NCBI GenBank assembly: GCA_030448105.1
Contig: JAUJNP010000006.1
Location: 119,952-183,951, forward strand
Source of the DNA: Acidimicrobiales bacterium
GTDB taxonomy: Bacteria; Actinomycetota; Acidimicrobiia; Acidimicrobiales; Iamiaceae
DNA length: 64,000 bases
Direction of reading: 5' to 3'
The notes below the pieces were generated by a model, which was not told where the DNA came from, did not search any database, and saw nothing but the letters and a program-made list of their open reading frames with translations. A program made the translations under genes and the position numbers. This document shows, in pieces, positions 1 to 64,000 of this stretch (its first letter is position 1; every line of letters begins with the position of its first letter).

Positions 1-26
1 CGGAGGCGGAGCCAATGTGACGATGC

Positions 27-55
27 TTGACCGAACTTCCGTTCGCAATTACATT
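27..55 (+). promoter_or_regulatory. recA distal promoter with LexA (SOS) box in the spacer
   Basis: TTGACC (27-32), a 17-base spacer and TACATT (50-55) form a good sigma-70 type promoter. Inside the spacer, 32-45 reads CGAACTTCCGTTCG, a perfect CGAAC-N4-GTTCG palindrome, the LexA operator form known in Gram-positive bacteria and actinobacteria. LexA bound there would cover the promoter, so recA should be SOS-induced. The promoter assignment is inferred from sequence; the palindrome is seen directly. Confidence 0.8.
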
Positions 56-94
56 GCTGTCGTTCCGGCTGCCCCCGACCCCCTCCCCCCGGGA

Positions 95-117
95 CTGTCA
101 CACCCCCTGCGTAGGTT
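95..117 (+). promoter_or_regulatory. recA proximal promoter, PafBC/RecA-NDp-like
   Basis: The block CTGTCACAC (95-103), eight bases, then TAGGTT (112-117) fits the mycobacterial LexA-independent recA promoter pattern tTGTCRgtg-N8-TAnnnT, which is activated by PafBC. The first part is repeated almost exactly in front of the LysM gene near 17050 and the sigma-like gene near 59122. Predicted transcription start is about 124, giving a leader of roughly 64 bases to the GTG of recA. Activation by PafBC is inference. Confidence 0.6.
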
Positions 118-187
118 CGCCTCACCCGATCGCTGCAGCCCGCAGCCGAGCTCGATACCTAACGAACACGTACAGAGAGGACGTCCG

Positions 188-1243
<1,056 letters not shown>

Positions 1244-1302
1244 GGTCGAGGTCGTCAGGGCTCGGGGCAGGGTTGGTCCGGCGAGGCGGCGAATCCCAAG
1301 GC

Positions 1303-1665
1303 GTGGACGCGGCTGAGCCGGAGACCCTGAAGGTCTCCACCAAGTCGAACCCCAGCTCGGTGGCGGGCGCCATGGCCGGCGTCATCCGCCAGTCGGGCGC
1401 CGTCCAGGTCCAGGTGGTGGGAGCCGGCGCGCTCAACCAGGCGGTCAAGGCGGTCGCCATCGCCCGGGGCTACCTGGCCGCCTCGGGCCTCGACCTCGTG
1501 TGCGTTCCCACCTTCGCCGACATCGTGATCGACGGCGAGCCCCGCACCGCCATCCGGCTCCGCATCGAGGACCGCCAGCCCCGTGCGCGACCCGCCGACT
1601 TCAGCCCCGTCGACCCCGGCGAGGAGCTCGGGGGGCTCGACGGCGTGGCCACCGCCATCGCCTGA
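1303..1665 (+). CDS. spoVS: Stage V sporulation protein S family (SpoVS)
   Basis: Small Alba-like nucleic-acid-binding family, named from Bacillus sporulation but widespread in non-sporulating bacteria. The 120-residue product carries the core [20 protein letters not shown] followed by the [19 protein letters not shown] helix and a [14 protein letters not shown] strand. Start GTG 1303 gives [12 protein letters not shown], matching the usual short N-terminus; a TTG at 1273 is the only upstream alternative. The acidic C-terminal tail of about 30 residues is longer than in Bacillus. It lies 60 bases after recA and 56 before miaB on the same strand, so co-transcription is plausible. The role in this organism is unknown. 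Confidence 0.9.
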
Positions 1666-1721
1666 GGATCCGGTCGCGCCGGACCAGGGTGCCCTCGGCT
1701 CCGGCCGGTAGCTTGCATCCC

Positions 1722-3158
1722 ATGGAGCCCGGAGGGAGCGCCCGGCGCCGCTACTCCATCAAGACGTTCGGCTGCCAGATGAACGAGCACGACTCCGAGC
1801 GCATCGCCGGGCTCTTCGAGGCGGCGGGCATGGTGCCGGCGGAGGGCGCCGACGACGCCGACGTGGTCTTCCTCAACACCTGCTGCATCCGGGAGAACGC
1901 CGACAACCGCCTCTACGGCACCCTGGGCCACCTGAAGGCAGCCAAGGCGACCCGGCCCGACATGGAGATCATGGTGGGCGGTTGCCTGGCCCAGAAGGAC
2001 CGTGACCTCATACGCCGCCGGGCCCCTCATGTCGACGTGGTGCTGGGCACCCACAACGTGCAGCGGGCCGCCGACCTGCTGGCCGAGGCCCGCCGTGACG
2101 GGCCCATCACGGAGATCCTCGAGGCATCGGTGATCGAAGACCACGAGGCCTTCCCGTCCTCGCTGCCCGTGCGTCGCGACCTGGGCCACGCCGCCTGGGT
2201 CACCATCCAGATCGGCTGCGACAACGCCTGCGCCTTCTGCATCGTGCCCGCCGTGCGGGGCCCTGAGATGAGTCGGCCCTTCGACCACCTGGTGGCCGAG
2301 GCCGGTCGCCTGGCCGGCGAGGGCGTGGTGGAGGTCACCCTCCTCGGCCAGAACGTCAACTCCTACGGGCGCGACCTGGCGCGGGCCCGCCGCCGTTCCG
2401 GGGAGGGTGATGTTCGGATCCGCCCCATGTTCGGCGAGCTCCTGCGGGCGGTCGGCGCGGTCGAGGGCATCCGGCGGGTGCGCTTCACCAGCCCCCACCC
2501 AAAGGACCTGAGCGCCGAGGTCATCGAGGCCATGGCCGAGACCCCGGCGGTGTGCGAGCACCTCCACCTGCCGTTGCAGTCGGGCAGCGACCGGGTGCTG
2601 GCCGCCATGCACCGGGGCTACACCGCCGCCCGCTACCTCGACCGCCTGGCCGCCGCACGGGCTGCGGTCGACGACCTGGCCGTCACCACCGACGTCATCG
2701 TGGGCTTCCCGGGGGAGACCGACGCCGACTTCGAGCGCACCCTCGAGGTGGTGGCGGAGGCGGGCTACGACAGCGCCTACACGTTCCTCTACTCGCCGCG
2801 TCCCGGCACGGAGGCGGCTGCGCTCGCCGACCAAATGGTGGCGCCCGACGTGTGTGCCGAGCGCTTCGAACGGCTGCGGGTGGTGGTGGAGCGATCGGCC
2901 CTGGCCCGCCACCGCGCCCGCATCGGACGGACCGAGGAGGTGGTGGTGGAGGGACCCTCGAAGCGGGACCCGCTCACCACCACCGGCCGGACCCGCCAGG
3001 ACAAGCTCGTGCACTTCGCGTCCCCGGATCCGCTCCGCCCGGGCACGTTCGCCGAGGTCCGCGTCACCGGGGCCGGCGCCCACCACCTCCGGGGCGAGCT
3101 GGTCACCGTCACCGCCGCCCCCCGCCACCGCACCCGCATCCCCGTCACCGCCGGCTGA
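1722..3158 (+). CDS. miaB: tRNA-2-methylthio-N6-dimethylallyladenosine synthase MiaB
   Basis: Radical-SAM methylthiotransferase that converts i6A37 to ms2i6A37 in tRNAs reading UNN codons. The 478-residue protein has the N-terminal UPF0004 domain with conserved cysteines (KTFGCQMNEHDSE near 18, NTCCIRENA near 53), the radical SAM motif GCDNACAFCIVP near residue 165, LLGQNVNSYG typical of MiaB, and a C-terminal TRAM domain (about 400-470). ATG 1722 starts MEPGGSARRRYSIKTFG. Its functional partner miaA, which makes the i6A substrate, lies about 2.4 kb downstream on the same strand. Confidence 0.96.
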   Translation: MEPGGSARRRYSIKTFGCQMNEHDSERIAGLFEAAGMVPAEGADDADVVFLNTCCIRENADNRLYGTLGHLKAAKATRPDMEIMVGGCLAQKDRDLIRRRAPHVDVVLGTHNVQRAADLLAEARRDGPITEILEASVIEDHEAFPSSLPVRRDLGHAAWVTIQIGCDNACAFCIVPAVRGPEMSRPFDHLVAEAGRLAGEGVVEVTLLGQNVNSYGRDLARARRRSGEGDVRIRPMFGELLRAVGAVEGIRRVRFTSPHPKDLSAEVIEAMAETPAVCEHLHLPLQSGSDRVLAAMHRGYTAARYLDRLAAARAAVDDLAVTTDVIVGFPGETDADFERTLEVVAEAGYDSAYTFLYSPRPGTEAAALADQMVAPDVCAERFERLRVVVERSALARHRARIGRTEEVVVEGPSKRDPLTTTGRTRQDKLVHFASPDPLRPGTFAEVRVTGAGAHHLRGELVTVTAAPRHRTRIPVTAG

Positions 3159-3167
3159 GCGGGCCCG

Positions 3168-4028
3168 GTGCCGGCCGCCCCCCGACCCGCCGACCCGCGC
3201 TTCCGCTCGGGGCCGCCCGCCGAACCGGCGGCCGCCCCCACCGCGGTACCGGCCGCCCTCGGCGGAGTGCTGGCGGGGGCGATGTGGGAGCAGGTGTGGG
3301 TGAAGGAGGGCACCGAGGTGTGGCGCGCCGCCGTCGCCGGCGCCGTCCGCTACGTGAAGATCGGCGGCGACGACGGTGCCGACGGCGTCGCCGACGAAGC
3401 CGAGCGGCTGGGGTGGCTGGCGGGCCGGGCAGCGGTGCCGGAGGTGCTGGCCCACCACCGCGACGGCGACGGGCGAGCGTGGCTGGTGACGGCCGAAGTG
3501 CCGGGCGTGCCCGCCCACGACCCCGGGTTCGCCCTCGGCTCGGTGGAGCCGCTGCTCGAGGCCCTCGGCCAGGGCCTGCGCCGCCTCCACGACACCCTGC
3601 CCGTCGACGCCTGCCCGTTCGACGCGCGCCTCGACGTCCTCCTGGCCCGCAGCCGGGCCCGGGTGCGGGCAGGCAAGGTCGACGTCGACGCGCTCGAACC
3701 GGCCTACCGCCGGTTGACCCCCGACCAGATCCTCGATCACCTCCACGCCACCCGACCGCCCGAACCGGCCGAGGACCTGGTCGTCGCCCACGGTGATCCG
3801 TGCCTGCCCAACCTCCTCGTCGATCCCGCTGCCCTGACCCTCTCCGGGCTCGTCGACGTCGGCCGCCTCGGCGTGTCGGACCGCTACCGCGACCTGGCCA
3901 TCGTGGCCCGGTCGCTGGTGGCCAACGTGGGCCCCGAGGTGGCGTCACGGTTCTTCGACGCCTACGGGCTGAGCCGGCCCGACCTGTTGCGCCTCGAGTA
4001 CTACGTGCTGCTCGACGAGCTCTGGTGA
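3168..4028 (+). CDS. Aminoglycoside phosphotransferase (APH) family kinase
   Basis: Protein-kinase-fold phosphotransferase of about 286 residues. The catalytic loop is VVAHGDPCLPNLLVD and the Mg-binding aspartate lies in LVDVGRLGVSDRYRDLAI, the arrangement of APH(3')-type enzymes. A lysine in AVRYVKIGG is the likely ATP-binding residue. GTG 3168 is the first start after miaB ends at 3158; a start further in, at ATG 3283, is also possible because the first 35 residues are Ala/Pro-rich. The substrate is unknown: many APH-family proteins in actinobacteria are not resistance enzymes. The next gene overlaps by one base. Confidence 0.8.
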   Translation: MPAAPRPADPRFRSGPPAEPAAAPTAVPAALGGVLAGAMWEQVWVKEGTEVWRAAVAGAVRYVKIGGDDGADGVADEAERLGWLAGRAAVPEVLAHHRDGDGRAWLVTAEVPGVPAHDPGFALGSVEPLLEALGQGLRRLHDTLPVDACPFDARLDVLLARSRARVRAGKVDVDALEPAYRRLTPDQILDHLHATRPPEPAEDLVVAHGDPCLPNLLVDPAALTLSGLVDVGRLGVSDRYRDLAIVARSLVANVGPEVASRFFDAYGLSRPDLLRLEYYVLLDELW

Positions 4029-4738
4029 TGGCCGCCTTCGTGCTGGTGCACAGCCCGCTGGTGGGGCCGGCCACGTGGCGGCAGGTGGCGGACGAGCTCC
4101 GGCGGCGTGGCTTCGAAGCCCTCGTCCCGGCGCGGCGGGCACCGCTCGACACCGGGCGCCCGTACTGGGCGGCCGCCGCCGGCGACGAGGTCGCCGACCT
4201 CCACCGCTCGGGGGACGACGAGGTCGTGCTGGTGGGCCACAGCGGCGCCGGGCCGTGGCTGCCCGCCATCGGCGAGGCCGTCGCCGCCGCTGGCCGCCGG
4301 CTGACGGCCGTCCTCTTCGTCGACGCCGGTCTCCCGACCGCGGGGCCCGTCTCCGCCACGCTGACCGGACCGTTCCTGGCTCAGCTCGAAGCCCTCACCG
4401 GGCCGGGCGGGGTGCTACCGCCGTGGCCGGAGTGGTGGCCACCGGAGACCCTGGCCACCCTCGTGCCCGATCCCGTGGCCCGGGCCGCCCTGGTGGCCGA
4501 ATGCCGGCCGGTGCCGGCCGATCTCTGGGACGATCCCGCACCGTCCCCGCCCGGGTGGCCCGGATCGGTGCCGTGCGGCTACCTCTCCTTCACCTACGAG
4601 GACGACGCCTCCGCCGCTCAGGAGCGCGGGTGGATAGTGGCCCGCATGGACGGCCACCACCTGCAGGCCATCGTCGATCCCGCGGGGGTGGCCGACGCCC
4701 TCCAGCTGCTGCTCGGTGCGCTCGGCGTGCTTCCCTGA
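4028..4738 (+). CDS. Alpha/beta hydrolase
   Basis: About 236 residues. The N-terminus FVLVHSPLVGPATWRQV is a typical oxyanion-hole strand and loop, and VVLVGHSGAGPWLP contains the nucleophile elbow G-H-S-G-A. The C-terminal MDGHHLQAIVDP supplies the catalytic histidine. ATG 4028 overlaps the stop of the preceding kinase gene by one base, so translation is probably coupled. The substrate cannot be told from the sequence. Confidence 0.8.
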   Translation: MAAFVLVHSPLVGPATWRQVADELRRRGFEALVPARRAPLDTGRPYWAAAAGDEVADLHRSGDDEVVLVGHSGAGPWLPAIGEAVAAAGRRLTAVLFVDAGLPTAGPVSATLTGPFLAQLEALTGPGGVLPPWPEWWPPETLATLVPDPVARAALVAECRPVPADLWDDPAPSPPGWPGSVPCGYLSFTYEDDASAAQERGWIVARMDGHHLQAIVDPAGVADALQLLLGALGVLP

Positions 4739-4770
4739 CCGGCGGCGCCCCCGCGTGGGAGCATCGGGCG

Positions 4771-5598
4771 GTGCGCTTCGGCGTGTACGTCCCGGCCTTC
4801 GGTGAACTGGCCGACCCCCGCGCCCTGGCCGACCTGGCGGTCGAGGCCGAGGGCGCCGGCTGGGACGGCATCTTCCTCTGGGACCACATCCGCTTCGCCA
4901 CCGACACCGAGGTGGCCGACCCGTGGGTGGCGCTGGCGGCCATGGCCACCCGCACCCGGAGCATCCGGCTCGGCCCGCTGGTGACGCCGCTGGCCCGGCG
5001 CCGCGTGCAGGTGGTCGCCCGGCAGGCCACCACCCTCGATCACCTGTCGGAGGGGCGCGCCGTGCTCGGTGTGGGCCTCGGCATCGACGAGTGGGGCGAG
5101 TACTCCGGCTTTGCCGAGGCGGCCACCGACGACCGGGCCCGGGCCGCGGTGGTCGACGAGTCCATCACCGTGCTGCTCGGCCTCTGGTCGGGCGAACCGG
5201 TCACCCACACCGGTCCGCACCGCCGGGTGGAGGGCGTGCGCTTCCTCCCCCGGCCCCGGCAGCGGCCCCGGATCCCGCTGTGGGGAGCGGCCCTGTGGCC
5301 CCGGCCGGCCGGCCTCCGCCGGGCGGCGGGCCTCGACGGGGTAATGCCCTTCGACCCGGTGGGCAACCGGTTCACCCCCGACGACGTCGCCCGCATCGTG
5401 GCCCTGGTGCGACGCGAGCGCGAGGTCAACGGCGTCGACCCCGAGGGGCCCTTCGACGTGGTGCTGGCCGGCGACCCGGCCCGCATGCCGCTGCCCGAAC
5501 TGGCCGGTGCCGGTGCCACCTGGGCCCTCGACTCGGTGATGCCGTTGGCGTCGATGGCCGAGGTCCGCCGGGGGGTGGCGGCCGGCCCCCCGCGGTGA
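4771..5598 (+). CDS. LLM-class (luciferase-like) F420-dependent oxidoreductase
   Basis: TIM-barrel flavin/F420 oxidoreductase of about 275 residues. GTG 4771 gives VRFGVYVPAFGE; following motifs are AEGAGWDGIFLWDH, RTRSIRLGPLVTPLARRRV and LSEGRAVLGVGLG, all typical of the bacterial luciferase-like family of actinobacteria, where coenzyme F420 is the common cofactor. The substrate is unknown. Its TGA overlaps the GTG of miaA, indicating one transcript. Confidence 0.83.
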   Translation: MRFGVYVPAFGELADPRALADLAVEAEGAGWDGIFLWDHIRFATDTEVADPWVALAAMATRTRSIRLGPLVTPLARRRVQVVARQATTLDHLSEGRAVLGVGLGIDEWGEYSGFAEAATDDRARAAVVDESITVLLGLWSGEPVTHTGPHRRVEGVRFLPRPRQRPRIPLWGAALWPRPAGLRRAAGLDGVMPFDPVGNRFTPDDVARIVALVRREREVNGVDPEGPFDVVLAGDPARMPLPELAGAGATWALDSVMPLASMAEVRRGVAAGPPR

Positions 5599-6530
5599 CG
5601 GACGCGGCTCGGGCCCGGCCGCTCGCCCTGGTCGGGGTGACCGCGTCGGGCAAGTCGGCGCTGGCCATGGAGCTGGCCCGACACCTCGGCGACGTCGAGC
5701 TGGTGTCGGTGGACTCGATGCAGGTGTACCGGGGCATGGACGTGGGCACCGCCAAACCGAGCGCTGCCGAGCGGGCCGAGGTCGCCCACCACGGGATCGA
5801 CCTGGTGGACCCGATCGAGGAGTTCACCGTCACCGACTTCCAGGCCACCGTCGCCGACGCCCTCGACGGGATCGCCGCCCGGGGCCACCGGGCGGTGCTC
5901 GTCGGCGGGACCGGCCTCTACCTGCGGGCCATCATCGACCGGCTCGACATCCCCGGCCGCTACCCCGGCGTCGCCGCCGAGCTGTCCGCCGAACTCGACA
6001 CCGCCGCGCTGCACCGCCGCCTCGCCTCCCTCGACCCGGTGGCCGCCGCCCGCATCGACCCGGCCAACCGCCGTCGCCTGCTGCGGGCCCTGGAGGTGTG
6101 CCTGGGCTCCGGCCGGCCCTTCTCCTCCTACGGGCCGGGCCTGGAGGCGCATCCGCCCACGCCGTTCGACCTGGTTGGTGTGTGGCTGCCCCGCGCCGTC
6201 GTCGCCGCCCGCATCGAAGCCCGCCTTGCCGCCCAGCTCGACGCCGGCTTCCTCGACGAGGTCCGCCGCCTGGCGGCTCGGTACCGGCCCCTCAGCCGCA
6301 CCGCGGCCCAGGCCCTCGGCTACCGCGAGCTGCTGGCCCACTTGCACGGCGACTCGACCCTCGACGAGGCGGTCGAGCTCACGCGGGCCCGCACCCGGCG
6401 CTTCGCCCGCCGCCAACGGGTGTGGTTCCGGCGCGATCCCCGCATCACGTGGATCGGTGCGGGAGCGGACCCGATGGCGGCCCTGCCCGCGCTGCTGCGT
6501 CACGCCGAGGCGATGTCGGCCGCGCCGTAG
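5595..6530 (+). CDS. miaA: tRNA dimethylallyltransferase MiaA
   Basis: Transfers the dimethylallyl group to A37 of tRNAs reading U-starting codons, giving the substrate of MiaB. The 311-residue protein has P-loop GVTASGKSA near 15-23, the LVSVDSMQVYRGMDVGTAKP motif, VLVGGTGLYLRA and a C-terminal ALGYRELLAHL. The C-terminal TRARTRRFARRQRVWFRRD stretch is diagnostic of the family. GTG 5595 overlaps the stop of the upstream oxidoreductase. dapF follows after 44 bases. Confidence 0.96.
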   Translation: MTDAARARPLALVGVTASGKSALAMELARHLGDVELVSVDSMQVYRGMDVGTAKPSAAERAEVAHHGIDLVDPIEEFTVTDFQATVADALDGIAARGHRAVLVGGTGLYLRAIIDRLDIPGRYPGVAAELSAELDTAALHRRLASLDPVAAARIDPANRRRLLRALEVCLGSGRPFSSYGPGLEAHPPTPFDLVGVWLPRAVVAARIEARLAAQLDAGFLDEVRRLAARYRPLSRTAAQALGYRELLAHLHGDSTLDEAVELTRARTRRFARRQRVWFRRDPRITWIGAGADPMAALPALLRHAEAMSAAP

Positions 6531-6574
6531 AACCCGGGCCGGATCCGGGCCGACGGCTGCGAGACTGGCGGGGC

Positions 6575-7365
6575 ATGCACCGCACCGCCACCCTCAGCAA
6601 GCACCACGGGCTGGGCAACGACTTCCTCGTGTGGCTGACCCTCTCGCCCGACTCCGCTCCCGACCCCGGCCACCTCCCCGCCCTGGCTGCCGCCTGGTGC
6701 CATCGTCGCCACGGCGTGGGGGCCGACGGGCTGATCGTGGGCTACCTCGCCGACGACGTCGACCGCGTGATGGTGCTGCACAACGCCGACGGTTCGCGCG
6801 CGGAGATGAGCGGCAACGGGATCCGCTGCCTGGCCCAGGCCGAGGCCCGCAGCCGGGTCCTCGACTCGGTGGACCTCACCATCGCCACCGACGCCGGACG
6901 CCGAGACTGCGTGGTGCTGCCCGGCCCGGACCCGGCCACCGCCACCGTGCGGGTCGACATGGGGCCGGCCACGTGTGGCCCGGCCTCGGAGCGGGTGGCG
7001 GCCGCGGTCGCCAAGGCCGAACAGGCCGCCGAGGTCGATCTGGGCAACCCCCACCTGGTGCTGCTGGAGGGGGCCGAGCCCCTCGACCTGGAGGCGCTGG
7101 GGCGGGCGTGGCCCGACCGCAACGTCGAGGTCATCCGCAGCGTGGCCGACGACGTGATCACCATGGACGTGTGGGAGCGCGGCGTGGGCCGCACCGAGGC
7201 GTGCGGCACCGGCGCCGGCGCGGCGGCCGCCGCCGCCGCCGGGTGGGGCCTGGTGGGGGAGCGGCCGGTGGTGCGCATGCCCGGCGGCGACCTCGAGGTG
7301 GTGCTCGGCGACTCCATCAGCCTGGCCGGGCCGGCCACCCACATCGCCGATGTGGAGGTGTGGGC

Positions 7366-7369
<4 letters not shown>
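6575..7369 (+). CDS. dapF: Diaminopimelate epimerase DapF
   Basis: Converts LL-diaminopimelate to the meso form for lysine and peptidoglycan. The 264-residue protein carries both catalytic cysteines: Cys85 in SGNGIRCLAQ and Cys210 in EACGTGAGAAA. The N-terminal KHHGLGNDFLV and MVLHNADGSRAEMSGNG are family signatures. The stop overlaps the ATG of hflX. The other succinylase-pathway genes dapC, dapD and dapE are 4-9 kb downstream on the same strand. Confidence 0.96.
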
Positions 7370-8682
<1,313 letters not shown>

Positions 8683-8705
8683 GGCCCCGGTAGCCTCGCG
8701 CCACC

Positions 8706-9653
8706 ATGGACGACGTCGTGCTCTTCCACCTGGCATCGGTGCAACTCGAGTCAGAGCTGGCCATCGACCGCCTCACCACCGTGGCCCCCTCCGAGGTGCT
8801 GGCCATGGCCACGGTGGCCGAGATCCTCGAGACGGTCGAGCACGCGCCGGGTTGCGCCGGGCTCCTGCCGGTGGAGGACTCCTTCGAGGGCGAGCACACC
8901 GCCGTGCTCGACCGCCTCATCTTCGAGACGTCCCACGTCTACGTCGGCGAGGAGGTGGTGGTGGCCGAGACCCTCGACGCCTTCCGGGCGCCCAGCGAGG
9001 CGGGCGAGGACGTCCGCACCGCGGTGTCGCACCCCCGCGCCGTCGAGCACTGCCACCGCTTCGTGCGCGAGCACGGGCTGGCCACCCGGTTCGTGGACTC
9101 CACCACCGAGGCCTGCCGCGTCGTGGCCCAGGCCGGCGACCCGAGCCTCGTCGCCCTCGCCCCCCGGGAGGAGGCCGAGCGCTTCGGCCTGGTGAGGTTC
9201 ATGCCCTCGGTCGACGATGTCCCCGACGCCCGCACCCGCTTCTTCCTGGTGGGCCGGTCGGTGGCCGCCCCCACCGGTTCCGACAAGACCACCCTGGTGC
9301 TCACCCAGCCCCTCGACCGGTCCGGCAACCTCGAGCGCTTCCTGCGAGCCTTCGCCGACCACGAGGTCAACCTGGTGAGCCTGCACTCCCGGCCCTTGGG
9401 GGCCACCGCCGGCAGCTACTGCTTCCTCGCCACCGCCGAGGCCCACATCTCCGAGCCCCGCATGGCGGCGGTGGTGAACGCGCTGTGGGCGGCGGGCGCC
9501 CAGGTGAAGCTGCTCGGCTCGTACCCCGAGTGGGACGGCGAGCAGGTGGTGGCGCCCTTCGACCGGGCGCCCATGGCCTCGGTGGGGCCGCTGTCCTCCG
9601 ACGCCGAGAGGGCCGGGCTCTTGCGACCGCCGGCGCCCGTCGCCACCGCCTGA
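8706..9653 (+). CDS. Divergent prephenate dehydratase-like protein with ACT domain
   Basis: About 315 residues, homologous to the next gene over its whole length but altered in the N-terminal catalytic half. The equivalent of the substrate-loop ENS is EDS (LLPVEDSFEGEH), and the glycine-rich GPEGTF start is replaced by LFHLASVQLESEL. The STTEACRVVAQAGDP motif, the TRF segment (ARTRFFLVGR) and an ACT domain with SLHSRPLG...YCFLATAEA are kept. This suggests a paralogue that keeps the fold and phenylalanine-sensing ACT domain but may not be a normal dehydratase. It ends eight bases before true pheA, so both are probably made together. Confidence 0.78.
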   Translation: MDDVVLFHLASVQLESELAIDRLTTVAPSEVLAMATVAEILETVEHAPGCAGLLPVEDSFEGEHTAVLDRLIFETSHVYVGEEVVVAETLDAFRAPSEAGEDVRTAVSHPRAVEHCHRFVREHGLATRFVDSTTEACRVVAQAGDPSLVALAPREEAERFGLVRFMPSVDDVPDARTRFFLVGRSVAAPTGSDKTTLVLTQPLDRSGNLERFLRAFADHEVNLVSLHSRPLGATAGSYCFLATAEAHISEPRMAAVVNALWAAGAQVKLLGSYPEWDGEQVVAPFDRAPMASVGPLSSDAERAGLLRPPAPVATA

Positions 9654-9661
9654 GGAGCGCG

Positions 9662-10498
9662 GTGCCCGTCGTCGAGTACCTGGGGCCCGAGGGCACCTTC
9701 GCCCACCAGGGGACCGACCTGATCCGCACCGTCGAGGGCGCCGTCGCGGTGGTGCCTCGCCCCACCGTGCAGGAGGTGGTCCACGACGTCGACGAGGGGC
9801 GCTGCGACTACGGGCTGGTGCCGTTCGAGAACTCGGTGGAGGGCGGGGTCACCGGCACCATCGACGTGCTGGTGTTCGAGGTGGGACAGGCCCGCATCCG
9901 CGAAGAGGTGGTCGTCCCCATCACCTTCGGCGCGCACCGCCGGGCCGAGCACGTGGGCGCCCCTGCCACCACCGTGCTCAGCCACCCCTTCGGCCTGGCG
10001 CAGTGCAAGCGCTACTGGAGCGAGCGCCACCTGGGCTGCTGCGACACCGACTCCACCGCCGAGGCGTGCCGGCTGGTGGCGGCGTCGGACGACCCCGGCC
10101 TGGTGGCCATCGGCCCGGCCAAGGCGGCCCGCCTGGCCGGCCTCGTCACCGTGGCGGAGGGCATCGAGGACTTCCCCGGTGCCCAGACCAGCTTCGCCCT
10201 CGTGGGTCGGGACGGCGTGGCCCCCACCGGCGACGACCGGACGACCGTCGTCATCACGCCCCCGTCGGAGGGGGTGGGGATCCTCCTGCGCACCCTGGGC
10301 CCGATCTCGGAGCGGGACGTCAACATCTCCAACATCGTCAGCCGCCCGCTGCGCCAGCGCCTCGGCGAGTACTGCTTCGTGCTCACCCTCGACCGTCACG
10401 GCGACGACCCCGCCGTGCGCGGCGCGCTCGACGACCTCATCGGCCAGGGGTTCGCGGTGAAGCCGCTCGGCTCGTACCCCGCTTGGCGGGACCGGTGA
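9662..10498 (+). CDS. pheA: Prephenate dehydratase PheA
   Basis: Decarboxylates and dehydrates prephenate to phenylpyruvate. The 278-residue protein starts VPVVEYLGPEGTFAHQG, has YGLVPFENSVEGGV, DSTAEACRLVA and AQTSFALVGRDG, then a C-terminal ACT domain with NISNIVSRPLRQRLGEYCF, the phenylalanine-binding motif. GTG 9662 is directly before the conserved start. The stop overlaps the GTG of tyrA, so the two branches of aromatic amino acid synthesis are encoded together. Confidence 0.94.
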   Translation: MPVVEYLGPEGTFAHQGTDLIRTVEGAVAVVPRPTVQEVVHDVDEGRCDYGLVPFENSVEGGVTGTIDVLVFEVGQARIREEVVVPITFGAHRRAEHVGAPATTVLSHPFGLAQCKRYWSERHLGCCDTDSTAEACRLVAASDDPGLVAIGPAKAARLAGLVTVAEGIEDFPGAQTSFALVGRDGVAPTGDDRTTVVITPPSEGVGILLRTLGPISERDVNISNIVSRPLRQRLGEYCFVLTLDRHGDDPAVRGALDDLIGQGFAVKPLGSYPAWRDR

Positions 10499-11355
10499 TC
10501 GTCGGTGTGGTGGGCCTCGGGCTGATCGGCGGGTCCATCGCCCAGGGAATCCTCGCCCGGGGCGGGGAGGTCATGGCCTGGACCCGGTCGGAGGGCACCC
10601 GGCGGGCCGCCGCCGACGGCGGCGTGAACGTCGCCGGATCGGTGGCCGAGGTGGTGGAGGCGGCCCCCGTGGTCGTGCTGGCCACCCCTCTGCCGGTCCT
10701 GCCCCACACCCTCGACCAGGTGGCGGCCGTGCTGCCCCGCGGCGGCGAGCAGCCCACCGTCACCGACGTGGGCTCGGTGAAGGCTTCCATCGCCGCCCAT
10801 GCCGCCGCCGTGCTGCCCGACCCGTCGGTGTTCGTGGGCGGCCATCCCCTCGCGGGCACCGAGCACGCCGGCTGGGCCGCCGCCGACCCGGACCTGTTCG
10901 AGGGGCGGAGCTGGGTGCTGTGCGACCCGGAGCGGAACCGGGCGCGCTGGGACCAGGTCGCGGCTCTGGCCGAGCGGCTCGGCGCCACCGTCGTCCCCGT
11001 CGGCTCCGCCGCCCACGACGCGACCGTCGCCCTCACCAGCCACGTGCCCCACGCGCTGGCGGCCGTGCTCTCCGACGAGCTCGCCGCGTTCGGCACCGAC
11101 CGCGCCCGGGTCCTCGAGCTCAGCGGTGGGTCGCTGGCCAGCGCCACCCGGGTGGTGCGGGGCGGGGGAGCGGCGCTGGGCGCCGAGATGGTGTGGGCCA
11201 ACCGCCGGGATGTGGCCCACCACCTCGACGGTGTGGCGCGGCGCCTCGACGCCCTCCGCCGGGTGCTCGAGGCCGACGATCGCGGCCCAGTGGACGAGCT
11301 CTTCGCCCGGGCCTCGGCGTTCTGGGCGGCCGGCGCAGGGGAGGGTCCGCGGTGA
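10495..11355 (+). CDS. tyrA: Prephenate dehydrogenase TyrA
   Basis: NAD(P)-dependent enzyme of tyrosine synthesis. The 286-residue protein begins VIVGVVGLGLIGGS, a Rossmann GxGxxGG at residues 7-13, followed by TDVGSVKASI, FVGGHPLAGTEHAGW and ALTSHVPHALA, all standard for TyrA. There is no C-terminal ACT domain. GTG 10495 overlaps the pheA stop, and its own stop overlaps dapC. It could act on arogenate rather than prephenate; the sequence does not decide. Confidence 0.93.
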   Translation: MIVGVVGLGLIGGSIAQGILARGGEVMAWTRSEGTRRAAADGGVNVAGSVAEVVEAAPVVVLATPLPVLPHTLDQVAAVLPRGGEQPTVTDVGSVKASIAAHAAAVLPDPSVFVGGHPLAGTEHAGWAAADPDLFEGRSWVLCDPERNRARWDQVAALAERLGATVVPVGSAAHDATVALTSHVPHALAAVLSDELAAFGTDRARVLELSGGSLASATRVVRGGGAALGAEMVWANRRDVAHHLDGVARRLDALRRVLEADDRGPVDELFARASAFWAAGAGEGPR

Positions 11356-12491
11356 CGGCCGCCGGGTTCACGCCGCCGCCGCTCGTGTGGGAGACCCTCG
11401 GGGGGATCCGTGAGGTCGCGGACCGCTTCCCCGGCGGCTCCATCGACCTCACCATCGGCACGCCGGTGGACCCACCGCCCCCGGCGGTGGCCGATGCCCT
11501 CGCCCGGTCGGGGACCGAGCGGGGCTACCCGCCCTCGGTGGGCACCGTCGCCTTCCGCCGGGCGGCCGCCGAGTGGATGGCCCGCCGCCTCGGCGCCAGC
11601 GTTCCCGTCGACCAGGTCGCCGCCACCATCGGCTCCAAGGAGCTGGTGGCGGGAGTTCCCCACTGGCTGAAGCTGCGCACGCCCGCCCGCGACACCGTGC
11701 TCTACCCGGCGGTGAGCTACCCCAGCTACGCCATGGGGGCTCAGCTGGCGGGGTGCCGGGCGGTACCCGTCCCGGTGCGGGGTGACGGCACCCTCGACCT
11801 GGAAGCCGTAGCCGACGACGACGGCGAGCGGGCCCTCTGCCTCTGGGTGAACTCGCCCGCCAACCCCACCGGCGCCCTCGACGACCTCGCCGCCGCCGCC
11901 GCCTGGGGCCGCGCCCGCGGCGTGCCGGTGCTGAGCGACGAGTGCTACGCCGAGCTGACCTGGGGCGGGCCCGCCCGCACCATCCTCGAGCACGGCGCGG
12001 AGGGCCTCCTGGCGGTGCACTCGCTGTCGAAGCGGTCGAACCTGGCCGGCCTGCGGGTCGGCTTCTACGCCGGCGATGCCGACCTGGTCGCCTACCTGGC
12101 CCAGGTGCGCAAGCACGCCGGGTTCATGGTGGCGGGCCCGGTGCAGGCGGCGGCGGTGGTCGCCCTCGCCGACGACGCCCACACCGATGAGCAGCGGGCC
12201 CGCTACCTGGCCCGGATCGACCGGGTCGTCGGGGCGCTGGTCGCCGCCGGGCTGGACGCCCGCCGTCCCGGCGGGTCGTTCTACCTGTGGGTGCCCGCCC
12301 CCGGCGGGGACGGCGGTGGCCTGACCCGCTGGTTCGCCGAGGCGGCGGGCACGCTGGTGACGCCCGGGGCGGCTTACGGGCCCGACGGCACCGGGTTCGT
12401 GCGGCTGGCCCTGGTCCAACCCGACGACCGGGTGGACGCGGTGGTGGCCCGCCTGGCCGACGCGGGAACCCCGATCCCCATCCCGGGATGA
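11352..12491 (+). CDS. dapC: Succinyldiaminopimelate aminotransferase DapC
   Basis: PLP fold-type I aminotransferase of 379 residues. The PLP lysine is in HSLSKRSNLAGLRVGF (about residue 227), with NSPANPTG and LSDECYAEL upstream and the arginine-containing FVRLALV near the C-terminus. Genes dapD and dapE follow within 4 kb on the same strand, which supports the succinyl-DAP aminotransferase assignment over a general aspartate aminotransferase. GTG 11352 overlaps the tyrA stop. Confidence 0.87.
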   Translation: MTAAGFTPPPLVWETLGGIREVADRFPGGSIDLTIGTPVDPPPPAVADALARSGTERGYPPSVGTVAFRRAAAEWMARRLGASVPVDQVAATIGSKELVAGVPHWLKLRTPARDTVLYPAVSYPSYAMGAQLAGCRAVPVPVRGDGTLDLEAVADDDGERALCLWVNSPANPTGALDDLAAAAAWGRARGVPVLSDECYAELTWGGPARTILEHGAEGLLAVHSLSKRSNLAGLRVGFYAGDADLVAYLAQVRKHAGFMVAGPVQAAAVVALADDAHTDEQRARYLARIDRVVGALVAAGLDARRPGGSFYLWVPAPGGDGGGLTRWFAEAAGTLVTPGAAYGPDGTGFVRLALVQPDDRVDAVVARLADAGTPIPIPG

Positions 12492-12528
12492 GCCCGCTCG
12501 GCCGCGGACCGGCGGGCACAATGTGGCC

Positions 12529-13539
12529 ATGAACGCGAGCGCGTCGTCACGGGTCACGCCCCGGGGGGTGTGGTACCTGCTGCCCGTGGCACTGCTCCTC
12601 GCCGGCGCGGTGGCCGGCATCGTCGTCCTCGTCAGCGGGATCGCCGCCTACTCGGACACCATCGACAACTTCGGACGGGTCCCGCTCAACGGTGAGGGAA
12701 CCGTGACCTTCGCCAAGTCCGGTTCCTACACGGCCTACTTCGAGCCGGAGGGCGGCATCGACGGCCCCTCGTACGTGGAGCCGGCGGTCTACCTCAAGAT
12801 GACCAAGCAGGACACCGGGAAGCCGGTGCCGTTCACCACCTACAACTCGGAGAGCACCTACACCAGCGGAGAGCACGAGGGTCGGGCCATCAACACCTTC
12901 CGCATCACCGAGCCGGGCACCTACGTGCTCCGCAGCACCGGGCAGGGCTCCGGGCAGGTGGCGGTGGGCCGCAGCCCGTTCGGCAAGGTCGCCCGGGGCG
13001 CGGTGTTCGGCGCGGCGCTCGGCCTGGCCGGCTTCGTCCCCGCCCTGATCCTCACCATCGTGCTTGCGGTGAAGCGGGGCCGCTCCAAGCGGGCCATGCG
13101 TCCCGCCCCGCTCGCCGGGACCGGCTACGGCGCCCCCGGATACGGCTACGGCCGTCCCCCTCACGGCCCCCCGGGCTACGGCAGTCCCGGCGCGGGCGGG
13201 CCGGGCTACGGGGCACCGGGCTACGGGGGACCCGGCTATGGCGCACCGGGGTACGGGGCACCGGGGTACGGGGCACCGGGGTACGGGGCACCGGGGTACG
13301 GGGCACCGGGGTACGGGGCACCGAGGTACGGGGCACCGGGCTACGGCGGTCCCGGCTCGGGGACTCCGGGGCCGGGGGGTCCGCCCCCGGGGGTGGTGTC
13401 GCCGCCCGGTGCGCCCCCGCCGCCACCGGGGCCTCCACCGGACGCCACGTCTCCGTGGGCCGCGCCTCCGCCCGGTGCGCCCCCGCCGGCACCGCCAGCA
13501 CCCCCGCCGGGCACGCCGCCGGGTCCACCTGGTACCTGA
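12529..13539 (+). CDS. Membrane protein with Gly-Tyr-Gly-Ala-Pro repeat tail
   Basis: Function unknown. About 336 residues: a hydrophobic segment near 12-37 (WYLLPVALLLAGAVAGIVVL), an outside domain of about 110 residues with beta-rich text (GEGTVTFAKSGSYTAYFEP, INTFRITEPGTYVLRS), a second membrane segment near 155-178, then a cytoplasmic tail rich in Gly, Tyr and Pro with tandem GYGAP units and polyproline. ATG 12529 is used; GTG 12523 is two codons upstream. The next gene has the same architecture, so these are tandem paralogues lying inside the dap cluster. Tails of this kind often bind partners or phase-separate, but nothing shows that here. Confidence 0.75.
   Translation: MNASASSRVTPRGVWYLLPVALLLAGAVAGIVVLVSGIAAYSDTIDNFGRVPLNGEGTVTFAKSGSYTAYFEPEGGIDGPSYVEPAVYLKMTKQDTGKPVPFTTYNSESTYTSGEHEGRAINTFRITEPGTYVLRSTGQGSGQVAVGRSPFGKVARGAVFGAALGLAGFVPALILTIVLAVKRGRSKRAMRPAPLAGTGYGAPGYGYGRPPHGPPGYGSPGAGGPGYGAPGYGGPGYGAPGYGAPGYGAPGYGAPGYGAPGYGAPRYGAPGYGGPGSGTPGPGGPPPGVVSPPGAPPPPPGPPPDATSPWAAPPPGAPPPAPPAPPPGTPPGPPGT
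13200..13350 (+). repeat. 15-bp tandem repeat encoding GYGAP units
   Basis: The unit GTACGGGGCACCGGG recurs back to back, near-identical from about 13250 to 13340, with diverged copies on both sides. It is in frame inside the membrane protein and encodes five-residue Gly-Tyr-Gly-Ala-Pro steps. Nucleotide identity between copies is much higher than protein conservation would need, so the array is recent and its copy number may vary or be misassembled. Confidence 0.9.
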
Positions 13540-13553
13540 GCCCGGGCGGCGCG

Positions 13554-14321
13554 ATGTACCCCACCGCTGGCCCCCCGCCGGTGCGCCCGTCGGCGTGGTG
13601 GTACGCCGCCACCGTCGGTGTGGCCCTGCTCGGGCTGGCGGTGGCCATCGCCCTCCTGGTCGACGGCTTTCGGGGTGTCCGGCGCACGGGCCAGGAGGTC
13701 ACCCGGATCGGCCTGGATTCGAGCGGCACGGTCACCTTCGAGCACCCGGACTCCTTCACCCTCTACTACGTCGGTCCCCGGGTGGCCACCACTGAGGCCG
13801 ATGTGCGGGCGGTGGCCGCCCAGATCGACCCCATCCTTCGCCCCGCGGGCGGGGGCGGGGCCGTGCCCATGCGGCCGTACGAAGGTACCCAGTCCATCGT
13901 CAACCGCCCCCAGGAGGGCTACCAGCTGGTGCCGCTGCGCACCTTCACCATCACCCGGGCCGGCGACTACCTCCTCGAAGCCGGCTCCGTGGAAGGGGTC
14001 ACCTCCGAGCGGGCGGAACTGGTGGTGAGCAAGAGCCTGATCGCCCCGCTGGCCCGGGGAGCGCTGTGGGCGCTGGTGGCGGCCGGCCTCGGAGGGCTGA
14101 TCTCCCTCGTGGCCACGGTGGCGCTGGCCGTGACCCGAGGTAGGAACAAGCGCCAGCAACGACCGCCCTGGCCCGGCCGGCCCCCGCCCGGACCGTGGCC
14201 CCCGGCGGGACAGTGGCAGCCGGCGGGGGCGTGGCCGTCGCCACCCGGGTGGCCGGGGCCGCCGCCCGGACCGGTGCCCCCGCCGCCGCCGGGGTACGGG
14301 CCGCCGGGCGGGCCCCGTTAG
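13554..14321 (+). CDS. Membrane protein paralogous to the preceding gene
   Basis: Function unknown. About 255 residues with the same plan as the upstream gene: membrane segment near 17-40 (WYAATVGVALLGLAVAIALLV), an outside domain containing LDSSGTVTFEHPDSFTLYYV and RTFTITRAGDYLLEAG, a second membrane segment near 167-190, a basic RGRNKRQQR stretch, then a Pro/Trp-rich tail. The shared G-TVTF...S-T-Y and TFTITRAG/TFRITEPG patterns mark the two outside domains as homologous. ATG 13554 follows the previous stop by 14 bases; dapD begins 11 bases after it ends. Confidence 0.75.
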   Translation: MYPTAGPPPVRPSAWWYAATVGVALLGLAVAIALLVDGFRGVRRTGQEVTRIGLDSSGTVTFEHPDSFTLYYVGPRVATTEADVRAVAAQIDPILRPAGGGGAVPMRPYEGTQSIVNRPQEGYQLVPLRTFTITRAGDYLLEAGSVEGVTSERAELVVSKSLIAPLARGALWALVAAGLGGLISLVATVALAVTRGRNKRQQRPPWPGRPPPGPWPPAGQWQPAGAWPSPPGWPGPPPGPVPPPPPGYGPPGGPR

Positions 14322-14332
14322 GGTCCACGACC

Positions 14333-15154
14333 ATGTCCGACCTCGAGCGCCGGATCACCGAGCTGTGGGAAAGCCGAGAGCCGGTCGACCCCGCCGACTC
14401 CGACGCCCGCGCCACCATCGACGAGGTCATCGACCTGCTGGACCGGGGCGAGGCCCGGGTGGCCGAGCCCGGCCCCGACGGGGTCGTCGTCCACACCTGG
14501 CTCAAGCAGGCGATCCTCCTGCTCTTCCGGGCGGCCCGCATGGAGACCACCGAGCTCGGGCCCTTCGAGTACGCCGACAAGATCCCCCTCAAGCGGGGCT
14601 ACGCCGCCCTCGGCGTGCGGGTGGTGCCGGGGGCTTCTGCCCGGTGGGGGTCGTTCCTGGCGCCGGGCGTGATCCTCATGCCCAGCTACGTCAACATCGG
14701 CGCCCGGGTGGGCGAGGGGACCATGGTCGACACGTGGGCCACCGTCGGCAGCTGCGCCCAGATCGGCCGCAACGTGCACCTCTCGGGTGGGGTCGGCATC
14801 GGCGGCGTGCTCGAGCCCGCCCAGGCCGCGCCGGTGGTGATCGGCGACGAGGCCATGATCGGGAGCCGCTCCATGATCACCCAGGGAGCGGTGGTGGGCG
14901 AGGGCTGCGTGATCGGCGAGGGCGTGATCCTCAACCCCTCCATTCCCGTCATCGACGCCCAGAGCGGCGAGGAGGTGGGTCGGGGGGTGGTGCCGCCGTG
15001 GTCGGTGGGGGTGCAGGCCAGCCGGCGCAAGGAGTTCCCGGGTGGCGAGTTCGGGCTGCCCTGCGTGCTGCTGTTGCGCCGGCTCACGCCCGGAGAGCGC
15101 CACGACAAGGCCCAGCTCAACGCCATCCTCCGCGACCACGGCGTGAACGTCTGA
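14333..15154 (+). CDS. dapD: Tetrahydrodipicolinate N-succinyltransferase DapD
   Basis: First committed step of the succinylase branch of lysine synthesis. The 273-residue protein has an N-terminal helical domain (LERRITELWESREPVDPADS), FKQ-equivalent TWLKQAILLLFR, and a left-handed beta helix of hexapeptide repeats with MPSYVNIGARVGEGTMVDTW and GSCAQIGRNVHLSGGVGIGG. This is the form typified by E. coli DapD, not the longer mycobacterial type. dapE starts two bases after its stop. Confidence 0.94.
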   Translation: MSDLERRITELWESREPVDPADSDARATIDEVIDLLDRGEARVAEPGPDGVVVHTWLKQAILLLFRAARMETTELGPFEYADKIPLKRGYAALGVRVVPGASARWGSFLAPGVILMPSYVNIGARVGEGTMVDTWATVGSCAQIGRNVHLSGGVGIGGVLEPAQAAPVVIGDEAMIGSRSMITQGAVVGEGCVIGEGVILNPSIPVIDAQSGEEVGRGVVPPWSVGVQASRRKEFPGGEFGLPCVLLLRRLTPGERHDKAQLNAILRDHGVNV

Positions 15155-15156
15155 CC

Positions 15157-16221
15157 GTGACCGACCTGCTGACCCTCACCGCCGAGCTCGTCGACATCCC
15201 CTCGGTGAGCCTGTCCGAGGCGGCCATCGCCGACCGCCTGGAGGCCGATCTGCGCCGGGCGCCGTGGCTCGCGGTGGAGCGCGTCGACGACAACGTGGTG
15301 GCCCGCACCACCCTGGGCCGAGCCCAGCGCATCGTGCTCGCCGGCCACACCGACACGGTGCCCGTCAACGCCAACGCCAACGCCCGCCTGGACGGCGACA
15401 CCCTCTGGGGCCTGGGCGCCTCGGACATGAAGAGCGGGGTGGCCGTGTTCCTCGAGCTGGCTCGCACCGTGGCCGAGCCGGCGGTGGACGTCACCTACGT
15501 CTTCTACGCCGCCGAGGAGGTCGCCGCCGTCCACAACGGCCTCAGGGTGCTGTTCGAGCAGCGCCCCGACCTGCTGGCCGGCGATGTCGCCCTGCTCGGC
15601 GAGCCCACCTCGGCGGGCATCGAGGCCGGCTGCCAGGGCACCATGCGCCTGGAGGTCATCCTGGGCGGTGCCCGGGCCCACACCGCTCGGCCGTGGATGG
15701 GCCGCAACGCCATCCACCGCCTCGGCGCCGTCCTCGAGCGGGTGGCCGGCTACGACGGCCGGCGCCCGGTGTTGGCCGGCTGTGAGTACCGGGAGGCACT
15801 GCAGGCGGTGGGCGTAGACGGCGGCGTGGCCGGCAACGTGGTGCCCGACCGGGCCCGGCTCACCCTCAACCACCGCTTCGCCCCCGACCGCACGGCGGAG
15901 GCGGCCGAGGCCCACGTCCGCGACGTGCTCGCCCCTGCCCTGGAACCCGGCGACCGGGTGGAGGTGGTCGACGTGGCCACCGCCAGCCCGCCGGCGGTGG
16001 ACCACCCCCTCCTCGCCGCCCTGGTGGCCCGCAACGACCTCCCGGTGGCGGCCAAACTGGGCTGGACCGACGTGGCCCGCTTCGCCGATCACGGCATCCC
16101 CGCCGCCAACTTCGGCCCTGGCGACGCCACCTTGGCCCACACCGCCGAGGAGCGGGTGGAGCGAGCCGGCCTCGAGCGCTGCTTCGGTGCCCTCGACGAC
16201 CTGCTCCGGCGGGGGGCCTGA
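15157..16221 (+). CDS. dapE: Succinyl-diaminopimelate desuccinylase DapE
   Basis: M20-family dinuclear zinc hydrolase of 354 residues. Metal ligands are visible in LAGHTDTVPVN (near 63), LGASDMKSGVAV (near 90) and FYAAEEVAAVHNG (general base and ligand, near 122). The dimerisation domain holds GGARAHTARPWMGRNAIHRL. GTG 15157 is two bases after dapD. It ends two bases before the stop of lexA, which runs the other way. Confidence 0.93.
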   Translation: MTDLLTLTAELVDIPSVSLSEAAIADRLEADLRRAPWLAVERVDDNVVARTTLGRAQRIVLAGHTDTVPVNANANARLDGDTLWGLGASDMKSGVAVFLELARTVAEPAVDVTYVFYAAEEVAAVHNGLRVLFEQRPDLLAGDVALLGEPTSAGIEAGCQGTMRLEVILGGARAHTARPWMGRNAIHRLGAVLERVAGYDGRRPVLAGCEYREALQAVGVDGGVAGNVVPDRARLTLNHRFAPDRTAEAAEAHVRDVLAPALEPGDRVEVVDVATASPPAVDHPLLAALVARNDLPVAAKLGWTDVARFADHGIPAANFGPGDATLAHTAEERVERAGLERCFGALDDLLRRGA

Positions 16222-16223
16222 TC

Positions 16224-16856
16224 TCAGAGCCGGCGTAGGACGGTGACCACCTTGCCGTAGATCGTCACCTCGCTGGGATCGAAGACCATGGCCTCGAGCA
16301 CGGCGTTGGCCGGCTCGAGGACGACCTTGCCCCCCCGGCGGTCGTAGCGCTTGACGGTGGCCTCTTCGCCGGGGATGCCGGCGACGACCACCTCACCCCT
16401 CTCCGCGCTGGGTTGGGAGCGGACGACGACGTAGTCACCGTCGAGGATCCCGGCCTCGACCATCGAATCGCCCCGGACCCGGAGCATGAACAGGTTGCCG
16501 TCGCCGGTGAGGTCGGCAGGGACCGGCATGGTCTCCTCGACGTTCTCCTGGGCCAGCACGTCGGTGCCGGCGGCGACGTCGCCCACCAGCGGCACGTGGC
16601 GCACCGGACGACGGTCCACCGGCGCGCCCGACGTGGCGTCGTAGCGCACCTCGAGCGCCCGCGGCTTGGAGAGGTCGCGCCGCAAGAAGCCGAGGCGCTG
16701 GAGGTTGCCCAGGTGGGTGTGGACGGTGGACGGGGAGGTGAGGCCCACGGCCTCGCCGATCTCGCGCACCGAGGGCGGGAAGCCACGGTCGCGCATGCTG
16801 GCCTCGATGCACTCGAGGATCTGGCGTTGGCGGGGGGTGAGGTTGACATCGGCCAT
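16224..16856 (-). CDS. lexA: SOS repressor LexA
   Basis: Self-cleaving repressor of the SOS regulon, 210 residues. The winged-helix N-terminus is PRQRQILECIEASMRDRG...PPSVREIGEAVGLTSPSTVHTHL; the cleavage bond is Ala96-Gly97 (VGDVAAGTDV), and the catalytic dyad is Ser131 (VRGDSMVEAG) and Lys169 (EATVKRYD). ATG at 16856 gives the usual MADVNLTPRQ start and has GGGAGG upstream. The intergenic region carries four candidate LexA boxes, so it should repress itself and the divergent LysM gene. Confidence 0.97.
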   Translation of the reverse strand: MADVNLTPRQRQILECIEASMRDRGFPPSVREIGEAVGLTSPSTVHTHLGNLQRLGFLRRDLSKPRALEVRYDATSGAPVDRRPVRHVPLVGDVAAGTDVLAQENVEETMPVPADLTGDGNLFMLRVRGDSMVEAGILDGDYVVVRSQPSAERGEVVVAGIPGEEATVKRYDRRGGKVVLEPANAVLEAMVFDPSEVTIYGKVVTVLRRL

Positions 16857-16873
16857 GGGGGCCTCCCGGTGGA

Positions 16874-16994
16874 CGAACTCGTGTTTGTTCGCCGAACGGT
16901 AGCAGGCGCGGACCGCGGTTCCAAACATCTGTTCGGCGCACCCCTTGACGGCGAACACGGGTTCGTGGTTGCCTGGTGTCCGAACAGCCGTTCG
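16874..16994. promoter_or_regulatory. Four LexA boxes between lexA and the LysM gene
   Basis: Four matches to CGAAC-N4-GTTYG: CGAACTCGTGTTTG (16874-16887), CAAACATCTGTTCG (16922-16935, one mismatch), CGAACACGGGTTCG (16952-16965) and CGAACAGCCGTTCG (16981-16994). The last two are perfect palindromic half-site pairs. Their spread across the divergent promoters suggests LexA controls both genes. The same motif is found at the recA promoter. Confidence 0.85.
16896..16924 (-). promoter_or_regulatory. Predicted lexA promoter
   Basis: On the minus strand TTGGAA (plus coordinates 16919-16924), a 17-base spacer and TACCGT (16896-16901) form a sigma-70 type promoter. LexA box 16922-16935 overlaps the -35, and box 16874-16887 lies just downstream of the -10, a layout that fits autorepression. 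Inferred from sequence only. Confidence 0.55.
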
Positions 16995-17049
16995 GACCGG
17001 CTCCGCGCGACTCCACCCACCGCCCCTGATCGACGGCGCTAGGCGCCGA

Positions 17050-17072
17050 CTGTCACACCCCCTGCGGAGAAT
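17050..17072 (+). promoter_or_regulatory. PafBC/RecA-NDp-like promoter of the LysM gene
   Basis: CTGTCACAC (17050-17058), eight bases, GAGAAT (17067-17072). The first 17 bases are identical to the element in front of recA (95-111). The -10 ends seven bases before ATG 17079, so the transcript would be nearly leaderless. It lies downstream of the LexA boxes, so the gene may answer to two damage signals. Confidence 0.58.
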
Positions 17073-17078
17073 GAGCTC

Positions 17079-17480
17079 ATGGCAGCGATCCTCACCCCCC
17101 ACCCGGCTCGGACGCCACGACCGGCCTTCGTCGTGCTCGAAGGCGGTCTGGCCCCGGCCCGCATGGCGCGCGTCTACCGGCGCCGTCGCCTCGGCGCCCT
17201 GCTCGTCGGCGTGGTCCTGCTGTCGGTGGGGTTGGTGGCGGGCCGGGCGGCGCTGGTGGCGGTCACGCCCCAGCCCCCGCCGGCGGCCACCGGCACCGTC
17301 GCCGTCCGCCCCGCGGCGACGGCCGGGCCGGTGGTGGTGGTACGTCCGGGCGACACCATCTGGTCGGTCGCCCGCCGTCTCCAGCCCGAGGGCGACGTGC
17401 GGCCTCTCGTCGACCGTCTGGCCGCCGCCCACGGGCCCGACTCCCTCCAGGCCGGCGAGGCCATCCCCGTCGCGCCCTGA
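17079..17480 (+). CDS. LysM membrane protein, SOS cell-division inhibitor type (DivS/ChiZ/YneA position)
   Basis: Short protein of 133 residues: a basic N-terminal stretch (RVYRRRRLG), one membrane segment near 38-58 (LLVGVVLLSVGLVAGRAALVAV), a Pro/Ala linker, and a LysM peptidoglycan-binding domain near 79-130 with VVRPGDTIWSVARRL and LQAGEAIPV. The order lexA - LysM/membrane protein - nrdR is that of Mycobacterium (Rv2719c/ChiZ) and Corynebacterium (DivS), where the product blocks division during DNA damage. Similarity is in architecture and position, not close sequence. The upstream LexA boxes and the recA-like promoter support damage induction. Confidence 0.75.
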   Translation: MAAILTPHPARTPRPAFVVLEGGLAPARMARVYRRRRLGALLVGVVLLSVGLVAGRAALVAVTPQPPPAATGTVAVRPAATAGPVVVVRPGDTIWSVARRLQPEGDVRPLVDRLAAAHGPDSLQAGEAIPVAP

Positions 17481-17531
17481 TCGGCCGCCACTGCGTCACG
17501 GCCGGGGCCGGATGTGCATAGCGTGCGCAGC

Positions 17532-17999
17532 GTGCGCTGCCCGGGGTGCTCCAGCCTGGAAGACAGGGTCGTCGACTCCCGCGCCTCCGAGGACGGCAGC
17601 GCCATCCGTCGGCGGCGGGCGTGCCTGGGCTGTGGTCGGCGCTTCACCACCTTCGAGCGGGTGGAGGAGGTCCCGCTCGTGGTCGAGAAGCGCTCGGGCG
17701 AGCGCCAACCCTTCGACCGGTCCAAGATCGTGGCCGGTCTGCGCTCGGCGGCCAAGAACCGGCCAGTGTCCGAGGCCGACCTCGAAGCGCTGGCGGCCGA
17801 TGTGGAGGATCAGCTCCGCCTCGACGGTGGCGAGGTGCCCAGCGAGCGGGTCGGGGTGGCCGTGCTCGAGCGTCTCCGGGACCTCGACCAGGTCGCCTAC
17901 GTGCGCTTCGCCAGCGTCTACAAGGAGTTCGACGACCCCGCCGACTTCGCCGCCGAGCTGCGCCTCCTCACCAAGTCCACCGCCCCCAAGCACCGCTGA
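17532..17999 (+). CDS. nrdR: Transcriptional repressor NrdR
   Basis: Zinc-ribbon/ATP-cone repressor of ribonucleotide reductase genes. The 155-residue protein has zinc cysteines C3, C6, C31 and C34 (RCPGC and CLGCGRRFTTFE), then an ATP cone (VEKRSGERQPFDRSKIVAGL). GTG 17532 gives the standard MRCPGC start; in-frame GTGs at 17514 and 17523 are less likely. Its likely target, nrdJ, is 5 kb downstream with two candidate NrdR boxes at its promoter. Confidence 0.95.
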   Translation: MRCPGCSSLEDRVVDSRASEDGSAIRRRRACLGCGRRFTTFERVEEVPLVVEKRSGERQPFDRSKIVAGLRSAAKNRPVSEADLEALAADVEDQLRLDGGEVPSERVGVAVLERLRDLDQVAYVRFASVYKEFDDPADFAAELRLLTKSTAPKHR

Positions 18000-18046
18000 G
18001 GCCCCCCGTGCCGTCGACCCCCCTGCCTCGGCGGGGCGGGCGCCGG

Positions 18047-18832
18047 TCAGCGCTCCCGCAGGTAGCGCAGGAAGAGGAAGCCGTCCTCCTCCAGCGCCGA
18101 TGCCAGCCGACAGGGGCGCAGCGTGCCGGCGCCGAGGCCGGCGGCGAGGCGGGTGGAGTCGCCGCCGGCCAAGGCGGGGGAGACCGTGAGGCAGACCTCG
18201 TCCACCAGATCGGCCTCCACCAGCTGGCCGTTGAGGGCGGGGCCGCCCTCGCTCAGCACGACGCGGGCCCCGCGCTGGGCCAGGGCGGCCAGGGCGGCGT
18301 CGGGCTCCACCCGGTCGGCGCCTGCCTCCACCACCTCGGCCACCGGCTCCAGGGCGGCTCTGCGCTCCGGGTCGGCGTGGGCCACGGTCAGCACCACCGG
18401 TGCTTCCTCGGCCTCGGTGAACAGGGCGTCGGTGGGGTCGAGGCGCAGGCTGGCCGACACGATCGCCACTCGCGGTCGGCGGGCCTGGCCCCGGCCCACC
18501 CGCTCCTCCTGGAGGTGCTCGGGGGTGCGGGGCGGGCGGTAGCGCTCGGCGGCGACGGTGCGGCGCCCGGCCAGGATCACGTCGGCGATGGCCCGGACGG
18601 CCGAGAACACCCGGGCGTCGGCGGGGCCCCCGAGCGGCCCCGACACGCCATCGACGGCGGTGGCGCCGTCGATGGAGGCCACCATGTTCACCACGACCCA
18701 GGGGCGCGCCGGCGGCGGGAGCCGGGCGGCGGCCGCGTAGACCACCGCCGGGTCGACGTCGGCGGGATCCAGGCCGGCCGCATCCGGGCCTGGGGCACCC
18801 GGATCGCTGGGGTCGGGTAGCAGTAGGCGCAT
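18047..18832 (-). CDS. RibD C-terminal-domain (pyrimidine/dihydrofolate reductase-like) protein
   Basis: About 261 residues of the RibD_C fold, NADPH-dependent reductases that include 5-amino-6-ribosylamino-uracil reductase. Motifs: WVVVNMVASIDGATAVDGVSG, ADVILAGRRTVAAERY, VVLSEGGPALNGQLVEADLVDEVCLTVSPALAGG. There is no deaminase domain, so it is a stand-alone reductase. ATG at 18832 gives MRLLLPDPSDP. The exact substrate (riboflavin pathway or other) is not decided by context: it converges on nrdR and is divergent from the molybdoenzyme gene. Confidence 0.8.
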   Translation of the reverse strand: MRLLLPDPSDPGAPGPDAAGLDPADVDPAVVYAAAARLPPPARPWVVVNMVASIDGATAVDGVSGPLGGPADARVFSAVRAIADVILAGRRTVAAERYRPPRTPEHLQEERVGRGQARRPRVAIVSASLRLDPTDALFTEAEEAPVVLTVAHADPERRAALEPVAEVVEAGADRVEPDAALAALAQRGARVVLSEGGPALNGQLVEADLVDEVCLTVSPALAGGDSTRLAAGLGAGTLRPCRLASALEEDGFLFLRYLRER

Positions 18833-18889
18833 GGCGGGCCGACCGTACCGAACGCAGCGCCGCCGCCGGCCGCCTGGCACCATGGCACG

Positions 18890-21178
18890 ATGACGGCCGT
18901 GGAGGACCAGGCGGCGCGCCGGGCGGAGCGAGGCCCGGGCAGTGCCACCCGCACGGCGTACCGCACCTGCCCGCTGTGTGAGGCCGGCTGTGGCCTCGAG
19001 ATCAACCTGGCGGGCGAGCGAGTGCAGCGGATCCGCGGCGATCGGGCCGACGTCTTCAGCGCCGGTTACATCTGCCCGAAGGGCTCGACCCTCAACGCGC
19101 TCCACGAGGACCCCGACCGGCTGCGCACCCCGCTGGTCAAGCGGGACGGCCGGTGGCAGGAGGCCAGCTGGGACGAAGCCTTCGCCGAGGTGGAGCGGCG
19201 CCTGCTCCCGATCATCGAGGAGCAAGGGCGCGACGCCGTGGCCGTCTATCTGGGCAACCCCAACGCCCACACCCTGGCCGGCCAGCTCTACGGGCGCCCG
19301 CTGCTCAAGGCCCTCGGCACCACCAACGTCTACTCGGCCAGCACCGTCGACCAACGGCCCAAGGAGCTGTCCTCCGCACTCATGTTCGGCGCCGGCCTCA
19401 TCGTGGCGGTGCCCGACATCGACCGGACCGCCCTGTTGCTGATGCTCGGCGCCAACCCGTACGCCTCCAACGGCAGCCTGGCCACCGCGCCGGACTGGCC
19501 CGGGCGCCTCGAAGCCCTGCGGGCGCGGGGCGGCCGCCTGGTGGTCGTCGACCCCCGCCGCACCCGGACCGCCCAGGAGGCCGACGAGTGGGTGCCGGTG
19601 CGCCCCGGGTCCGACCCGTTCCTGCTGGCCGCCATGGTCCACGTCCTCTTCGCCGATGACCTCGTGGACCTCGGCCGCATCGGCGACTTCACCAACGGGC
19701 TCGACGAGGTCCGGGCACTGGTGGCGCCGTTCCCGCCCGAGGCGGTGGCCACGGTGACCGGCGTCGACGCCACCACCATCCGCCGGCTGGCCAGCGACCT
19801 CGCGGCCGCCCCCACGGCCGCGGTGTACGGCCGCATCGGGACCACCACCGCCGAGTTCGGGACCCTCGCCTCCTGGCTGGTCGACGTGCTCAACGCCTGT
19901 ACCGGCAACCTCGACCGGCCCGGTGGGGCGATGTTCACCCGGGCGGCGGCCGGCGCGGCCAACACCCGAGGCGCTCCCCGCGCCGGTCGCCCGGTGCGCA
20001 TCGGCCGCCGCCGGAGCCGGGTGCGGGGCCTGCCCGACACCTTCGGTGAACTGCCAGTGGTGTGCCTGGCCGAGGAGATGGACACGCCGGGCGAGGGCCA
20101 GGTGCGGGCCTTCGTGTGCCTGGCGGGCAACCCGGTGCTGTCCACCCCCAACGGCGGGCGCCTCGACGCCGCCCTGGCCGGGCTCGACTTCATGGTGGCG
20201 GTCGACATCTACCTCAACGAGACCACCCGCCACGCCGACGTCATCTTCCCCGCCCCCTCGGCCTTGCAGAAGCCCCACTACGACATCGCCCTGCTCCAGC
20301 TGGCCATCCGGAACGTGGCCAACTGGTCCGAGCCCGTGCACCCGCTCGAGCCCGGCCAGCTCGACGAGTGGGAGGTGCTGGCCCGCCTGGCGCTGATCGC
20401 CCAGGGTGCGGGCGCCGGCGCCGACCCGGCGATCGTCGACGACCTCATGGTCGACGCCCTCGTGCGCAGCGCGGTGGCCGACCAGCACGGCCCGGTCCAC
20501 GGCCGCGACCCCGAGGAGCTGCTCGGCGTGCTGTCGCCCCGCCGCGGCCCGGGCCGGATCCTCGACCTGATGCTGCGCACGGGCCCCTACGGCGACGCCT
20601 TCGGCGCGGTGCCGGGCGGCCTCAGCCTCGATGTGCTGCAGGCCTCGCCCCACGGCGTCGACCTCGGAGCCCTCGAGCCCCGCCTGCCCGGTGGCCTGCG
20701 CACGCCGAGCGGGATGGTGGAGCTGGCCCCGCCCCCGCTGGTGGCCGACATGGCGAGGCTACGGGCCGCCCTCGCCCGGCCGGTGGGCGACGGCCTGCTC
20801 CTGGTGGGTCGCCGCGACCTGCGCTCGAACAACTCCTGGATGCACAACGTCGAGGTCCTGGTGAGGGGTCGGCCCCGTTGCACAATGCACGTGCACCCCG
20901 ACGACGCCGACCGCCTCGGCCTGGCCGACGGCGCCGCCGCCCGGGTCACCAGCCGGGCCGGCGAGCTGGTGGTCCCGGTGGAGGTCACCGACGCCATCCG
21001 GGCCGGCGTGGTCAGCATCCCTCACGGCTGGGGCCATGACCGGCCCGGCACCGCCATGGGTGTGGCTGCCGACCACGCCGGCGTCAACGCCAACCTGCTG
21101 ACCGACGAGCTCCGCTACGACGAGCTGTCGGGCAACGCCGTGCTCAACGGAGTCCCGGTGGAGGTCGCTCCCGCCTGA
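18890..21178 (+). CDS. Molybdopterin-dependent oxidoreductase with N-terminal 4Fe-4S site
   Basis: Catalytic subunit of the bis-MGD (DMSO reductase) superfamily, 762 residues. The N-terminal cluster motif is TCPLCEAGCGLEI...GYICPKG (cysteines near 27-70). Next come the molybdopterin domains (YLGNPNAHTLAGQLYG, LMLGANPYASNGS, VVVDPRRTRTAQEADEW, FVCLAGNPVLSTPNG) and the C-terminal dinucleotide-binding domain (LLLVGRRDLRSNNSWMHNV, VSIPHGWGHDRPG). No Tat signal is seen, so it is probably cytoplasmic. No Cys or Sec stands at the expected metal-ligand site, so it is not an obvious formate dehydrogenase. No partner subunits are adjacent; the substrate is unknown. Confidence 0.88.
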   Translation: MTAVEDQAARRAERGPGSATRTAYRTCPLCEAGCGLEINLAGERVQRIRGDRADVFSAGYICPKGSTLNALHEDPDRLRTPLVKRDGRWQEASWDEAFAEVERRLLPIIEEQGRDAVAVYLGNPNAHTLAGQLYGRPLLKALGTTNVYSASTVDQRPKELSSALMFGAGLIVAVPDIDRTALLLMLGANPYASNGSLATAPDWPGRLEALRARGGRLVVVDPRRTRTAQEADEWVPVRPGSDPFLLAAMVHVLFADDLVDLGRIGDFTNGLDEVRALVAPFPPEAVATVTGVDATTIRRLASDLAAAPTAAVYGRIGTTTAEFGTLASWLVDVLNACTGNLDRPGGAMFTRAAAGAANTRGAPRAGRPVRIGRRRSRVRGLPDTFGELPVVCLAEEMDTPGEGQVRAFVCLAGNPVLSTPNGGRLDAALAGLDFMVAVDIYLNETTRHADVIFPAPSALQKPHYDIALLQLAIRNVANWSEPVHPLEPGQLDEWEVLARLALIAQGAGAGADPAIVDDLMVDALVRSAVADQHGPVHGRDPEELLGVLSPRRGPGRILDLMLRTGPYGDAFGAVPGGLSLDVLQASPHGVDLGALEPRLPGGLRTPSGMVELAPPPLVADMARLRAALARPVGDGLLLVGRRDLRSNNSWMHNVEVLVRGRPRCTMHVHPDDADRLGLADGAAARVTSRAGELVVPVEVTDAIRAGVVSIPHGWGHDRPGTAMGVAADHAGVNANLLTDELRYDELSGNAVLNGVPVEVAPA

Positions 21179-21197
21179 GCGGGCGCGCCACACCCGT

Positions 21198-21686
21198 CTA
21201 GAGAGAGGCGGCCGCGGGGGTGGTGCCGGCGTCGGCCCCCGGGTGCACCGCGGCGCGCACCTTGCGCAGGGCGGAGGAGACAGCGGCCAGCTCGGCCGGC
21301 TCGAGCAGCCCGGTGTACCAGCGCTCGATGAGCTCGACGTGGCCCCGGACTGCCTTCTCGACCAGCCGCCGGCCCTCGGGCGTCACGACCGCGAACGCGC
21401 CTCGCCGGTCGGTGGGACAGGCCGCCCGCTCGGCCAGTCCCCTCCTCTCGAGCCGGTCGACCAGCCGGGTCAGGCCGCCGGCGGACAGGCTCACCTGGGC
21501 GGCGAGGTCGCTCATCCGCAGGCGGCCGCCGGGGGAGCGGGCCAGGCGCAGGAGCACCTCGAACTCCGCGGGCGGCAGCCCGTGCTCACTGAGCTGCTCG
21601 GCCAGGCGGCGGGTCAGGCCGTCGTGCACCTCGAAGAGCAGCCCGATGGCGGTGAGGCGGGCGTCGTCGAGCACGTTGGGAGCCAT
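21198..21686 (-). CDS. MarR-family transcriptional regulator
   Basis: Winged-helix regulator of 162 residues: LPPAEFEVLLRLARSPGGRLRMSDLAAQVSL-SAGGLTRLVDRLERRGLAER forms the DNA-binding domain, followed by CPTDRRGAFAVVTPEGRRL of the wing. It is divergent from the YceI gene with an inverted repeat between them, so it most likely controls YceI and itself. The inducing signal is not known; no cysteine pair typical of OhrR peroxide sensors is seen. Confidence 0.88.
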   Translation of the reverse strand: MAPNVLDDARLTAIGLLFEVHDGLTRRLAEQLSEHGLPPAEFEVLLRLARSPGGRLRMSDLAAQVSLSAGGLTRLVDRLERRGLAERAACPTDRRGAFAVVTPEGRRLVEKAVRGHVELIERWYTGLLEPAELAAVSSALRKVRAAVHPGADAGTTPAAASL

Positions 21687-21705
21687 GCCCGCACCCTAGC
21701 GGAAT

Positions 21706-21721
21706 ACTTGCGCGTGCAACT
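21706..21721. promoter_or_regulatory. Probable MarR operator
   Basis: ACTTGC-GCGT-GCAACT is an inverted repeat with perfect TTGC/GCAA half-sites. It lies 19 bases from the marR start and 44 bases from the YceI start. The form AGTTGC-N4-GCAACT is common for actinobacterial MarR regulators. Binding is inferred. Confidence 0.5.
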
Positions 21722-21765
21722 GGTTGTAATGGGCGAACCACGACCCCACGAACCTGGAGCTTCCC

Positions 21766-22347
21766 ATGACCGCCACCGCACCTCCCACGACCCGCCAGTA
21801 CGCCGGCATCGAGATCCCTTCGCCCGGCACCTTCGACCTCGACCCCAGCCACACCACCGTCGGGTTCAGCGCCCGCCACATGATGGTGTCCAAGGTGCGC
21901 GGCCGCTTCGACTCGGTCACCGGCACGCTCACCATCGCCGAGGACCCGCTCGAGTCCAGCGTGCAGGTCTCCATCGACGCCGCCAGCGTGAACACCGGCG
22001 AGGCCAAGCGCGACGAGCACCTCACCAGCCCCGACTTCCTCGACGTCGAACGCTTCCCTCACATCACCTTCGCCAGCACGCGGGTGCTCGACCACTCCGC
22101 TGAGGGCTTCCGCCTCGAAGGTGAGCTGACGGTGCGCGACGTCACCCGCACCGTCACCCTCGATGCCTCCTTCGAGGGGGTGGCCACCTCGCCCTGGGGG
22201 ACCGAGGCGGTGGGCTTCTCGGCCCGGACCGAGCTCGACCGCGAGGATTTCGGGCTCACCTGGAACCAGGCGCTGGAGACCGGCGGCGTGCTGGTGGGCA
22301 AGCGCATCACCGTGGAGATCGAGGCCGAGCTGATGCGTCGGGCCTGA
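21766..22347 (+). CDS. YceI-family lipid-binding-like protein
   Basis: Lipocalin-like YceI fold of 193 residues. It shows the family's start FDLDPSHTTVGFSARHMMVSKVRGRF, the SSVQVSIDAASVNTGEAKRDEHL block, FPHITFASTRV and the C-terminal VGKRITVEIEAEL. Family members bind isoprenoid-type lipids; many are secreted, but no signal peptide is seen here, as is usual for the actinobacterial cytoplasmic type. The divergent MarR gene probably regulates it. Confidence 0.9.
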   Translation: MTATAPPTTRQYAGIEIPSPGTFDLDPSHTTVGFSARHMMVSKVRGRFDSVTGTLTIAEDPLESSVQVSIDAASVNTGEAKRDEHLTSPDFLDVERFPHITFASTRVLDHSAEGFRLEGELTVRDVTRTVTLDASFEGVATSPWGTEAVGFSARTELDREDFGLTWNQALETGGVLVGKRITVEIEAELMRRA

Positions 22348-22348
22348 G

Positions 22349-22380
22349 CGGCCTCGGGCGTAGCCCCACCCGAGCGGCCG
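22349..22380 (+). terminator. Possible hairpin terminator after the YceI gene
   Basis: CGGCCTCGGG (22349-22358) pairs with CCCGAGCGGCCG (22369-22380) as two five-base stems separated by a two-base bulge, right after the stop. No T-run follows, so it may only be a stabilising hairpin. Confidence 0.35.
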
Positions 22381-22620
22381 ACCGGCCGCGCACAGCCCTG
22401 TGGATCGCAGCTGGGGATGTCCACCTGCAATTCACAGGGTTGTTCCCCTTCCGTTCCACAGGGCCGGGTCCGTAAGGTCCATTCCGTTGACGGGGTCGCA
22501 GCGCGGCGCTCGGACTGGCGGGGATCGACGAAGGGGACCCAACCCGTCGCCGTCCTTGGGGGGTGGCGTGCGAGATTTCGCGAACGCCTCCTGACCTGGG
22601 TGTCCGCGCTGCGGTCACCG
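22381..22620. other. Non-coding stretch upstream of nrdJ
   Basis: No convincing gene. Several short TGTGGAT/TTCCACAG-like words lie between about 22398 and 22462 (TGTGGATCG, TGTCCACC, TTCACAGG, TTCCACAGG) and resemble degenerate DnaA boxes, but none matches TTGTCCACA well. No cobalamin riboswitch core was found although the downstream enzyme needs B12. Confidence 0.4.
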
Positions 22621-22650
22621 TTGACACGGGTGGAATTACTCTGCTGTAAT
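22621..22650 (+). promoter_or_regulatory. nrdJ promoter
   Basis: A consensus -35 TTGACA (22621-22626), an 18-base spacer and TGTAAT (22645-22650). Predicted start of transcription is about 22657, inside the first NrdR-type box. This leaves a leader of about 120 bases before the TTG start codon. Confidence 0.6.
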
Positions 22651-22652
22651 TC

Positions 22653-22709
22653 ATCCACATCTTGTGGTGCCGGGGCGGCGGGGGAGGCTGCAGCCACAAG
22701 ATGCTGTGG
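22653..22709. promoter_or_regulatory. Tandem NrdR boxes of nrdJ
   Basis: Two 16-base palindromes: ATCCACATCTTGTGGT (22653-22668) and CCACAAGATGCTGTGG (22694-22709). Each keeps the CACA...TGTG symmetry of NrdR boxes (acaCwAtATaTwGtgt), and their centres are 41 bases apart, about four helical turns, as expected for cooperative NrdR binding. The first lies on the predicted transcription start, consistent with repression. nrdR itself is 5 kb upstream. Confidence 0.62.
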
Positions 22710-22778
22710 TCTGGCTCCCGCGCCGGCCCGCATCGCCGGCACCGCCCACGAGCACCACACCACCGCGAGGAGCACCCA

Positions 22779-25700
22779 TTGGCCTTGGCCCCGGAGCAGA
22801 CCGGCATCGGCATCCGCCGTCACTTCACCACCCCCGGCACCCACCCCTACGACGAGGTGAGCTGGGAGCGGCGCGACGCACGGATCACCAACTTCCGCGA
22901 CGGCTCGGTGGCCTTCGAGCAGCTCGAGGTGGAGTTCCCCACCACCTGGTCGCTCAACGCCACCAACATCGTCGCCCAGAAGTACTTCAGGGGCACTCCG
23001 GGCACCGCCGAGCGGGAGTCGTCGCTGCGCCAGGTGATCGACCGGGTGGTCGACACCATCGCCGACTGGGGCACCGAGGGCGGCTACTTCACCGACGACG
23101 CCGAGGCCGACGCCTTCCGGGCCGAGCTCAAGCACCTGATGGTCACCCAGAAGGCGGCGTTCAACTCGCCGGTGTGGTTCAACATCGGCGTGGCCGGGGT
23201 GCCGCAGCAGGCGAGCGCGTGCTTCATCCTCTCGGTCGACGACACCATGGACTCCATCCTCAACTGGTACGTGGAGGAGGGGACGATCTTCAAGGGCGGG
23301 TCGGGCTCGGGCATCAACCTGTCCCGTCATCCGCTCCTCGGCCGAGCTGCTCAAGGGGGGGCGGCACCGCCTCGGGCCCGGTCAGCTTCATGCGGGGCGC
23401 CGACGCCTCTGCCGGCACAATCAAATCGGGAGGCAAGACCCGTAGGGCCGCCAAGATGGTCATCCTCAACGCCGACCACCCCGACGTCGAGGAATTCATC
23501 TGGTGCAAGGCCCGGGAGGAGCAGAAGGCCCGGGTGCTGCGCGACGCCGGCTTCGAGATGGACCTCGACGGCCGCGACGCCTACTCCATCCAGTACCAGA
23601 ACGCCAACAACTCGGTGCGGGTCACCGACGAGTTCATGCAGGCGGTCGAGAACGACGACGACTGGCACCTCCGGGCCGTCACCACCGGCGAGGTGGTCAG
23701 GACCATCCGGGCCCGCGACCTCATGCGCCAATTCGCCCAGGCCACCTGGGAGTGCGCCGACCCCGGCATGCAGTTCGACACCACCATCAACCGCTGGCAC
23801 ACCGCCGCCACCACCGGCCGCATCAACGGCTCCAACCCATGTAGTGAGTACATGCACCTCGACAACTCGGCGTGCAACCTCGCCTCGATCAACCTGTTGC
23901 AGTTCCTTGCCGCCGACGACGTGTTCGACGTCGAGGGCTACAAGCAGGCCGTCGAGGTGGTGTTCACCGCCCAGGAGATCCTCGTGGGCCGGGCCGACTA
24001 CCCCACCGAGCCCATCGGGGCCAACGCCCGCAAGTTCCGCCAGCTCGGCCTGGGCTACGCCAACCTCGGCGCCACCCTCATGGCTCTCGGTCTGCCGTAC
24101 GACAGCGACGCCGGCCGGGCCTGGGCCGCCGCCCTCACCGCCCTGATGACCGGCCACGCCTACGCCACCTCGGCCCGCACGGCGGCGCGGATGGGCCCCT
24201 TCGCCGGCTACGCCGACAACACCGAGCACATGCTCCGAGTGCTGAACATGCACCGGGCGGAGGCCGCCGGCATCGACGAGGAGCTCGTGCCCACCGAGCT
24301 GCTCGGCGCGGCCCAGCAGGCATGGGACGAAGCCTGCGAGCTCGGCACCGAGTTCGGCGTACGCAACTCCCAGGCCAGTGTCCTAGCGCCCACCGGCTGC
24401 CTGGTCGGCGGCTCGCTGGTGGCCACCGAGGCCGGCCTCGTCAGGCTCGGCTCCCTCGGTGATCCCGACGGGCCGCAGTGGCAGGACCTGGACCTCGACG
24501 TCCTCACCGACGACGGCGCCCGCCGGGCCTCGAAGTTCTACGTGAACGGTCTCGAGCAGGTGGTCGACGTGACCACCCGGCGGGGGTACCGCATCCAGGG
24601 CACCACCAAGCACCGCATCAAGGTGGTCGACGAGGCGGGGGAGTGGGTGTGGCGACGTTTCGCCGACCTCCGCCCCGGCGACCGGGTTCCGCTCGCCCTC
24701 GGCGGGATGCTCGGCCAGCCCCGACGAGTGGCGCTCCCACCCCTGGCCGAGGGCTATGGCTGGCTGGGCGACCACACCACCCGGGTCCCGGAGGAGATGA
24801 CCGCTGAGCTGGCCGAGCTGGTCGGCTACTTCATGGGCGACGGGTCGCTTCACGCCAAGGGTCTGCGCCTCTGCGTAGCCGACGGTGACTTCGAGGTCAT
24901 CGACCACCTCGCCCGCCTGGCCAAGGGCCTGTTCGGCATCGAGGCGCTCACGACCCAGAAGCCGGGCTACGTCAGCGTGGAGCTGAACTCGGTGCGCCTG
25001 GCCGAGTGGTGGCAGGCCAGCGGCTTCGCCAAGCGCCGTCCCCACGACGGCCACTCCGGCAAGGGCTGGAGCCCGCATGTCCCCGACGCCGTCCTCCACA
25101 CCAACGACGCCGAGATCTACCGCGCCTTTGTCCGCGGCCTGTTCGAGGCCGACGGCACCGTGGGAGTGGGCTACCCGTCGTGGACCACCACCTGCATCGA
25201 CTTCTCCCACGACGTCCAGACGCTCCTCCTCACCCTCGGCTACGTCACGACCCGGCGGTTCGGCACCAGCGGCCGGGGATCGCACCTGGCTGTGCTGCGG
25301 CTGCTCAACAAGGCCGCCAACGCCCGCTGGCGCGACGAGATCGGCTTCCTCTCCGACCGCAAGAACGCCGCCATCGACACGAGCCAGGTCGAGGAGTCGA
25401 CCGGCGACGGACGCTTCTACTTCGACACGGTCGCCAGCGCCGAGCTGGGGGACGAAGAGCTCACCTACGACCTGTCGGTGCCCGACAACGTCACCTACGT
25501 GGCCAACGGCTTCGTCAGCCACAACACCATCGGCCTGATGATGGACTGTGACACCACCGGCATCGAGCCCGACCTCGGGCTGTGCAAGATGAAGAAGCTG
25601 GTTGGCGGCGGGACCATGACCATCGTCAACCAGACCGTGCCCCGGGCCCTCAAGAACCTCGGGTACACGCCGGAGCAGATCGACGAGATCGTCGCTTGGA

Positions 25701-28048
25701 TCGACGACAACAAGACCATCCTGGGCGCCCCCCATGTGGCGGCCGAGCACCTCCCGGTGTTCGCCTGCTCCATGGGCGACAACGCCATCCACTACGCCGG
25801 CCACGTGCGGATGATGGGAGCGGTGCAGCCCTTCATCAGCGGTGCCATCTCCAAGTGCGTCGTGGGCGACACGCTCCTGTCCACCGCCGACGGCCTGGTC
25901 CGCATCGGCACGCTGCGCGAGGACGAGGCGCCCGACACCTTCCGCAGCCACATCATCGAGGTGGCGTCACTGGAAGGCACCCAGAAGACCGACGCCTTCT
26001 ACTACGGCGGGGTCCGCCCGGTGCACGACGTCGTCCTGCGGTCCGGCCACCGGGTGACGGCCACGCCCAACCACCGGCTTCTCACCGCCGGCTTCGGCGG
26101 GCTCCAGTGGAAGCGGGTGGACGAGCTGGCCATCGGCGACGAGGTGGCGGTGGCCTACGGCGCCGAGCTCTGGTCGCCCCTCCCGGCCCGCTTCGACGAC
26201 TTCACCCCCTCGGCTTCCTACGGCTCGCAGAAGCGGGTTCGCATCCCCACCGAGATGACAGAGGAGCTGGCGTTCCTGCTCGGCGCCTTCGCCGCCGAGG
26301 GCCACATCACCCGGTCCAACTGGACGGTGCATGTCACGAACTCGGTGCCGGCGGTTCGCCAGCGGGTGGTCGACGCCTGGCGCGACCTGTTCGGCGTGGA
26401 GGCCAAGGTCATCGACGACGGCATCCGTTGCCTCTCGGTGATGGTCGCGTCCAAGACCATCGTCGAGTTCCTCGACCACCTCGGCTGCGGCAGCCATGCG
26501 TCGGGGAAGCGCATCCCCGATGCGGTCCTCCGGTCGCCACTCGAGATGGTGCTGGCCTTCCTCCAGGGCCTCGCCCTCGACGCTTACGTCACCGTGGCCA
26601 CGGCTCCGAAGTGGGCCATCTGCCTCGACTCGCCCGGCCTGCTCGACGACCTCTCGGCGGTGCTCACCAACCTCGGCGTCGTCCACGGGCGGGTCTCGAA
26701 GTGGAACGCGAAGTACGCCAAGTCGTACGGCGAGGTCTACGCCTCCGGCCTTCACGCGCAGCACCTGTGCCGGCTGGTTCCGTTCATGGAGCCCGACAAG
26801 GCGGCACGGGCAGCCCAGCTCGAGGCGATGACGTTCTCGGCCAGCCACAACACCGCCGACGTCGTGCCCGGCCTCGCCGGCGCCGACCTCTACAACCTCC
26901 TGCCCGAGGGCAAGAGCGGCCGCAACGGGCACGGAGTGCGAGGGAAGTACGGCTTCCTGCTCGACCTCCGCACCCGTGCCGTGAGCCGCGCGGTGCTGGA
27001 GCGGGTGGCCTCAGTGCCGGGCGTGGTCCTGCCGGCGTGGCTGCGCACGGTGCTCTCCGACAACCTCCACTTCTCACCGGTGGAGTCCGCCTTCTACGGG
27101 GGCGAGCGCGAGGTGTTCGACGTCTCGGTGCCGACCACCCAGGCCTTTGTCGGCAACGGGATCATGAACCACAACACGGTCAACATGCCCGAGGACGTAA
27201 GCGTCGAGGATGTCGAGCAGCTCCACATCGACGCCTGGAAGCTGGGTGTGAAGGCGGTGGCCGTCTACCGGGACAACTGCAAAGTGGCCCAGCCCCTCGC
27301 CATGGCCAAGAAGGGCCAGAAGCAGGGCGTGGCGCCCACCGAGGTGGCCACCCAGGTGGTCGAGCGGATCGTCGAGAAGGTGGTCAAGGTGCCGGTGCGG
27401 GAGAAGCTGCCCCGCAGCCGCACCAGCCGCACGTTCGAGTTCCGGGTGGCCGACTGCAAGGGCTTCGTGAACGTCGGGGAGTACGCCGACGGTCGTCCCG
27501 GTGAGGTGTTCCTGCGGGTGTCGAAGCAGGGCTCCACGCTGGCCGGGATCATGGACTCCTTCGCCATCGCCGTCAGCCACGGCCTCCAGTACGGCGTGCC
27601 GCTGCGGAGCTTCGTGGAGGCGTTCACCAACATGCGCTTCGAGCCGGCGGGCATGACCGACGACCCCGAGATCCGCATCGCCTCCTCGGTGCTCGACTAC
27701 ATCTTCCGGCGCCTGGCGGTGGACTACCTCAGCTACGACGAGCGGGCCGAGCTCGGCATCCTCACCGTGGCCGAGCGCACCCAGCCCACCCTGCCCGGCG
27801 TGGAGGAGACCATCACCGAGAACCGCCAGGGCTCCGACGTTCCTGCCGACCCGAAGTCGATCCCGTCGGCCAGCGAGCTGGCCGCCTCGATGGAGGACCC
27901 CGACGTGGCCCTGCCGGCGGTGCCGGTGCCCGAGAGCGGCTTCCAGCACCGCGACGCCCCCTACTGCATGCAGTGCGGCGTCCAGATGGTCCGGGCCGGC
28001 AGCTGCCACGCCTGCCCGAGCTGCGGCACCACCAGCGGCTGCAGCTGA
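22779..28048 (+). CDS. nrdJ: Vitamin B12-dependent (class II) ribonucleoside-diphosphate reductase NrdJ, two inteins, frameshifted
   Basis: Reduces ribonucleotides using adenosylcobalamin. Exteins total about 939 residues: N-terminal FNSPVWFNIGV, the catalytic NPCSEYMHLDNSACNL, the split LAPTG/TIG and GAISK/TVNMP motifs, and a C-terminal Cys-rich CMQCGVQM...CPSCGTTSGC that passes electrons. TTG 22779 is preceded by GAGGAG at a good distance. Two complete inteins interrupt it. Two single-base insertions break the frame within about 30 bases: an extra base near 23327 (CCCGTCATCC) and an extra G in the G-run near 23355; removing both restores GINLSRIRSSAELLKGGGTASG. Likely sequence errors, since the enzyme is essential unless another reductase exists elsewhere. 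Confidence 0.94.
24398..25525 (+). other. Intein 1 in NrdJ (376 residues, LAGLIDADG endonuclease)
   Basis: Protein intron inserted in the conserved LAPTG^TIG motif. First residue Cys (CLVGGSLVATEAGLVRLG), block B GTTKHRIKVVD, endonuclease motifs LVGYFMGDGSL and FVRGLFEADGTVG, block F/G DLSVPDNVTYVANGFVSHN ending His-Asn, and +1 Thr in the extein. All splicing residues are present, so it should self-remove. Both LAGLIDADG motifs keep acidic residues, so the homing endonuclease may still work. Confidence 0.95.
25856..27175 (+). other. Intein 2 in NrdJ (440 residues)
   Basis: Second protein intron, inserted in GAISK^TVNMP. First residue Cys (CVVGDTLLSTADGLVRIG), block B TATPNHRLLTA, endonuclease-like LLGAFAAEGHIT and LAFLQGLALDAYV, block F/G FDVSVPTTQAFVGNGIMNHN ending His-Asn, +1 Thr. 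Splicing residues are intact. The second LAGLIDADG copy has lost the usual acidic position pattern, so endonuclease activity is probably decayed. It is not closely similar to intein 1, so the two were acquired separately. Confidence 0.94.
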
Positions 28049-28103
28049 TCAGAGGCGTCGGCTACCTGGCTTCTGCTCGGACCTCATTGCTGCGCCCGCT
28101 GCG

Positions 28104-29516
28104 TCAGCGCGATGACCTCTCCTCAGAACCGCGTTGTACCGGCGCTGGGTGGCGCTCCGTGGGCGAGGGCGAAATGGGGTCGGCGCCATCCTGCGATGAC
28201 AGCGAGGTGGAGAGCAGCTGAGGCGGCACACTCTCAGCAGCCGAATCTGGTTGATCCTGTCGAAGCTTGGGCGGTGCTGCGGTCCACGGTTTCACGGTCT
28301 GGACGGTCGACTCGTAGAAGCTGTCCAAGAGGTCCAGGACCGAGCCGAGGAAGCTTCCGCGCCCCTGGCCTCGTTTGGATCCCATCGGGCCCGACAAGGT
28401 GAGCCGGAAGCTCCGGACGTCCCGCCTCGGGTCAGCGACGAGCAGCAGCGGGTCCGCACGGGCATCGCGCAGGAGCTCGGAGGTCGACGCGCCACGGGCA
28501 TGCGCCGTGAAGCAATCGATCCGCAGAGCATCCGGGGCCTCCTTGAGCTGACGGAGTAACCAGTTGATGCGCGTCTGTGGCCGACCCTGACGCGGCGCCT
28601 CGATATCGACTGAGATCGAGAGGCGGGCCGCGCGCAGATCGGCGAGGAGCATGACTGGACCGATGGCGTTCGGGATCCGCAGAGCACCGGCCAACGCCCC
28701 TGTCTCGACGAGCCCGGCGACGAGCGTCTGCGCTCGGATGGACGGGTCGGCGGCCTGCTTGCGGGGAAGGGCGGGTTGGACCTCGATGCCCAGCTGACGA
28801 CCGAGGCGCAGGCAGGAGAAGCGAATGAGCTGGTCCCATCGCGAGGCGACGTCCGCCGCGTTCTTGTCGCTGGCTCGAAGCGTGCCGGCGGCGATCGCCT
28901 CACGGACCGGCACCCAGCTCGGGCCCATGTCCTCGAACTCCAGGGCACCGGAGCGCGGGTGCTCCAGGTAGCGGATCAGCTCACCCAGTATCCAGGCCTG
29001 GTCTGGGTCTGCGACGCCACGGTGCACCTTTTGCATCACTGCCTCGGTGAGAACCTGCGTCCACGAGAGGTGGTGCATCGTGACCCGCTTGAGCTTGCGC
29101 TTATCGACCGCAGTCGGATGCGTGGTGGCGGCGGGAGCGATCTGGTTCGAGATTGTGAGCAGCGCATTGAAGTCCTGTTCCCTGGCCACATCGAGGTACT
29201 TCTCCAGCTGGACGCGGTCGAGCAGGTTGGATCCTGTCTTCACTTCCACCAGGCACACCCACGTTCGGCTGCCGCGGCGGACGCGGATCAGGCCGTCGGG
29301 GTAGACGCGGTCGTCGCCGAGCTCGAACGGCACCTCGATGAAGGTCTCGATCGTGCCGCCCGGGGCACCGAACCCAGTGGTGAGGGCACGGCCGAACTCC
29401 TTCACCGCGGCGAGCACCGCTAGGAGCGCGGAGGTGGCCCGGCGCTCCTGTTCCTCCGGCCCCGAGATTCCCGACGTCGGGATCAATCGGGCCGCGTGCC
29501 AAGTCTCTTCCCCCAC
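28104..29516 (-). CDS. Uncharacterised protein with PD-(D/E)XK nuclease-like N-terminal domain
   Basis: A 470-residue protein I do not recognise. Residues about 55-125 contain VYPDGLIRVRRGSRTWVCLVEVKTG followed by LLDRVQLEKYLDVAREQDFNALLTISNQ: an Asp, then E-V-K after a beta hairpin and a helix with Q and Y, the layout of the PD-(D/E)XK nuclease fold. The remainder (PFAM-unknown to me) is alpha/beta and ends in a Ser/Pro-rich tail. The gene and its flanks are clearly lower in GC than neighbours and stand alone between nrdJ and a VOC gene, which suggests transfer. A role in defence is possible; a house-cleaning nuclease is equally possible. Confidence 0.7.
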   Translation of the reverse strand: MGEETWHAARLIPTSGISGPEEQERRATSALLAVLAAVKEFGRALTTGFGAPGGTIETFIEVPFELGDDRVYPDGLIRVRRGSRTWVCLVEVKTGSNLLDRVQLEKYLDVAREQDFNALLTISNQIAPAATTHPTAVDKRKLKRVTMHHLSWTQVLTEAVMQKVHRGVADPDQAWILGELIRYLEHPRSGALEFEDMGPSWVPVREAIAAGTLRASDKNAADVASRWDQLIRFSCLRLGRQLGIEVQPALPRKQAADPSIRAQTLVAGLVETGALAGALRIPNAIGPVMLLADLRAARLSISVDIEAPRQGRPQTRINWLLRQLKEAPDALRIDCFTAHARGASTSELLRDARADPLLLVADPRRDVRSFRLTLSGPMGSKRGQGRGSFLGSVLDLLDSFYESTVQTVKPWTAAPPKLRQDQPDSAAESVPPQLLSTSLSSQDGADPISPSPTERHPAPVQRGSEERSSR

Positions 29517-29740
29517 GTCGGCCTCCCCTCCTGGTTCGGGTCAGGCTAGGACCGCGTTCGTCGCCGACGAAGGACTAGCACCGACGGGCCATCCTTCTCG
29601 TGCCGGTGCGCCCTCCACGGTCAGTGCCGGCACGTGGAAGGGCTCCCGCGCCGGCACCGCCGGCGTCCGACGGTCGGGCTGAGGACGCCCGTTTCGGGCA
29701 CCTTCAGCCCGATCGTTTCACACCGCCGCGTCCGGCCGGG
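29517..29740. other. Intergenic region, no gene seen
   Basis: About 220 bases of lower GC than average between two minus-strand genes. Contains several short G/C-rich inverted words such as GTGCCGG...CCGGCAC (about 29600-29650) and GGGCTGAGGACGCCC (about 29679), but no promoter or RNA gene that I can support. Confidence 0.4.
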
Positions 29741-30136
29741 TCAATCCCGGCGGTTGCGGATGGGGTGGTCCTCGGGGACCTCGACCAGGACGATGCGGGT
29801 GCCGTCGGGGTCGGCGATCCAGCACTCCCGCAGGCCCCAGGGCATGGTCTCGGGCGGCGCCGCCACGGTGACGCCCGCGGCGGCCAGCCGCGCGTGCTCG
29901 GCGTCCACGTCGGGCACCTGGAGCCACAGGCTGGCTGCCGCCGGGCCGACGGGGGCGCCAGCTCGAGGACCGGTCAGCTCGAGGAAGCCGCCACCGCAGA
30001 ACAGCACGACGCCGGTGCGGCGCCCGCCGGTGCCGTACTCCCGGTAGATCGACAGGCCGAGCACCTCGGTGTACCAGGCCACGGCGGCGTCGAGATCCGC
30101 CGGGGCCAACAGCACCCGGCTCGACAGCACATCCAC
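29741..30136 (-). CDS. Glyoxalase/VOC-family protein
   Basis: A 131-residue vicinal-oxygen-chelate domain: SSRVLLAPADLDAAVAWYTEVLGLSIYREYG, FLELTGPRAG and the C-terminal GLRECWIADPDGTRIVLVEVPEDHP typical of the fold, with Glu in the metal position. The reaction is unknown; single-domain proteins of this kind include glyoxalases, dioxygenases and antibiotic-binding proteins. The next gene starts 57 bases away in the opposite direction. Confidence 0.82.
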   Translation of the reverse strand: MDVLSSRVLLAPADLDAAVAWYTEVLGLSIYREYGTGGRRTGVVLFCGGGFLELTGPRAGAPVGPAAASLWLQVPDVDAEHARLAAAGVTVAAPPETMPWGLRECWIADPDGTRIVLVEVPEDHPIRNRRD

Positions 30137-30193
30137 CGCCTGGACCCTAGAGAACTAGCGTCCGGACCGGGACAGCAACCGGGGGAGGCCAGG

Positions 30194-31027
30194 GTGGAGG
30201 AGATCATCGGCACCGTCGCCGGCCGGTGGTACGTGACCGCGTTCGGCATCGCCTTCGTGGTCCTGGCCCGTCGCCACCTCGGCTGGCGGGCCCTCGGCAT
30301 CTACAGCGCCATCGCTCTGGCCGTGGGGGTCATCGCCGAGAACGGGTCGGTCCACCTCGGCATCCCCTACACCCGCTACTCGTTCAACCCCTCCCTCCGG
30401 GGCGACGAGTTGTTCGTGGGCGACGTCCCGCTCATGGTCTCGCTCAGCTACACGTTCATGGCCTACTTCGCCTTCGCCGCCGCCCGGCTGATCGTGGCCG
30501 GCCCGCGGCGCAGCCGCTCCCGCCTGCCCGTCCTCGAGTACCTGACCGCGGTGATGCTGGCCGTGTGGGCGCTGTGGGTGGTCGACCCGGTCAGCCGGCT
30601 GGGGGCCCACTTCTTCCTCGGCGAGCTGTTCCGCTACGACGGTCCGGGCTTCTGGTTCGGGCTCCCGCTGGGCAGCCAGCTCGGGTTCACGGCCACCTCC
30701 TGCGTCCTGGTCGGCGTCCTCACCTGGCTGACGAGAGACGAGCCGATCGAGCCCGTCGACACGCTGGCCCGCCACCCCCGCCTCGGCGCCCTGGGCGGGT
30801 TCCTGGGCCAGGTGTTGTTCATGACGGCCACGGCCTTCGTCGTGGCCCGCACGAACCCGGGCACCGAGATCGGGCGCACCGCCGACGCGCTGGCGGGCTC
30901 CACCCTCATCATCGGGCTGCCGGTCGTGCTGCTCACGGCCGTGCACTGGCGGTCGCTCACCGTGCCCGGAGACGGCGGCGAGCAGGCCGCCCCGGAGCCG
31001 GTGTCAGCCCGGCAGCGTGCTCACTGA
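30194..31027 (+). CDS. CruF-like carotenoid biosynthesis membrane protein (COG2324)
   Basis: About 277 residues with seven to eight predicted membrane segments. Features shared with the CruF/bisanhydrobacterioruberin hydratase family: ENGSVHLGIPYTRYSFNPSL, VPLMVSLSYTFMAYFAF, LWVVDPVSRLGAHFFLGELFRYDG and FWFGLPLGSQLGFTATS. In that family the enzyme hydrates the end of acyclic carotenoids. No other carotenoid gene lies nearby, so the substrate is uncertain. GTG 30194 has GGGAGG just upstream. Its 3' end overlaps the 3' end of the aldehyde dehydrogenase gene by 24 bases. Confidence 0.78.
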   Translation: MEEIIGTVAGRWYVTAFGIAFVVLARRHLGWRALGIYSAIALAVGVIAENGSVHLGIPYTRYSFNPSLRGDELFVGDVPLMVSLSYTFMAYFAFAAARLIVAGPRRSRSRLPVLEYLTAVMLAVWALWVVDPVSRLGAHFFLGELFRYDGPGFWFGLPLGSQLGFTATSCVLVGVLTWLTRDEPIEPVDTLARHPRLGALGGFLGQVLFMTATAFVVARTNPGTEIGRTADALAGSTLIIGLPVVLLTAVHWRSLTVPGDGGEQAAPEPVSARQRAH

Positions 31028-32452
31028 CTGCAGCTCGACGTACTCGTCGAGACCCTCGGGGCCGTACTCCCGTCCCACGCCGCTGGCCTTGAACCCGCCG
31101 AACGGGGAGCCGAAGTCGGCGGCGTAGTGGTTCACGGCGGTCGTGCCGGTGCGGACGCGGCCGGCCACCTCCAGGCCCTGTTCCCGGTCGGCCGTCCAGA
31201 CCGATCCGGCCAGGCCGAACTCGGAGTCGTTGGCCAGCCGCACGGCGTCGTCGACGGTGTCGTAGGGGATCACGCAGAGCACCGGGCCGAAGATCTCCTC
31301 CCGGGCGACCCGCATGGCGTTGTCGACGTCGGCGAACAGCGTGGGCCGCACGTACCAGCCCCGGTCCAAGCCGGCGGGCCGCCCGGGACCGCCGACCACC
31401 ACCCGGGCCCCTTCGGCGGCCCCGAGCGCGATGTAGCCCTCCACCCGATCCTGCTGGCGGGCCGCGACCAGCGGGCCGACCTCGGTGGCGGGGTCGGCCG
31501 GGTCCCCGACGGCCAGGTCGCCCACCATGGACGACAGGGCGTCGACCACCTCGTCGTAGCGGCCGCGGGGCGCGAGGACGCGGGTCTGGGCGGCGCAGGC
31601 CTGGCCGGAGTTCAGGAACGAGGCGAAGCGCAGGCCCTCGGCCGTCTTGTCGAGGTCGGCGTCGTCGAGGACGATGGCCGCCGACTTGCCGCCCAGCTCC
31701 AGGCTGAACCGCTTGAGCGAGGCGCCGCAGATCTCGCCGATCCGTCGCCCCGCCACCGTGCTGCCCGTGAAGGCCACCTTGTCGACCCCGGGGTGGCGCA
31801 CGAGGTGCTCGCCCACCTCGCGCCCGGCGGGAAGGACGCTCACCGTGCCCTCGGGCAGGCCGGCCTGCTCGAGTAGCTCGGCGGCGAAGAAGGCGTCGAG
31901 CGGCGACTCGGGGGCGGGCTTGGCCACGACCGTGCACCCGGCCAGGAGGGCGGGGATGAGCTTCGACATCAGCACGATCTGCGGCACGTTCCACGGCACG
32001 ATGGCCGCCACCACCCCGACCGGCAGGCGGCGCACGATCGACTGGCCGCCCATGGCGGTGGGGCGCCGTTCCTCCCAGGGGTGGACCGACGCAAGGTCGA
32101 GCAGGGTGGTGATCATCATGCTGGGCGCCAAGGACTGGGCCAGCTTGGAGAACGTGATGGGCGAGCCGATCTCGGCGGTGACCAGGTCGGCCAGCTCGTC
32201 GAGCCGGGCCCCATAGAGGTCGGCGAACCGGCGGAGGCAGGCGATGCGCTCGCTGACGGGAAGGCGGGGCCAGGGCCCCTCGTCGAAGGCCAGCCGGGCG
32301 GCGTGTACGGCGGCGTCGACGTCGGCCGCGGTGGCCTCGGGGACCGACCCGATCACCTCCTCGGTGTGGGGTGAGCGGACCTCTATGCGCCCGTCGCCGC
32401 TCGGCGGCACCCAGCGGCCGCCCACGAAGAGGGACTCGGCGTGGGCCTTCAC
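31004..32452 (-). CDS. Aldehyde dehydrogenase family protein
   Basis: NAD(P)-dependent aldehyde dehydrogenase of 482 residues. Catalytic Cys lies in FLNSGQACAAQTRV and catalytic Glu in FSLELGGKSAAIV; cofactor contacts in VVAAIVPWNVP and VAFTGSTVAGRRIG; EEIFGPVLCVIPYD and PFGGFKASGVGREYG complete the family pattern. GTG 32452 overlaps the stop of the P450 gene by four bases, so the P450 and this dehydrogenase probably act in one catabolic route (hydroxylation, then oxidation of an aldehyde). Substrate unknown. Confidence 0.92.
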   Translation of the reverse strand: MKAHAESLFVGGRWVPPSGDGRIEVRSPHTEEVIGSVPEATAADVDAAVHAARLAFDEGPWPRLPVSERIACLRRFADLYGARLDELADLVTAEIGSPITFSKLAQSLAPSMMITTLLDLASVHPWEERRPTAMGGQSIVRRLPVGVVAAIVPWNVPQIVLMSKLIPALLAGCTVVAKPAPESPLDAFFAAELLEQAGLPEGTVSVLPAGREVGEHLVRHPGVDKVAFTGSTVAGRRIGEICGASLKRFSLELGGKSAAIVLDDADLDKTAEGLRFASFLNSGQACAAQTRVLAPRGRYDEVVDALSSMVGDLAVGDPADPATEVGPLVAARQQDRVEGYIALGAAEGARVVVGGPGRPAGLDRGWYVRPTLFADVDNAMRVAREEIFGPVLCVIPYDTVDDAVRLANDSEFGLAGSVWTADREQGLEVAGRVRTGTTAVNHYAADFGSPFGGFKASGVGREYGPEGLDEYVELQSVSTLPG

Positions 32453-33633
32453 GCCAGGACCACCGGCAGCTCGGCGGCGCCCCGCACGAGGGTGGAGCGA
32501 ACCCAGGTCGGTTCGCCGGCCAGCTCGTAGCGCGGGTAGCGGGCCAGGAGCTGTTCCAGGGCGACCCGCCCCTCCAGCCGGGCCAGGTGGGCGCCGAGGC
32601 AGACGTGCTCGCCGAAGCCGAACGCCAGGTGGGCTCCGGAACGGGTCACGTCGAAGCGATCGGCGTCGGGTCCGAACACCGCCTCGTCCCGGTTGGCGCT
32701 GGCGTACATCAGCACCACCCAGTCGCCGGCGTCGATCCGGCTCCCGCCGAGCTCGATGGCGGTGGTGGCTGTCCGTCCGAACGCCTGGATCGGGGTCACC
32801 CACCGGAGGCACTCCTCCACTGCGGACGGCAGGGCGGCCGGGTCGGCGGCCAGCGTCGCTCGCTGGTCGGGGTGCTGGGCGAGGGCCAGGACGCTGCCCG
32901 AGAGGAGGTGGCGGGCGGTCTCGTTGCCGGCCACGAGGAGGGACATGCAGTACATGACCACCTCGTCGTCGCCGAGGGGCCGCCCGTCGATCTCGGCCCC
33001 GACGAGGGCCGAGAGCAGGTCGTCCCCGGGGTTGGCCCGGCGGGCGGCGACCTCGGCACCGAGGAAGGCCAGCAGCTCACCCACCGAGGCCATGGCGGCG
33101 TCGGCGTCGGCCTCGTCGGCCCCGTCGATGCAGGCGTCGGACCACCGCCGCAGGTCCCGGCGGTCGGCGTCGGCGATGCCGAGCAGCTCGGCGATCACCA
33201 GGACGGGCAGAGGCGCGGCGACGGCATCGACGAGGTCGATCGCCTCACCGGCCGGCACCTCGTCGAGCACGTCGGCGGCCACCGCCCGGACACTGTCCTC
33301 CAGAGCGGCGACCGCCCGGGGCGTGAGCCACCGCGACACCAGCTTGCGCCAAGGGCCGTGCACGGGCGGGTCCATGTGCAGCACCGAGCCCGGCAGCTCG
33401 GCGCCCCGCCGGATCGGGTCGTTCATCAGCACGCCCCGACCGGAGCAGAACCGGGCGGGGTCACGGCTCACCGAGCGCACGTCGTCGTAGCGCGACACCA
33501 CCCACGACCCTGGGGCGTACCGGTGCACCGGCGACTGCCGACGCAGGCGGGCCAGGACCTCGAAGTAATCGGGCCGGTTGAACAGACCAGGTTGCTCCGG
33601 GTCCAAGGACAGGTCGGCCGGCGCTGCCTGCAC
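32449..33633 (-). CDS. Cytochrome P450
   Basis: Heme monooxygenase of 394 residues. The heme-binding loop FGFGEHVCLGAHLARLE carries the axial Cys, the I-helix is LLVAGNETARHLLSG (A/G-G-x-E-T form), and the ExxR motif is EECLRW. SVLHMDPPVHGPWRKLVSRWLTP is the usual C-helix region. It resembles steroid/fatty-acid type actinobacterial P450s but the substrate cannot be assigned. It is followed by an overlapping aldehyde dehydrogenase gene. No ferredoxin gene is adjacent. Confidence 0.93.
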   Translation of the reverse strand: MQAAPADLSLDPEQPGLFNRPDYFEVLARLRRQSPVHRYAPGSWVVSRYDDVRSVSRDPARFCSGRGVLMNDPIRRGAELPGSVLHMDPPVHGPWRKLVSRWLTPRAVAALEDSVRAVAADVLDEVPAGEAIDLVDAVAAPLPVLVIAELLGIADADRRDLRRWSDACIDGADEADADAAMASVGELLAFLGAEVAARRANPGDDLLSALVGAEIDGRPLGDDEVVMYCMSLLVAGNETARHLLSGSVLALAQHPDQRATLAADPAALPSAVEECLRWVTPIQAFGRTATTAIELGGSRIDAGDWVVLMYASANRDEAVFGPDADRFDVTRSGAHLAFGFGEHVCLGAHLARLEGRVALEQLLARYPRYELAGEPTWVRSTLVRGAAELPVVLA

Positions 33634-33883
33634 TCGGTGCCTCCTCGTTGGCTCGACGGAGCGTACATCGACGTCTCGGAGCGGCCGATCGGGGCCGGCG
33701 GTCGGGGCGGGCGGTCGGGCTTGCGGGATGCGGGCGGAAGCGGGCTACCCTGAGCCACTGGCGTCCCTCCCCTGCGGGGGCGGTGGTGCGGCGGGGTCCA
33801 ACGCCGCATCGAGATGCCGAACCGACCTTGCTCCTGCGTCGACGGCACGCTCAGGAGCCCCGGCGCACGGAGCGCCGTCGCCC

Positions 33884-36800
33884 ATGCAAGACGTCACATA
33901 CGCCCTGGAGCCCGCCGCGTGGGCGGCCGCCGAGGGCGTCGCCACCGCTGACCAGCTGCAGGCGCTCAACGCCGACGTCGGCGCGCATCGGCGGACCCTC
34001 GAACGGTTGCTCGACGACACCGAGGACCGCCTCGAGGCCGTGCGCCGCCTCGACGGGCCCGAGCGCGACCAGGTGGTCGCCGACTTCCAGGACGACCTGG
34101 CCCGGCTCGAGGCCGCCTACGACGTCCTGGTCCTCGCCCTCGACCCGGCCGCCGCCGACCTGGCCTCGGACCCCGCCGGCGAGGTCCGGCTGCAGGCGTC
34201 CTGGGCCGGCGGCGACATCGTGGTGTGGGCGGCCGGGCCCCAGGCCACTGCCACCAGCAACGACGAGCTGTCCGACCGCCTGGAGGCCATCGGCGGGCCC
34301 GCCCTCGGGTGGAGCCTGCACCCACCCGTGCCCCTCGGCACCGGCGCCCGCGCCGCCGCCCTGTCGATACCGGTGTCAGAGGCCCTCGGGTGGCTGGTGG
34401 CGGTGGGCGGCGGCCTCGGCGGCGACGGCGTCGGCACCAGCGTCACGTGGCTCGGCCGGGTGGCCCTCGCCGGCGTGCGCCTGGTGGCCGCCGGCGGGCT
34501 CGTGCCCACGCTGCGGGGCGACAAGCGCCCCGACGGCCGGGCCCTCGACCTGCGCGTGCGGTGGGCGCCGGCCCTGGTCGACTCGGCCGAGCTGGCCCAG
34601 CTGGCGGCGGCCATGCCGGGGCCGGTCACCGCCCTGGCCCGGGCGGACGGGCAGGCCGTGGCCCTCGACGTGCTCGGTGCGGTGGTCGACGCCATCGCCC
34701 GCGAGGCCGCCGGCCGGCTCGAGCTGCCCGCCCCGCCCCCCGCCACCCGCACCGCCGCCGCCGTGGCCGAGGCGGTCGTCACCCGCCTCGACGGCTCGCC
34801 GTTCGAAGCGCCGGTGGCGGCCGGCGCCGAGGTGTCGAAGCGCCTCGACCGCTGGGCCAAGTCGATCACCAGCCCCACCCGGCCTCGCCTGGCGGTGCAG
34901 CTCGACCCGCCCGATCGGGGCAACGCCTGGTTCCTCACCGTGCTCGGCCCCGGCGCCGAAGGCGGACTGCTGCCCATCGAGGTGGCCCTCTCCGACAGCC
35001 CCGCCACCCGGCCACTGGCCGACGAGATGGCCCGCCTCGAGCGCATCTTCCCCGCCCTCCTCCGGCCGGGGGGGCTGCGCCGGGGCCAGGTGTACCTGAG
35101 CCAGGACGAGGCGTGGGAGCTGATGACCGTCACCGGCGCGTCGCTGGAGGCGGCCGGGTTCGACGTGAGGGTGCCGGCGCTTTCCCGGCGCAAGCCGAGC
35201 GCCGGCCTGCGGCTGTTCACCCAGCCCACCGGCGACTCCGTGGTCGGCGCCCACCAGCTCAGCAACGTGCGGTGGTCGGCGGTGTTCGACGACGTGGAGC
35301 TCACCGCCGCCGAGGTGGCCCGCCTGGCCGCCGAGGCCCGCCCCCTCGTGCGGTCACGGGGACGCTGGGTCGAGCTCGACGTGGTCGACCTGAAGGAGGC
35401 CGAGGCGGCCCTGGCCGAGCGGGCCGGCACCACCCGCATGACCGGTGCCGAGATCCTCCGCCACGCCGTCGGCCTCGAGGGGGCGGCGCTCGGCGGGGGC
35501 CTCACCGTGGACGGGGCGGGCTGGGCCACCGACCTGCTCGAGCGGGCCAAGGCGGTGCCCGCCGACCCCGACACCCGCCCGGAGGGGTTCACCGGCGAGC
35601 TGCGCAGCTACCAGGCCGAGGCCCTGGCCTGGCTCCGCTTCCTCGACACCGTCGAGCTGGGCGGCTGCCTGGCCCTCGACATGGGCCTCGGCAAGACGCC
35701 CACCATGCTGGCCCACCTGGCCGGGGCCACCGGCGAGCAGCCCACCCTGGTGATCGCCCCGCCCGCGGTGGTCGGCAACTGGGCGGCCGAGGCCGCCCGC
35801 TTCACCCCCGGCCTCCGCGTGGTGGTGCACCACGGCGCCGCCCGGGCGGCGCCCGACGAGCTCGAGGTCGAGGTGGCCGGGGCCGACCTGGTGATAACCA
35901 CCTACGGCACCGCCGTCCGCGACGTCGACGCGCTGGCCGACCGCAACTGGGACCGCGTGATCCTCGACGAGGCCCAGGTGATCAAGAACGCCGCCAACGA
36001 GACGGCGCAGCAGCTGCGGCGCATCCCGGCCCGCACCCGGGTGGCCCTCACCGGCACGCCCATCGAGAACGGCCTCGGCGACCTCTGGTCGATCCTCGAC
36101 TTCACCAACCCCGGGCTCATGGGCTCGCGGGCCACCTTCATCGCCCAGCTCTCCGGGCAGGGCGAGGCCGCCCTGCGCGCCCTCAACGGCATCCTCGTGT
36201 TCCGTCGCACCAAGCTGGAGCCGGTGGTGGCGGCCGAGCTGCCCGACCGCATCGACGAGCTCGACCACTGCACCATGACGCCCGAGCAGATCGGGCTCTA
36301 CCAGGCCGTGCTCGACGGCCTCGTCGCCGACGCCGCCGACGCCGCCGCCGGCGGCGAACGGAAACAGGGCGCCATCCTCGCCGCCATCACCGCCCTCAAG
36401 CAGATCTGCAACCACCCGGCCGCCTACCAGGACGACGGCAGGGAGCTGGCCGGCCGGTCGGGCAAGCTGGCCCGCCTGGAGGAGATCGTCGAATCGGTCT
36501 TCGCCGCCGGCGAGCGGATCCTCGTGTTCACCCACTTCGCCGAGTGGGGCAAGCGGGTGGCCGACCACCTGTCCGAGACCACCGGTGTGCCCATCGCCTG
36601 CTACCACGGCGGGCTGGCCCGCGGTGCCCGCGACCGCCTCGTCACCGAGTTCCAGGGCGGGCATGGACCGGGGGCGCTCGTGCTGTCCCTCAAGGCCGGC
36701 GGCACCGGGCTGAACCTCACCGCCGCCAGCCACGTGGTGCTGTACGACCGCTGGTGGAACCCCGCCGTCGAGGACCAGGCCCGTGACCGGGCCTGGCGCA

Positions 36801-37006
36801 TCGGCCAGACCCGCACGGTGGTGTCGCACCGGCTGGTGTGCCCGGGCACCGTCGACGAGCGAGTGGAGGAGGTGGTGGCGGGCAAGCGCCACATCGCCGA
36901 CCTCGTGCTGCCCAAGTCCAGCTCCCTGTCCGACCTCGACCCGGACCAGTTGCGCCTGGCCCTGGGCTTACGGCCGGAAACGCTGCTCACCGAGGAGGAC
37001 TCGTGA
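33884..37006 (+). CDS. SNF2-family DEAD/DEAH-box helicase
   Basis: About 1040 residues. The N-terminal half (about 1-540) is an SNF2_N-associated region without motifs I can name. The C-terminal half is a Swi2/Snf2 ATPase: Walker A CLALDMGLGKTPTMLAHL, motif II VILDEAQVIKN, motif III ALTGTPIENGLGDLWSILDF, and the helicase C domain with VFTHFAEWG, SLKAGGTGLNLTAASHV and the final DRAWRIGQTRTVVSHRLV. Bacterial members of this type often sit with a SWIM zinc-finger gene, which is not seen here. Function is probably DNA translocation or transcription recycling. ATG 33884 begins MQDVTYALEP. Confidence 0.88.
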   Translation: MQDVTYALEPAAWAAAEGVATADQLQALNADVGAHRRTLERLLDDTEDRLEAVRRLDGPERDQVVADFQDDLARLEAAYDVLVLALDPAAADLASDPAGEVRLQASWAGGDIVVWAAGPQATATSNDELSDRLEAIGGPALGWSLHPPVPLGTGARAAALSIPVSEALGWLVAVGGGLGGDGVGTSVTWLGRVALAGVRLVAAGGLVPTLRGDKRPDGRALDLRVRWAPALVDSAELAQLAAAMPGPVTALARADGQAVALDVLGAVVDAIAREAAGRLELPAPPPATRTAAAVAEAVVTRLDGSPFEAPVAAGAEVSKRLDRWAKSITSPTRPRLAVQLDPPDRGNAWFLTVLGPGAEGGLLPIEVALSDSPATRPLADEMARLERIFPALLRPGGLRRGQVYLSQDEAWELMTVTGASLEAAGFDVRVPALSRRKPSAGLRLFTQPTGDSVVGAHQLSNVRWSAVFDDVELTAAEVARLAAEARPLVRSRGRWVELDVVDLKEAEAALAERAGTTRMTGAEILRHAVGLEGAALGGGLTVDGAGWATDLLERAKAVPADPDTRPEGFTGELRSYQAEALAWLRFLDTVELGGCLALDMGLGKTPTMLAHLAGATGEQPTLVIAPPAVVGNWAAEAARFTPGLRVVVHHGAARAAPDELEVEVAGADLVITTYGTAVRDVDALADRNWDRVILDEAQVIKNAANETAQQLRRIPARTRVALTGTPIENGLGDLWSILDFTNPGLMGSRATFIAQLSGQGEAALRALNGILVFRRTKLEPVVAAELPDRIDELDHCTMTPEQIGLYQAVLDGLVADAADAAAGGERKQGAILAAITALKQICNHPAAYQDDGRELAGRSGKLARLEEIVESVFAAGERILVFTHFAEWGKRVADHLSETTGVPIACYHGGLARGARDRLVTEFQGGHGPGALVLSLKAGGTGLNLTAASHVVLYDRWWNPAVEDQARDRAWRIGQTRTVVSHRLVCPGTVDERVEEVVAGKRHIADLVLPKSSSLSDLDPDQLRLALGLRPETLLTEEDS

Positions 37007-37063
37007 GCGAGCCCGAAGGGCGAGCGAACCGTCAGCACGGCGCTTGTCCGCCGCGCAGCGGCG

Positions 37064-37135
37064 GCGCTCATTGGTGCGCTGCAAGCCCTGAGGATGCTGG
37101 TGGTCCACCGACGTGGGTGGTGCACCAATGAGCGC
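37064..37135. repeat. Long inverted repeat flanking the start of a small gene
   Basis: GCGCTCATTGGTGC (37064-37077) and GCACCAATGAGCGC (37122-37135) are perfect 14-base inverted copies separated by 44 bases. The right arm contains the ATG (37128) of the next gene. In RNA the stem would sequester that start codon. It may also end the helicase transcript, but no T-run follows. Confidence 0.7.
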
Positions 37136-37409
37136 GCCTCCGCGGCGCCGGCAGTCGGGCCGCCGCCGCAAGGGCCCCAAGGCCGAGCCGGTCGACCTCT
37201 GGCGCCCCGTGCCCCGTCTCGAGCCGCCCCAGCCGATCGTGGTCGCCGAGGATCCCGGCATGCTGCTGCGCTCGCTCGGCCAGCCGCCGCTGCAAGGGCA
37301 GGGGGCGGTGGCCGAGCACTACCTCGTGGCCGTGGTGGAACGGGCGGCGGGCGTGGCCACGGCCCTGGCCGCCAGCGTCGACCTGCTGGGCCCGTCGGAC
37401 GGGGACTGA
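37128..37409 (+). CDS. Hypothetical small basic protein
   Basis: Not recognised. 93 residues: a very basic N-terminus (PPRRRQSGRRRKGPKAE), a central WRPVPRLEPPQPIVVAEDPG, and a helical C-terminal half (AVAEHYLVAVVERAAGVATALAASVDLLG). The ATG lies within the right arm of an inverted repeat. It is 121 bases after the helicase and 42 before an acyl-CoA dehydrogenase gene. Confidence 0.5.
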   Translation: MSAPPRRRQSGRRRKGPKAEPVDLWRPVPRLEPPQPIVVAEDPGMLLRSLGQPPLQGQGAVAEHYLVAVVERAAGVATALAASVDLLGPSDGD

Positions 37410-37451
37410 TCTCGACTGGTCGGAGCGACGTGGGGCGGCCAGCATGGGGCG

Positions 37452-38549
37452 ATGATCGAGCCCACCGCCGTCGTCAAGGAACGCCTCGACCAGCTGCTCG
37501 ACGAGGTCGACCCCCGGGCCACCAGCCTCGAAGAGCTGCGTGGCCGCCAGTACGACCTGGGGTTGGCGTGGGTCCACTTCCCGGAGGGCCGGGGCGGGCT
37601 CGGCCTGCCGCCCGACGTGCAGCGGGTGGTCGACGACCGCCTCCGCCAGGCGGGCGCCGGAGCCATCGGGTCGCGCCACTTCTTCGGGCTCACCATGGCC
37701 GGGCCCACCGTCGTCACCCACGGCAGCGAGGAGCTGGTCGCCCGGTTGCTGCGGCGCATGTTCACCGGCGAGGACGCCTGGTGCCAGCTCTTCAGCGAGC
37801 CCGGCGCCGGCTCGGACCTGGCTGGCCTGTCCTGCCGGGCCGTGCGCGACGGCGACGAGTGGGTGGTCACCGGCCAGAAGGTGTGGACGACCCTGGCCCA
37901 CATCGCCGACCGGGGCATGCTCGTGGCCCGCACCGATCTCGACGCCCGCAAGCACAAGGGCCTCACCTACTTCGCCCTCGACATGCACGCCCCCGGCGTG
38001 GAGGTGCGCCCGCTCCGCCAGATGACCGGCGAGGCCGAGTTCAACGAGGTGTACCTCACCGAGGTGCGGGTGCCCGACGCCGACCGCGTCGGCGACGTGG
38101 GCGAGGGCTGGCGGGTGTCGATGACCACCCTGTCCAACGAGCGCACCACCATCGGCGGGGGCGGCGGCATGCCGACCCGCGGCTCGGGAGCAATCGCCGA
38201 GGCGGTGCGCATCTGGCACGAGGAGGTCGCCGACCACCAGCCCGCCCTGCGCGAACGCCTCATGCGCACGTGGATCGATGCCGAGGTGCTGCGGCTCACC
38301 AACGTGCGGGCGTCCCAGAACCGCAAGGCCGGCAACCCGGGCCCCGAGGGCTCCATCGCCAAGCTGATGTTCGCCGAGGTCAACATGGACATCTACGAGC
38401 TGTGCGTGGACCTGCTCGGGCCCGTCGCCGAGCACGGAAACGACAACACCATGCTCCTGCCCGACCAGCACTGCGCGGCTACAACGGGCGGGCGGCCCCC
38501 AACCGCCAGGCCGCCAACCCGGGCCCCGTGGGAGCCATCGCCACGCTGA
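37452..38549 (+). CDS. Acyl-CoA dehydrogenase, C-terminally truncated (chimeric locus)
   Basis: FAD enzyme of fatty-acid or steroid side-chain oxidation. Residues 1 to about 335 are normal: [81 protein letters not shown]. After NDNTMLLPDQHCA the product departs from the family and stops, lacking the conserved C-terminal IEGGTSEIQRNIIGERVLGLP. That missing end is found just downstream in another frame, preceded by a second version of the NPGP...FAEV block. So this gene has lost its own C-terminus. Confidence 0.85.
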   Translation: MIEPTAVVKERLDQLLDEVDPRATSLEELRGRQYDLGLAWVHFPEGRGGLGLPPDVQRVVDDRLRQAGAGAIGSRHFFGLTMAGPTVVTHGSEELVARLLRRMFTGEDAWCQLFSEPGAGSDLAGLSCRAVRDGDEWVVTGQKVWTTLAHIADRGMLVARTDLDARKHKGLTYFALDMHAPGVEVRPLRQMTGEAEFNEVYLTEVRVPDADRVGDVGEGWRVSMTTLSNERTTIGGGGGMPTRGSGAIAEAVRIWHEEVADHQPALRERLMRTWIDAEVLRLTNVRASQNRKAGNPGPEGSIAKLMFAEVNMDIYELCVDLLGPVAEHGNDNTMLLPDQHCAATTGGRPPTARPPTRAPWEPSPR

Positions 38550-38830
38550 GGTTCGCCGAGGTCACCCTGGACATCTACGCGCTGGGCGTGGACCTGCTCG
38601 GGCCCGGCGCCATGGTGGGTGACGACTACACCATGCGCCGGGCCGAGCAGCTCGGGCTGGTGGGCGCGCCCGGAACGTCGCGCAAGATGTTCCTGCGGGC
38701 CCGGGCCAACTCCATCGAAGGCGGCACCTCGGAGATCCAGCGCAACATCATCGGCGAGCGGGTGCTCGGCCTCCCCGGCGAGCCCCGCACCGACAAGGAC
38801 CTGCCCTGGAAGGACGTCCCCCGCAGCTAG
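38471..38830 (+). pseudogene. C-terminal fragment of a second acyl-CoA dehydrogenase
   Basis: In frame 2, a fragment of about 119 residues reads RGYNGRAAPNRQAANPGPVG, then AIATLRFAEVTLDIYALGVD and ending SIEGGTSEIQRNIIGERVLGLPG. Its first 35 residues match the last normal stretch of the preceding gene (NRKAGNPGPEGSIAKLMFAEVNMDIYELCVDLLGP) with clear differences, so it comes from a paralogue, not a simple duplication. The likely history is loss of the DNA between two tandem acyl-CoA dehydrogenase genes, or a misassembly that joined them. Confidence 0.8.
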
Positions 38831-38849
38831 CCAGCGCACCCCGCACGCC

Positions 38850-39353
38850 GTGGCCACCGAGATCGAGCGCAAGTTCCTGGTAGCCGGGACGCCCGACCTG
38901 GCCGAGGTGGCGGCGGCCTCCGGAGGAGTCGACACCGCCGACCTGGAGCAGCGCTACCTCGACGCGCCCCCCGGGGTGGAGCGCCGGGTGCGGCGCCAAC
39001 GCTCGGCCGCCGGAGAGCGCCACGTGCAGACCGAGAAGCGACCGGTGCCGGGCACGAACCGCGAGCGGGAGGAGTCAGAGCGCGACATGACCGCCGCCGA
39101 GTACGCCGTCGCCGCCCGGTCGACGCAGGGCGCGGTGATCCGCAAGCGGCGGCACCGCTTCACCTGGGACGGCCAGCGCTTCGAGCTCGATCAGTTCCTC
39201 GAACCGGTCGAGGCGTGGTTGCTGGAGATCGAGCTGGTCGGCGTGGACGACGAGGTGCGGCTGCCGCCCTTCCTGGCCGTGGAGCGCGAGGTCACCGACG
39301 ATCCGGCGTGGCGGAACGCGGCGATCGCCCGCCGGGCAGCACCTCCGAGCTGA
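38850..39353 (+). CDS. CYTH-domain protein (adenylate cyclase class IV / thiamine triphosphatase-like)
   Basis: Triphosphate tunnel metalloenzyme of 167 residues. The N-terminal EIERKFLV is the ExExK signature; acidic and basic strands follow (RRVRRQRSAAGERHVQTEKRP, REREESERDM, IRKRRHRFTWDGQRFELDQFLEP, WLLEIELVG). Bacterial CYTH proteins hydrolyse inorganic or organic triphosphates; the substrate is unknown. GTG 38850 opens VATEIERK. Its 3' end overlaps the 3' end of the opposing oxygenase gene by 62 bases. Confidence 0.88.
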   Translation: MATEIERKFLVAGTPDLAEVAAASGGVDTADLEQRYLDAPPGVERRVRRQRSAAGERHVQTEKRPVPGTNREREESERDMTAAEYAVAARSTQGAVIRKRRHRFTWDGQRFELDQFLEPVEAWLLEIELVGVDDEVRLPPFLAVEREVTDDPAWRNAAIARRAAPPS

Positions 39354-40326
39354 GCCCGGGGAACACCTTGGCCACCTTGCCCAGCAGATAATCGCCGTAG
39401 GTGCCCTCGAAGGCGTGAACGTCGGCGCCGTCCCAGCGGTCGCCGGTGGCGGGGGCGGCCTCCATGCCCGGCACGGGCCGCACGTTGGCATCCCAGGCGG
39501 GGTCGAAGAAGAAGGGGAACGACAGCCGGGTGGTGCCGCTGGTGTTGCGCACGCGGTGAGGGGTGGACCGGTAGCGGCCGGCAGTCATGCGCTCGAGCAT
39601 GTCGCCGAGGTTGCACACGAAGGAGTCGGGGACCGGCGGTGCCGCCAACCATCCCTGCGGCGTGCGCACCTCCAGGCCCGGGGTGCCGTCGTGGCCCAGG
39701 ATGGTGAGCAACCCGTAGTCGGTGTGCTCGCCCACCCCCCAACCTTCGGCGCCGGGGGGCTCGGGCGGGTACGAGAAGATGCGGAACAGCACGAGCGGGT
39801 CGGCGGTGAGGTGGTGGCGGAACCAATCAGCGTCGAGCCCGAGCCCCCTCGCCAAGCCCGCCACCAGGGTGTGGCCGAGGGCACCGACGGCGTCGAGGTA
39901 GGCCAGCACCGCGTCACGCAGGCCGGCCGGCCGGGCCGGGAAGAGGTTGGCCCCGTGCAGCGGTGTGCCGGCCCGCACGCGGGGGTCGTCGGGCCCGAGC
40001 TCGGCGCCGAAGTAAATCCCCTCCTTGCGGTCGGGCACCCCGGCGGTCAGCTCGTGGCCCACCGGGAACCAACCCCGCCAGGCCCGGCCGCCCCGGTCCA
40101 TCGAGATGGCCGCCTTCTCGGCATCTTCGAGGGCGAAGAACTCCCGGGCGTGGGCCTCGAGCCGCTGCCGGAGGCCGGGGTCGACGCCGTGGCCGACGAC
40201 CACGAAGAAGCCGAGGTCCCGGCAGGCGGTGTCGATGGCGCGTGCCACGGCTTCGACCGTGCCGGCCTCGCCCCCGGCGACGAGCGGTGAGACGTCGATG
40301 ATCGGGAGCCCACCGGGGTGATCCAC
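39292..40326 (-). CDS. 2-oxoglutarate/Fe(II)-dependent oxygenase (isopenicillin N synthase family)
   Basis: Non-heme iron oxygenase of 344 residues. N-terminal DIOX_N: LPIIDVSPLVAGGE, TACRDLGFFVVVGHGVD. Iron ligands are in VGEHTDYGLLTIL (His and Asp) and STPHRVRNTSG (second His), and the 2OG-binding Arg is in TTRLSFPFFFDP. It resembles flavanone hydroxylase/gibberellin oxidase-type proteins that are common but uncharacterised in actinobacteria. No pathway context. The last 20 codons overlap the CYTH gene on the other strand. Confidence 0.88.
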   Translation of the reverse strand: MDHPGGLPIIDVSPLVAGGEAGTVEAVARAIDTACRDLGFFVVVGHGVDPGLRQRLEAHAREFFALEDAEKAAISMDRGGRAWRGWFPVGHELTAGVPDRKEGIYFGAELGPDDPRVRAGTPLHGANLFPARPAGLRDAVLAYLDAVGALGHTLVAGLARGLGLDADWFRHHLTADPLVLFRIFSYPPEPPGAEGWGVGEHTDYGLLTILGHDGTPGLEVRTPQGWLAAPPVPDSFVCNLGDMLERMTAGRYRSTPHRVRNTSGTTRLSFPFFFDPAWDANVRPVPGMEAAPATGDRWDGADVHAFEGTYGDYLLGKVAKVFPGLSSEVLPGGRSPRSATPDRR

Positions 40327-40369
40327 CGGTCCGGTCTACCAGCGGGGCGGCGAACTACGTTGCTGGCTC

Positions 40370-40960
40370 GTGGACCCTGCCGGCGAACCTCGCTGCATCG
40401 CCCTGGTCGACGGCGGGATGATCAGCGGGTGGCGGCGGGCCAAGCCGGCGCTGGCCCAGCTCGACCGGGCTCTCGCCCACCTGCGGGCGGCCCACCCCGG
40501 CACCCTGGTGGCGGTCGTCGCCGACCCCGCCCTCAAGCACTCACTCGGCGCCGCCGACCGCGACCGGCTGGAGGCCGACATCGCCGCCGGCGCGGTGGTG
40601 CTGGCCCCGGCGGGCACCCTGGGAGGGTTCGGCGGCTTCGTGGGCAAGGTGGTGGAGCGGGCTGCCGCCGCCGGGTTGCGCCCGGTGGTGATCACCGACC
40701 AGTCGGTGCCGGGCGCGACCCTCGGTCGAGCGCGCCTCGACGGTGACCGCTGGGAGTTCGACCTCGACGGCAACGGCGCCCCGGCGAGCGGCCGGCCCCG
40801 GCCGGCCAAGCCCCCGGGGTCACCCCCGGCGCACAGGGTCCTGCTCGACGCGCTGGCCGCCGAGCTGGCGAGCCAGGACCCCGACGGCAGCTCCGCCCGC
40901 CGCATCGACGACCCGGCTCGGGCGGCGGCCGACGCCGTCGCCGGCCTCCTCGCCGTCTGA
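40370..40960 (+). CDS. NYN/Zc3h12a-like putative ribonuclease
   Basis: About 196 residues. The N-terminal half resembles the PIN-like NYN fold: CIALVDGGMISG (first acidic strand), ALAHLRAAHPGTLVAVVADPALKH, RDRLEADIAAGAVVLAPAGT and PVVITDQSV. Asp in VDGG, the DPALKH region and the TDQSV aspartate would form the metal site. The C-terminal 70 residues are Pro/Ala-rich. The assignment is tentative; I see the pattern but no diagnostic motif. GTG 40370 follows the divergent oxygenase start by 43 bases. Confidence 0.5.
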   Translation: MDPAGEPRCIALVDGGMISGWRRAKPALAQLDRALAHLRAAHPGTLVAVVADPALKHSLGAADRDRLEADIAAGAVVLAPAGTLGGFGGFVGKVVERAAAAGLRPVVITDQSVPGATLGRARLDGDRWEFDLDGNGAPASGRPRPAKPPGSPPAHRVLLDALAAELASQDPDGSSARRIDDPARAAADAVAGLLAV

Positions 40961-40969
40961 CCTACCCGT

Positions 40970-41021
40970 CTGACGGGCCAGGCTGACGGGCCAGGCTGAC
41001 GGGCCAGGCTGACGGGCCAGC
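40970..41021 (+). repeat. 13-bp tandem repeat, four copies
   Basis: CTGACGGGCCAGG occurs four times head to tail, the last copy ending in C rather than G. It lies between the stop of the NYN-like gene and the stop of the opposing acyl-CoA synthetase gene. Being 13 bases long it is not coding. It may be a minisatellite-type spacer or act in transcription termination between the converging genes. Confidence 0.9.
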
Positions 41022-41022
41022 G

Positions 41023-42690
41023 TCAGCCGGCCGCTTCGCGCAGCTCGCGCTTGAGGATCTTGCCCGCCGGGTTGCGGGGGAGCGGGGCATCGAGGACGAG
41101 GACCCGGCTGGGGACCTTGTACGACGCCAGCCGGGCGCGCACGTGGTCCTGCACCTCCTCGGCGCTGACGGTGCGACCCGCCTTGGGGAACACGGCAGCC
41201 GCCACCTCCTCGCCCAGCCGCTCGTGGGGGACACCGAACACGGCCGCCTCGTGCACGCCGGGCAGCTCGTAGATCGCCGCCTCCACCTCCGAGCAGTAGA
41301 CGTTCTCGCCGGCCCGCAACACCATGTCCTTGGCCCGGTCCTCGACGTAGACGAACCCCTCCTCGTCGATCCGGCCGATGTCGCCCGAGCGCAACCAGCC
41401 GTCGACGATGGTCTCGCCGGTCGCCTCCGGCTGCTTCCAGTAACCCCGGATCAGGTGGGGCCCGGCGAACCAGATCTCGCCCCGCTCCCCGGTGGGCAGC
41501 GGCCGGCCGTCGGGGTCGCGCACCTCGATCTGCAGGATGGGCGTGGCCCGGCCGGTGCTGGTGGGATGGGTCAGGTAGTCGGTGCCGGAGTTCTGCGGCC
41601 CGTAGGCGTTGGTCTCGGTCATCCCGTACCCGATGCCCGGCCGGGCCTGGGCGAAGCTCGAAGCCACTCGGCGCACGAGCTCGGGCGGCGCCGGCGCCCC
41701 GCCGCCCCCCACGCTGACCAGGCTGGAGGTGTCGAAGTCGGCGAAGCGCGGTGACTCCAGCAGGTCCCAGCTCTGGGTGGGCACGCCCACGAAGTTGGTG
41801 ACCCGTTCGCGTTCGATCAGCTCGAGGGCCCGCTCGGGGTCCCACTTGTACATGATCACCAGCTTCAGTCCGCCGGCGAAGCACGACAGCATCACCGGCA
41901 CGCAGCCGGTCACGTGGAAGAGGGGCACGATGAGGATGAACACCGGAACGGTGCTGGTGGCGGGCTGCTCCTCGGGCCGGCGCAGGCGCTCGACGGCGGT
42001 GCGGCACGCGAACCCGAGAAGGGACTGGATGACGGCCCGGTGGGTCGACACCGCCCCCTTGGGCCGGCCGGTGGTGCCCGAGGTGTAGAGGATGGTGGCG
42101 TCGTCGTGGGGGGCGATGGCCACCTCCGGCAGCGGTGTCCCCGGCACCACCACGTCGTCCCAGCGGTCGACGCCGACAGGAGGGGCCCCGTCGCCGCGCA
42201 CGGCCAAGGTCCTCACCCCGAGGCGCTCGCAGGCCGGCCGGGAACCTTCCACCCGTTCCTGGTCGGCGATGAGCACGGTGGCGCCGCAATCCTCCAGGGC
42301 GTACTCGAGCTCGGCGGCGCTCCACCAGGCGTTGAACGACACCGACACCGCGCCCACCGAGGTGATGGCGGCGAAGCTGACCACCCACTCGGGGTAGTTC
42401 CGCATGGCGATGGCGACGCGGTCGCCCGGCCCGACCCCGTAGCGCTCGACCAGGGCCGCGCCCAGGCCGTCCACCGCGGCCATCACGTCGGCGAAGCTCC
42501 ACACCTCGTCCTCGTAGACGAGGAAGGGGGCGTCGCCCCGCTGGCGAGCGGGGGCGAAGAGGTCACGCAGGCTCGTCGGTGCCTGCGCGTACACGGTGGT
42601 GGTGATCCCCGCCACCGTGACCTCGGTGGTCTCGAAGCGCTCGCCCGGGGCGGTGACCCGGGCGACGGCCTCCTCGTAGCTCATCGTCAT
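41023..42690 (-). CDS. Acyl-CoA synthetase (AMP-binding family, FadD-like)
   Basis: ANL-superfamily ligase of 555 residues that makes acyl-CoA from a carboxylic acid, ATP and CoA. The AMP-binding motif is ILYTSGTTGRPKGA, with GYGMTETNAYGPQNSG, WLRSGDIGRIDEEGFVYVEDRAKD and the catalytic lysine near the end in RNPAGKILKREL. It is followed upstream (same strand) by an acyl-CoA dehydrogenase gene after 11 bases, so the two form a beta-oxidation-type pair. The acid used is unknown. Confidence 0.92.
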   Translation of the reverse strand: MTMSYEEAVARVTAPGERFETTEVTVAGITTTVYAQAPTSLRDLFAPARQRGDAPFLVYEDEVWSFADVMAAVDGLGAALVERYGVGPGDRVAIAMRNYPEWVVSFAAITSVGAVSVSFNAWWSAAELEYALEDCGATVLIADQERVEGSRPACERLGVRTLAVRGDGAPPVGVDRWDDVVVPGTPLPEVAIAPHDDATILYTSGTTGRPKGAVSTHRAVIQSLLGFACRTAVERLRRPEEQPATSTVPVFILIVPLFHVTGCVPVMLSCFAGGLKLVIMYKWDPERALELIERERVTNFVGVPTQSWDLLESPRFADFDTSSLVSVGGGGAPAPPELVRRVASSFAQARPGIGYGMTETNAYGPQNSGTDYLTHPTSTGRATPILQIEVRDPDGRPLPTGERGEIWFAGPHLIRGYWKQPEATGETIVDGWLRSGDIGRIDEEGFVYVEDRAKDMVLRAGENVYCSEVEAAIYELPGVHEAAVFGVPHERLGEEVAAAVFPKAGRTVSAEEVQDHVRARLASYKVPSRVLVLDAPLPRNPAGKILKRELREAAG

Positions 42691-42701
42691 CCGGACAGCA
42701 C

Positions 42702-43838
42702 TCAGCCGTTCTTGGGTAGGTCGCGGAACGGCGTGGTGCGCTCGTGGCCCGGCTCCTTGGGCAGGCCCAGCACCCGCTCGCCGATGATGTTGTGCTGTAC
42801 CTCGTCGGTGCCGCCGTAGATGGCCGGGGCCGGGGAGAAGAGGCTCATCTCGGTGACCATCCCGGCGAAGGGGTTGCCGGTGGCGGCGTCGAGCGCGGCC
42901 CGCTGGCCGCCGTCGTAGGCGTGGAGCGTGCCGTAGGGCCCGAGGATGCGCAGGCCGAGGTCGCGGGCCAGGCGCACGATGGCGCTCATGGACAGCTTGG
43001 CGATGTTGCCCACGGCCGGCAGATCCTGGCCCGCCGCCGCCAGGGCCTTCTGGCGCAGGTTCGTGTACCGGGCGATCTCGTTGGCGGTGTGGAGGCGGAT
43101 GAGGTCCTGGCGCACCGAGGGGTCGGCGATGGCGCCGTTGCCCCTGGCCAGCTGCACCAGCAGCTTCTCGGCGGCGGAGAACATGCTCCCCGGGCTACCG
43201 GCCCGCCCCCCGCCGCCCGACACGAAGTCGCCGGCCCGGCGCTCCAGGTCCCCGGCCACGGTGCCGGGCGTGGCCGGCGACGCCGCCGCCGTGCCGCCCC
43301 CCGCTCCCAGGCCCGCCCGCTCGTAGGCGAGGGTAGTGTTGGCCACCGCCCAGCCGTCGTTGCGGCCGCCGAGGAGGGCGTCGTCGGCCACCCGGGCGTC
43401 GGTGAGGAACCACCCACTCATCGCCGTCGGCCACCGCCCGGCACTGCAGGCCGGCCAGGTCCGATCCCGCGCCGGGCTCGCTGAAGAGCTGGCACCACGC
43501 CTTCTGGCCGGTGACGATGTCGCGGAGGTAGCGCCGCTTCTGGTCGTCGGTGCCGTGGGTGACGATGGTGGGGCCGGCCAGCAGGAGCCCCAGCCCGCCG
43601 GGGGGCCGAGGGCGCCGGCGGCGGAGATGGCCCGCTGCACCCGCACGCCTTCCTCCCGGGAGAGGCCGTGCCCGTGCTTGTCGGTGGGCCAGGTGGGGGC
43701 CGACCACCCCGCGTCGGCCATGTGCTCCCACCATTCCCCGACGGTGAGGTCGGGGTCCCAGCGCCGCTCGAGGAAGGCGGTGACCTCGGCGGTCACATCT
43801 TCGCTGGGTGCCTGCGTTCGCTGAGCGGTGTCGGCCAT
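42702..43838 (-). pseudogene. Acyl-CoA dehydrogenase with frameshifts and an internal deletion
   Basis: Starts ATG 43838 ([20 protein letters not shown]) and reads [25 protein letters not shown] normally. Near 43600 one C seems missing from a C-run, shifting into the frame that reads [19 protein letters not shown] and [20 protein letters not shown]. Near 43415, after DGDEWVV, about 60-70 residues expected in this family (GQKVWTS to FNEVFF) are absent, and the text resumes in the first frame at [20 protein letters not shown], continuing to the normal C-terminus IYGGTDEVQHNIIGERVLGLP. The loss of the substrate-binding middle part would inactivate it; misassembly is the alternative. Confidence 0.85.
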
Positions 43839-43890
43839 GGCGGTCCCCTCGGTGGCTCCGGTCCCTGCGTACCCCGCAGTCGACACCTCG

Positions 43891-43908
43891 CTTGACCGCG
43901 GGGTCAAG
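43891..43908. promoter_or_regulatory. Palindromic operator-like site upstream of the acyl-CoA dehydrogenase
   Basis: CTTGACC-GCGG-GGTCAAG is a perfect 7+7 inverted repeat 53 bases before the ATG at 43838. It overlaps the predicted end of phoD. The TTGACC half may serve as a -35 on the minus strand. Similar palindromes are bound by TetR-type regulators of lipid catabolism; no regulator gene is adjacent. Confidence 0.5.
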
Positions 43909-45545
43909 TGACGGCCTTGACCCGGGCCCAGCCCCAGCGAGCGCTGAGCACCACCACCGCCACCACTAGCGCCCGGCCGACCAGGCGGCGGGCCCGGCGA
44001 GGGCGGCGCGCCACGCCGGCCGGGCGGCGGCGGGAGCGCCGCCGGCCCCCCGTCCGACGGCCCGGCGGGATCAGGAGGTGCCACCGCGGGGTGGTCCGCC
44101 CGGGTCAGCTGCGGGGGCAGCCCGGGCCCGACCTGCCACGCCGCCCCGAAGCGGCTGCGGGCTTCCGAGTCGTCGGGCTCCGCGAACCACCACTCGCCCA
44201 TGACCCGTTCGGGGGTGACGTCGACGACCAGGTAGCCGTAGCTCTCGATCTCGACCCAGCGCACGTGGTGGAAGTCGTCGAGCAGGCGCTGCACGAGCTT
44301 GCGTCCCACCGGCAACTGGCGGCCCATCGGGGTTGAGGACGCGCTGGGGCAGGTGAGCTCGACCGCCACCGGCCCCTCCTCGTCGCAGGGGCCCTCGAAC
44401 GCCCAGGCCGAGTGCACGTCGCCGGACAGGACCACCACGCCGCCGTCACGGCGACGCATGGCCCGGGCGAGGGCCTCACGCTCAGCCGGGTAGCCGTCCC
44501 ACTCGTCGGTGCACATGGCATGGCCGTCGACCACCATGTAGCCGGCGGGCAGAGCCCGGCCGAGCACACCGCGGCCCGTCACCGGCAGGCGCATCTCGCT
44601 CATGACGACCTGGCTGGCCAACAGCGTCCAGGGGCGGGTGCGGTCGGCCACCCGCTCGTGGGCCCAGGCCCGCTGCTCGTCGCCGAGCATCGACCGTGAC
44701 GGGTCGTGGAGGTCCTTGGCTCCCTCCGCGTCGGCGTGCTCGTCCCGGCCGGGGTAGCGGGTGTCGAGCACCACCAGCTCGGCCAGGTCACCGAGGGCGA
44801 TGGCCCGCCACTGGTGGGTGGGGTCCTCGGGCCGGGATGAGCGGACGGGCACCCACTCGCGACGGGCCAGGGCGGCGGCGGTGACCCGGTCCTGCCAGTC
44901 GCCCTGGGTCCGGGGGTCGTGGCCCTTCGCCCCACCGCGCCAGGCGTTGTCGGCCAGGTCGTGGTCGTCCCACACCGCGACCATGGGGTGGCGCTGGTGC
45001 AGGGCCCGCACGTCGGCGTCGGCGCGGATCTGCGCGTAGCGGGCCCGGTAGTCCTCCCGGGTGACGGTGGGATGAGGCGGGTCGTGGGCCCGGTCGCCGC
45101 CCGCGTCGTCCTCGTAGATGTAGTCGCCCATGTGGAGCACGAGGTCCACGTCGGCCTCGGCCAGCGCCCGGTAGACCCCGAGAGGTGCGGCGGCGTACTT
45201 CGCGCAGCACACCGTCGCCAAGCGGAACCGCTCGACGGGTCCGTCGGGCAGGGTGCGGGTGCGCCCCACCGGTGAGTGCGCCTCGCCGGCGCTGAAGCCG
45301 TAGTGGTACGTCGTCGCCGGCGCCAGGTCGCCTACGTCGACCGTGACCGAGCCCGACCCGTCCCCGTCGGGGGCCGCGCTGCCCGAGGCCACCTCGTCAG
45401 TGAGCTCGGGGTCGCGGGCGACGACCCACCGCAAGGGGGCGTCGCCCTCGGTGCGGGTCCAGAGGAGGACCGAGGTGGCGGTGGGCTCGAAGCTGGCCAC
45501 GCCGAACGGGAACGGATCTCGGTCGGGGCTGCGATGGTGGGGCAT
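43904..45545 (-). CDS. phoD: Alkaline phosphatase D-like (PhoD) metallophosphatase, frameshift near the end
   Basis: PhoD-like phosphodiesterase/phosphatase. From ATG 45545: an N-terminal fibronectin-like domain ([17 protein letters not shown]), then [30 protein letters not shown] and [16 protein letters not shown], the metal and active-site motifs, with VTCPSASS-like end of the catalytic domain. No signal peptide is seen. Without correction the frame runs straight into the next gene. If the C-run at about 44046-44051 has one base too many, the frame continues to [20 protein letters not shown], a C-terminal membrane helix, and stops at 43904. The corrected form is preferred because it separates the two genes. 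Confidence 0.82.
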
Positions 45546-45582
45546 GGCGTCGTTCCTACCCGGACGCTGCCAGACTTCGGGC

Positions 45583-45930
45583 ATGACAGCCGACGACGAC
45601 GGGCGCCGTCCATGGGGCACCTACACGGTGCTCGGCGAGGCGCCCGACCACAAGGTCAAGCGCCTCGAGGTGCAGCCGGGCAAACGCCTGAGCTACCAGC
45701 GCCACGCCCACCGAGCCGAGCACTGGTTCGTCGTGGCCGGCCGGGGGCGGGTCACCCTCGACGGGCGCGAGCTCGACGTGGCCCCCGGTGATGCCGTCGA
45801 CGTGCCCCTCGGCGCCCCCCACCGCATCGAGAGCACCGGCGACCAGCCGCTCGTCTTCGTGGAGGTGCAGCACGGCGAGTCCTTCGCCGAGGACGACATC
45901 GAGCGCCTCGAAGACGACTTCGGGCGCTAG
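45583..45930 (+). CDS. Cupin, mannose-6-phosphate isomerase type
   Basis: Single-domain cupin of 115 residues like the C-terminal domain of ManC/type II phosphomannose isomerase: RPWGTYTVLGEAPDHKVKRLEVQPGKRLSYQRHAHRAEHWFVVAGRGRVTLDG has the metal-binding H-x-H...E pattern, and GDQPLVFVEVQHGESFAEDDIERLEDDFGR is the family's C-terminus. ATG 45583 is 37 bases from the divergent phoD start. Metal-dependent isomerase activity is possible but single-domain forms are mostly untested. Confidence 0.85.
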   Translation: MTADDDGRRPWGTYTVLGEAPDHKVKRLEVQPGKRLSYQRHAHRAEHWFVVAGRGRVTLDGRELDVAPGDAVDVPLGAPHRIESTGDQPLVFVEVQHGESFAEDDIERLEDDFGR

Positions 45931-45942
45931 CCGGCCCGGGAG

Positions 45943-46212
45943 TCAGTCGCGGGCGATCTCGGGCCCGATCCGGTCCCGCACCAGGGCGGCCACCTCGCCC
46001 GGCTCGGCATGGCGGCCGAGGGCGGCCTTGGAGAAGATGAGCTCACCGTCGAGGGTGACCTCGAAGCGGCCCGAGGAGGCGGGCACGAGCTCCACCGCGA
46101 CGATGACCGGAGCCCAGCCGTTGAGCAGTTCGTCCGTCAGACCGACGGCACGGGGGACGTAGTTTCAGGGAACGCAGAACTCGATGCGCAAGTGGTGCCG
46201 GGGGTCGAGCAC
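45943..46212 (-). CDS. SelW-like (Rdx family) selenoprotein with in-frame UGA (Sec16)
   Basis: Thioredoxin-like Rdx/SelT-SelW-SelH family protein of 89 residues. From GTG 46212, after an excellent AGGAGGTGA Shine-Dalgarno sequence, it reads VLDPRHHLRIEFCVP, then TGA (46165-46167), then NYVPRAVGLTDELLNGWAP, VELVPASSGRFEVTLDGELIFS and VAALVRDRIGPEIARD, and stops at 45943. Cysteine homologues have CxxC at this spot, so the TGA takes the place of the second Cys: C13-V-P-U16. A SECIS-like hairpin follows at the right distance. The family is thought to be redox-active. The Nfu-like gene lies 60 bases upstream on the same strand. The alternative, a nonsense mutation, would not explain the hairpin. 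Confidence 0.9.
46131..46152 (-). promoter_or_regulatory. Bacterial SECIS element
   Basis: In the mRNA, 16 bases after the UGA, CCGUC-GGUCU-GACGG forms a five-pair stem with a five-base loop (46134-46148). CGU and ACG outside it add three pairs with one bulged G. The GGUCU loop is the same as the SelB-binding apical loop of E. coli fdhF, and the loop lies 21 bases from the UGA, within the range known for bacterial SECIS elements. Confidence 0.85.
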
Positions 46213-46272
46213 GTCACCTCCTCCCTGAGCGTCGCTTTGGCGTGCGGCCACCGTAGCGGCCCCCTGACCGCG

Positions 46273-46530
46273 TCAGAGGTGGGTCGAGATGGCCGCTTGC
46301 ACGGCGGCGATGATGGGCTGCCAGTCAGCGTCGGGTCGACGGCTGACGGTCACGAAGTCGTTGACGGCGAACAGGCCCACGACACCGTCGATGGAGAAGA
46401 CGGCCTCGGCGAAGGGGTGGCCGGCGGCCGCGGCCGCGTCGGGGAAGTTCATCCTCGCCGGCAGGGTCACGTCGAGCGTGAACTTGAGGGCGTTGGGGTT
46501 CGGCGTCGGCGCCGGCGTTCCAGTGGCCAC
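46273..46530 (-). CDS. Nfu/NifU N-terminal-domain scaffold protein
   Basis: 85-residue protein consisting of the Nfu_N domain: PTPNPNALKFTLDVTLPARMNF, then HPFAEAVFSIDGVVGLFAVNDFVTVSRR and ADWQPIIAAVQAAI. In two-domain Nfu proteins this domain precedes the CxxC iron-sulfur carrier domain; here it stands alone without cysteines, so it cannot hold a cluster by itself. It is followed by the SelW-like gene, perhaps in one transcript. Confidence 0.85.
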   Translation of the reverse strand: MATGTPAPTPNPNALKFTLDVTLPARMNFPDAAAAAGHPFAEAVFSIDGVVGLFAVNDFVTVSRRPDADWQPIIAAVQAAISTHL

Positions 46531-46573
46531 CGCGCCGAGGGTAGAGGCCCCACGCGCGCCATGGTCGGAGGGG

Positions 46574-46786
46574 TCAGCCTGCCCGGCTGGGCAGGACCAG
46601 GTCGATCCTCACCCGTTCCGCCAGGTCCTCGGGGATGGGGAGGCCGTGGTGCCACAGGATGGCGGCGTCGCAGGCCGGATGGTGCCGGCGTCCCGGCCGG
46701 CCGGCCCGTCGGTGACGTCGGGGCTGGCCTCGCTTGCCGTCATCAGTCGGCCGTCGCCAGGTCGCCGACGGGACAAGTCGGTTCAT
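46574..46786 (-). CDS. Small hypothetical ORF, possibly frameshifted
   Basis: A 70-codon frame from ATG 46786. The last 35 residues (ACDAAILWHHGLPIPEDLAE and onward to RAG) look like a real protein, the first 35 (Arg-rich) do not. A start at the ATG near 46743 in another frame (MTASEASPDVTDGPAGRD) joined by a one-base shift to the C-terminal part would give a more natural product. Not recognised. Confidence 0.35.
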   Translation of the reverse strand: MNRLVPSATWRRPTDDGKRGQPRRHRRAGRPGRRHHPACDAAILWHHGLPIPEDLAERVRIDLVLPSRAG

Positions 46787-46793
46787 TAACGAG

Positions 46794-47252
46794 TCAGCCG
46801 GCGCAGTCCGCGCATCGCCCCAGCAGGGCGAAGTGGCTGGGTTCCAGCACGAAGCCGTGCTGTCGGGCGAGGCGGGCGGCCAGCCGGTCGAGGTAGTCGT
46901 CGGGCAGCTCGATCACCTGGGCGCAGTCCCGGCACATCAGGTGCACGTGGCGCCGGTCGGCCAGGTGGTACTGCGAGGGCCCGTGCCCGAGGTGAATGTG
47001 CTCGACCACATCGAGGCGTTCGAGCGCCTCGAGCGTGCGGTAGACGGTGGACACCGACACGTCGGGCAGCGACTCCTGCACCGACGCGGCGATGTCCTCC
47101 GCGCTCACGTGGTCCTTCGCGTCGAGCAGGTGGGCGACCACCGCCCGCCGGGCCGGGGTGACGCGGCCACCGTCTTCCCGGAGGAGACCGAGGATCTCCT
47201 CGAGGCGGTGCTCGCGCTCGTGCTCGTGCGACGCGGAAGCCGGGGGGGCCAT
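46794..47252 (-). CDS. Fur-family metal-responsive regulator
   Basis: 152 residues: winged helix (VTPARRAVVAHLLDAKDHVSAEDIAASVQESLPDVSVSTVYRTLEAL, in parts), metal sites in HLGHGPSQYHLADRRHVHLMCRDC and the second CxxC pair CADC at the extreme C-terminus. The two CxxC pairs form the structural zinc site. The gene is divergent from a CbiMNQO nickel/cobalt importer, so it may be a nickel or cobalt sensor (Nur-like) rather than a classical Fur; Zur is also possible. An N-terminal His-rich stretch (SHEHEREH) may bind metal. Confidence 0.87.
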   Translation of the reverse strand: MAPPASASHEHEREHRLEEILGLLREDGGRVTPARRAVVAHLLDAKDHVSAEDIAASVQESLPDVSVSTVYRTLEALERLDVVEHIHLGHGPSQYHLADRRHVHLMCRDCAQVIELPDDYLDRLAARLARQHGFVLEPSHFALLGRCADCAG

Positions 47253-47316
47253 CGCCGGGCAGCGTAGGCCTGTGCCGGTCGCCGCCCGCGGTGCCGTCGG
47301 GGCGACGTGCGACGCG

Positions 47317-47344
47317 TTGACAGACGCAAGCCGTTCGCAATAAC
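47317..47344 (+). promoter_or_regulatory. cbiM promoter
   Basis: TTGACA (47317-47322), a 16-base spacer and AATAAC (47339-47344). The -10 ends 11 bases before the GTG of cbiM, so the leader would be only a few bases. The spacer contains CGCAAGCCGTTCGCAA, possibly part of a Fur-family operator, but no clear symmetric box was found. Confidence 0.5.
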
Positions 47345-47354
47345 CTCGGTGGCG

Positions 47355-48053
47355 GTGCACATCCCGGACGGCCTCATCGAGGGTGGCACGTCGGCGGGGG
47401 CCGGGGTGGTGGCCGCCACCGGCGTTGGGGTGTGCCTGCGCCAGGCGGGCCGGCTGCTCGACGAGCGTCGGGTGCCCCTGGCCGGGCTGACCAGCGCGTT
47501 CATCTTCGCCGCCCAGATGGTGAACTTCCCGGTGGCGGGGGGCACGAGCGGGCACCTCCTGGGCGGGGTCCTCGCCGCCGTGCTGGTTGGGCCCTACGTC
47601 GGGGCTGTCTGCGTCGCCGTGGTGGTGGTCGTGCAGGCCCTCCTCTTCGCCGACGGCGGGGTCAGCGCCCTCGGCCTCAACGTGGCCAACATGGCCCTCG
47701 TCACCCCCTTCGGCGGCTACCTCGCGTTCTGCGGGCTGCGCGCGCTCCTGCCCCCGACCCGCACCAGCGTGGCCGCCGCATCCGGCGTGGCCGCCGGGTT
47801 CGCGGTGGTGCTGGCCTCGCTGGCGTTCACCGTGGAGTACGCCGTCGGCGGCACCGGTGGGGCGTCCGCCACGACGGTCGGCGTCGCCATGATCGGCGTG
47901 CACGTCCTGATCGCCGTCGGGGAGGGGGTGATCACCGCGCTGACGGTGAGCGCGGTGCTGGCCAGCCGCCCGGACCTCGTGTGGGGAGCGCGCCACCTCG
48001 GGCCCGACCGGTCGTCGCCGGCGGCTGCCCTCGGGCTCGGCTCGGCGCGGTGA
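47355..48053 (+). CDS. cbiM: Energy-coupling factor Ni/Co transporter S component CbiM
   Basis: Metal-binding membrane subunit of the CbiMNQO importer, 232 residues with about seven helices. GTG 47355 gives the required VHIPDGL start; the second-residue His near the N-terminus takes part in binding Ni/Co. Motifs: FIFAAQMVNFPVAGGTSGHLLGGVL, LFADGGVSALGLNVANMALV and GVHVLIAVGEGVITAL. The stop overlaps the GTG of cbiN. Linked hyp genes suggest nickel for a hydrogenase. Confidence 0.94.
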   Translation: MHIPDGLIEGGTSAGAGVVAATGVGVCLRQAGRLLDERRVPLAGLTSAFIFAAQMVNFPVAGGTSGHLLGGVLAAVLVGPYVGAVCVAVVVVVQALLFADGGVSALGLNVANMALVTPFGGYLAFCGLRALLPPTRTSVAAASGVAAGFAVVLASLAFTVEYAVGGTGGASATTVGVAMIGVHVLIAVGEGVITALTVSAVLASRPDLVWGARHLGPDRSSPAAALGLGSAR

Positions 48054-48424
48054 GGCCCCGGCCCCGTGTCCGCCTCGGCGCCTTCCTGGCCGCAGGCCTC
48101 GCGGTGGCGGTGGTGCTCGCCTTCGCCGTCGCCCCCCGGGCCAGCCGCCAGCCCGACGGGCTGGCCAGGGTGGCCCGTGACGAGGGCCTGGGCTCCTCGC
48201 CCGATGGCCACGCCCTCGACGACACCCCGACGGCCGGGTACGCCGTGAAGGGCGTCCACGATGACCACCTGAGCACCGGGCTGGCTGGCACCATCGGCGT
48301 CACCGTCACCTTCGCCCTCGCCGGCGGGCTGTTCGCCATCGTGCGCCGCCACCATCGGAGTCCGGGCGTGGATCCCGGTCGCCGTGACGCCCGCGATCCG
48401 AGCCCGAACCGGGTCGGCGGCTGA
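48050..48424 (+). CDS. cbiN: CbiN-like component of the Ni/Co importer
   Basis: 124 residues: an N-terminal membrane helix (LGAFLAAGLAVAVVLAFAVA), an extracytoplasmic PDG-type segment (RQPDGLARVARDEGLGS...DDTPTAGYAVKGV), a second helix (LAGTIGVTVTFALAGGLFAIV) and a basic tail. This two-helix plan is that of CbiN/PDGLE-domain proteins that hold CbiM in the active state. GTG 48050 overlaps cbiM; cbiQ follows immediately. Confidence 0.87.
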   Translation: MRPRPRVRLGAFLAAGLAVAVVLAFAVAPRASRQPDGLARVARDEGLGSSPDGHALDDTPTAGYAVKGVHDDHLSTGLAGTIGVTVTFALAGGLFAIVRRHHRSPGVDPGRRDARDPSPNRVGG

Positions 48425-48425
48425 C

Positions 48426-49193
48426 GTGGGCGCCGGCCACGGCCGCACCGACGGCCTCTACGTCGCCGGTGACGGGCGGCTGCACCGGCTGCCGGCCGAG
48501 GCCAAGATCGTGGCGACGGTGGGCTACGTGGTCGCGGTGGTGGCCACCCCCCGGGATGCATTCTGGGCCTTCGCCGCCCACGGCGCCCTGCTCCTCGCTC
48601 TCGCCCGGGCCGCCAGCCTGCCCGTCGGCGCTCTCGTCCGGCGACTCCGCATCGAGGTGCCGTTCCTGGCTTTCGCCGTCTTCCTGCCCCTTGTCGGCAC
48701 CGGGCCGAGGATCGACGTGGTGGGCTTGCCCCTCTCCCGGGCCGGCCTGTGGGGAGCCTGGACGATCCTGGCCAAGGGCACCCTCGGGGTGGGGGCGTCG
48801 ATCCTCCTGGCCGCCACCACTCCCGTGGCCGGCATCCTCGGTGGGCTCGACCGGCTGCGCCTGCCCCGCGCCTTCACCGCCATCGCCGGCTCGATGGTCC
48901 GCTACCTCGACGTGATCGTGGGCGAAGCCGAGCGCATGCACGTCGCCCGCCAGTCACGCGGCTACGACCCCCGCTGGTTGGGCCAGGCGCGGGGCGCAGC
49001 GGCGTCCGCCGGCACCCTCTTCGTCCGTTCCTACGAGCGGGGCGAGCGGGTGCACCTGGCCATGCTCGCCCGCGGCTACACCGGGAGCCTGCCCCGGTTG
49101 TGCGCCGTCCCCGCCACCGCCGGCGACTGGGCCACGGCAGCTCTGCTGCCGGTCGCCGCCGCGCTGGTGACGTTGACCGCCAACCTCCGGTGA
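48426..49193 (+). CDS. cbiQ: Energy-coupling factor transmembrane component CbiQ
   Basis: T component of the importer, 255 residues. LHRLPAEAKIVATVGYVVAVV, RRLRIEVPFLAFAVFLPLVGTG, TPVAGILGGLDRLRLPRAFTA and the ATPase-coupling helix motifs ARQSRGYD and LARGYTGS (two A-R-G boxes) are all present. GTG 48426 follows the cbiN stop by one base; an in-frame ATG at 48384 is also open but overlaps cbiN. The stop overlaps cbiO. Confidence 0.92.
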   Translation: MGAGHGRTDGLYVAGDGRLHRLPAEAKIVATVGYVVAVVATPRDAFWAFAAHGALLLALARAASLPVGALVRRLRIEVPFLAFAVFLPLVGTGPRIDVVGLPLSRAGLWGAWTILAKGTLGVGASILLAATTPVAGILGGLDRLRLPRAFTAIAGSMVRYLDVIVGEAERMHVARQSRGYDPRWLGQARGAAASAGTLFVRSYERGERVHLAMLARGYTGSLPRLCAVPATAGDWATAALLPVAAALVTLTANLR

Positions 49194-49930
49194 CCGGCGC
49201 CGCCGTCGAGATCCGCGGGCTCTGCTTCGCCTACCCCGACGGCCGGCCGGCGCTGCAAGCCGTCGACCTCGACGTCGGGGCGGGGGAGCGGGTGGCGGTG
49301 CTCGGGCCGAACGGGGCGGGGAAGACCACCCTGGTCCTGCACCTCAACGGGATCCTGTCGCCCCAGGCCGGCTCGGTGCGGGTGGGAGGCCTGGTGGTGG
49401 CGCCCGCCACCCAGGCCGAGGTCCGCCGGCGGGTGGGCATCGTGTTCCAGGACCCCGACGACCAGCTCTTCATGCCGACGGTGGCCGACGACGTGGCGTT
49501 CGGGCCCGCCAACCTCGGCGTGGAGGGCGAGGCCCTCGACCAGCGGGTGGTCGCCGCCCTCGACGTCGTCGGGATGGCCGGGCACCAGGCGCGGGCCCCG
49601 CACCACCTGAGCTTCGGGCAGCGCCGCCGGGTGGCCGTGGCCACGGTGCTGTCCATGGAGCCCGACGTGCTGGTGCTCGACGAGCCGACCTCCAACCTCG
49701 ATCCGGCCGCCCGCCGCGAGCTGGCCGACGTCCTCGCCACCCTCTCGCTCACCACCCTCGTGGTCACCCACGACCTGCCCTACGCCCTGGAGCTGTGCCC
49801 CCGCTCGGTGATCCTCGACGACGGCCGGATCGTCGCCGACGGGCCCACCGCGGACCTCCTCGCCGACCGGGACCTGCTGGCGCAGCACCGCCTGGAGCTG
49901 CCCCGGGGCTTCCACCCGAGCTGGAGGTAG
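49190..49930 (+). CDS. cbiO: Energy-coupling factor ATPase CbiO
   Basis: ABC ATPase of 246 residues. Walker A GPNGAGKTTLVLHLNG, Q-loop VFQDPDDQLFMPTVADDVAFGP (the ECF pattern), signature LSFGQRRRVAVATVL, Walker B VLVLDEPTSNLDP and the switch His in VVTHDLPYAL. GTG 49190 overlaps the cbiQ stop. Together cbiMNQO form one operon. The hypA remnant starts about ten bases after the stop. Confidence 0.95.
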   Translation: MTGAAVEIRGLCFAYPDGRPALQAVDLDVGAGERVAVLGPNGAGKTTLVLHLNGILSPQAGSVRVGGLVVAPATQAEVRRRVGIVFQDPDDQLFMPTVADDVAFGPANLGVEGEALDQRVVAALDVVGMAGHQARAPHHLSFGQRRRVAVATVLSMEPDVLVLDEPTSNLDPAARRELADVLATLSLTTLVVTHDLPYALELCPRSVILDDGRIVADGPTADLLADRDLLAQHRLELPRGFHPSWR

Positions 49931-49939
49931 CCTCCGCCC

Positions 49940-50272
49940 GCGCACGAGCTGACCATCACCGAGAGCCTGGTGGCGGCGGTGGCCGAGCATGCCGGCGAGC
50001 GCCGGGTCGATCGGGTCACGCTGGTCGTGGGGCGCCTGTCGGGGGTGGTGGCGGACTCGGTGGCGTTCTTCTGCTTCGCGGTTTGCACACAGGGGACGGC
50101 GCTGGAGGGGGCCGATCCTCGACCTCGTCGACGTGGCCGGGCGGGCCCGGTGCCGGTGTGCGGCGCCAAGCTCGAGCTGGTCGGCCCCACCCCGCTGTGC
50201 GACTGCGGCAGCGCGGACGTGCAGATCGTTGCCGGCGAGGAGCTCATCATCAAGCAAGTGGACGTGGTCTGA
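49940..50272 (+). pseudogene. hypA: Hydrogenase nickel chaperone HypA, damaged
   Basis: HypA delivers nickel to [NiFe] hydrogenase. The expected N-terminus MHEL is present as HELTITESLVAAVAEHAGE but the codon before His is GCG, so the start and its position next to the nickel-binding His2 are lost (perhaps a two-base deletion). The frame then breaks near 50112, reads ILDLVDVAGRARCR in another frame and returns near 50155 to VCGAKLELVGPTPLCDCGSADVQIVAGEEL, which holds the zinc-binding cysteines. The second break is explained by one G missing from CCGGG. The GTG at 49970 could start a shortened, probably useless product. Confidence 0.85.
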
Positions 50273-50273
50273 C

Positions 50274-50378
50274 GTGTGCAGCACCTGCCGGGTGTTCCGG
50301 CGACGGCCCGGGTGGTGACCGACCCGGCCCACAAGCACGGGCACGACCACGGGGACGAGGTGGACCAACTCGCGTGGG
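50274..50378 (+). pseudogene. hypB: Truncated HypB N-terminus
   Basis: GTG 50274 starts VCSTC; one base later the frame GCSGDG and then, in a third frame, VVTDPAHKHGHDHGDEVDQLA give the HypB N-terminus: a CxxC pair and a His-rich nickel-storage stretch. The GTPase domain is completely absent: the sequence runs into the 3' end of an opposing TPR gene after about 35 codons. The break point near 50370 marks the edge of an accessory block or an assembly join. Confidence 0.75.
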
Positions 50379-51671
50379 TCAGCGCTTCGAGAAGCGGATC
50401 GAAAAGTTCGGGTTGATCGCCTTGGCCTCGTCCAGGTCGCGCTTGGCTGCCTGGTCGTCGCCGAGAGCCCGATGGATCTCGGAGCGGTGGAAGTAGAACA
50501 GGGCGTTGCGGGTGCCCATCTCGAGCGCCTTGTCCGAATAGACGAGTGCTTCCTCGGACCGATCGTTCTCGTGGAGCAGCCAGCCGAGGGCGTCGGCCAC
50601 GAAGATGCTCTTCCTGACCTTCCACTCGGCCTCCATCGCCGCCAGGCTGCGTTCGAGGTCGATGCCGTTGTTGGCGTTGATGATGGCGACGTCGGCGTCG
50701 ACGGCCACGCCTGCATCCCTGTACAGCCGAAGTTGGGCGTCGAGGAGCTCGAGCTGGTCCTGGGCCAGGTCGGGTTGGTCCGTGACTCTGTAGACGTCGG
50801 CCAACTCGGACACGTACTGGGGTAGGGGCAGCCGTTCCACGACCGCTCGGTACTGGTCGATGGCCTTCTCATCGTCGCCGGCGAAGAACGCGACCCGGGC
50901 CAGAGCGGCCTGCGATCGCACCGAGTCCGGATCCCTCTTCAACGCCCGTCGGTAGTGTGAGACGGCGGCCTCGGAGTGTCCCCGGTTCCATTCCAACTCA
51001 CCGAGTTGGAATGCGGCGAAGGCGGCGTCGCTCTGCGATTCGGCAGCCGCCTCCGCCGCCGTCATGGCCTTCACCGCTCCGTCGACGTCTCCTTGGAGCT
51101 CCCGCGCGTAGGAGATGCGAGAGTACGAAGGCAGGTCGGGGCGAAGATCGATCATGAGCTGGAATTCGGCGAAGGCCTCGTCGTAGCGGCCCACTTCCAG
51201 AAGCGCATCACCCAGCACCGCCCTGGCGCTGGGATCCTTGGGCGCCAGAGCGGTGGCTCGCTTCCCCCATTCGAGGGCGAGGACGAAGTTGTGGCGAGCA
51301 GCGGCAAGGGAGCTCTGGGCGATCGTCGCCCGGAGGTTGCCCTTCGGATGCAGCTTCAGGGAGCGTTCGATGGCCGTCTCGGCGCGGGGGTACAGCGCCG
51401 GATCGCCGGTGACCGCGGCCTGGGCCACGTAAGCGCTGCCCAGCGCGGCCAGGGCCTCCCAGTCGTCGGGGGCGTCGTTCACCCTGGCTTGGAGCCGGGC
51501 GACCCGTTGCTGCGGGGAGGAGGCGACGCCGCGCGCGCCGGAGGTTTCGACATTGCCCGGGGTCGCGGGCGGCTCGGAGCTCGAGTCGCGCAGGGTCACG
51601 ACCGTGGCGCCGAGCCCTACCACCATGAGCACGACGCCCAGGACGACGATCGGACTGCGAGACATCCTCAT
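50379..51671 (-). CDS. Membrane-anchored tetratricopeptide-repeat protein
   Basis: 430 residues: N-terminal membrane segment (SPIVVLGVVLMVVGLGATVVTL) followed by a Pro/Ser linker and about nine TPR units, for example YLQARVNDAPDDWEALAALGSAYVAQA-type helices, WGKRATALAPKDPSARAVLGDALLEVGRYDEAFAEF, AVSHYRRALKRDPDSVRSQAALAR. TPRs face the outside of the membrane and usually bind partner proteins. ATG 51671 overlaps the stop of the sortase gene by four bases, so the two are co-translated. Lower GC than the housekeeping genes. Confidence 0.85.
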   Translation of the reverse strand: MRMSRSPIVVLGVVLMVVGLGATVVTLRDSSSEPPATPGNVETSGARGVASSPQQRVARLQARVNDAPDDWEALAALGSAYVAQAAVTGDPALYPRAETAIERSLKLHPKGNLRATIAQSSLAAARHNFVLALEWGKRATALAPKDPSARAVLGDALLEVGRYDEAFAEFQLMIDLRPDLPSYSRISYARELQGDVDGAVKAMTAAEAAAESQSDAAFAAFQLGELEWNRGHSEAAVSHYRRALKRDPDSVRSQAALARVAFFAGDDEKAIDQYRAVVERLPLPQYVSELADVYRVTDQPDLAQDQLELLDAQLRLYRDAGVAVDADVAIINANNGIDLERSLAAMEAEWKVRKSIFVADALGWLLHENDRSEEALVYSDKALEMGTRNALFYFHRSEIHRALGDDQAAKRDLDEAKAINPNFSIRFSKR

Positions 51672-52411
51672 GGCGCCAGGTTGGCGTACACGACCAGGTT
51701 GTCCTTGTAGGAGCGGGCGACGCGGTCGAAGGGACCGAGGCACGTGATCAGGCGCAGGGTCGACGAATCCGTGGGTCCGTAGACTGCGACGGTGGGGAAC
51801 GCAGTTTTGGGATAGCTCTCGATGCGCTCGACCATGAACCGGGCGGTGGAACCGTCGACCCTGTCGACCTCGATGATGTCGCCGGGCACGAGCTCTCCGA
51901 GCTCGAAGAACACCGCAGGTCCGGTACTGGAGTCGCGGTGGCCCACGAGGACCGCCGGATCGGACTGACCAGGCTGGCCGCCACCGGACCACCACCCGAC
52001 GCGGCTCGTGTCCGAGGGCACCTCGAGGGCGTTCTCATCGTCGACACCCAAGGCGTCGATGGGCGCGTCCACTTTGATCCTCGGGACCCGGACTGCGGTC
52101 GGGGTCCAGTCGGGCTGCGGGGTGGATGGCTTGACGATCGGCGTCGAGCCGGGAGTCGGAGTTGGAATCGTCGGGCTCTCGGTGCCAGTGGCCGGTGGAG
52201 TGGCCGGCTCGGTGGTCCTGCCCGCCACGGACTGCGTCTTCGGTTTCGCATCGTCACCGGAGTGGGAGAACGACGAGCTCACCGCGGTGGCGCCAAGTCC
52301 CAGACCGATCAGAAGTCCGCCGACGAAGAGCAGAGAGGAGTGGGCGGCGGCGCGGAAACGGCGGCGACCGGTCGGCCGGGTCCGGTGCCTGGGGCGGTCT
52401 CGCCCCGTCAC
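51668..52411 (-). CDS. Class F-type sortase
   Basis: Cysteine transpeptidase of 247 residues: N-terminal membrane segment (SSLLFVGGLLIGLGLGATAVS), Thr/Pro-rich linker, then the sortase barrel VRVPRIKVDAPIDALGVDD, catalytic His in AVLVGHRDSSTGPAVFFELGEL, catalytic Cys in LRLITCLGPFDR and Arg in VARSYKDNLVVYANL. The short barrel fits class F. No LPxTG substrate is obvious; the nearby DUF4331 protein ends in a membrane helix and Arg-rich tail. The 5' part of the gene is repeated upstream. Confidence 0.87.
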   Translation of the reverse strand: MTGRDRPRHRTRPTGRRRFRAAAHSSLLFVGGLLIGLGLGATAVSSSFSHSGDDAKPKTQSVAGRTTEPATPPATGTESPTIPTPTPGSTPIVKPSTPQPDWTPTAVRVPRIKVDAPIDALGVDDENALEVPSDTSRVGWWSGGGQPGQSDPAVLVGHRDSSTGPAVFFELGELVPGDIIEVDRVDGSTARFMVERIESYPKTAFPTVAVYGPTDSSTLRLITCLGPFDRVARSYKDNLVVYANLAP

Positions 52412-52553
52412 CGGAGTGGGCCACCGCCGAGCTCACCGCGGCGGCGCCAAGTCCCCGCCCGATCAGAAGTCCGCCGCCGAAGCGCAGAGAGGAGTGGGCG
52501 GCGCCGCGGAAACGGCGGCGACCGGTCGGCCGGCTCCGGTGCCCGGGGAGCTG
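52252..52553. repeat. Tandem duplication of the 5' part of the sortase gene
   Basis: The segment 52252-52405 is repeated with about 85 percent identity at 52406-52553 (period 154 bases). Copies share TCACCGGAGTGGG, GATCAGAAGTCCGCCG, GCAGAGAGGAGTGGGCGGC and CGGAAACGGCGGCGACCGG. The period is not a multiple of three, so the extra copy is out of frame with the gene. It encodes a second version of the N-terminal membrane segment (RRRFRGAAHSSLRFGGGLLI). Confidence 0.85.
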
Positions 52554-53123
52554 CTTCGAAACCCGAGGTGACCCGAGACGGATCCGCTGACGAACGGACG
52601 GCGGCTGTTCGAGACCGCCGGGCTGGGTTGCTTCGGGCGCCGCGCTCGCCGGAGGTGGACGTCGAGGGCCGGTTGGTGCCGTCACCTTCGCGGCCCCGGC
52701 CAGCGGTGGGGTTGGAGGGCCTGGTGAGGAAAGACGGCGAGCACCGGGCGGGTCAGATGCGGTGCCCGCTGGGAGAGGGGGCTGAACGGGGCGGTCTCGA
52801 GCCTTCGAACCAGACACCGGGTCCGAGGGACGAACCGAGCCTGGTCCGGGCCGTCCTCCGGAGGCAGGTCACGCCGTGCACCGACCTGCTCGACCGATCG
52901 GCTCCCAACGGTCCGATCCGCGACCAGCGGCCGGCGTCGGCGCAACGCGCCCTCACGTGGTTCAGTTCCACCGGGGACCTCGAGTTCCGACGCTGCGTCC
53001 TGGTCGTACGGCGAGGGCGTGAGCGACGCCATTAGTCCCTTCCGGTTTGGACTGCACCACCCTGATGAGTGGGTCAGAGGCCGACGGTGGGCCACCTGCT
53101 GTAGGAAGAGCAGGAGGAGGACA
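52554..53123. other. Region without a convincing gene
   Basis: About 570 bases between the duplicated sortase end and a terminator. Long open frames exist (for example minus 52682-53173) but their products are Arg/Pro-rich and unlike any protein. It may hold decayed remains of a second sortase-module gene. Confidence 0.45.
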
Positions 53124-53158
53124 GACCAGAGACCCGTCCCACGGACGGGTCTCTGGTC
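53124..53158 (-). terminator. Strong intrinsic terminator after the DUF4331 gene
   Basis: GACCAGAGACCCGTCC (53124-53139) and GGACGGGTCTCTGGTC (53143-53158) form a perfect 16-pair stem with a three-base loop, 31 bases past the stop of the minus-strand gene. The minus-strand sequence after the stem is pyrimidine-rich (TGTCCTCCTCCTGC), a weak U-tract. It may work in both directions. Confidence 0.8.
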
Positions 53159-53189
53159 GATGATAATTGGCACGCCGGAGCGTGGTGGG

Positions 53190-54749
53190 TCAGGCCGTGG
53201 TCCGCCTGCTCCGGCTGAGGCCGAAGCCGGTCATGACCACGCCGACAGCCAGTACGGCCAGCGGCATCAGCGGAAGCTTGCTGCTGCTGTCAGCGGGACG
53301 GTTCGAGAGGGCAGCTCCACCGAAGCCGGTGGCGACTCCGCCCGATGGGGACCCGTTGCCCCGAGGCGGGCCGCCAAGACCGCCGGGACCGGTCTCGGAG
53401 CCGGGGTGCGGCAGTGCCACGTAGGGGAAGCTGGCCTCGAATGCGACATCGTTGGCGTTGACGCCGTCACCGGAAGCCAGCGCGTCGACCAGCTTGATGC
53501 TGCCGTCGGCCTGGATGGCCCCTTCGAGGGTCTGCAGCTCGATGTCGACGACGTCGTCGGTGAGCCTGCGCCCGTTCGGGAAGCCGCCGGCGTCGCCACC
53601 GAGCACGCCGAGCCGGTTCGGGTCTGCGGTGACCGGAGTGTTGGTGTTCAGCCTGAGCTGCTCCGAAGGGGTCGCCTTGGTCGGCTGGTTCAGTCCCTCG
53701 ATGCCAGTGAGGAACACCGCCACCAGGTCGTTGCGAGGGCTCGCCGGAGCCGGGATCCCGTAGATCTTCTCGATCAACTTCGGAACCTCAGGATCGGTGA
53801 CCCGATCGACCAGACCCTGGACGTCGCCGTCGCCGGCCGGGGCCAAGGCGTTGAAGGCATCCTTGAGCTCTACGGAGCTGACCACTTCGTTCACCAGCGG
53901 GTTGCCGACTCGCGAGGTCTGGACCCAGTCGCCGGAGGGCTCGCGGGTTCCGTCGGGCTTGATGGCGAGCATCGACTGGCGCTCGCTGGTGGAGTGCACA
54001 CCGATGACCCCGCTGTCGTCCTGGCCGTTGGCCGCCAGCACCGCCTTCGGGACCTGGACGGCGATCGAGTTCACGTTCAGCCCGGTGAGCGTCGGGTTCC
54101 CCGTCTCGGACAAGTCGCCTCCGTAGAGGAGATCGAAGACCCGGAGGTCGAGGAAGAACGGGTCGTCGGCCTGGCCGGCAAAGGTTTGGGTGCCGTCGGC
54201 GCCCTTGCCGGTGGCGAGGGCCTGCTGACGCAGGTTGCCGTAGTTGGGCATCGATGCCACACCGACGTTGGATGGGGCCACACGGCCGTTCTCCACGACG
54301 GTGGAGATCACGGCGCCGTCGGATCCGACGAGCTCGACCTTGTAGCTCTGCCTGAAGTTGAGCGTGGGGTCGTCGATGGAGTTCACCACGCCGGTGTTGT
54401 AGAGGAACGTCGACTTGTCCTGGAAACCGCCGGTGAAGGTGAAGCGGTAGGTCAGGTTCGGAACGGCGTCTCCGTCGGTGTCGATCTTGATGTTGTAACG
54501 GCCCTCGTTGGCGAAGGGGTAGAAGTTCGGTCCGCCGGGCGGGAGCTGGAACGGGTAGAAGTTGGCGACGACCGTCACGGTGTCGGGGTTGTCGGGGCTG
54601 ACGAACGCAAATGTGTCGGTGCCGTCGATCTGCGGGTCGCCTGCGACGACCGGCGCCTCACGGTGGCTCGACCCGAGCGCGGGGGTCGCCGACATCGTCA
54701 CGATGACCGCCGCACCAAGTGCGGCGATGACCTTCTTCGTTCGTCTCAC
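53190..54749 (-). CDS. DUF4331 family secreted protein
   Basis: 519 residues. Signal peptide near 5-25 (VIAALGAAVIVTMSATPALGSSHREAP), then the DUF4331 pattern: SSHREAPVVAGDPQIDGTDTFAFVSPDNPDTV, VANFYPFQLPPGGPNFYPF, NIKIDTDGDAVPNLTYRFTF, and a late GRRLTDDVVDIELQTLEG. The C-terminus LPLMPLAVLAVGVVMTGFGLSRSRR is a membrane anchor like a sorting signal but lacks LPxTG. Function unknown. GTG 54749 follows GAGGTAGCT. A TPR protein, a sortase and a metal permease surround it. Confidence 0.85.
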   Translation of the reverse strand: MRRTKKVIAALGAAVIVTMSATPALGSSHREAPVVAGDPQIDGTDTFAFVSPDNPDTVTVVANFYPFQLPPGGPNFYPFANEGRYNIKIDTDGDAVPNLTYRFTFTGGFQDKSTFLYNTGVVNSIDDPTLNFRQSYKVELVGSDGAVISTVVENGRVAPSNVGVASMPNYGNLRQQALATGKGADGTQTFAGQADDPFFLDLRVFDLLYGGDLSETGNPTLTGLNVNSIAVQVPKAVLAANGQDDSGVIGVHSTSERQSMLAIKPDGTREPSGDWVQTSRVGNPLVNEVVSSVELKDAFNALAPAGDGDVQGLVDRVTDPEVPKLIEKIYGIPAPASPRNDLVAVFLTGIEGLNQPTKATPSEQLRLNTNTPVTADPNRLGVLGGDAGGFPNGRRLTDDVVDIELQTLEGAIQADGSIKLVDALASGDGVNANDVAFEASFPYVALPHPGSETGPGGLGGPPRGNGSPSGGVATGFGGAALSNRPADSSSKLPLMPLAVLAVGVVMTGFGLSRSRRTTA

Positions 54750-55016
54750 AGCTACCTCTTCCTGCTCGCGTACGCTCCACGGGGCGTGAGCGCTACGCAC
54801 GTTCTACCACAGAAATGCTGATGTGCCCGCCCCCAACATCGGGGATATCGACGCGGTCCATGATCTCGGGTCCGAGCCCACAGTGGGAGCTTGAGAGCCC
54901 TTGCAGTACCGTCGATCGATGTCGAACAGAATCGCGACGATCGCGACGAACCCGTCCAAGGGGCCGCGGTTCAACAAGACGAGGGACGTGGCGGTGGGGC
55001 CGTGCGGTCACTGCAG
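54750..55016. other. Divergent promoter region
   Basis: 267 bases between the DUF4331 and NicO-type genes, which diverge. No clear -35/-10 pair or operator stands out; AT content is higher than in the surrounding genes. Confidence 0.4.
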
Positions 55017-56753
55017 ATGACAAGGAAGGCGCGCCGGAGACGCCTCGCAGGTCGAGCGCTGGCTGCGAGCGCGGCGGCGACGCTGCTCAGCCTGGCCTTG
55101 GCTACCCCGTCTTCCGCGCACCCGCTCGGGAACTTCACCAAGAACACCTCGGCCTCGGTGCAGGTCCGCCCCGACGAAGTGATCGTCGTCTACATCATCG
55201 ACCTCGCGGAGATCCCGACCCTCCAGGCCCGCCCCGACATCGACCGCGACGGCGACGACTCGCTGGACCCTGACGAGCGTAGGCGCTACGCCGAGAACAC
55301 CTGTGACATGGCGGCCACAGGACTCGAGCTGACCGTCGCTGGTCGGCCGATTGCGCTCGAGCGCCGATCGATCGAGCTCTCCTTCCCCAAGGGCCAGGCC
55401 GGCCTCCTCACCAGCCGGCTGGAGTGCGAGCTCGGCGGGGCGGGGACCAAGATCGATGGCAGGACGACGGTGCGCCTGTCCGACGGTAACTTCGCCGACC
55501 GGCTGGGGTGGCGAGAGATCATCGCCCTCGGAGATCGGACCACGATCGTCGACACCGACGTGCTGCGCGAGAGCGCCAGCGATCGGCTCACCAACTATCC
55601 GAAGGCTCAACTGCAGTCGCCACTCCGCCAGCGCGACGCCACGATCACGGTCGAGCCGGGCGGACCGGCCTTGGATCCGGGGAAGGATGGTTCGCCCGTT
55701 CCCCTGCTGTCGGCCGACCGTCTGAGCTCGTTGATCTCCGAACGTAAGCTGACCATCCCGTTCGCGCTGTTCGCGCTGGCTGTCAGCTTCATCCTCGGCG
55801 GCTTCCACGCCGTGGCGCCGGGACACGGCAAGACGGTCATGGCGGCATACCTCGTCGGTCAGCGGGGGGCCCGCCGCCAGGCGCTGGTGCTAGGCGCGAC
55901 GGTGGCGGTCACCCACACGGGCGGTGTCTTGGCCCTGGCCCTCGTGGCCAGCAACTCGTCCATCGCACCGGAGCGCTTCTACCCGGTGCTGGGATCGGTC
56001 AGTGGCCTCTTGGTCGTGGCCATCGGCGTGGTCCTGCTCCGGCGGGCCGTTCAGTTCCGACGCATCTTTCCCACCCTGGGGCCCGAAGCGAGCCGTCACC
56101 ACCATCACGGCATCGGCGGCCACACCCACACCCACACCCACACCCACGCCCTTGCCACCGCATCGGTCGGCACCTCGGGCCACGGCCATGGCGAGGGGAC
56201 GCACGACCACGCTCCGGTACCGGCGGCAGTGTCCGACGAGCACCAGCACGCGAGCCACGACCAACACCGCCAAGACCCTGGAGGTCACGACCACGACCAC
56301 GACCACGGGCACGGCAACGGGTATGACCATGACCACAGCCACGGCCACGGCCACGGGCACAACGGACACGCTCACGATGCCCTCGAGGTTCCGGCTGGCG
56401 AACCCGCCGTCGCCTTGGGCCCAGGCATGCAGGCCCGCAGCATGATGGCGATGGGATTCGCAGGGGGATTGGTGCCGAGTCCGTCGGCACTCGTGGTCCT
56501 GCTCGGCGCCATCGCCATCGGGCGGGCGTGGTTCGGCCTTCTGCTGATCATCGCCTATGGCGCAGGGTTGGCCGCCGTGCTGGTGGGTGCCGGCCTGGTC
56601 ATCGAGCGGCTCCGCTATCGCATCGAGCCGATCCTCGCCCGCCGTTCGAACTCCCGCCTGGCTGGCCTCGCAGTGAACCTCCCGATCCTCACCGCAGTTC
56701 TCGTAGTGCTTGGAGGCGCGTACCTGGTGGTCCGCGCCCTGGCTGTTGCCTAG
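55017..56753 (+). CDS. NicO/RcnA-type nickel/cobalt permease with outside domain and His-rich loop
   Basis: 578 residues. Signal peptide near 12-33 (AASAAATLLSLALATPSSAHPLGNF), an outside domain of about 200 residues, then a six-helix NicO domain: FALAVSFILGGFHAVAPGHGKTVMAAYLVG and VTHTGGVLALAL contain the metal motifs. A loop near 365-465 is packed with His (HTHTHTHTH, HDHDHDHGHG, HDHSHGHGHGH). The mature N-terminus HPLGNFT is typical of a group often found near DUF4331 proteins. Probably moves nickel or cobalt, export or import unsettled. Confidence 0.86.
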   Translation: MTRKARRRRLAGRALAASAAATLLSLALATPSSAHPLGNFTKNTSASVQVRPDEVIVVYIIDLAEIPTLQARPDIDRDGDDSLDPDERRRYAENTCDMAATGLELTVAGRPIALERRSIELSFPKGQAGLLTSRLECELGGAGTKIDGRTTVRLSDGNFADRLGWREIIALGDRTTIVDTDVLRESASDRLTNYPKAQLQSPLRQRDATITVEPGGPALDPGKDGSPVPLLSADRLSSLISERKLTIPFALFALAVSFILGGFHAVAPGHGKTVMAAYLVGQRGARRQALVLGATVAVTHTGGVLALALVASNSSIAPERFYPVLGSVSGLLVVAIGVVLLRRAVQFRRIFPTLGPEASRHHHHGIGGHTHTHTHTHALATASVGTSGHGHGEGTHDHAPVPAAVSDEHQHASHDQHRQDPGGHDHDHDHGHGNGYDHDHSHGHGHGHNGHAHDALEVPAGEPAVALGPGMQARSMMAMGFAGGLVPSPSALVVLLGAIAIGRAWFGLLLIIAYGAGLAAVLVGAGLVIERLRYRIEPILARRSNSRLAGLAVNLPILTAVLVVLGGAYLVVRALAVA

Positions 56754-56849
56754 CTCCCCTCGTCGGGACACCCGGGGACGTCAGCCTGCGTATGGGGTGG
56801 GCGCGGGCACTAGCTCACCGGTCGGTCGCCTGAACCTCGATAGACCGGG

Positions 56850-57539
56850 TCACGGGAGGGGCCGGGTCAGTTCGGGGAGGAGGCCGGCGTGGGCTGCGAC
56901 GACCAGAAGCTCGACGGTGTTGGTGACGTCGAGGGCTCGACGGAGGCTCTTGATGTGATCGCGGCAGGTGTCCAGTTGGATGCCGAGCGCTCGTGCTGTT
57001 TGGTCGGGGGTGGACCCGGCGGCGAGGTGGCGGAGCACCTGGTGCTGGCGGGGGGTGACCGAGAGGTGGGCGGCGCGCACCACAGCGGCGTGGTCGCGGG
57101 TGGTCGAGTGTTCGATGACCGCTTCGTCGCGCCGGTGGAGGGTGAGGAGCTCGGTGAAAACACGGTCCAGTGGGCTGGAGGTGGGGAACACGGCATGGGC
57201 TCCAGCGTTGGTCATGACGTGGCCGAAGCGGGCATCGACATAGGCGGCGAGCACCACGAGCCGCGCCTGTGGGAACCGTTGGACGAGTCGGCGCGTGGTG
57301 TCGGTGACATCGGCGCCAGGGGCGTGGATGCTGTAGAGGACAGCGTCGACCTCGACTTCGTCGTCGACATCGTGGCCGGCACTGGAGTTCACGGAGGCCA
57401 CAGCAGCGTCGGTGGCGATGGCGATCGCCAGGCAGTCACGGGTGGCCCGCTCGCTCTCCACCACCAGCACTCTCACCCTGGCGTCTGGTGACGGCGTCGG
57501 CCCGAACGGACTGGTGGAGGGTGGCAAGGGCGCGGTCAC
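56850..57539 (-). CDS. LuxR-type response regulator-like protein
   Basis: 229 residues from GTG 57539. Residues about 20-140 have a receiver-like fold (VRVLVVESERATRDCLAIAI, VDAVLYSIHAPGADVTDTTRRL, ARLVVLAAYVDARFGHVMTNAGAHAVFPTSS) but the usual phosphorylated Asp is not evident (VLYSIHAPG in its place). A LuxR HTH follows: LSVTPRQHQVLRHLAAGSTPDQTARALGI and RDHIKSLRRALDVTNTVELLVVA. Possibly not phosphorylation-controlled. It adjoins decayed insertion sequences and may be part of the accessory block. Confidence 0.75.
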   Translation of the reverse strand: MTAPLPPSTSPFGPTPSPDARVRVLVVESERATRDCLAIAIATDAAVASVNSSAGHDVDDEVEVDAVLYSIHAPGADVTDTTRRLVQRFPQARLVVLAAYVDARFGHVMTNAGAHAVFPTSSPLDRVFTELLTLHRRDEAVIEHSTTRDHAAVVRAAHLSVTPRQHQVLRHLAAGSTPDQTARALGIQLDTCRDHIKSLRRALDVTNTVELLVVAAHAGLLPELTRPLP

Positions 57540-57599
57540 GTGAGGTGTTCGGTGCTGTGCCCGCCGGGGGACGACCGATGAGACCACTTGTAGGCGGTT

Positions 57600-57776
57600 C
57601 GACGGTGAATGTTGGACGGCGCAAGGAAGGACTACTCGAACCATCCTCTCGGTTGGCCGGCGGGGATTCCGTTCGTGCGTGGCTTCGATCGGCGGCTCGG
57701 GAGGGTTCCCTGCCTGGGTGACGCGAGAGGCAGACGGCTCAGACACTGGGCCAAGCCCCGTCCACACCCGCTGGAG
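57600..57776. other. Degenerate sequence upstream of insertion-sequence remains
   Basis: Nothing recognisable as a gene between the LuxR gene's upstream region and the transposase remnants. Open frames are Arg/Gly-rich shadows. Confidence 0.4.
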
Positions 57777-57864
57777 TCCCGCCGACGCGCCATCGAGCTG
57801 GCCCGGGAGCGCCACAAGCCTGCCGCCGAGCTCGCCGCCGATCCCGGGATCAGCGAGAGCGGAC
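57777..57864 (+). mobile_element. Fragment of a transposase HTH (OrfA-like)
   Basis: Codes for SRRRAIELARERHKPAAEL followed by AADPGISESG, the first helix-turn-helix of IS3-type or similar transposases (R-R-A-x-E-L-A-R-E). Only about 30 codons remain; it meets the IS630 fragment at about 57865. Confidence 0.7.
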
Positions 57865-57865
57865 A

Positions 57866-58235
57866 CCGTTGGGCCGGGTGTAGGTGGCTCTCATCTGCCT
57901 CCGCCTCGGGGAGCCCGGGCCACCCCTGCCGGCGGCGACCGGCGCCCACTGCTTGCCGGGGTGAGGTTGCAGGTTGAGGGGCCCGAACTCGTCCATGCAG
58001 ATCACCACCGTCGGGTCGCCGGGGCCAGGCGGAGCCTTGCCGTCGGGATGTCGTAGAGCTCGAGGATCCGGTTCTTCTTCGCCTCGTAGTCAGGATCGTT
58101 GGAGACCTTGAACGTCTTGTTCACTTGAACGAGACGCCTTTTTCTGGGAGCAGGACCCGCAAACCCTCGTGGCTGATGTCGTCGATCACCCCCTCAGCCA
58201 CCAAGAACTCAGCCAGCTTCGAGCCATCCCAGAAT
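57866..58235 (-). mobile_element. Decayed IS630-family transposase
   Basis: Reading from 58235 downward in shifting frames: SKLAEFLVAEGVIDDISHEGL, KTFKVSNDPDYEAKKNRILE, CMDEFGPLNLQPHPGKQWAP (with the DDE Asp of the D-E-F-G motif) and RATYTRPNGVRS. These are successive blocks of IS630 transposases, in order, with at least two frameshifts, no start and no intact catalytic domain. Remains of a past insertion. Confidence 0.78.
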
Positions 58236-58296
58236 CAAAACAGAACCCGCCGCCCCAGTGGTGGACGCCACCCTCACAACGTTGCCGGTCACGGCA

Positions 58297-59007
58297 CTAG
58301 GCCGCGGCGATCCGCCGGTCGAGGTCGGCGGCGAGGTCCCCGAGGGCGGTGCGACAATCGCCGGTGTAGGCGGGGCCGTGCATGAGGGCGAGCGTGTCGA
58401 TGTCGAGCTCGGCCAGGCGGCGCACGGTGGTCCCGCTGTGCGGCGCCAGCGACGACGCTCCGAAGAGGTCCTCGGCGGCGATGGCCGGGCCGACGATGTC
58501 GTCGTCGCTCGTGGGCGCGTAGGCGCCGGTGCGGGTGAACAGGTCGCCGCAGAACAGGGTGCGGGTGGTCTCGTCGTAGAGCAGGCCCGCCTCCCAGGCG
58601 TGGGGCACGTGGGGGGTGTCGAGCCAGCGCAGGGCGTGGCCGCCGATGTCGATCACCTCACCGTCGGCCAGCGGGCGGGGCGGACGGTCGGCGAGGTCGG
58701 CCAGGGAGACCATGCACCCCGTCCGACCCTGCACGACCGTCGCCTGCGGCGCCACGCCCAGCCACTCGTTCATCGAACCGGACTCGTCCGCCTCCACGTG
58801 GCCGAAGGCCACCCAGCGCAGGGAGTCGGCGGGCATGACCCGCGACACCGCCTGGGAGGTGAGCGGGAACATCTGGCGGTGCCCGGTGTGGAACAGCAGC
58901 GGTTCGTCGCCGGTGACGAGGTACTGGTTGAAGCTGAAGTCGGCCTCGGCCACGTAGGTCGTGAGCTGGTGGACGCCGTCGGCGACCTCGGTCAGTCGGG
59001 TCTCCAT
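58297..59007 (-). CDS. Metallo-beta-lactamase-fold hydrolase
   Basis: 236 residues. Metal-site motifs: VAFGHVEADESGSMNEW (H-x-E-x-D form as in flavodiiron/ODP proteins), LDTPHVPHAWEAGLLYDE and LFCGDLFTRTG. The H-x-E-x-D pattern in place of H-x-H-x-D points to a di-iron ODP-type domain like that in FprA/FDPs, here without a flavodoxin domain. May bind oxygen or nitric oxide; not known. GGAGG precedes ATG 59007. Confidence 0.83.
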   Translation of the reverse strand: METRLTEVADGVHQLTTYVAEADFSFNQYLVTGDEPLLFHTGHRQMFPLTSQAVSRVMPADSLRWVAFGHVEADESGSMNEWLGVAPQATVVQGRTGCMVSLADLADRPPRPLADGEVIDIGGHALRWLDTPHVPHAWEAGLLYDETTRTLFCGDLFTRTGAYAPTSDDDIVGPAIAAEDLFGASSLAPHSGTTVRRLAELDIDTLALMHGPAYTGDCRTALGDLAADLDRRIAAA

Positions 59008-59054
59008 GGGCGCGAACCTCCTGGGTCGCTCGGACAGCCCAAAGGTACTGCGCC

Positions 59055-59090
59055 GTGCAGCTTTGCTCCGGCTGAGCAGCTTTGCTCCGC
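59055..59090 (+). repeat. Direct repeat in the leader of the sigma-like gene
   Basis: GCAGCTTTGCTCCG occurs at 59057-59070 and 59076-59089, period 19 bases, just upstream of the TGTCACACC promoter element. The second copy extends to a GAGCA-N4-TGCTC palindrome. Could be a regulator-binding site. Confidence 0.6.
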
Positions 59091-59121
59091 CGGTCAGCGG
59101 GCGAAACTACACCGATGTTGT

Positions 59122-59144
59122 TTGTCACACCCCCTCCCCAGACT
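59122..59144 (+). promoter_or_regulatory. PafBC/RecA-NDp-like promoter of the sigma-like gene
   Basis: TTGTCACAC (59122-59130), eight bases, CAGACT (59139-59144). Matches the recA and LysM-gene elements over TGTCACACCCCCT, with the first T of the mycobacterial consensus also present. Predicted start about 59151, leaving a leader of about 44 bases to GTG 59195. Confidence 0.58.
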
Positions 59145-59194
59145 GGTGGGTGTTCGGGATCGGGGCTCCGGCCCTTCAATCGGGGGAGGATGCG

Positions 59195-59872
59195 GTGGAC
59201 GCACAAGGGTACGCACGGGTGAGCGGGTTGATGACGGCCATGGCCGGGGGCGACGTGGCCGCCGCCTTCACCTTGGAGGCGGAGTTCGCCCCGCAGCTGC
59301 GGGCGGCGGTGCGCCGGGTGCTGTCCTCGCGGGGAGCTGAGCTGTCCCGCCCCGAGATCGATGAGGTTCTGCACGACGTCGTCCTCGAGCTGCACGAGCG
59401 GGCCGGTGCTTGGCGGCCCGACGGGGGCGCGCTGCCGTGGGTGTGGGCGGAGCGGCGGATCGCCAACGTGGTCGACCGTCACCTGGGCCTGTTCGCCGAC
59501 CCGCTCGACTCGGACCGGGTGGCCGACCTGGAGGAGCAGGGCGCCGGGGCGGGGGCGGCCGGGGCCGGGGCCGACGTGGAACCGCCCTCCATGGTGCTCT
59601 TGGAGCGCCTGGTGGAGCGCGACGTCCGGTTGCGGCTCCTCTGCGAGGCCCTGGCCACGGTGGCCACGTTGCGCGACGGCGAGCTCTTCCTCGAGATGAC
59701 GGTGCAGGAGTGGCTCGGCGACCGGGCCCCGGCCACGTCGGTCGGGCCCCGCTTCGCCATGTCCCCCGACGCCGCCCGCCAGCAGAAGCGGCGGGTCACC
59801 ACCCGGCTCCGGCACCTGGCCGCGTCCGACGAGCGGTTCGCGCCGCTCGCCGAGCTCCCTTCGGTGGCATGA
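59195..59872 (+). CDS. Sigma-70-like (ECF-type) factor
   Basis: 225 residues. Helical N-terminal part ([23 protein letters not shown] and [47 protein letters not shown]) matches sigma region 2 of ECF factors: D-E-V-x-x-D-V-V and W-x-x-x-I-A-x-N motifs. The C-terminal [21 protein letters not shown] resembles a region 4 recognition helix but the domain is short. GTG 59195 follows GGGGGAGG. Its promoter element is shared with recA, so it may be induced by DNA damage. Overlaps the next gene by four bases. Confidence 0.7.
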
Positions 59873-60324
59873 GCGCCGCCTCCTCGGTGCCGGTGCGGGC
59901 GCCGGCCGAGTCGGGCCTGCTCGGCGCCCGGGCCCGGCACCCCGCCGCCCGCGCCGGGCGGCCCGACCCCTTCGGCCTGGCCGCCCGGGTGGCCTCGGCC
60001 CTCGCCGCCGGGGGGGCGAGCGCTCCCGAGGTGGCGGCGGCCGCGATTGCGACCAGGGGCCTGTGGGGCATGGATCCCAGCCGCTTCGCCGCCGCCCTCG
60101 ACCTGCCCGCCGGCCTCCTCGCCGCCGTCGAGGCCGGCACCGTGGAGGCCGGCCACCTGCCCCCGGCCCTGCGGCGCGCCGCTCCCTTCCCCGACCTGCT
60201 GTCCCGGCTCCAGGGCGCCCGGCCGGTCGGCTCGGTATCGTCGCCGGCACCGGGGTCGGCGACGGAGGCTCGATGGCACACGAGGTACGAGGGGTGGTGG
60301 CCGCGGCCAAGGGCCGGCCCGTGA
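59869..60324 (+). CDS. Hypothetical protein coupled to the sigma-like gene
   Basis: Not recognised. 151 residues: Ala/Pro/Gly-rich N-terminus, then a helical core ([28 protein letters not shown] and [23 protein letters not shown]) that resembles a small HTH-like bundle. The last 35 residues ([21 protein letters not shown]) overlap the next gene and look unnatural. ATG 59869 overlaps the sigma-like gene's stop, so the two are co-translated; an anti-sigma role is conceivable but no motif shows it. Confidence 0.55.
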
Positions 60325-61355
60325 CGGTGGAGACCATCGAGGTGCCCGATCCCGGCCCGGGCGAGGCGCTGGTGACCGTGCAGGCCTGCGGGGTGTGCCA
60401 CACCGACCTGCACTACCGCGAGGGCGGCATCAACGACGAGTTCCCGTTCCTGCTCGGCCACGAGGCGGCCGGGGTGGTGGAGGCGGTGGGGCCCGACGTC
60501 ACCGACCCGGCCCCCGGCGACTTCGTCATCCTCAACTGGCGGGCCGTCTGCGGTGAGTGTCGGGCCTGCCGGCGGGGCCGACCGTGGTACTGCTTCGCCA
60601 CCGCCAACGCCACCCAGCCCATGACCCTCGACGGCCGGCCGCTGAGCCCCGCCCTCGGCATCGGCGCCTTCGCCGAGAAGACGCTGGTGGCGGCCGGCCA
60701 GGCCACCAAGGTCGACGCCCGGGCCCGGCCGGAGGCGGCCGGGCTGCTCGGCTGCGGCGTCATGGCCGGGCTCGGCGCCGCGCTGCTCACCGGCGAGGTG
60801 GGTCCGGGCGACTCGGTGGCGGTGTTCGGTTGCGGTGGGGTGGGCGACGCCGCCGTCGCCGGCGCCCGCCTGGCCGGAGCCGCCCGGATCATCGCCGTCG
60901 ACCTCGACGCCGCCAAGCTGGACCTGGCCACCGCGTTCGGCGCCACCGATACGGTCAACGCCTCCGAGGTCGACCCCGTCGAGGCCATCCGCGCCCTCAC
61001 CGGCGGCCACGGCGCCGACGTGTGCATCGAGGCGGTCGGCCACCCCGAGGTGATGGAGCAGGCCTTCTACGCGCGGGACCTGGCCGGCACCCTCGTGCAG
61101 GTCGGCGTGCCCAACCCCGACATGCGCATCGACCTGGCCATGATCGACTTCTTCGGCCGCGGCGGCCGCCTGAAGCCCTCCTGGTACGGCGACTGCCTGC
61201 CCACCCGCGACTTCCCGCTCCTGATCGACCTCTACCTCCAGGGCCGGCTCGACCTCGACCGGTTCGTGTCCGAGACCATCCCGCTCGACGGGGTGGAGGA
61301 GGCGTTCGGGCGCATGGAGCGAGGCGAGGTGCTCCGCTCGGTGGTGGTGCTGTGA
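60273..61355 (+). CDS. mscR: Zinc-dependent alcohol dehydrogenase, S-(hydroxymethyl)mycothiol dehydrogenase type
   Basis: Medium-chain dehydrogenase of 360 residues. Catalytic zinc ligands in [17 protein letters not shown] and [12 protein letters not shown]; structural zinc cysteines [15 protein letters not shown]; Rossmann motif [16 protein letters not shown]. Mycothiol-dependent formaldehyde dehydrogenases of actinobacteria (MscR/AdhE2) share this pattern and are usually followed by a metallo-beta-lactamase gene, as here with a four-base overlap. Other class III alcohol dehydrogenases are a possible alternative. ATG 60273 overlaps the preceding gene. Confidence 0.8.
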
Positions 61356-61984
61356 CCCGGGGCCGGATCGAGCGCGTGGTCACCTCGGGCCTGTTCTCCC
61401 TCGACGGCGAGGACTTCGAGGTCGACAACAACATCTGGTTGGTGGGCGACGACCGGGAGGTGCTGGTGATCGATGCCGCCCACGACCACCGACCGATCGT
61501 GGAGGCGGTGGCGGGGCGCAACGTGCTGGGCGTGGTCTGCACCCACGGCCACAACGACCACATCAACGTCGCCCCCGCCTTGGCCGACGCGGTGGGCGCG
61601 CCCATCTGGCTGCACCCCGCCGACGCCATGTTGTGGGACGCCGTCCACCCTGGCCGTGCCCCCGACGAGCAACTGGGCGACGGGCAGGTGCTGCGGGTGG
61701 CCGGCCGGGACCTCGACGTCATGCACACCCCAGGGCACAGCCCGGGTGGCTGCTGCCTGCACGACGCCGAGCTGAGCACGGTCTTCTCGGGGGACACGCT
61801 CTTTCGCGGCGGCCCCGGAGCCACGGGCCGCTCGTTCTCGGACTTCGACCGCATCATCGAGAGCATCCGCACCCGGCTGCTGCCCCTGCCTCCCGACACC
61901 GTCGTGCACACCGGCCACGGGGACGACACCACCATCGGCGACGAGGCTCCCGACCTCGACGAGTGGATCGCGCGGGGCCACTAG
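61352..61984 (+). CDS. Metallo-beta-lactamase-fold hydrolase linked to the mycothiol dehydrogenase
   Basis: 210 residues, glyoxalase II-like. Metal ligands in [15 protein letters not shown] (H-x-H-x-D-H), [25 protein letters not shown] and [14 protein letters not shown]. In mycobacteria the equivalent gene (next to adhE2/mscR) probably hydrolyses the formyl- or acyl-mycothiol product. Its GTG overlaps the stop of the dehydrogenase, which supports a formaldehyde-detoxification pair. Gene product assignment is by context. Confidence 0.85.
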
Positions 61985-61998
61985 GGCGCGGCCAACCG

Positions 61999-63558
61999 GT
62001 GCTGCTCACCGACCTGGTGGCCACGTCCGACGCGGTAACCGCCACCCGCTCCCGCACCGCCAAGGTGGCAGCCCTGGCTGCCCTGCTGGGCCGGTTGGCG
62101 CCCGCCGAGATCGAGCCGGTGGTGGGCCTCCTCACCGGCGAGCTGCGCCAGGGCCGCCTCGGCGTCGGGTGGGCCACCATCGCCGAGCGGGTGGCCCGTC
62201 CCGCCGCCGAGCCGGCCATCACCGTGGGGGAGCTGGATGCCGCCCTCGACCACCTGGCCGGGCTGCACGGCCCGGGCTCGGCCGCGGCCCGCGCCGCCGT
62301 GCTCGACGACCTCCTCGGACGGGCCACCGCCGCCGAGGGCGGCTTCCTGCGGCGCCTCCTGCTGGGCGAGCTGCGCCAGGGCGCGCTGGAAGGAGTGATG
62401 GTGGAGGCCATCGCCGCCGCCGCCGGGGTGCCCGCCCCAATCGTGCGGCGCGCCCACATGCTGGCCGGGCGACTCGGCCCCACCGCCGTCGCCGCCCTCA
62501 CCGGTGGCCCCGCCGCCCTCGACGCCATCGGCCTGGCGCTGCTGCGGCCGGTGCGCCCGATGCTGGCGTCCACCGCACCCGACGTCGCCACCGCCGTGGC
62601 CGAGCTGGGCCGGGTGTCGGTGGAGTGGAAGCTCGACGGTGCCCGCATCCAGGTCCACCGGTCGGGCGCCGACGTCGCCATCTTCACCCGCAACCTGCGC
62701 GACATCACCGCCCGATTGCCCGAGGTGGTCGACCTCGTGCGGTCGTTGCCCACCGAAGCGGTGGTGCTCGACGGCGAGACCCTCGCCCTCGGCCAGGACG
62801 ACCGCCCTCGCAGCTTCCAGGACACGATGGCCCGCTTCGGAGCCGACGCCGCCCGCAGCCAGCGCCTACGGCCCTGGTTCTTCGACTGCCTCCACGTCGA
62901 CGGCACCGACCTGCTCGAGGCGCCGCTCGAGGAGCGACTGGCCCACCTCGACCGGGTGGCGGGCGAGTGGCGGGTGCGCGGGGTTCTCACCGAGGACCCG
63001 GCGGAGGGAGCCGCCGTCCTGACCGAGGCGCTGGCCGCCGGCCACGAGGGCGTGATGGTGAAGGCGGCCGGTGCCCCCTACCAGGCAGGGCGCCGGGGCA
63101 AGGCCTGGCAGAAGGTCAAGCCGGTCCACACCCTGGACCTCGTGGTCCTCGCCGTCGAGTGGGGCAGCGGCCGCCGGCGGGGGTGGCTGTCGAACCTGCA
63201 CCTCGGCGCCCGGGGGCCCGACGGCGACCTCGTCATGGTGGGCAAGACGTTCAAGGGGCTGACCGACGCCATGCTCGCCTGGCAGACGGAGCGGTTCCTC
63301 GCCCTGGAGACCGGCCGTAGCGGGCACGGCGTCGTGCACGTACGGCCCGAGCAGGTGGTGGAGATCGCCTTCGACGGCGTGCAGCGGTCGAGCCGGTACC
63401 CCGGCGGTGTGGCCCTGCGCTTCGCCCGGGTGGTGCGCCATCGAGACGACAAGGGCCCGGGCGAGGCCGACACCAGGTGGTGGTGGTCGGCGCCGTGGTG
63501 GTCGGCGCCGTGGTGGTCGGCGCCGCGGTGGTGGGGGCGGTGGTGGGGGGAGCGGTAG
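61999..63558 (+). CDS. ATP-dependent DNA ligase (LigB-type)
   Basis: Up to 519 residues. N-terminal DNA-binding domain (LTDLVATSDAVTATRSRTAKVAALAALL), nucleotidyltransferase motif I WKLDGARIQVH with the adenylated Lys, motif III VLDGETLAL, motif IV HEGVMVKAAGAPY, motif V KAWQKVKPVHTLDLVVL, then the OB domain to RFARVVRHRDDKGPGEADT. The last about 27 residues (Trp/Ala/Pro text) are the antisense reading of a Thr/Pro repeat and are not natural; the true end is probably near 63475. GTG 61999 is 14 bases after the preceding gene. Such ligases are usually for repair. Confidence 0.87.
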   Translation: MLLTDLVATSDAVTATRSRTAKVAALAALLGRLAPAEIEPVVGLLTGELRQGRLGVGWATIAERVARPAAEPAITVGELDAALDHLAGLHGPGSAAARAAVLDDLLGRATAAEGGFLRRLLLGELRQGALEGVMVEAIAAAAGVPAPIVRRAHMLAGRLGPTAVAALTGGPAALDAIGLALLRPVRPMLASTAPDVATAVAELGRVSVEWKLDGARIQVHRSGADVAIFTRNLRDITARLPEVVDLVRSLPTEAVVLDGETLALGQDDRPRSFQDTMARFGADAARSQRLRPWFFDCLHVDGTDLLEAPLEERLAHLDRVAGEWRVRGVLTEDPAEGAAVLTEALAAGHEGVMVKAAGAPYQAGRRGKAWQKVKPVHTLDLVVLAVEWGSGRRRGWLSNLHLGARGPDGDLVMVGKTFKGLTDAMLAWQTERFLALETGRSGHGVVHVRPEQVVEIAFDGVQRSSRYPGGVALRFARVVRHRDDKGPGEADTRWWWSAPWWSAPWWSAPRWWGRWWGER

Positions 63559-64000
63559 TGGGGGGAGCGGTAGTGGGGGGAGCGGTGGTGGGCGGCGCCG
63601 TGGTCGTCGTCGTCGAGGTGGAGGTGGTGGTGGTCGACGTCGACGTGGTGGTGGTCGACGTGCTGGCGGTGGTCGTGGTCGTGGTGGGCTGGGGATCGTC
63701 GTTGGCCGCCCGCAGGCCCAGGAGCAGCCCGGCCACTATGGCGATCAGCACCACCAGCACCACGATGGCGATGATCCACCCCCGGCCGTTGCCTTCGGGG
63801 GGCGTCTCGCCGTACACCACCTCCTCGTGGCGCGAGACGGCGGTGGCGCCCGCGGGGGCCGCCACCCGGGTGGCGTCGCCGGCGTCGGGAGCCGGCACCC
63901 ACGCCTGGCCTGTGCTCGCCCCCGCCAGCGCGGTCGTGCCCTGCGGCGGCGTGGCAGCCGGCTTCCACCCCTCGGTGGCGCCTTCGTCGTCGGGCCGCCA
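63251..64000 (-). CDS. Membrane protein with Thr/Pro-rich tail, start outside the window
   Basis: The frame is open from the window end: TEGWKPAATPPQGTTALAGA, VPAPDAGDATRVAAPAGATAV and EEVVYGETPPEGNGRGWIIA precede one membrane helix (IIAIVVLVVLIAIVAGLLLGLRAA), followed by a long Thr/Ser/Pro stretch (TTTTTTASTST...). The remaining frame to 63251 is antisense to the ligase and looks unnatural, so the real end is probably within the repeat near 63470. Single-helix proteins with an outside Thr/Pro stalk are common in actinobacteria. Function unknown. Confidence 0.6.
   Translation of the reverse strand, partial: WRPDDEGATEGWKPAATPPQGTTALAGASTGQAWVPAPDAGDATRVAAPAGATAVSRHEEVVYGETPPEGNGRGWIIAIVVLVVLIAIVAGLLLGLRAANDDPQPTTTTTTASTSTTTTSTSTTTTSTSTTTTTAPPTTAPPTTAPPTTAPPTTAPTTAAPTTTAPTTTAPTTTTWCRPRPGPCRLDGAPPGRSAGPHRRGTGSTAARRRRRSPPPARAVRARRRARYGRSPGRGTAPSARRAWRRSAP
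63477..63700 (-). repeat. Thr/Pro-coding simple repeat
   Basis: On the minus strand, ACC-rich and CGCCG/CCACC units (TTTAPTTAP and TTTSTST in protein) run for over 200 bases. Several unit types (12-15 bases) are repeated, for example GGTGGTCGGCGCC on the plus strand at 63483-63525. Unstable and prone to misassembly. Confidence 0.88.

Follow-up and report, generated by a model that had tools for sequence, protein, structure and literature searches.

The selW-like gene and its hairpin

The window analyzed here, a stretch of 64,000 nucleotides from the draft genome of an Acidimicrobiales bacterium, carries on its minus strand a selW-like gene of the Rdx family that encodes 89 residues and ends in a TGA stop codon (Table 1). 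The first-pass annotation had given the coordinates of this gene correctly but not its strand. The layout is AGGAGGTGA, a GTG start, 15 codons, a TGA, 73 codons, and a second TGA as closing stop (45945..45943), and the frame is open throughout except at the first of these two TGA codons. Four bases separate GGAGG from the GTG, in agreement with the Shine-Dalgarno site proposed earlier, and an ATG or GTG occupies the same start position in four of the six closest named relatives (L024, L025, L027, and L028 among L024-L029). A stop-codon-based gene caller would cut the gene off after 15 residues, which the reading given here corrects.

Both sides of the TGA had been read as a single Rdx protein. 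Pfam Rdx (PF10262) gave one match across the TGA, at residues 8-80, which scored 68.8 bits (cut-off 22.6; E 4.7e-19), and chance cannot account for this match. The protein also scored 52.9 bits with TIGR02174 (CXXU_selWTH; cut-off 34.2) and 80.5 bits with the equivalog NF041051, which is under the cut-off of 88 for that model. When a profile built from the window gene together with its relatives was compared with solved structures, we observed matches to SAV_2001 (PDB 3dex, E 9.5e-22), a Cys-type Rdx protein of the same family, and to selenoprotein W (PDB 2npb, E 1.4e-8), a remote homologue and eukaryotic CxxU protein. The redox motif of the window protein is C-V-P-U. Alignment with relatives and Cys homologues positions the TGA at the second Cys of CxxC, precisely where it had been placed before. 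In other Actinomycetota, CTxC homologues (L093-L102) belong to the same family and have Cys where the window protein has the predicted Sec.

Table 1. Features of the selW-like locus in the window
Feature	Position	Strand	Basis
selW-like (Rdx family) predicted selenoprotein CDS	45943..46212	-	Frame read; Pfam Rdx 68.8 bits
Shine-Dalgarno-like AGGAGGTGA, function predicted	46214..46222	-	Letters read directly
GTG start	46212..46210	-	Read directly
TGC, first Cys of C-x-x-U, putative resolving Cys	46174..46176	-	Sequence and alignment
In-frame TGA, predicted Sec codon of residue 16	46165..46167	-	Frame and TGA in relatives
Candidate SECIS of bacterial type, 5-bp stem CCGUC/GACGG with loop GGUCU (46143..46139)	46134..46148	-	Fold, covariation, codon shuffle, third positions

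The hairpin CCGUC-GGUCU-GACGG begins 16 nt past the TGA, as had been described, and its loop begins 21 nt past the UGA. In the window sequence alone it is modest evidence: the same hairpin forms in 2.0% of synonymous-codon shuffles (n = 20,000). Folding of the mRNA around the UGA, a check proposed with the first-pass annotation, gave a divided result. The bare 17 nt reach -7.4 kcal/mol (z -2.23, equaled by 8 of 200 shuffles), whereas the energies in context are ordinary, at -10.8 kcal/mol for 40 nt (z -0.41) and -17.7 kcal/mol for 71 nt (z +1.39). Folding energy was not significant in context and was dropped as evidence for the hairpin. No Rfam family matched the hairpin region at a permissive threshold, and the whole window gave no match in Rfam at gathering scores or in a tRNA scan. 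The bacterial SECIS model, as outlined in PMC13188914, comprises an apical loop of 3-9 nt with G in the first two loop positions, an upper stem of 4-16 bp, a spacing of 16-37 nt from UGA to loop, and a minimum free energy of at most -7.5 kcal/mol. The window hairpin fits this outline with its 5-nt loop GGUCU, 5-bp stem, and spacing of 21 nt; in energy, the 40 nt after the UGA lie within the limit of the model and the bare 17-nt hairpin falls just short of it. The hairpin is significant because it is conserved in relatives, as described below.

A stand-alone Nfu N-terminal domain protein (PF08712, 71.8 bits; 46273-46530, minus strand) is encoded 60 bases upstream on the same strand, and a cupin gene lies on the other side. 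In a comparison of 1.5-3 kb of flank at the loci of relatives, the Nfu_N and cupin genes were found beside selW at only one of 93 loci, L063, which is the window itself. An operon or functional link with these neighbors was dropped, as neither gene is conserved beside the selW of relatives. Farther away, an acyl-CoA dehydrogenase-like frame (42702-43900, minus strand; labeled by eye) seems to shift, with its middle part in the open reading frame 43734..43195, probably as a result of an assembly indel.

Codon and hairpin in relatives

A scan of contigs from named genomes with the window protein identified 33 loci in several phyla, of which 32 have TGA at the codon; the sole TGC, encoding Cys, is in a Chloroflexi relative (L053). 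The scan patterns, one of which contained the residue as C, if anything favor Cys. Alignment A2 of this set has 33 rows, namely the window and 32 of the 33 loci (L054 was left out). In the order of the window, the SelW-like gene was present at E 1e-5 in 56 of 198 genomes, and each of its 57 copies there contains TGA in frame (once in 54 copies, twice in three). Exact codon and hairpin type were read for the 30 of these 57 matches fetched as loci, window included, and all 30 have TGA at the same codon. At the level of the phylum, with 396 genomes, the Rdx matches listed number 57 and come from 56 genomes; 40 of them contain TGA and 17 have no stop. The ten matches with the highest scores all belong to the stop-free set and have CTxC motifs, whereas G446, also in this set, matches only in part, from a point past the motif. 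A plasmid collection yielded 30 records with relatives, all below 60% identity, which were set aside.

For the comparison of hairpins, 93 sequences were taken up (the window, L024-L056, and L064-L122), and 91 were read over the 48 nt after the codon. The codon is TGA in 76, TGC in 13, and TGT in two of these. Removal of three sequences that were identical to others or contained letters other than ACGT left 88 distinct sequences, 73 Sec and 15 Cys. The remaining two, L076 and L122, failed a coordinate rule and are outside the hairpin counts and the tree; read later, both have TGA, with a hairpin of type 2 (6 bp) in L076 and of type 1 (7 bp) in L122. Here type 1, the type of the window, denotes 5 bp with the loop at 21 nt, and type 2 denotes at least 4 bp with the loop beginning at 17 nt, both with G-U at loop positions 2-3.

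Type 1 is present in exact form in 41 of the 73 distinct Sec sequences, against 0.96 expected from synonymous shuffles, and in none of the 15 Cys sequences. For type 2 the corresponding numbers are 30 of 73 against 10.2 expected, and one of 15 Cys sequences against 0.93 expected, which is chance level. By these strict definitions, 63 of the 73 Sec sequences have at least one type, eight have both, and ten have neither, several of the latter with near variants. Among 44 Sec sequences chosen by the loop [AG]GT.T with any stem, standard pairs (CG, TA, TG, GC, AT, and GT) occupy 215 of the 220 stem cells, and pairing falls to 17-60% when the 3' arm is slid by 1-4 bases either way. Similarly, 148 of 162 cells pair in the 27 sequences assigned to type 2 by loop alone, compared to 15-69% when slid. 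These pairing and shuffle counts, like the codon counts below, treat kin sequences as independent and thus overstate significance. In the alignment with Cys homologues that had been suggested earlier, relatives display TGA together with the conserved hairpin, and not Cys without a hairpin.

Codon usage points in the same direction. Between the window and its six closest named relatives (L024-L029), the hairpin codons 22-27 differ at none of 36 third positions and contain no synonymous and seven amino-acid changes. Over codons 28-86, the 354 comparisons gave 133 differences at third positions and 86 changes that were synonymous. Selection on the RNA is the simple reading of this pattern.

The type-2 stem extends to 6-8 bp and covaries (CG, TA, GC, AT), and its loop,.GUG., starts 17 nt past the UGA. 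It is found in order and class relatives (L071-L092, L109, L117, and L118) and in members of other phyla (L031, L032, and L044). Both hairpins are possible in eight sequences, for example, L024, L041, and L120, and five type-2 sequences have fewer than 4 perfect pairs (L080, L082, L084, L087, and L089). In a tree that rests on 72 columns and leaves many forks open, 21 sequences of the order form one type-2 group (support 98/90), and three further places on the tree also have type 2. Judged by this tree, the hairpin registers appear to follow descent. The same protein with two hairpin positions and with either Sec or Cys provides a natural series for a test of the tolerance of SelB to a shift of the SECIS.

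Selenocysteine machinery and reading of the gene

The window is part of contig C11 in a draft assembly of 49 contigs and 3.29 Mb, with a completeness of 93.85% and a contamination of 3.74%. The first-pass annotation had predicted that selA, selB, selC, and selD would be carried elsewhere, and a search recovered all of them in the same genome. The gene for tRNA-Sec was found twice above the Rfam cut-off of 47, on C31 (71 bits) and on C19 (68 bits), and ARAGORN agrees, with anticodon TCA. Contig C41 carries selA (401.3 bits, cut-off 267.9) and a selB that is just over its cut-off (246.8 bits, cut-off 242.25), and selD is on C29 (332.3 bits, cut-off 125). C41 is 7.2 kb in length (L058, C41:1-7206). 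Its bases 1-4717 are 98% identical to a part of C19 (L059), on which the selA/selB region is broken by small indels, in contrast to the intact copy on C41; the rest of C41 is of foreign composition (tetranucleotide r 0.09). We infer a single selAB locus, with assembly errors in C19 and a chimeric contig C41.

The two tRNA-Sec genes (L001/L061, C31:71513-71604; L002/L060, C19:106757-106848) have the same acceptor and T arms and differ in the D, anticodon, and variable arms. Their alignment of 131 bases, which takes in the flanks, has a mean column identity of 82%. The gene on C31 lies ten bases past a GGDEF-EAL gene. One of the two could be a contaminant. Genome G091 likewise has two tRNA-Sec genes.

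In the sample of 198 genomes of the order, with thresholds of E 1e-5 for SelW, E 1e-20 for selA, and E 1e-9 for tRNA-Sec, selA was found in 117 and tRNA-Sec in 115. The 56 genomes with SelW have selA in 54 cases, tRNA-Sec in 52, and at least one of the two in 55, compared to selA or tRNA-Sec in 69 of the 142 genomes without SelW (Fisher p about 6e-13, uncorrected for relatedness). The only SelW genome with neither is G170, which has TGA-containing SelW and FdhA matches. This genome is 83% complete in 520 contigs, so that the assembly probably just fails to include its machinery.

We consider the selW-like gene to be a functional selenoprotein gene with a probability of about 96%, a reading in which Sec insertion itself is predicted. 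Insertion at this UGA, as claimed in the first-pass annotation, is strongly supported by the machinery in the genome and by relatives with TGA and a conserved hairpin; both conditions that had been named in advance as refuting it were checked, and neither holds. In bacterial Sec insertion, SelA charges tRNA-Sec using selenophosphate from SelD, and SelB, bound to the SECIS hairpin, brings Sec-tRNA to the UGA. At the locus described here, the hairpin after the UGA would bind SelB carrying Sec-tRNA-Sec, and Sec would take the place of the second Cys of CxxC. The ribosome would translate a small Rdx/SelW protein, for which the solved Rdx structures matched above suggest a thioredoxin fold. This protein most likely acts as a thiol/selenol oxidoreductase, with attack by the selenol and resolution by the neighboring Cys; family and CxxU motif suggest a thiol-disulfide or peroxide-type redox role.

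It is rather unlikely that the gene was acquired from another organism or lies on a contaminant contig, and is thus not long-resident. Consistent with such an origin, the gene was found at E 1e-5 in none of the six other sampled genomes of the family of the window, and selA and tRNA-Sec in only one of them. The nearest sequences in the tree belong to another family (f29), and blastn of window positions 40-53 kb against the loci of 13 relatives detected no similarity outside the gene. However, the tetranucleotide use of 8-kb pieces of the window agrees with that of the whole (r 0.93-0.96), as does that of the C19 stretches with selAB (0.96) and tRNA-Sec (0.95), in a test that is weak since two relatives also reach 0.92-0.94. 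The C31 stretch scores 0.88. A recent transfer among the 13 relatives is not visible, because nucleotide identity to them is 73-84%.

A second alternative is that a Cys codon of a normal Cys-type Rdx gene became TGA by mutation or misassembly, leaving a pseudogene or an error. The assembly does hold frameshifts, for example, in selA/selB on C19, but the damage seen consists of insertions or deletions and not of substitutions to TGA. Moreover, the codons after the TGA show an excess of third-position differences (133 of 235). This alternative is in effect refuted because relatives share the TGA, including 32 of the 33 named ones and all 57 matches in the order, and we regard it as highly improbable. 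We give almost no credence to a reading of the UGA outside the Sec pathway, by general suppression or reassignment to Trp, Cys, or another residue, for which nothing speaks except that the frame is open across the UGA, and against which stand the presence of selA, selB, selD, and tRNA-Sec, the position of the TGA exactly at the redox Cys, the conserved hairpin, and the use of TGA as the stop of the selW-like gene itself.

In Escherichia coli fdhF, the SECIS has a small apical loop with a G-U that is recognized by SelB, and GGUCU is in the loop. The window hairpin has the same GGUCU, in a loop that begins 21 nt after the UGA, whereas the loop of fdhF begins a few bases nearer. The eukaryotic SECIS, in contrast to that of the window, sits in the 3' UTR, as stated in general terms in PMC2398784. 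SelW-like selenoproteins in bacteria have been described since 2005-2006, and the window gene adds one more. SelW-like proteins were the most abundant selenoprotein family in the Sargasso Sea set, with 48 genes (PMC1088965), and are listed for Symbiobacterium and Desulfotomaculum in a 2006 survey of complete genomes, which also gives background on bacterial Sec insertion (PMC1794560). They head the Global Ocean Sampling table of 2008 with 427 Sec and 56 Cys forms (PMC2398784), and the table of a 2026 review has bacterial SelW-like proteins as predicted with high confidence (PMC13188914). A specialist would not be surprised to meet such a protein in a bacterium that carries selABCD. With the bacterial SelW-like proteins, as presented in these sources, the window gene shares the family (PF10262/Rdx), the CxxU motif, the SECIS directly after the UGA, and Sec machinery in the genome; the only difference from the accounts in PMC1088965, PMC1794560, PMC2398784, and PMC13188914 is the host lineage. 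The closest named relatives bear Acidimicrobiales or Acidimicrobiia in their titles. Among the papers listed in text searches, none has a title or abstract opening on selenoproteins of this group, a faint hint that the lineage may be undescribed in this respect. With the window gene, the likely users of Sec come to include an actinobacterial lineage.

Formate dehydrogenase and the hairpin registers

Eight of the genomes behind the 30 fetched copies are of type 1, that is, register 21. None of these, including G010, which is only 70% complete, has a TGA-bearing FdhA match at E 1e-90, a cut-off at which weaker FdhA matches would be missed. Two of the eight, the genome of the window (G000) and G099, have stop-free FdhA matches, and the other six have no match at this cut-off. 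By contrast, TGA-bearing FdhA was found in 18 of the 22 type-2 genomes, as well as in 16 of the 26 SelW genomes without hairpin typing.

Among other possible selenoproteins of the window genome, the Sec/Cys state was read for FdhA and SelD. The FdhA-like protein (C19:169306-171165, L123) has the motif ARVCH, with Cys at the usual Sec position, where E. coli FdhF has Sec. SelD (C29:45576-46484, L022) has no in-frame TGA, and CGGC is near its start.

A tentative and rather doubtful proposal for the order as a whole is that the SelW SECIS exists in two registers, [A/G]GU.U at 21 nt and.GUG. at 17 nt, the latter in the 21-sequence clade, that register-21 lineages are without a Sec FdhA, and that they keep the Sec machinery mainly for SelW. 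If register-21 lineages have no Sec formate dehydrogenase, it would follow that the organism of the window maintains its machinery mainly for SelW. The 2006 survey, in its account of the genomes it covers, has FdhA or SelD in every selenoproteome (PMC1794560). The register-21 lineage would then be an exception to this observation (PMC1794560), and the comparison made here allows one to ask what sustains the Sec machinery once formate dehydrogenase no longer needs it. However, selA or tRNA-Sec is present in 124 genomes of the order, and 46 of these have neither SelW nor TGA-type FdhA at our cut-offs, among them G101 from the family of the window. Other selenoproteins are thus to be expected, and the order probably contains selenoproteins beyond SelW and FdhA.
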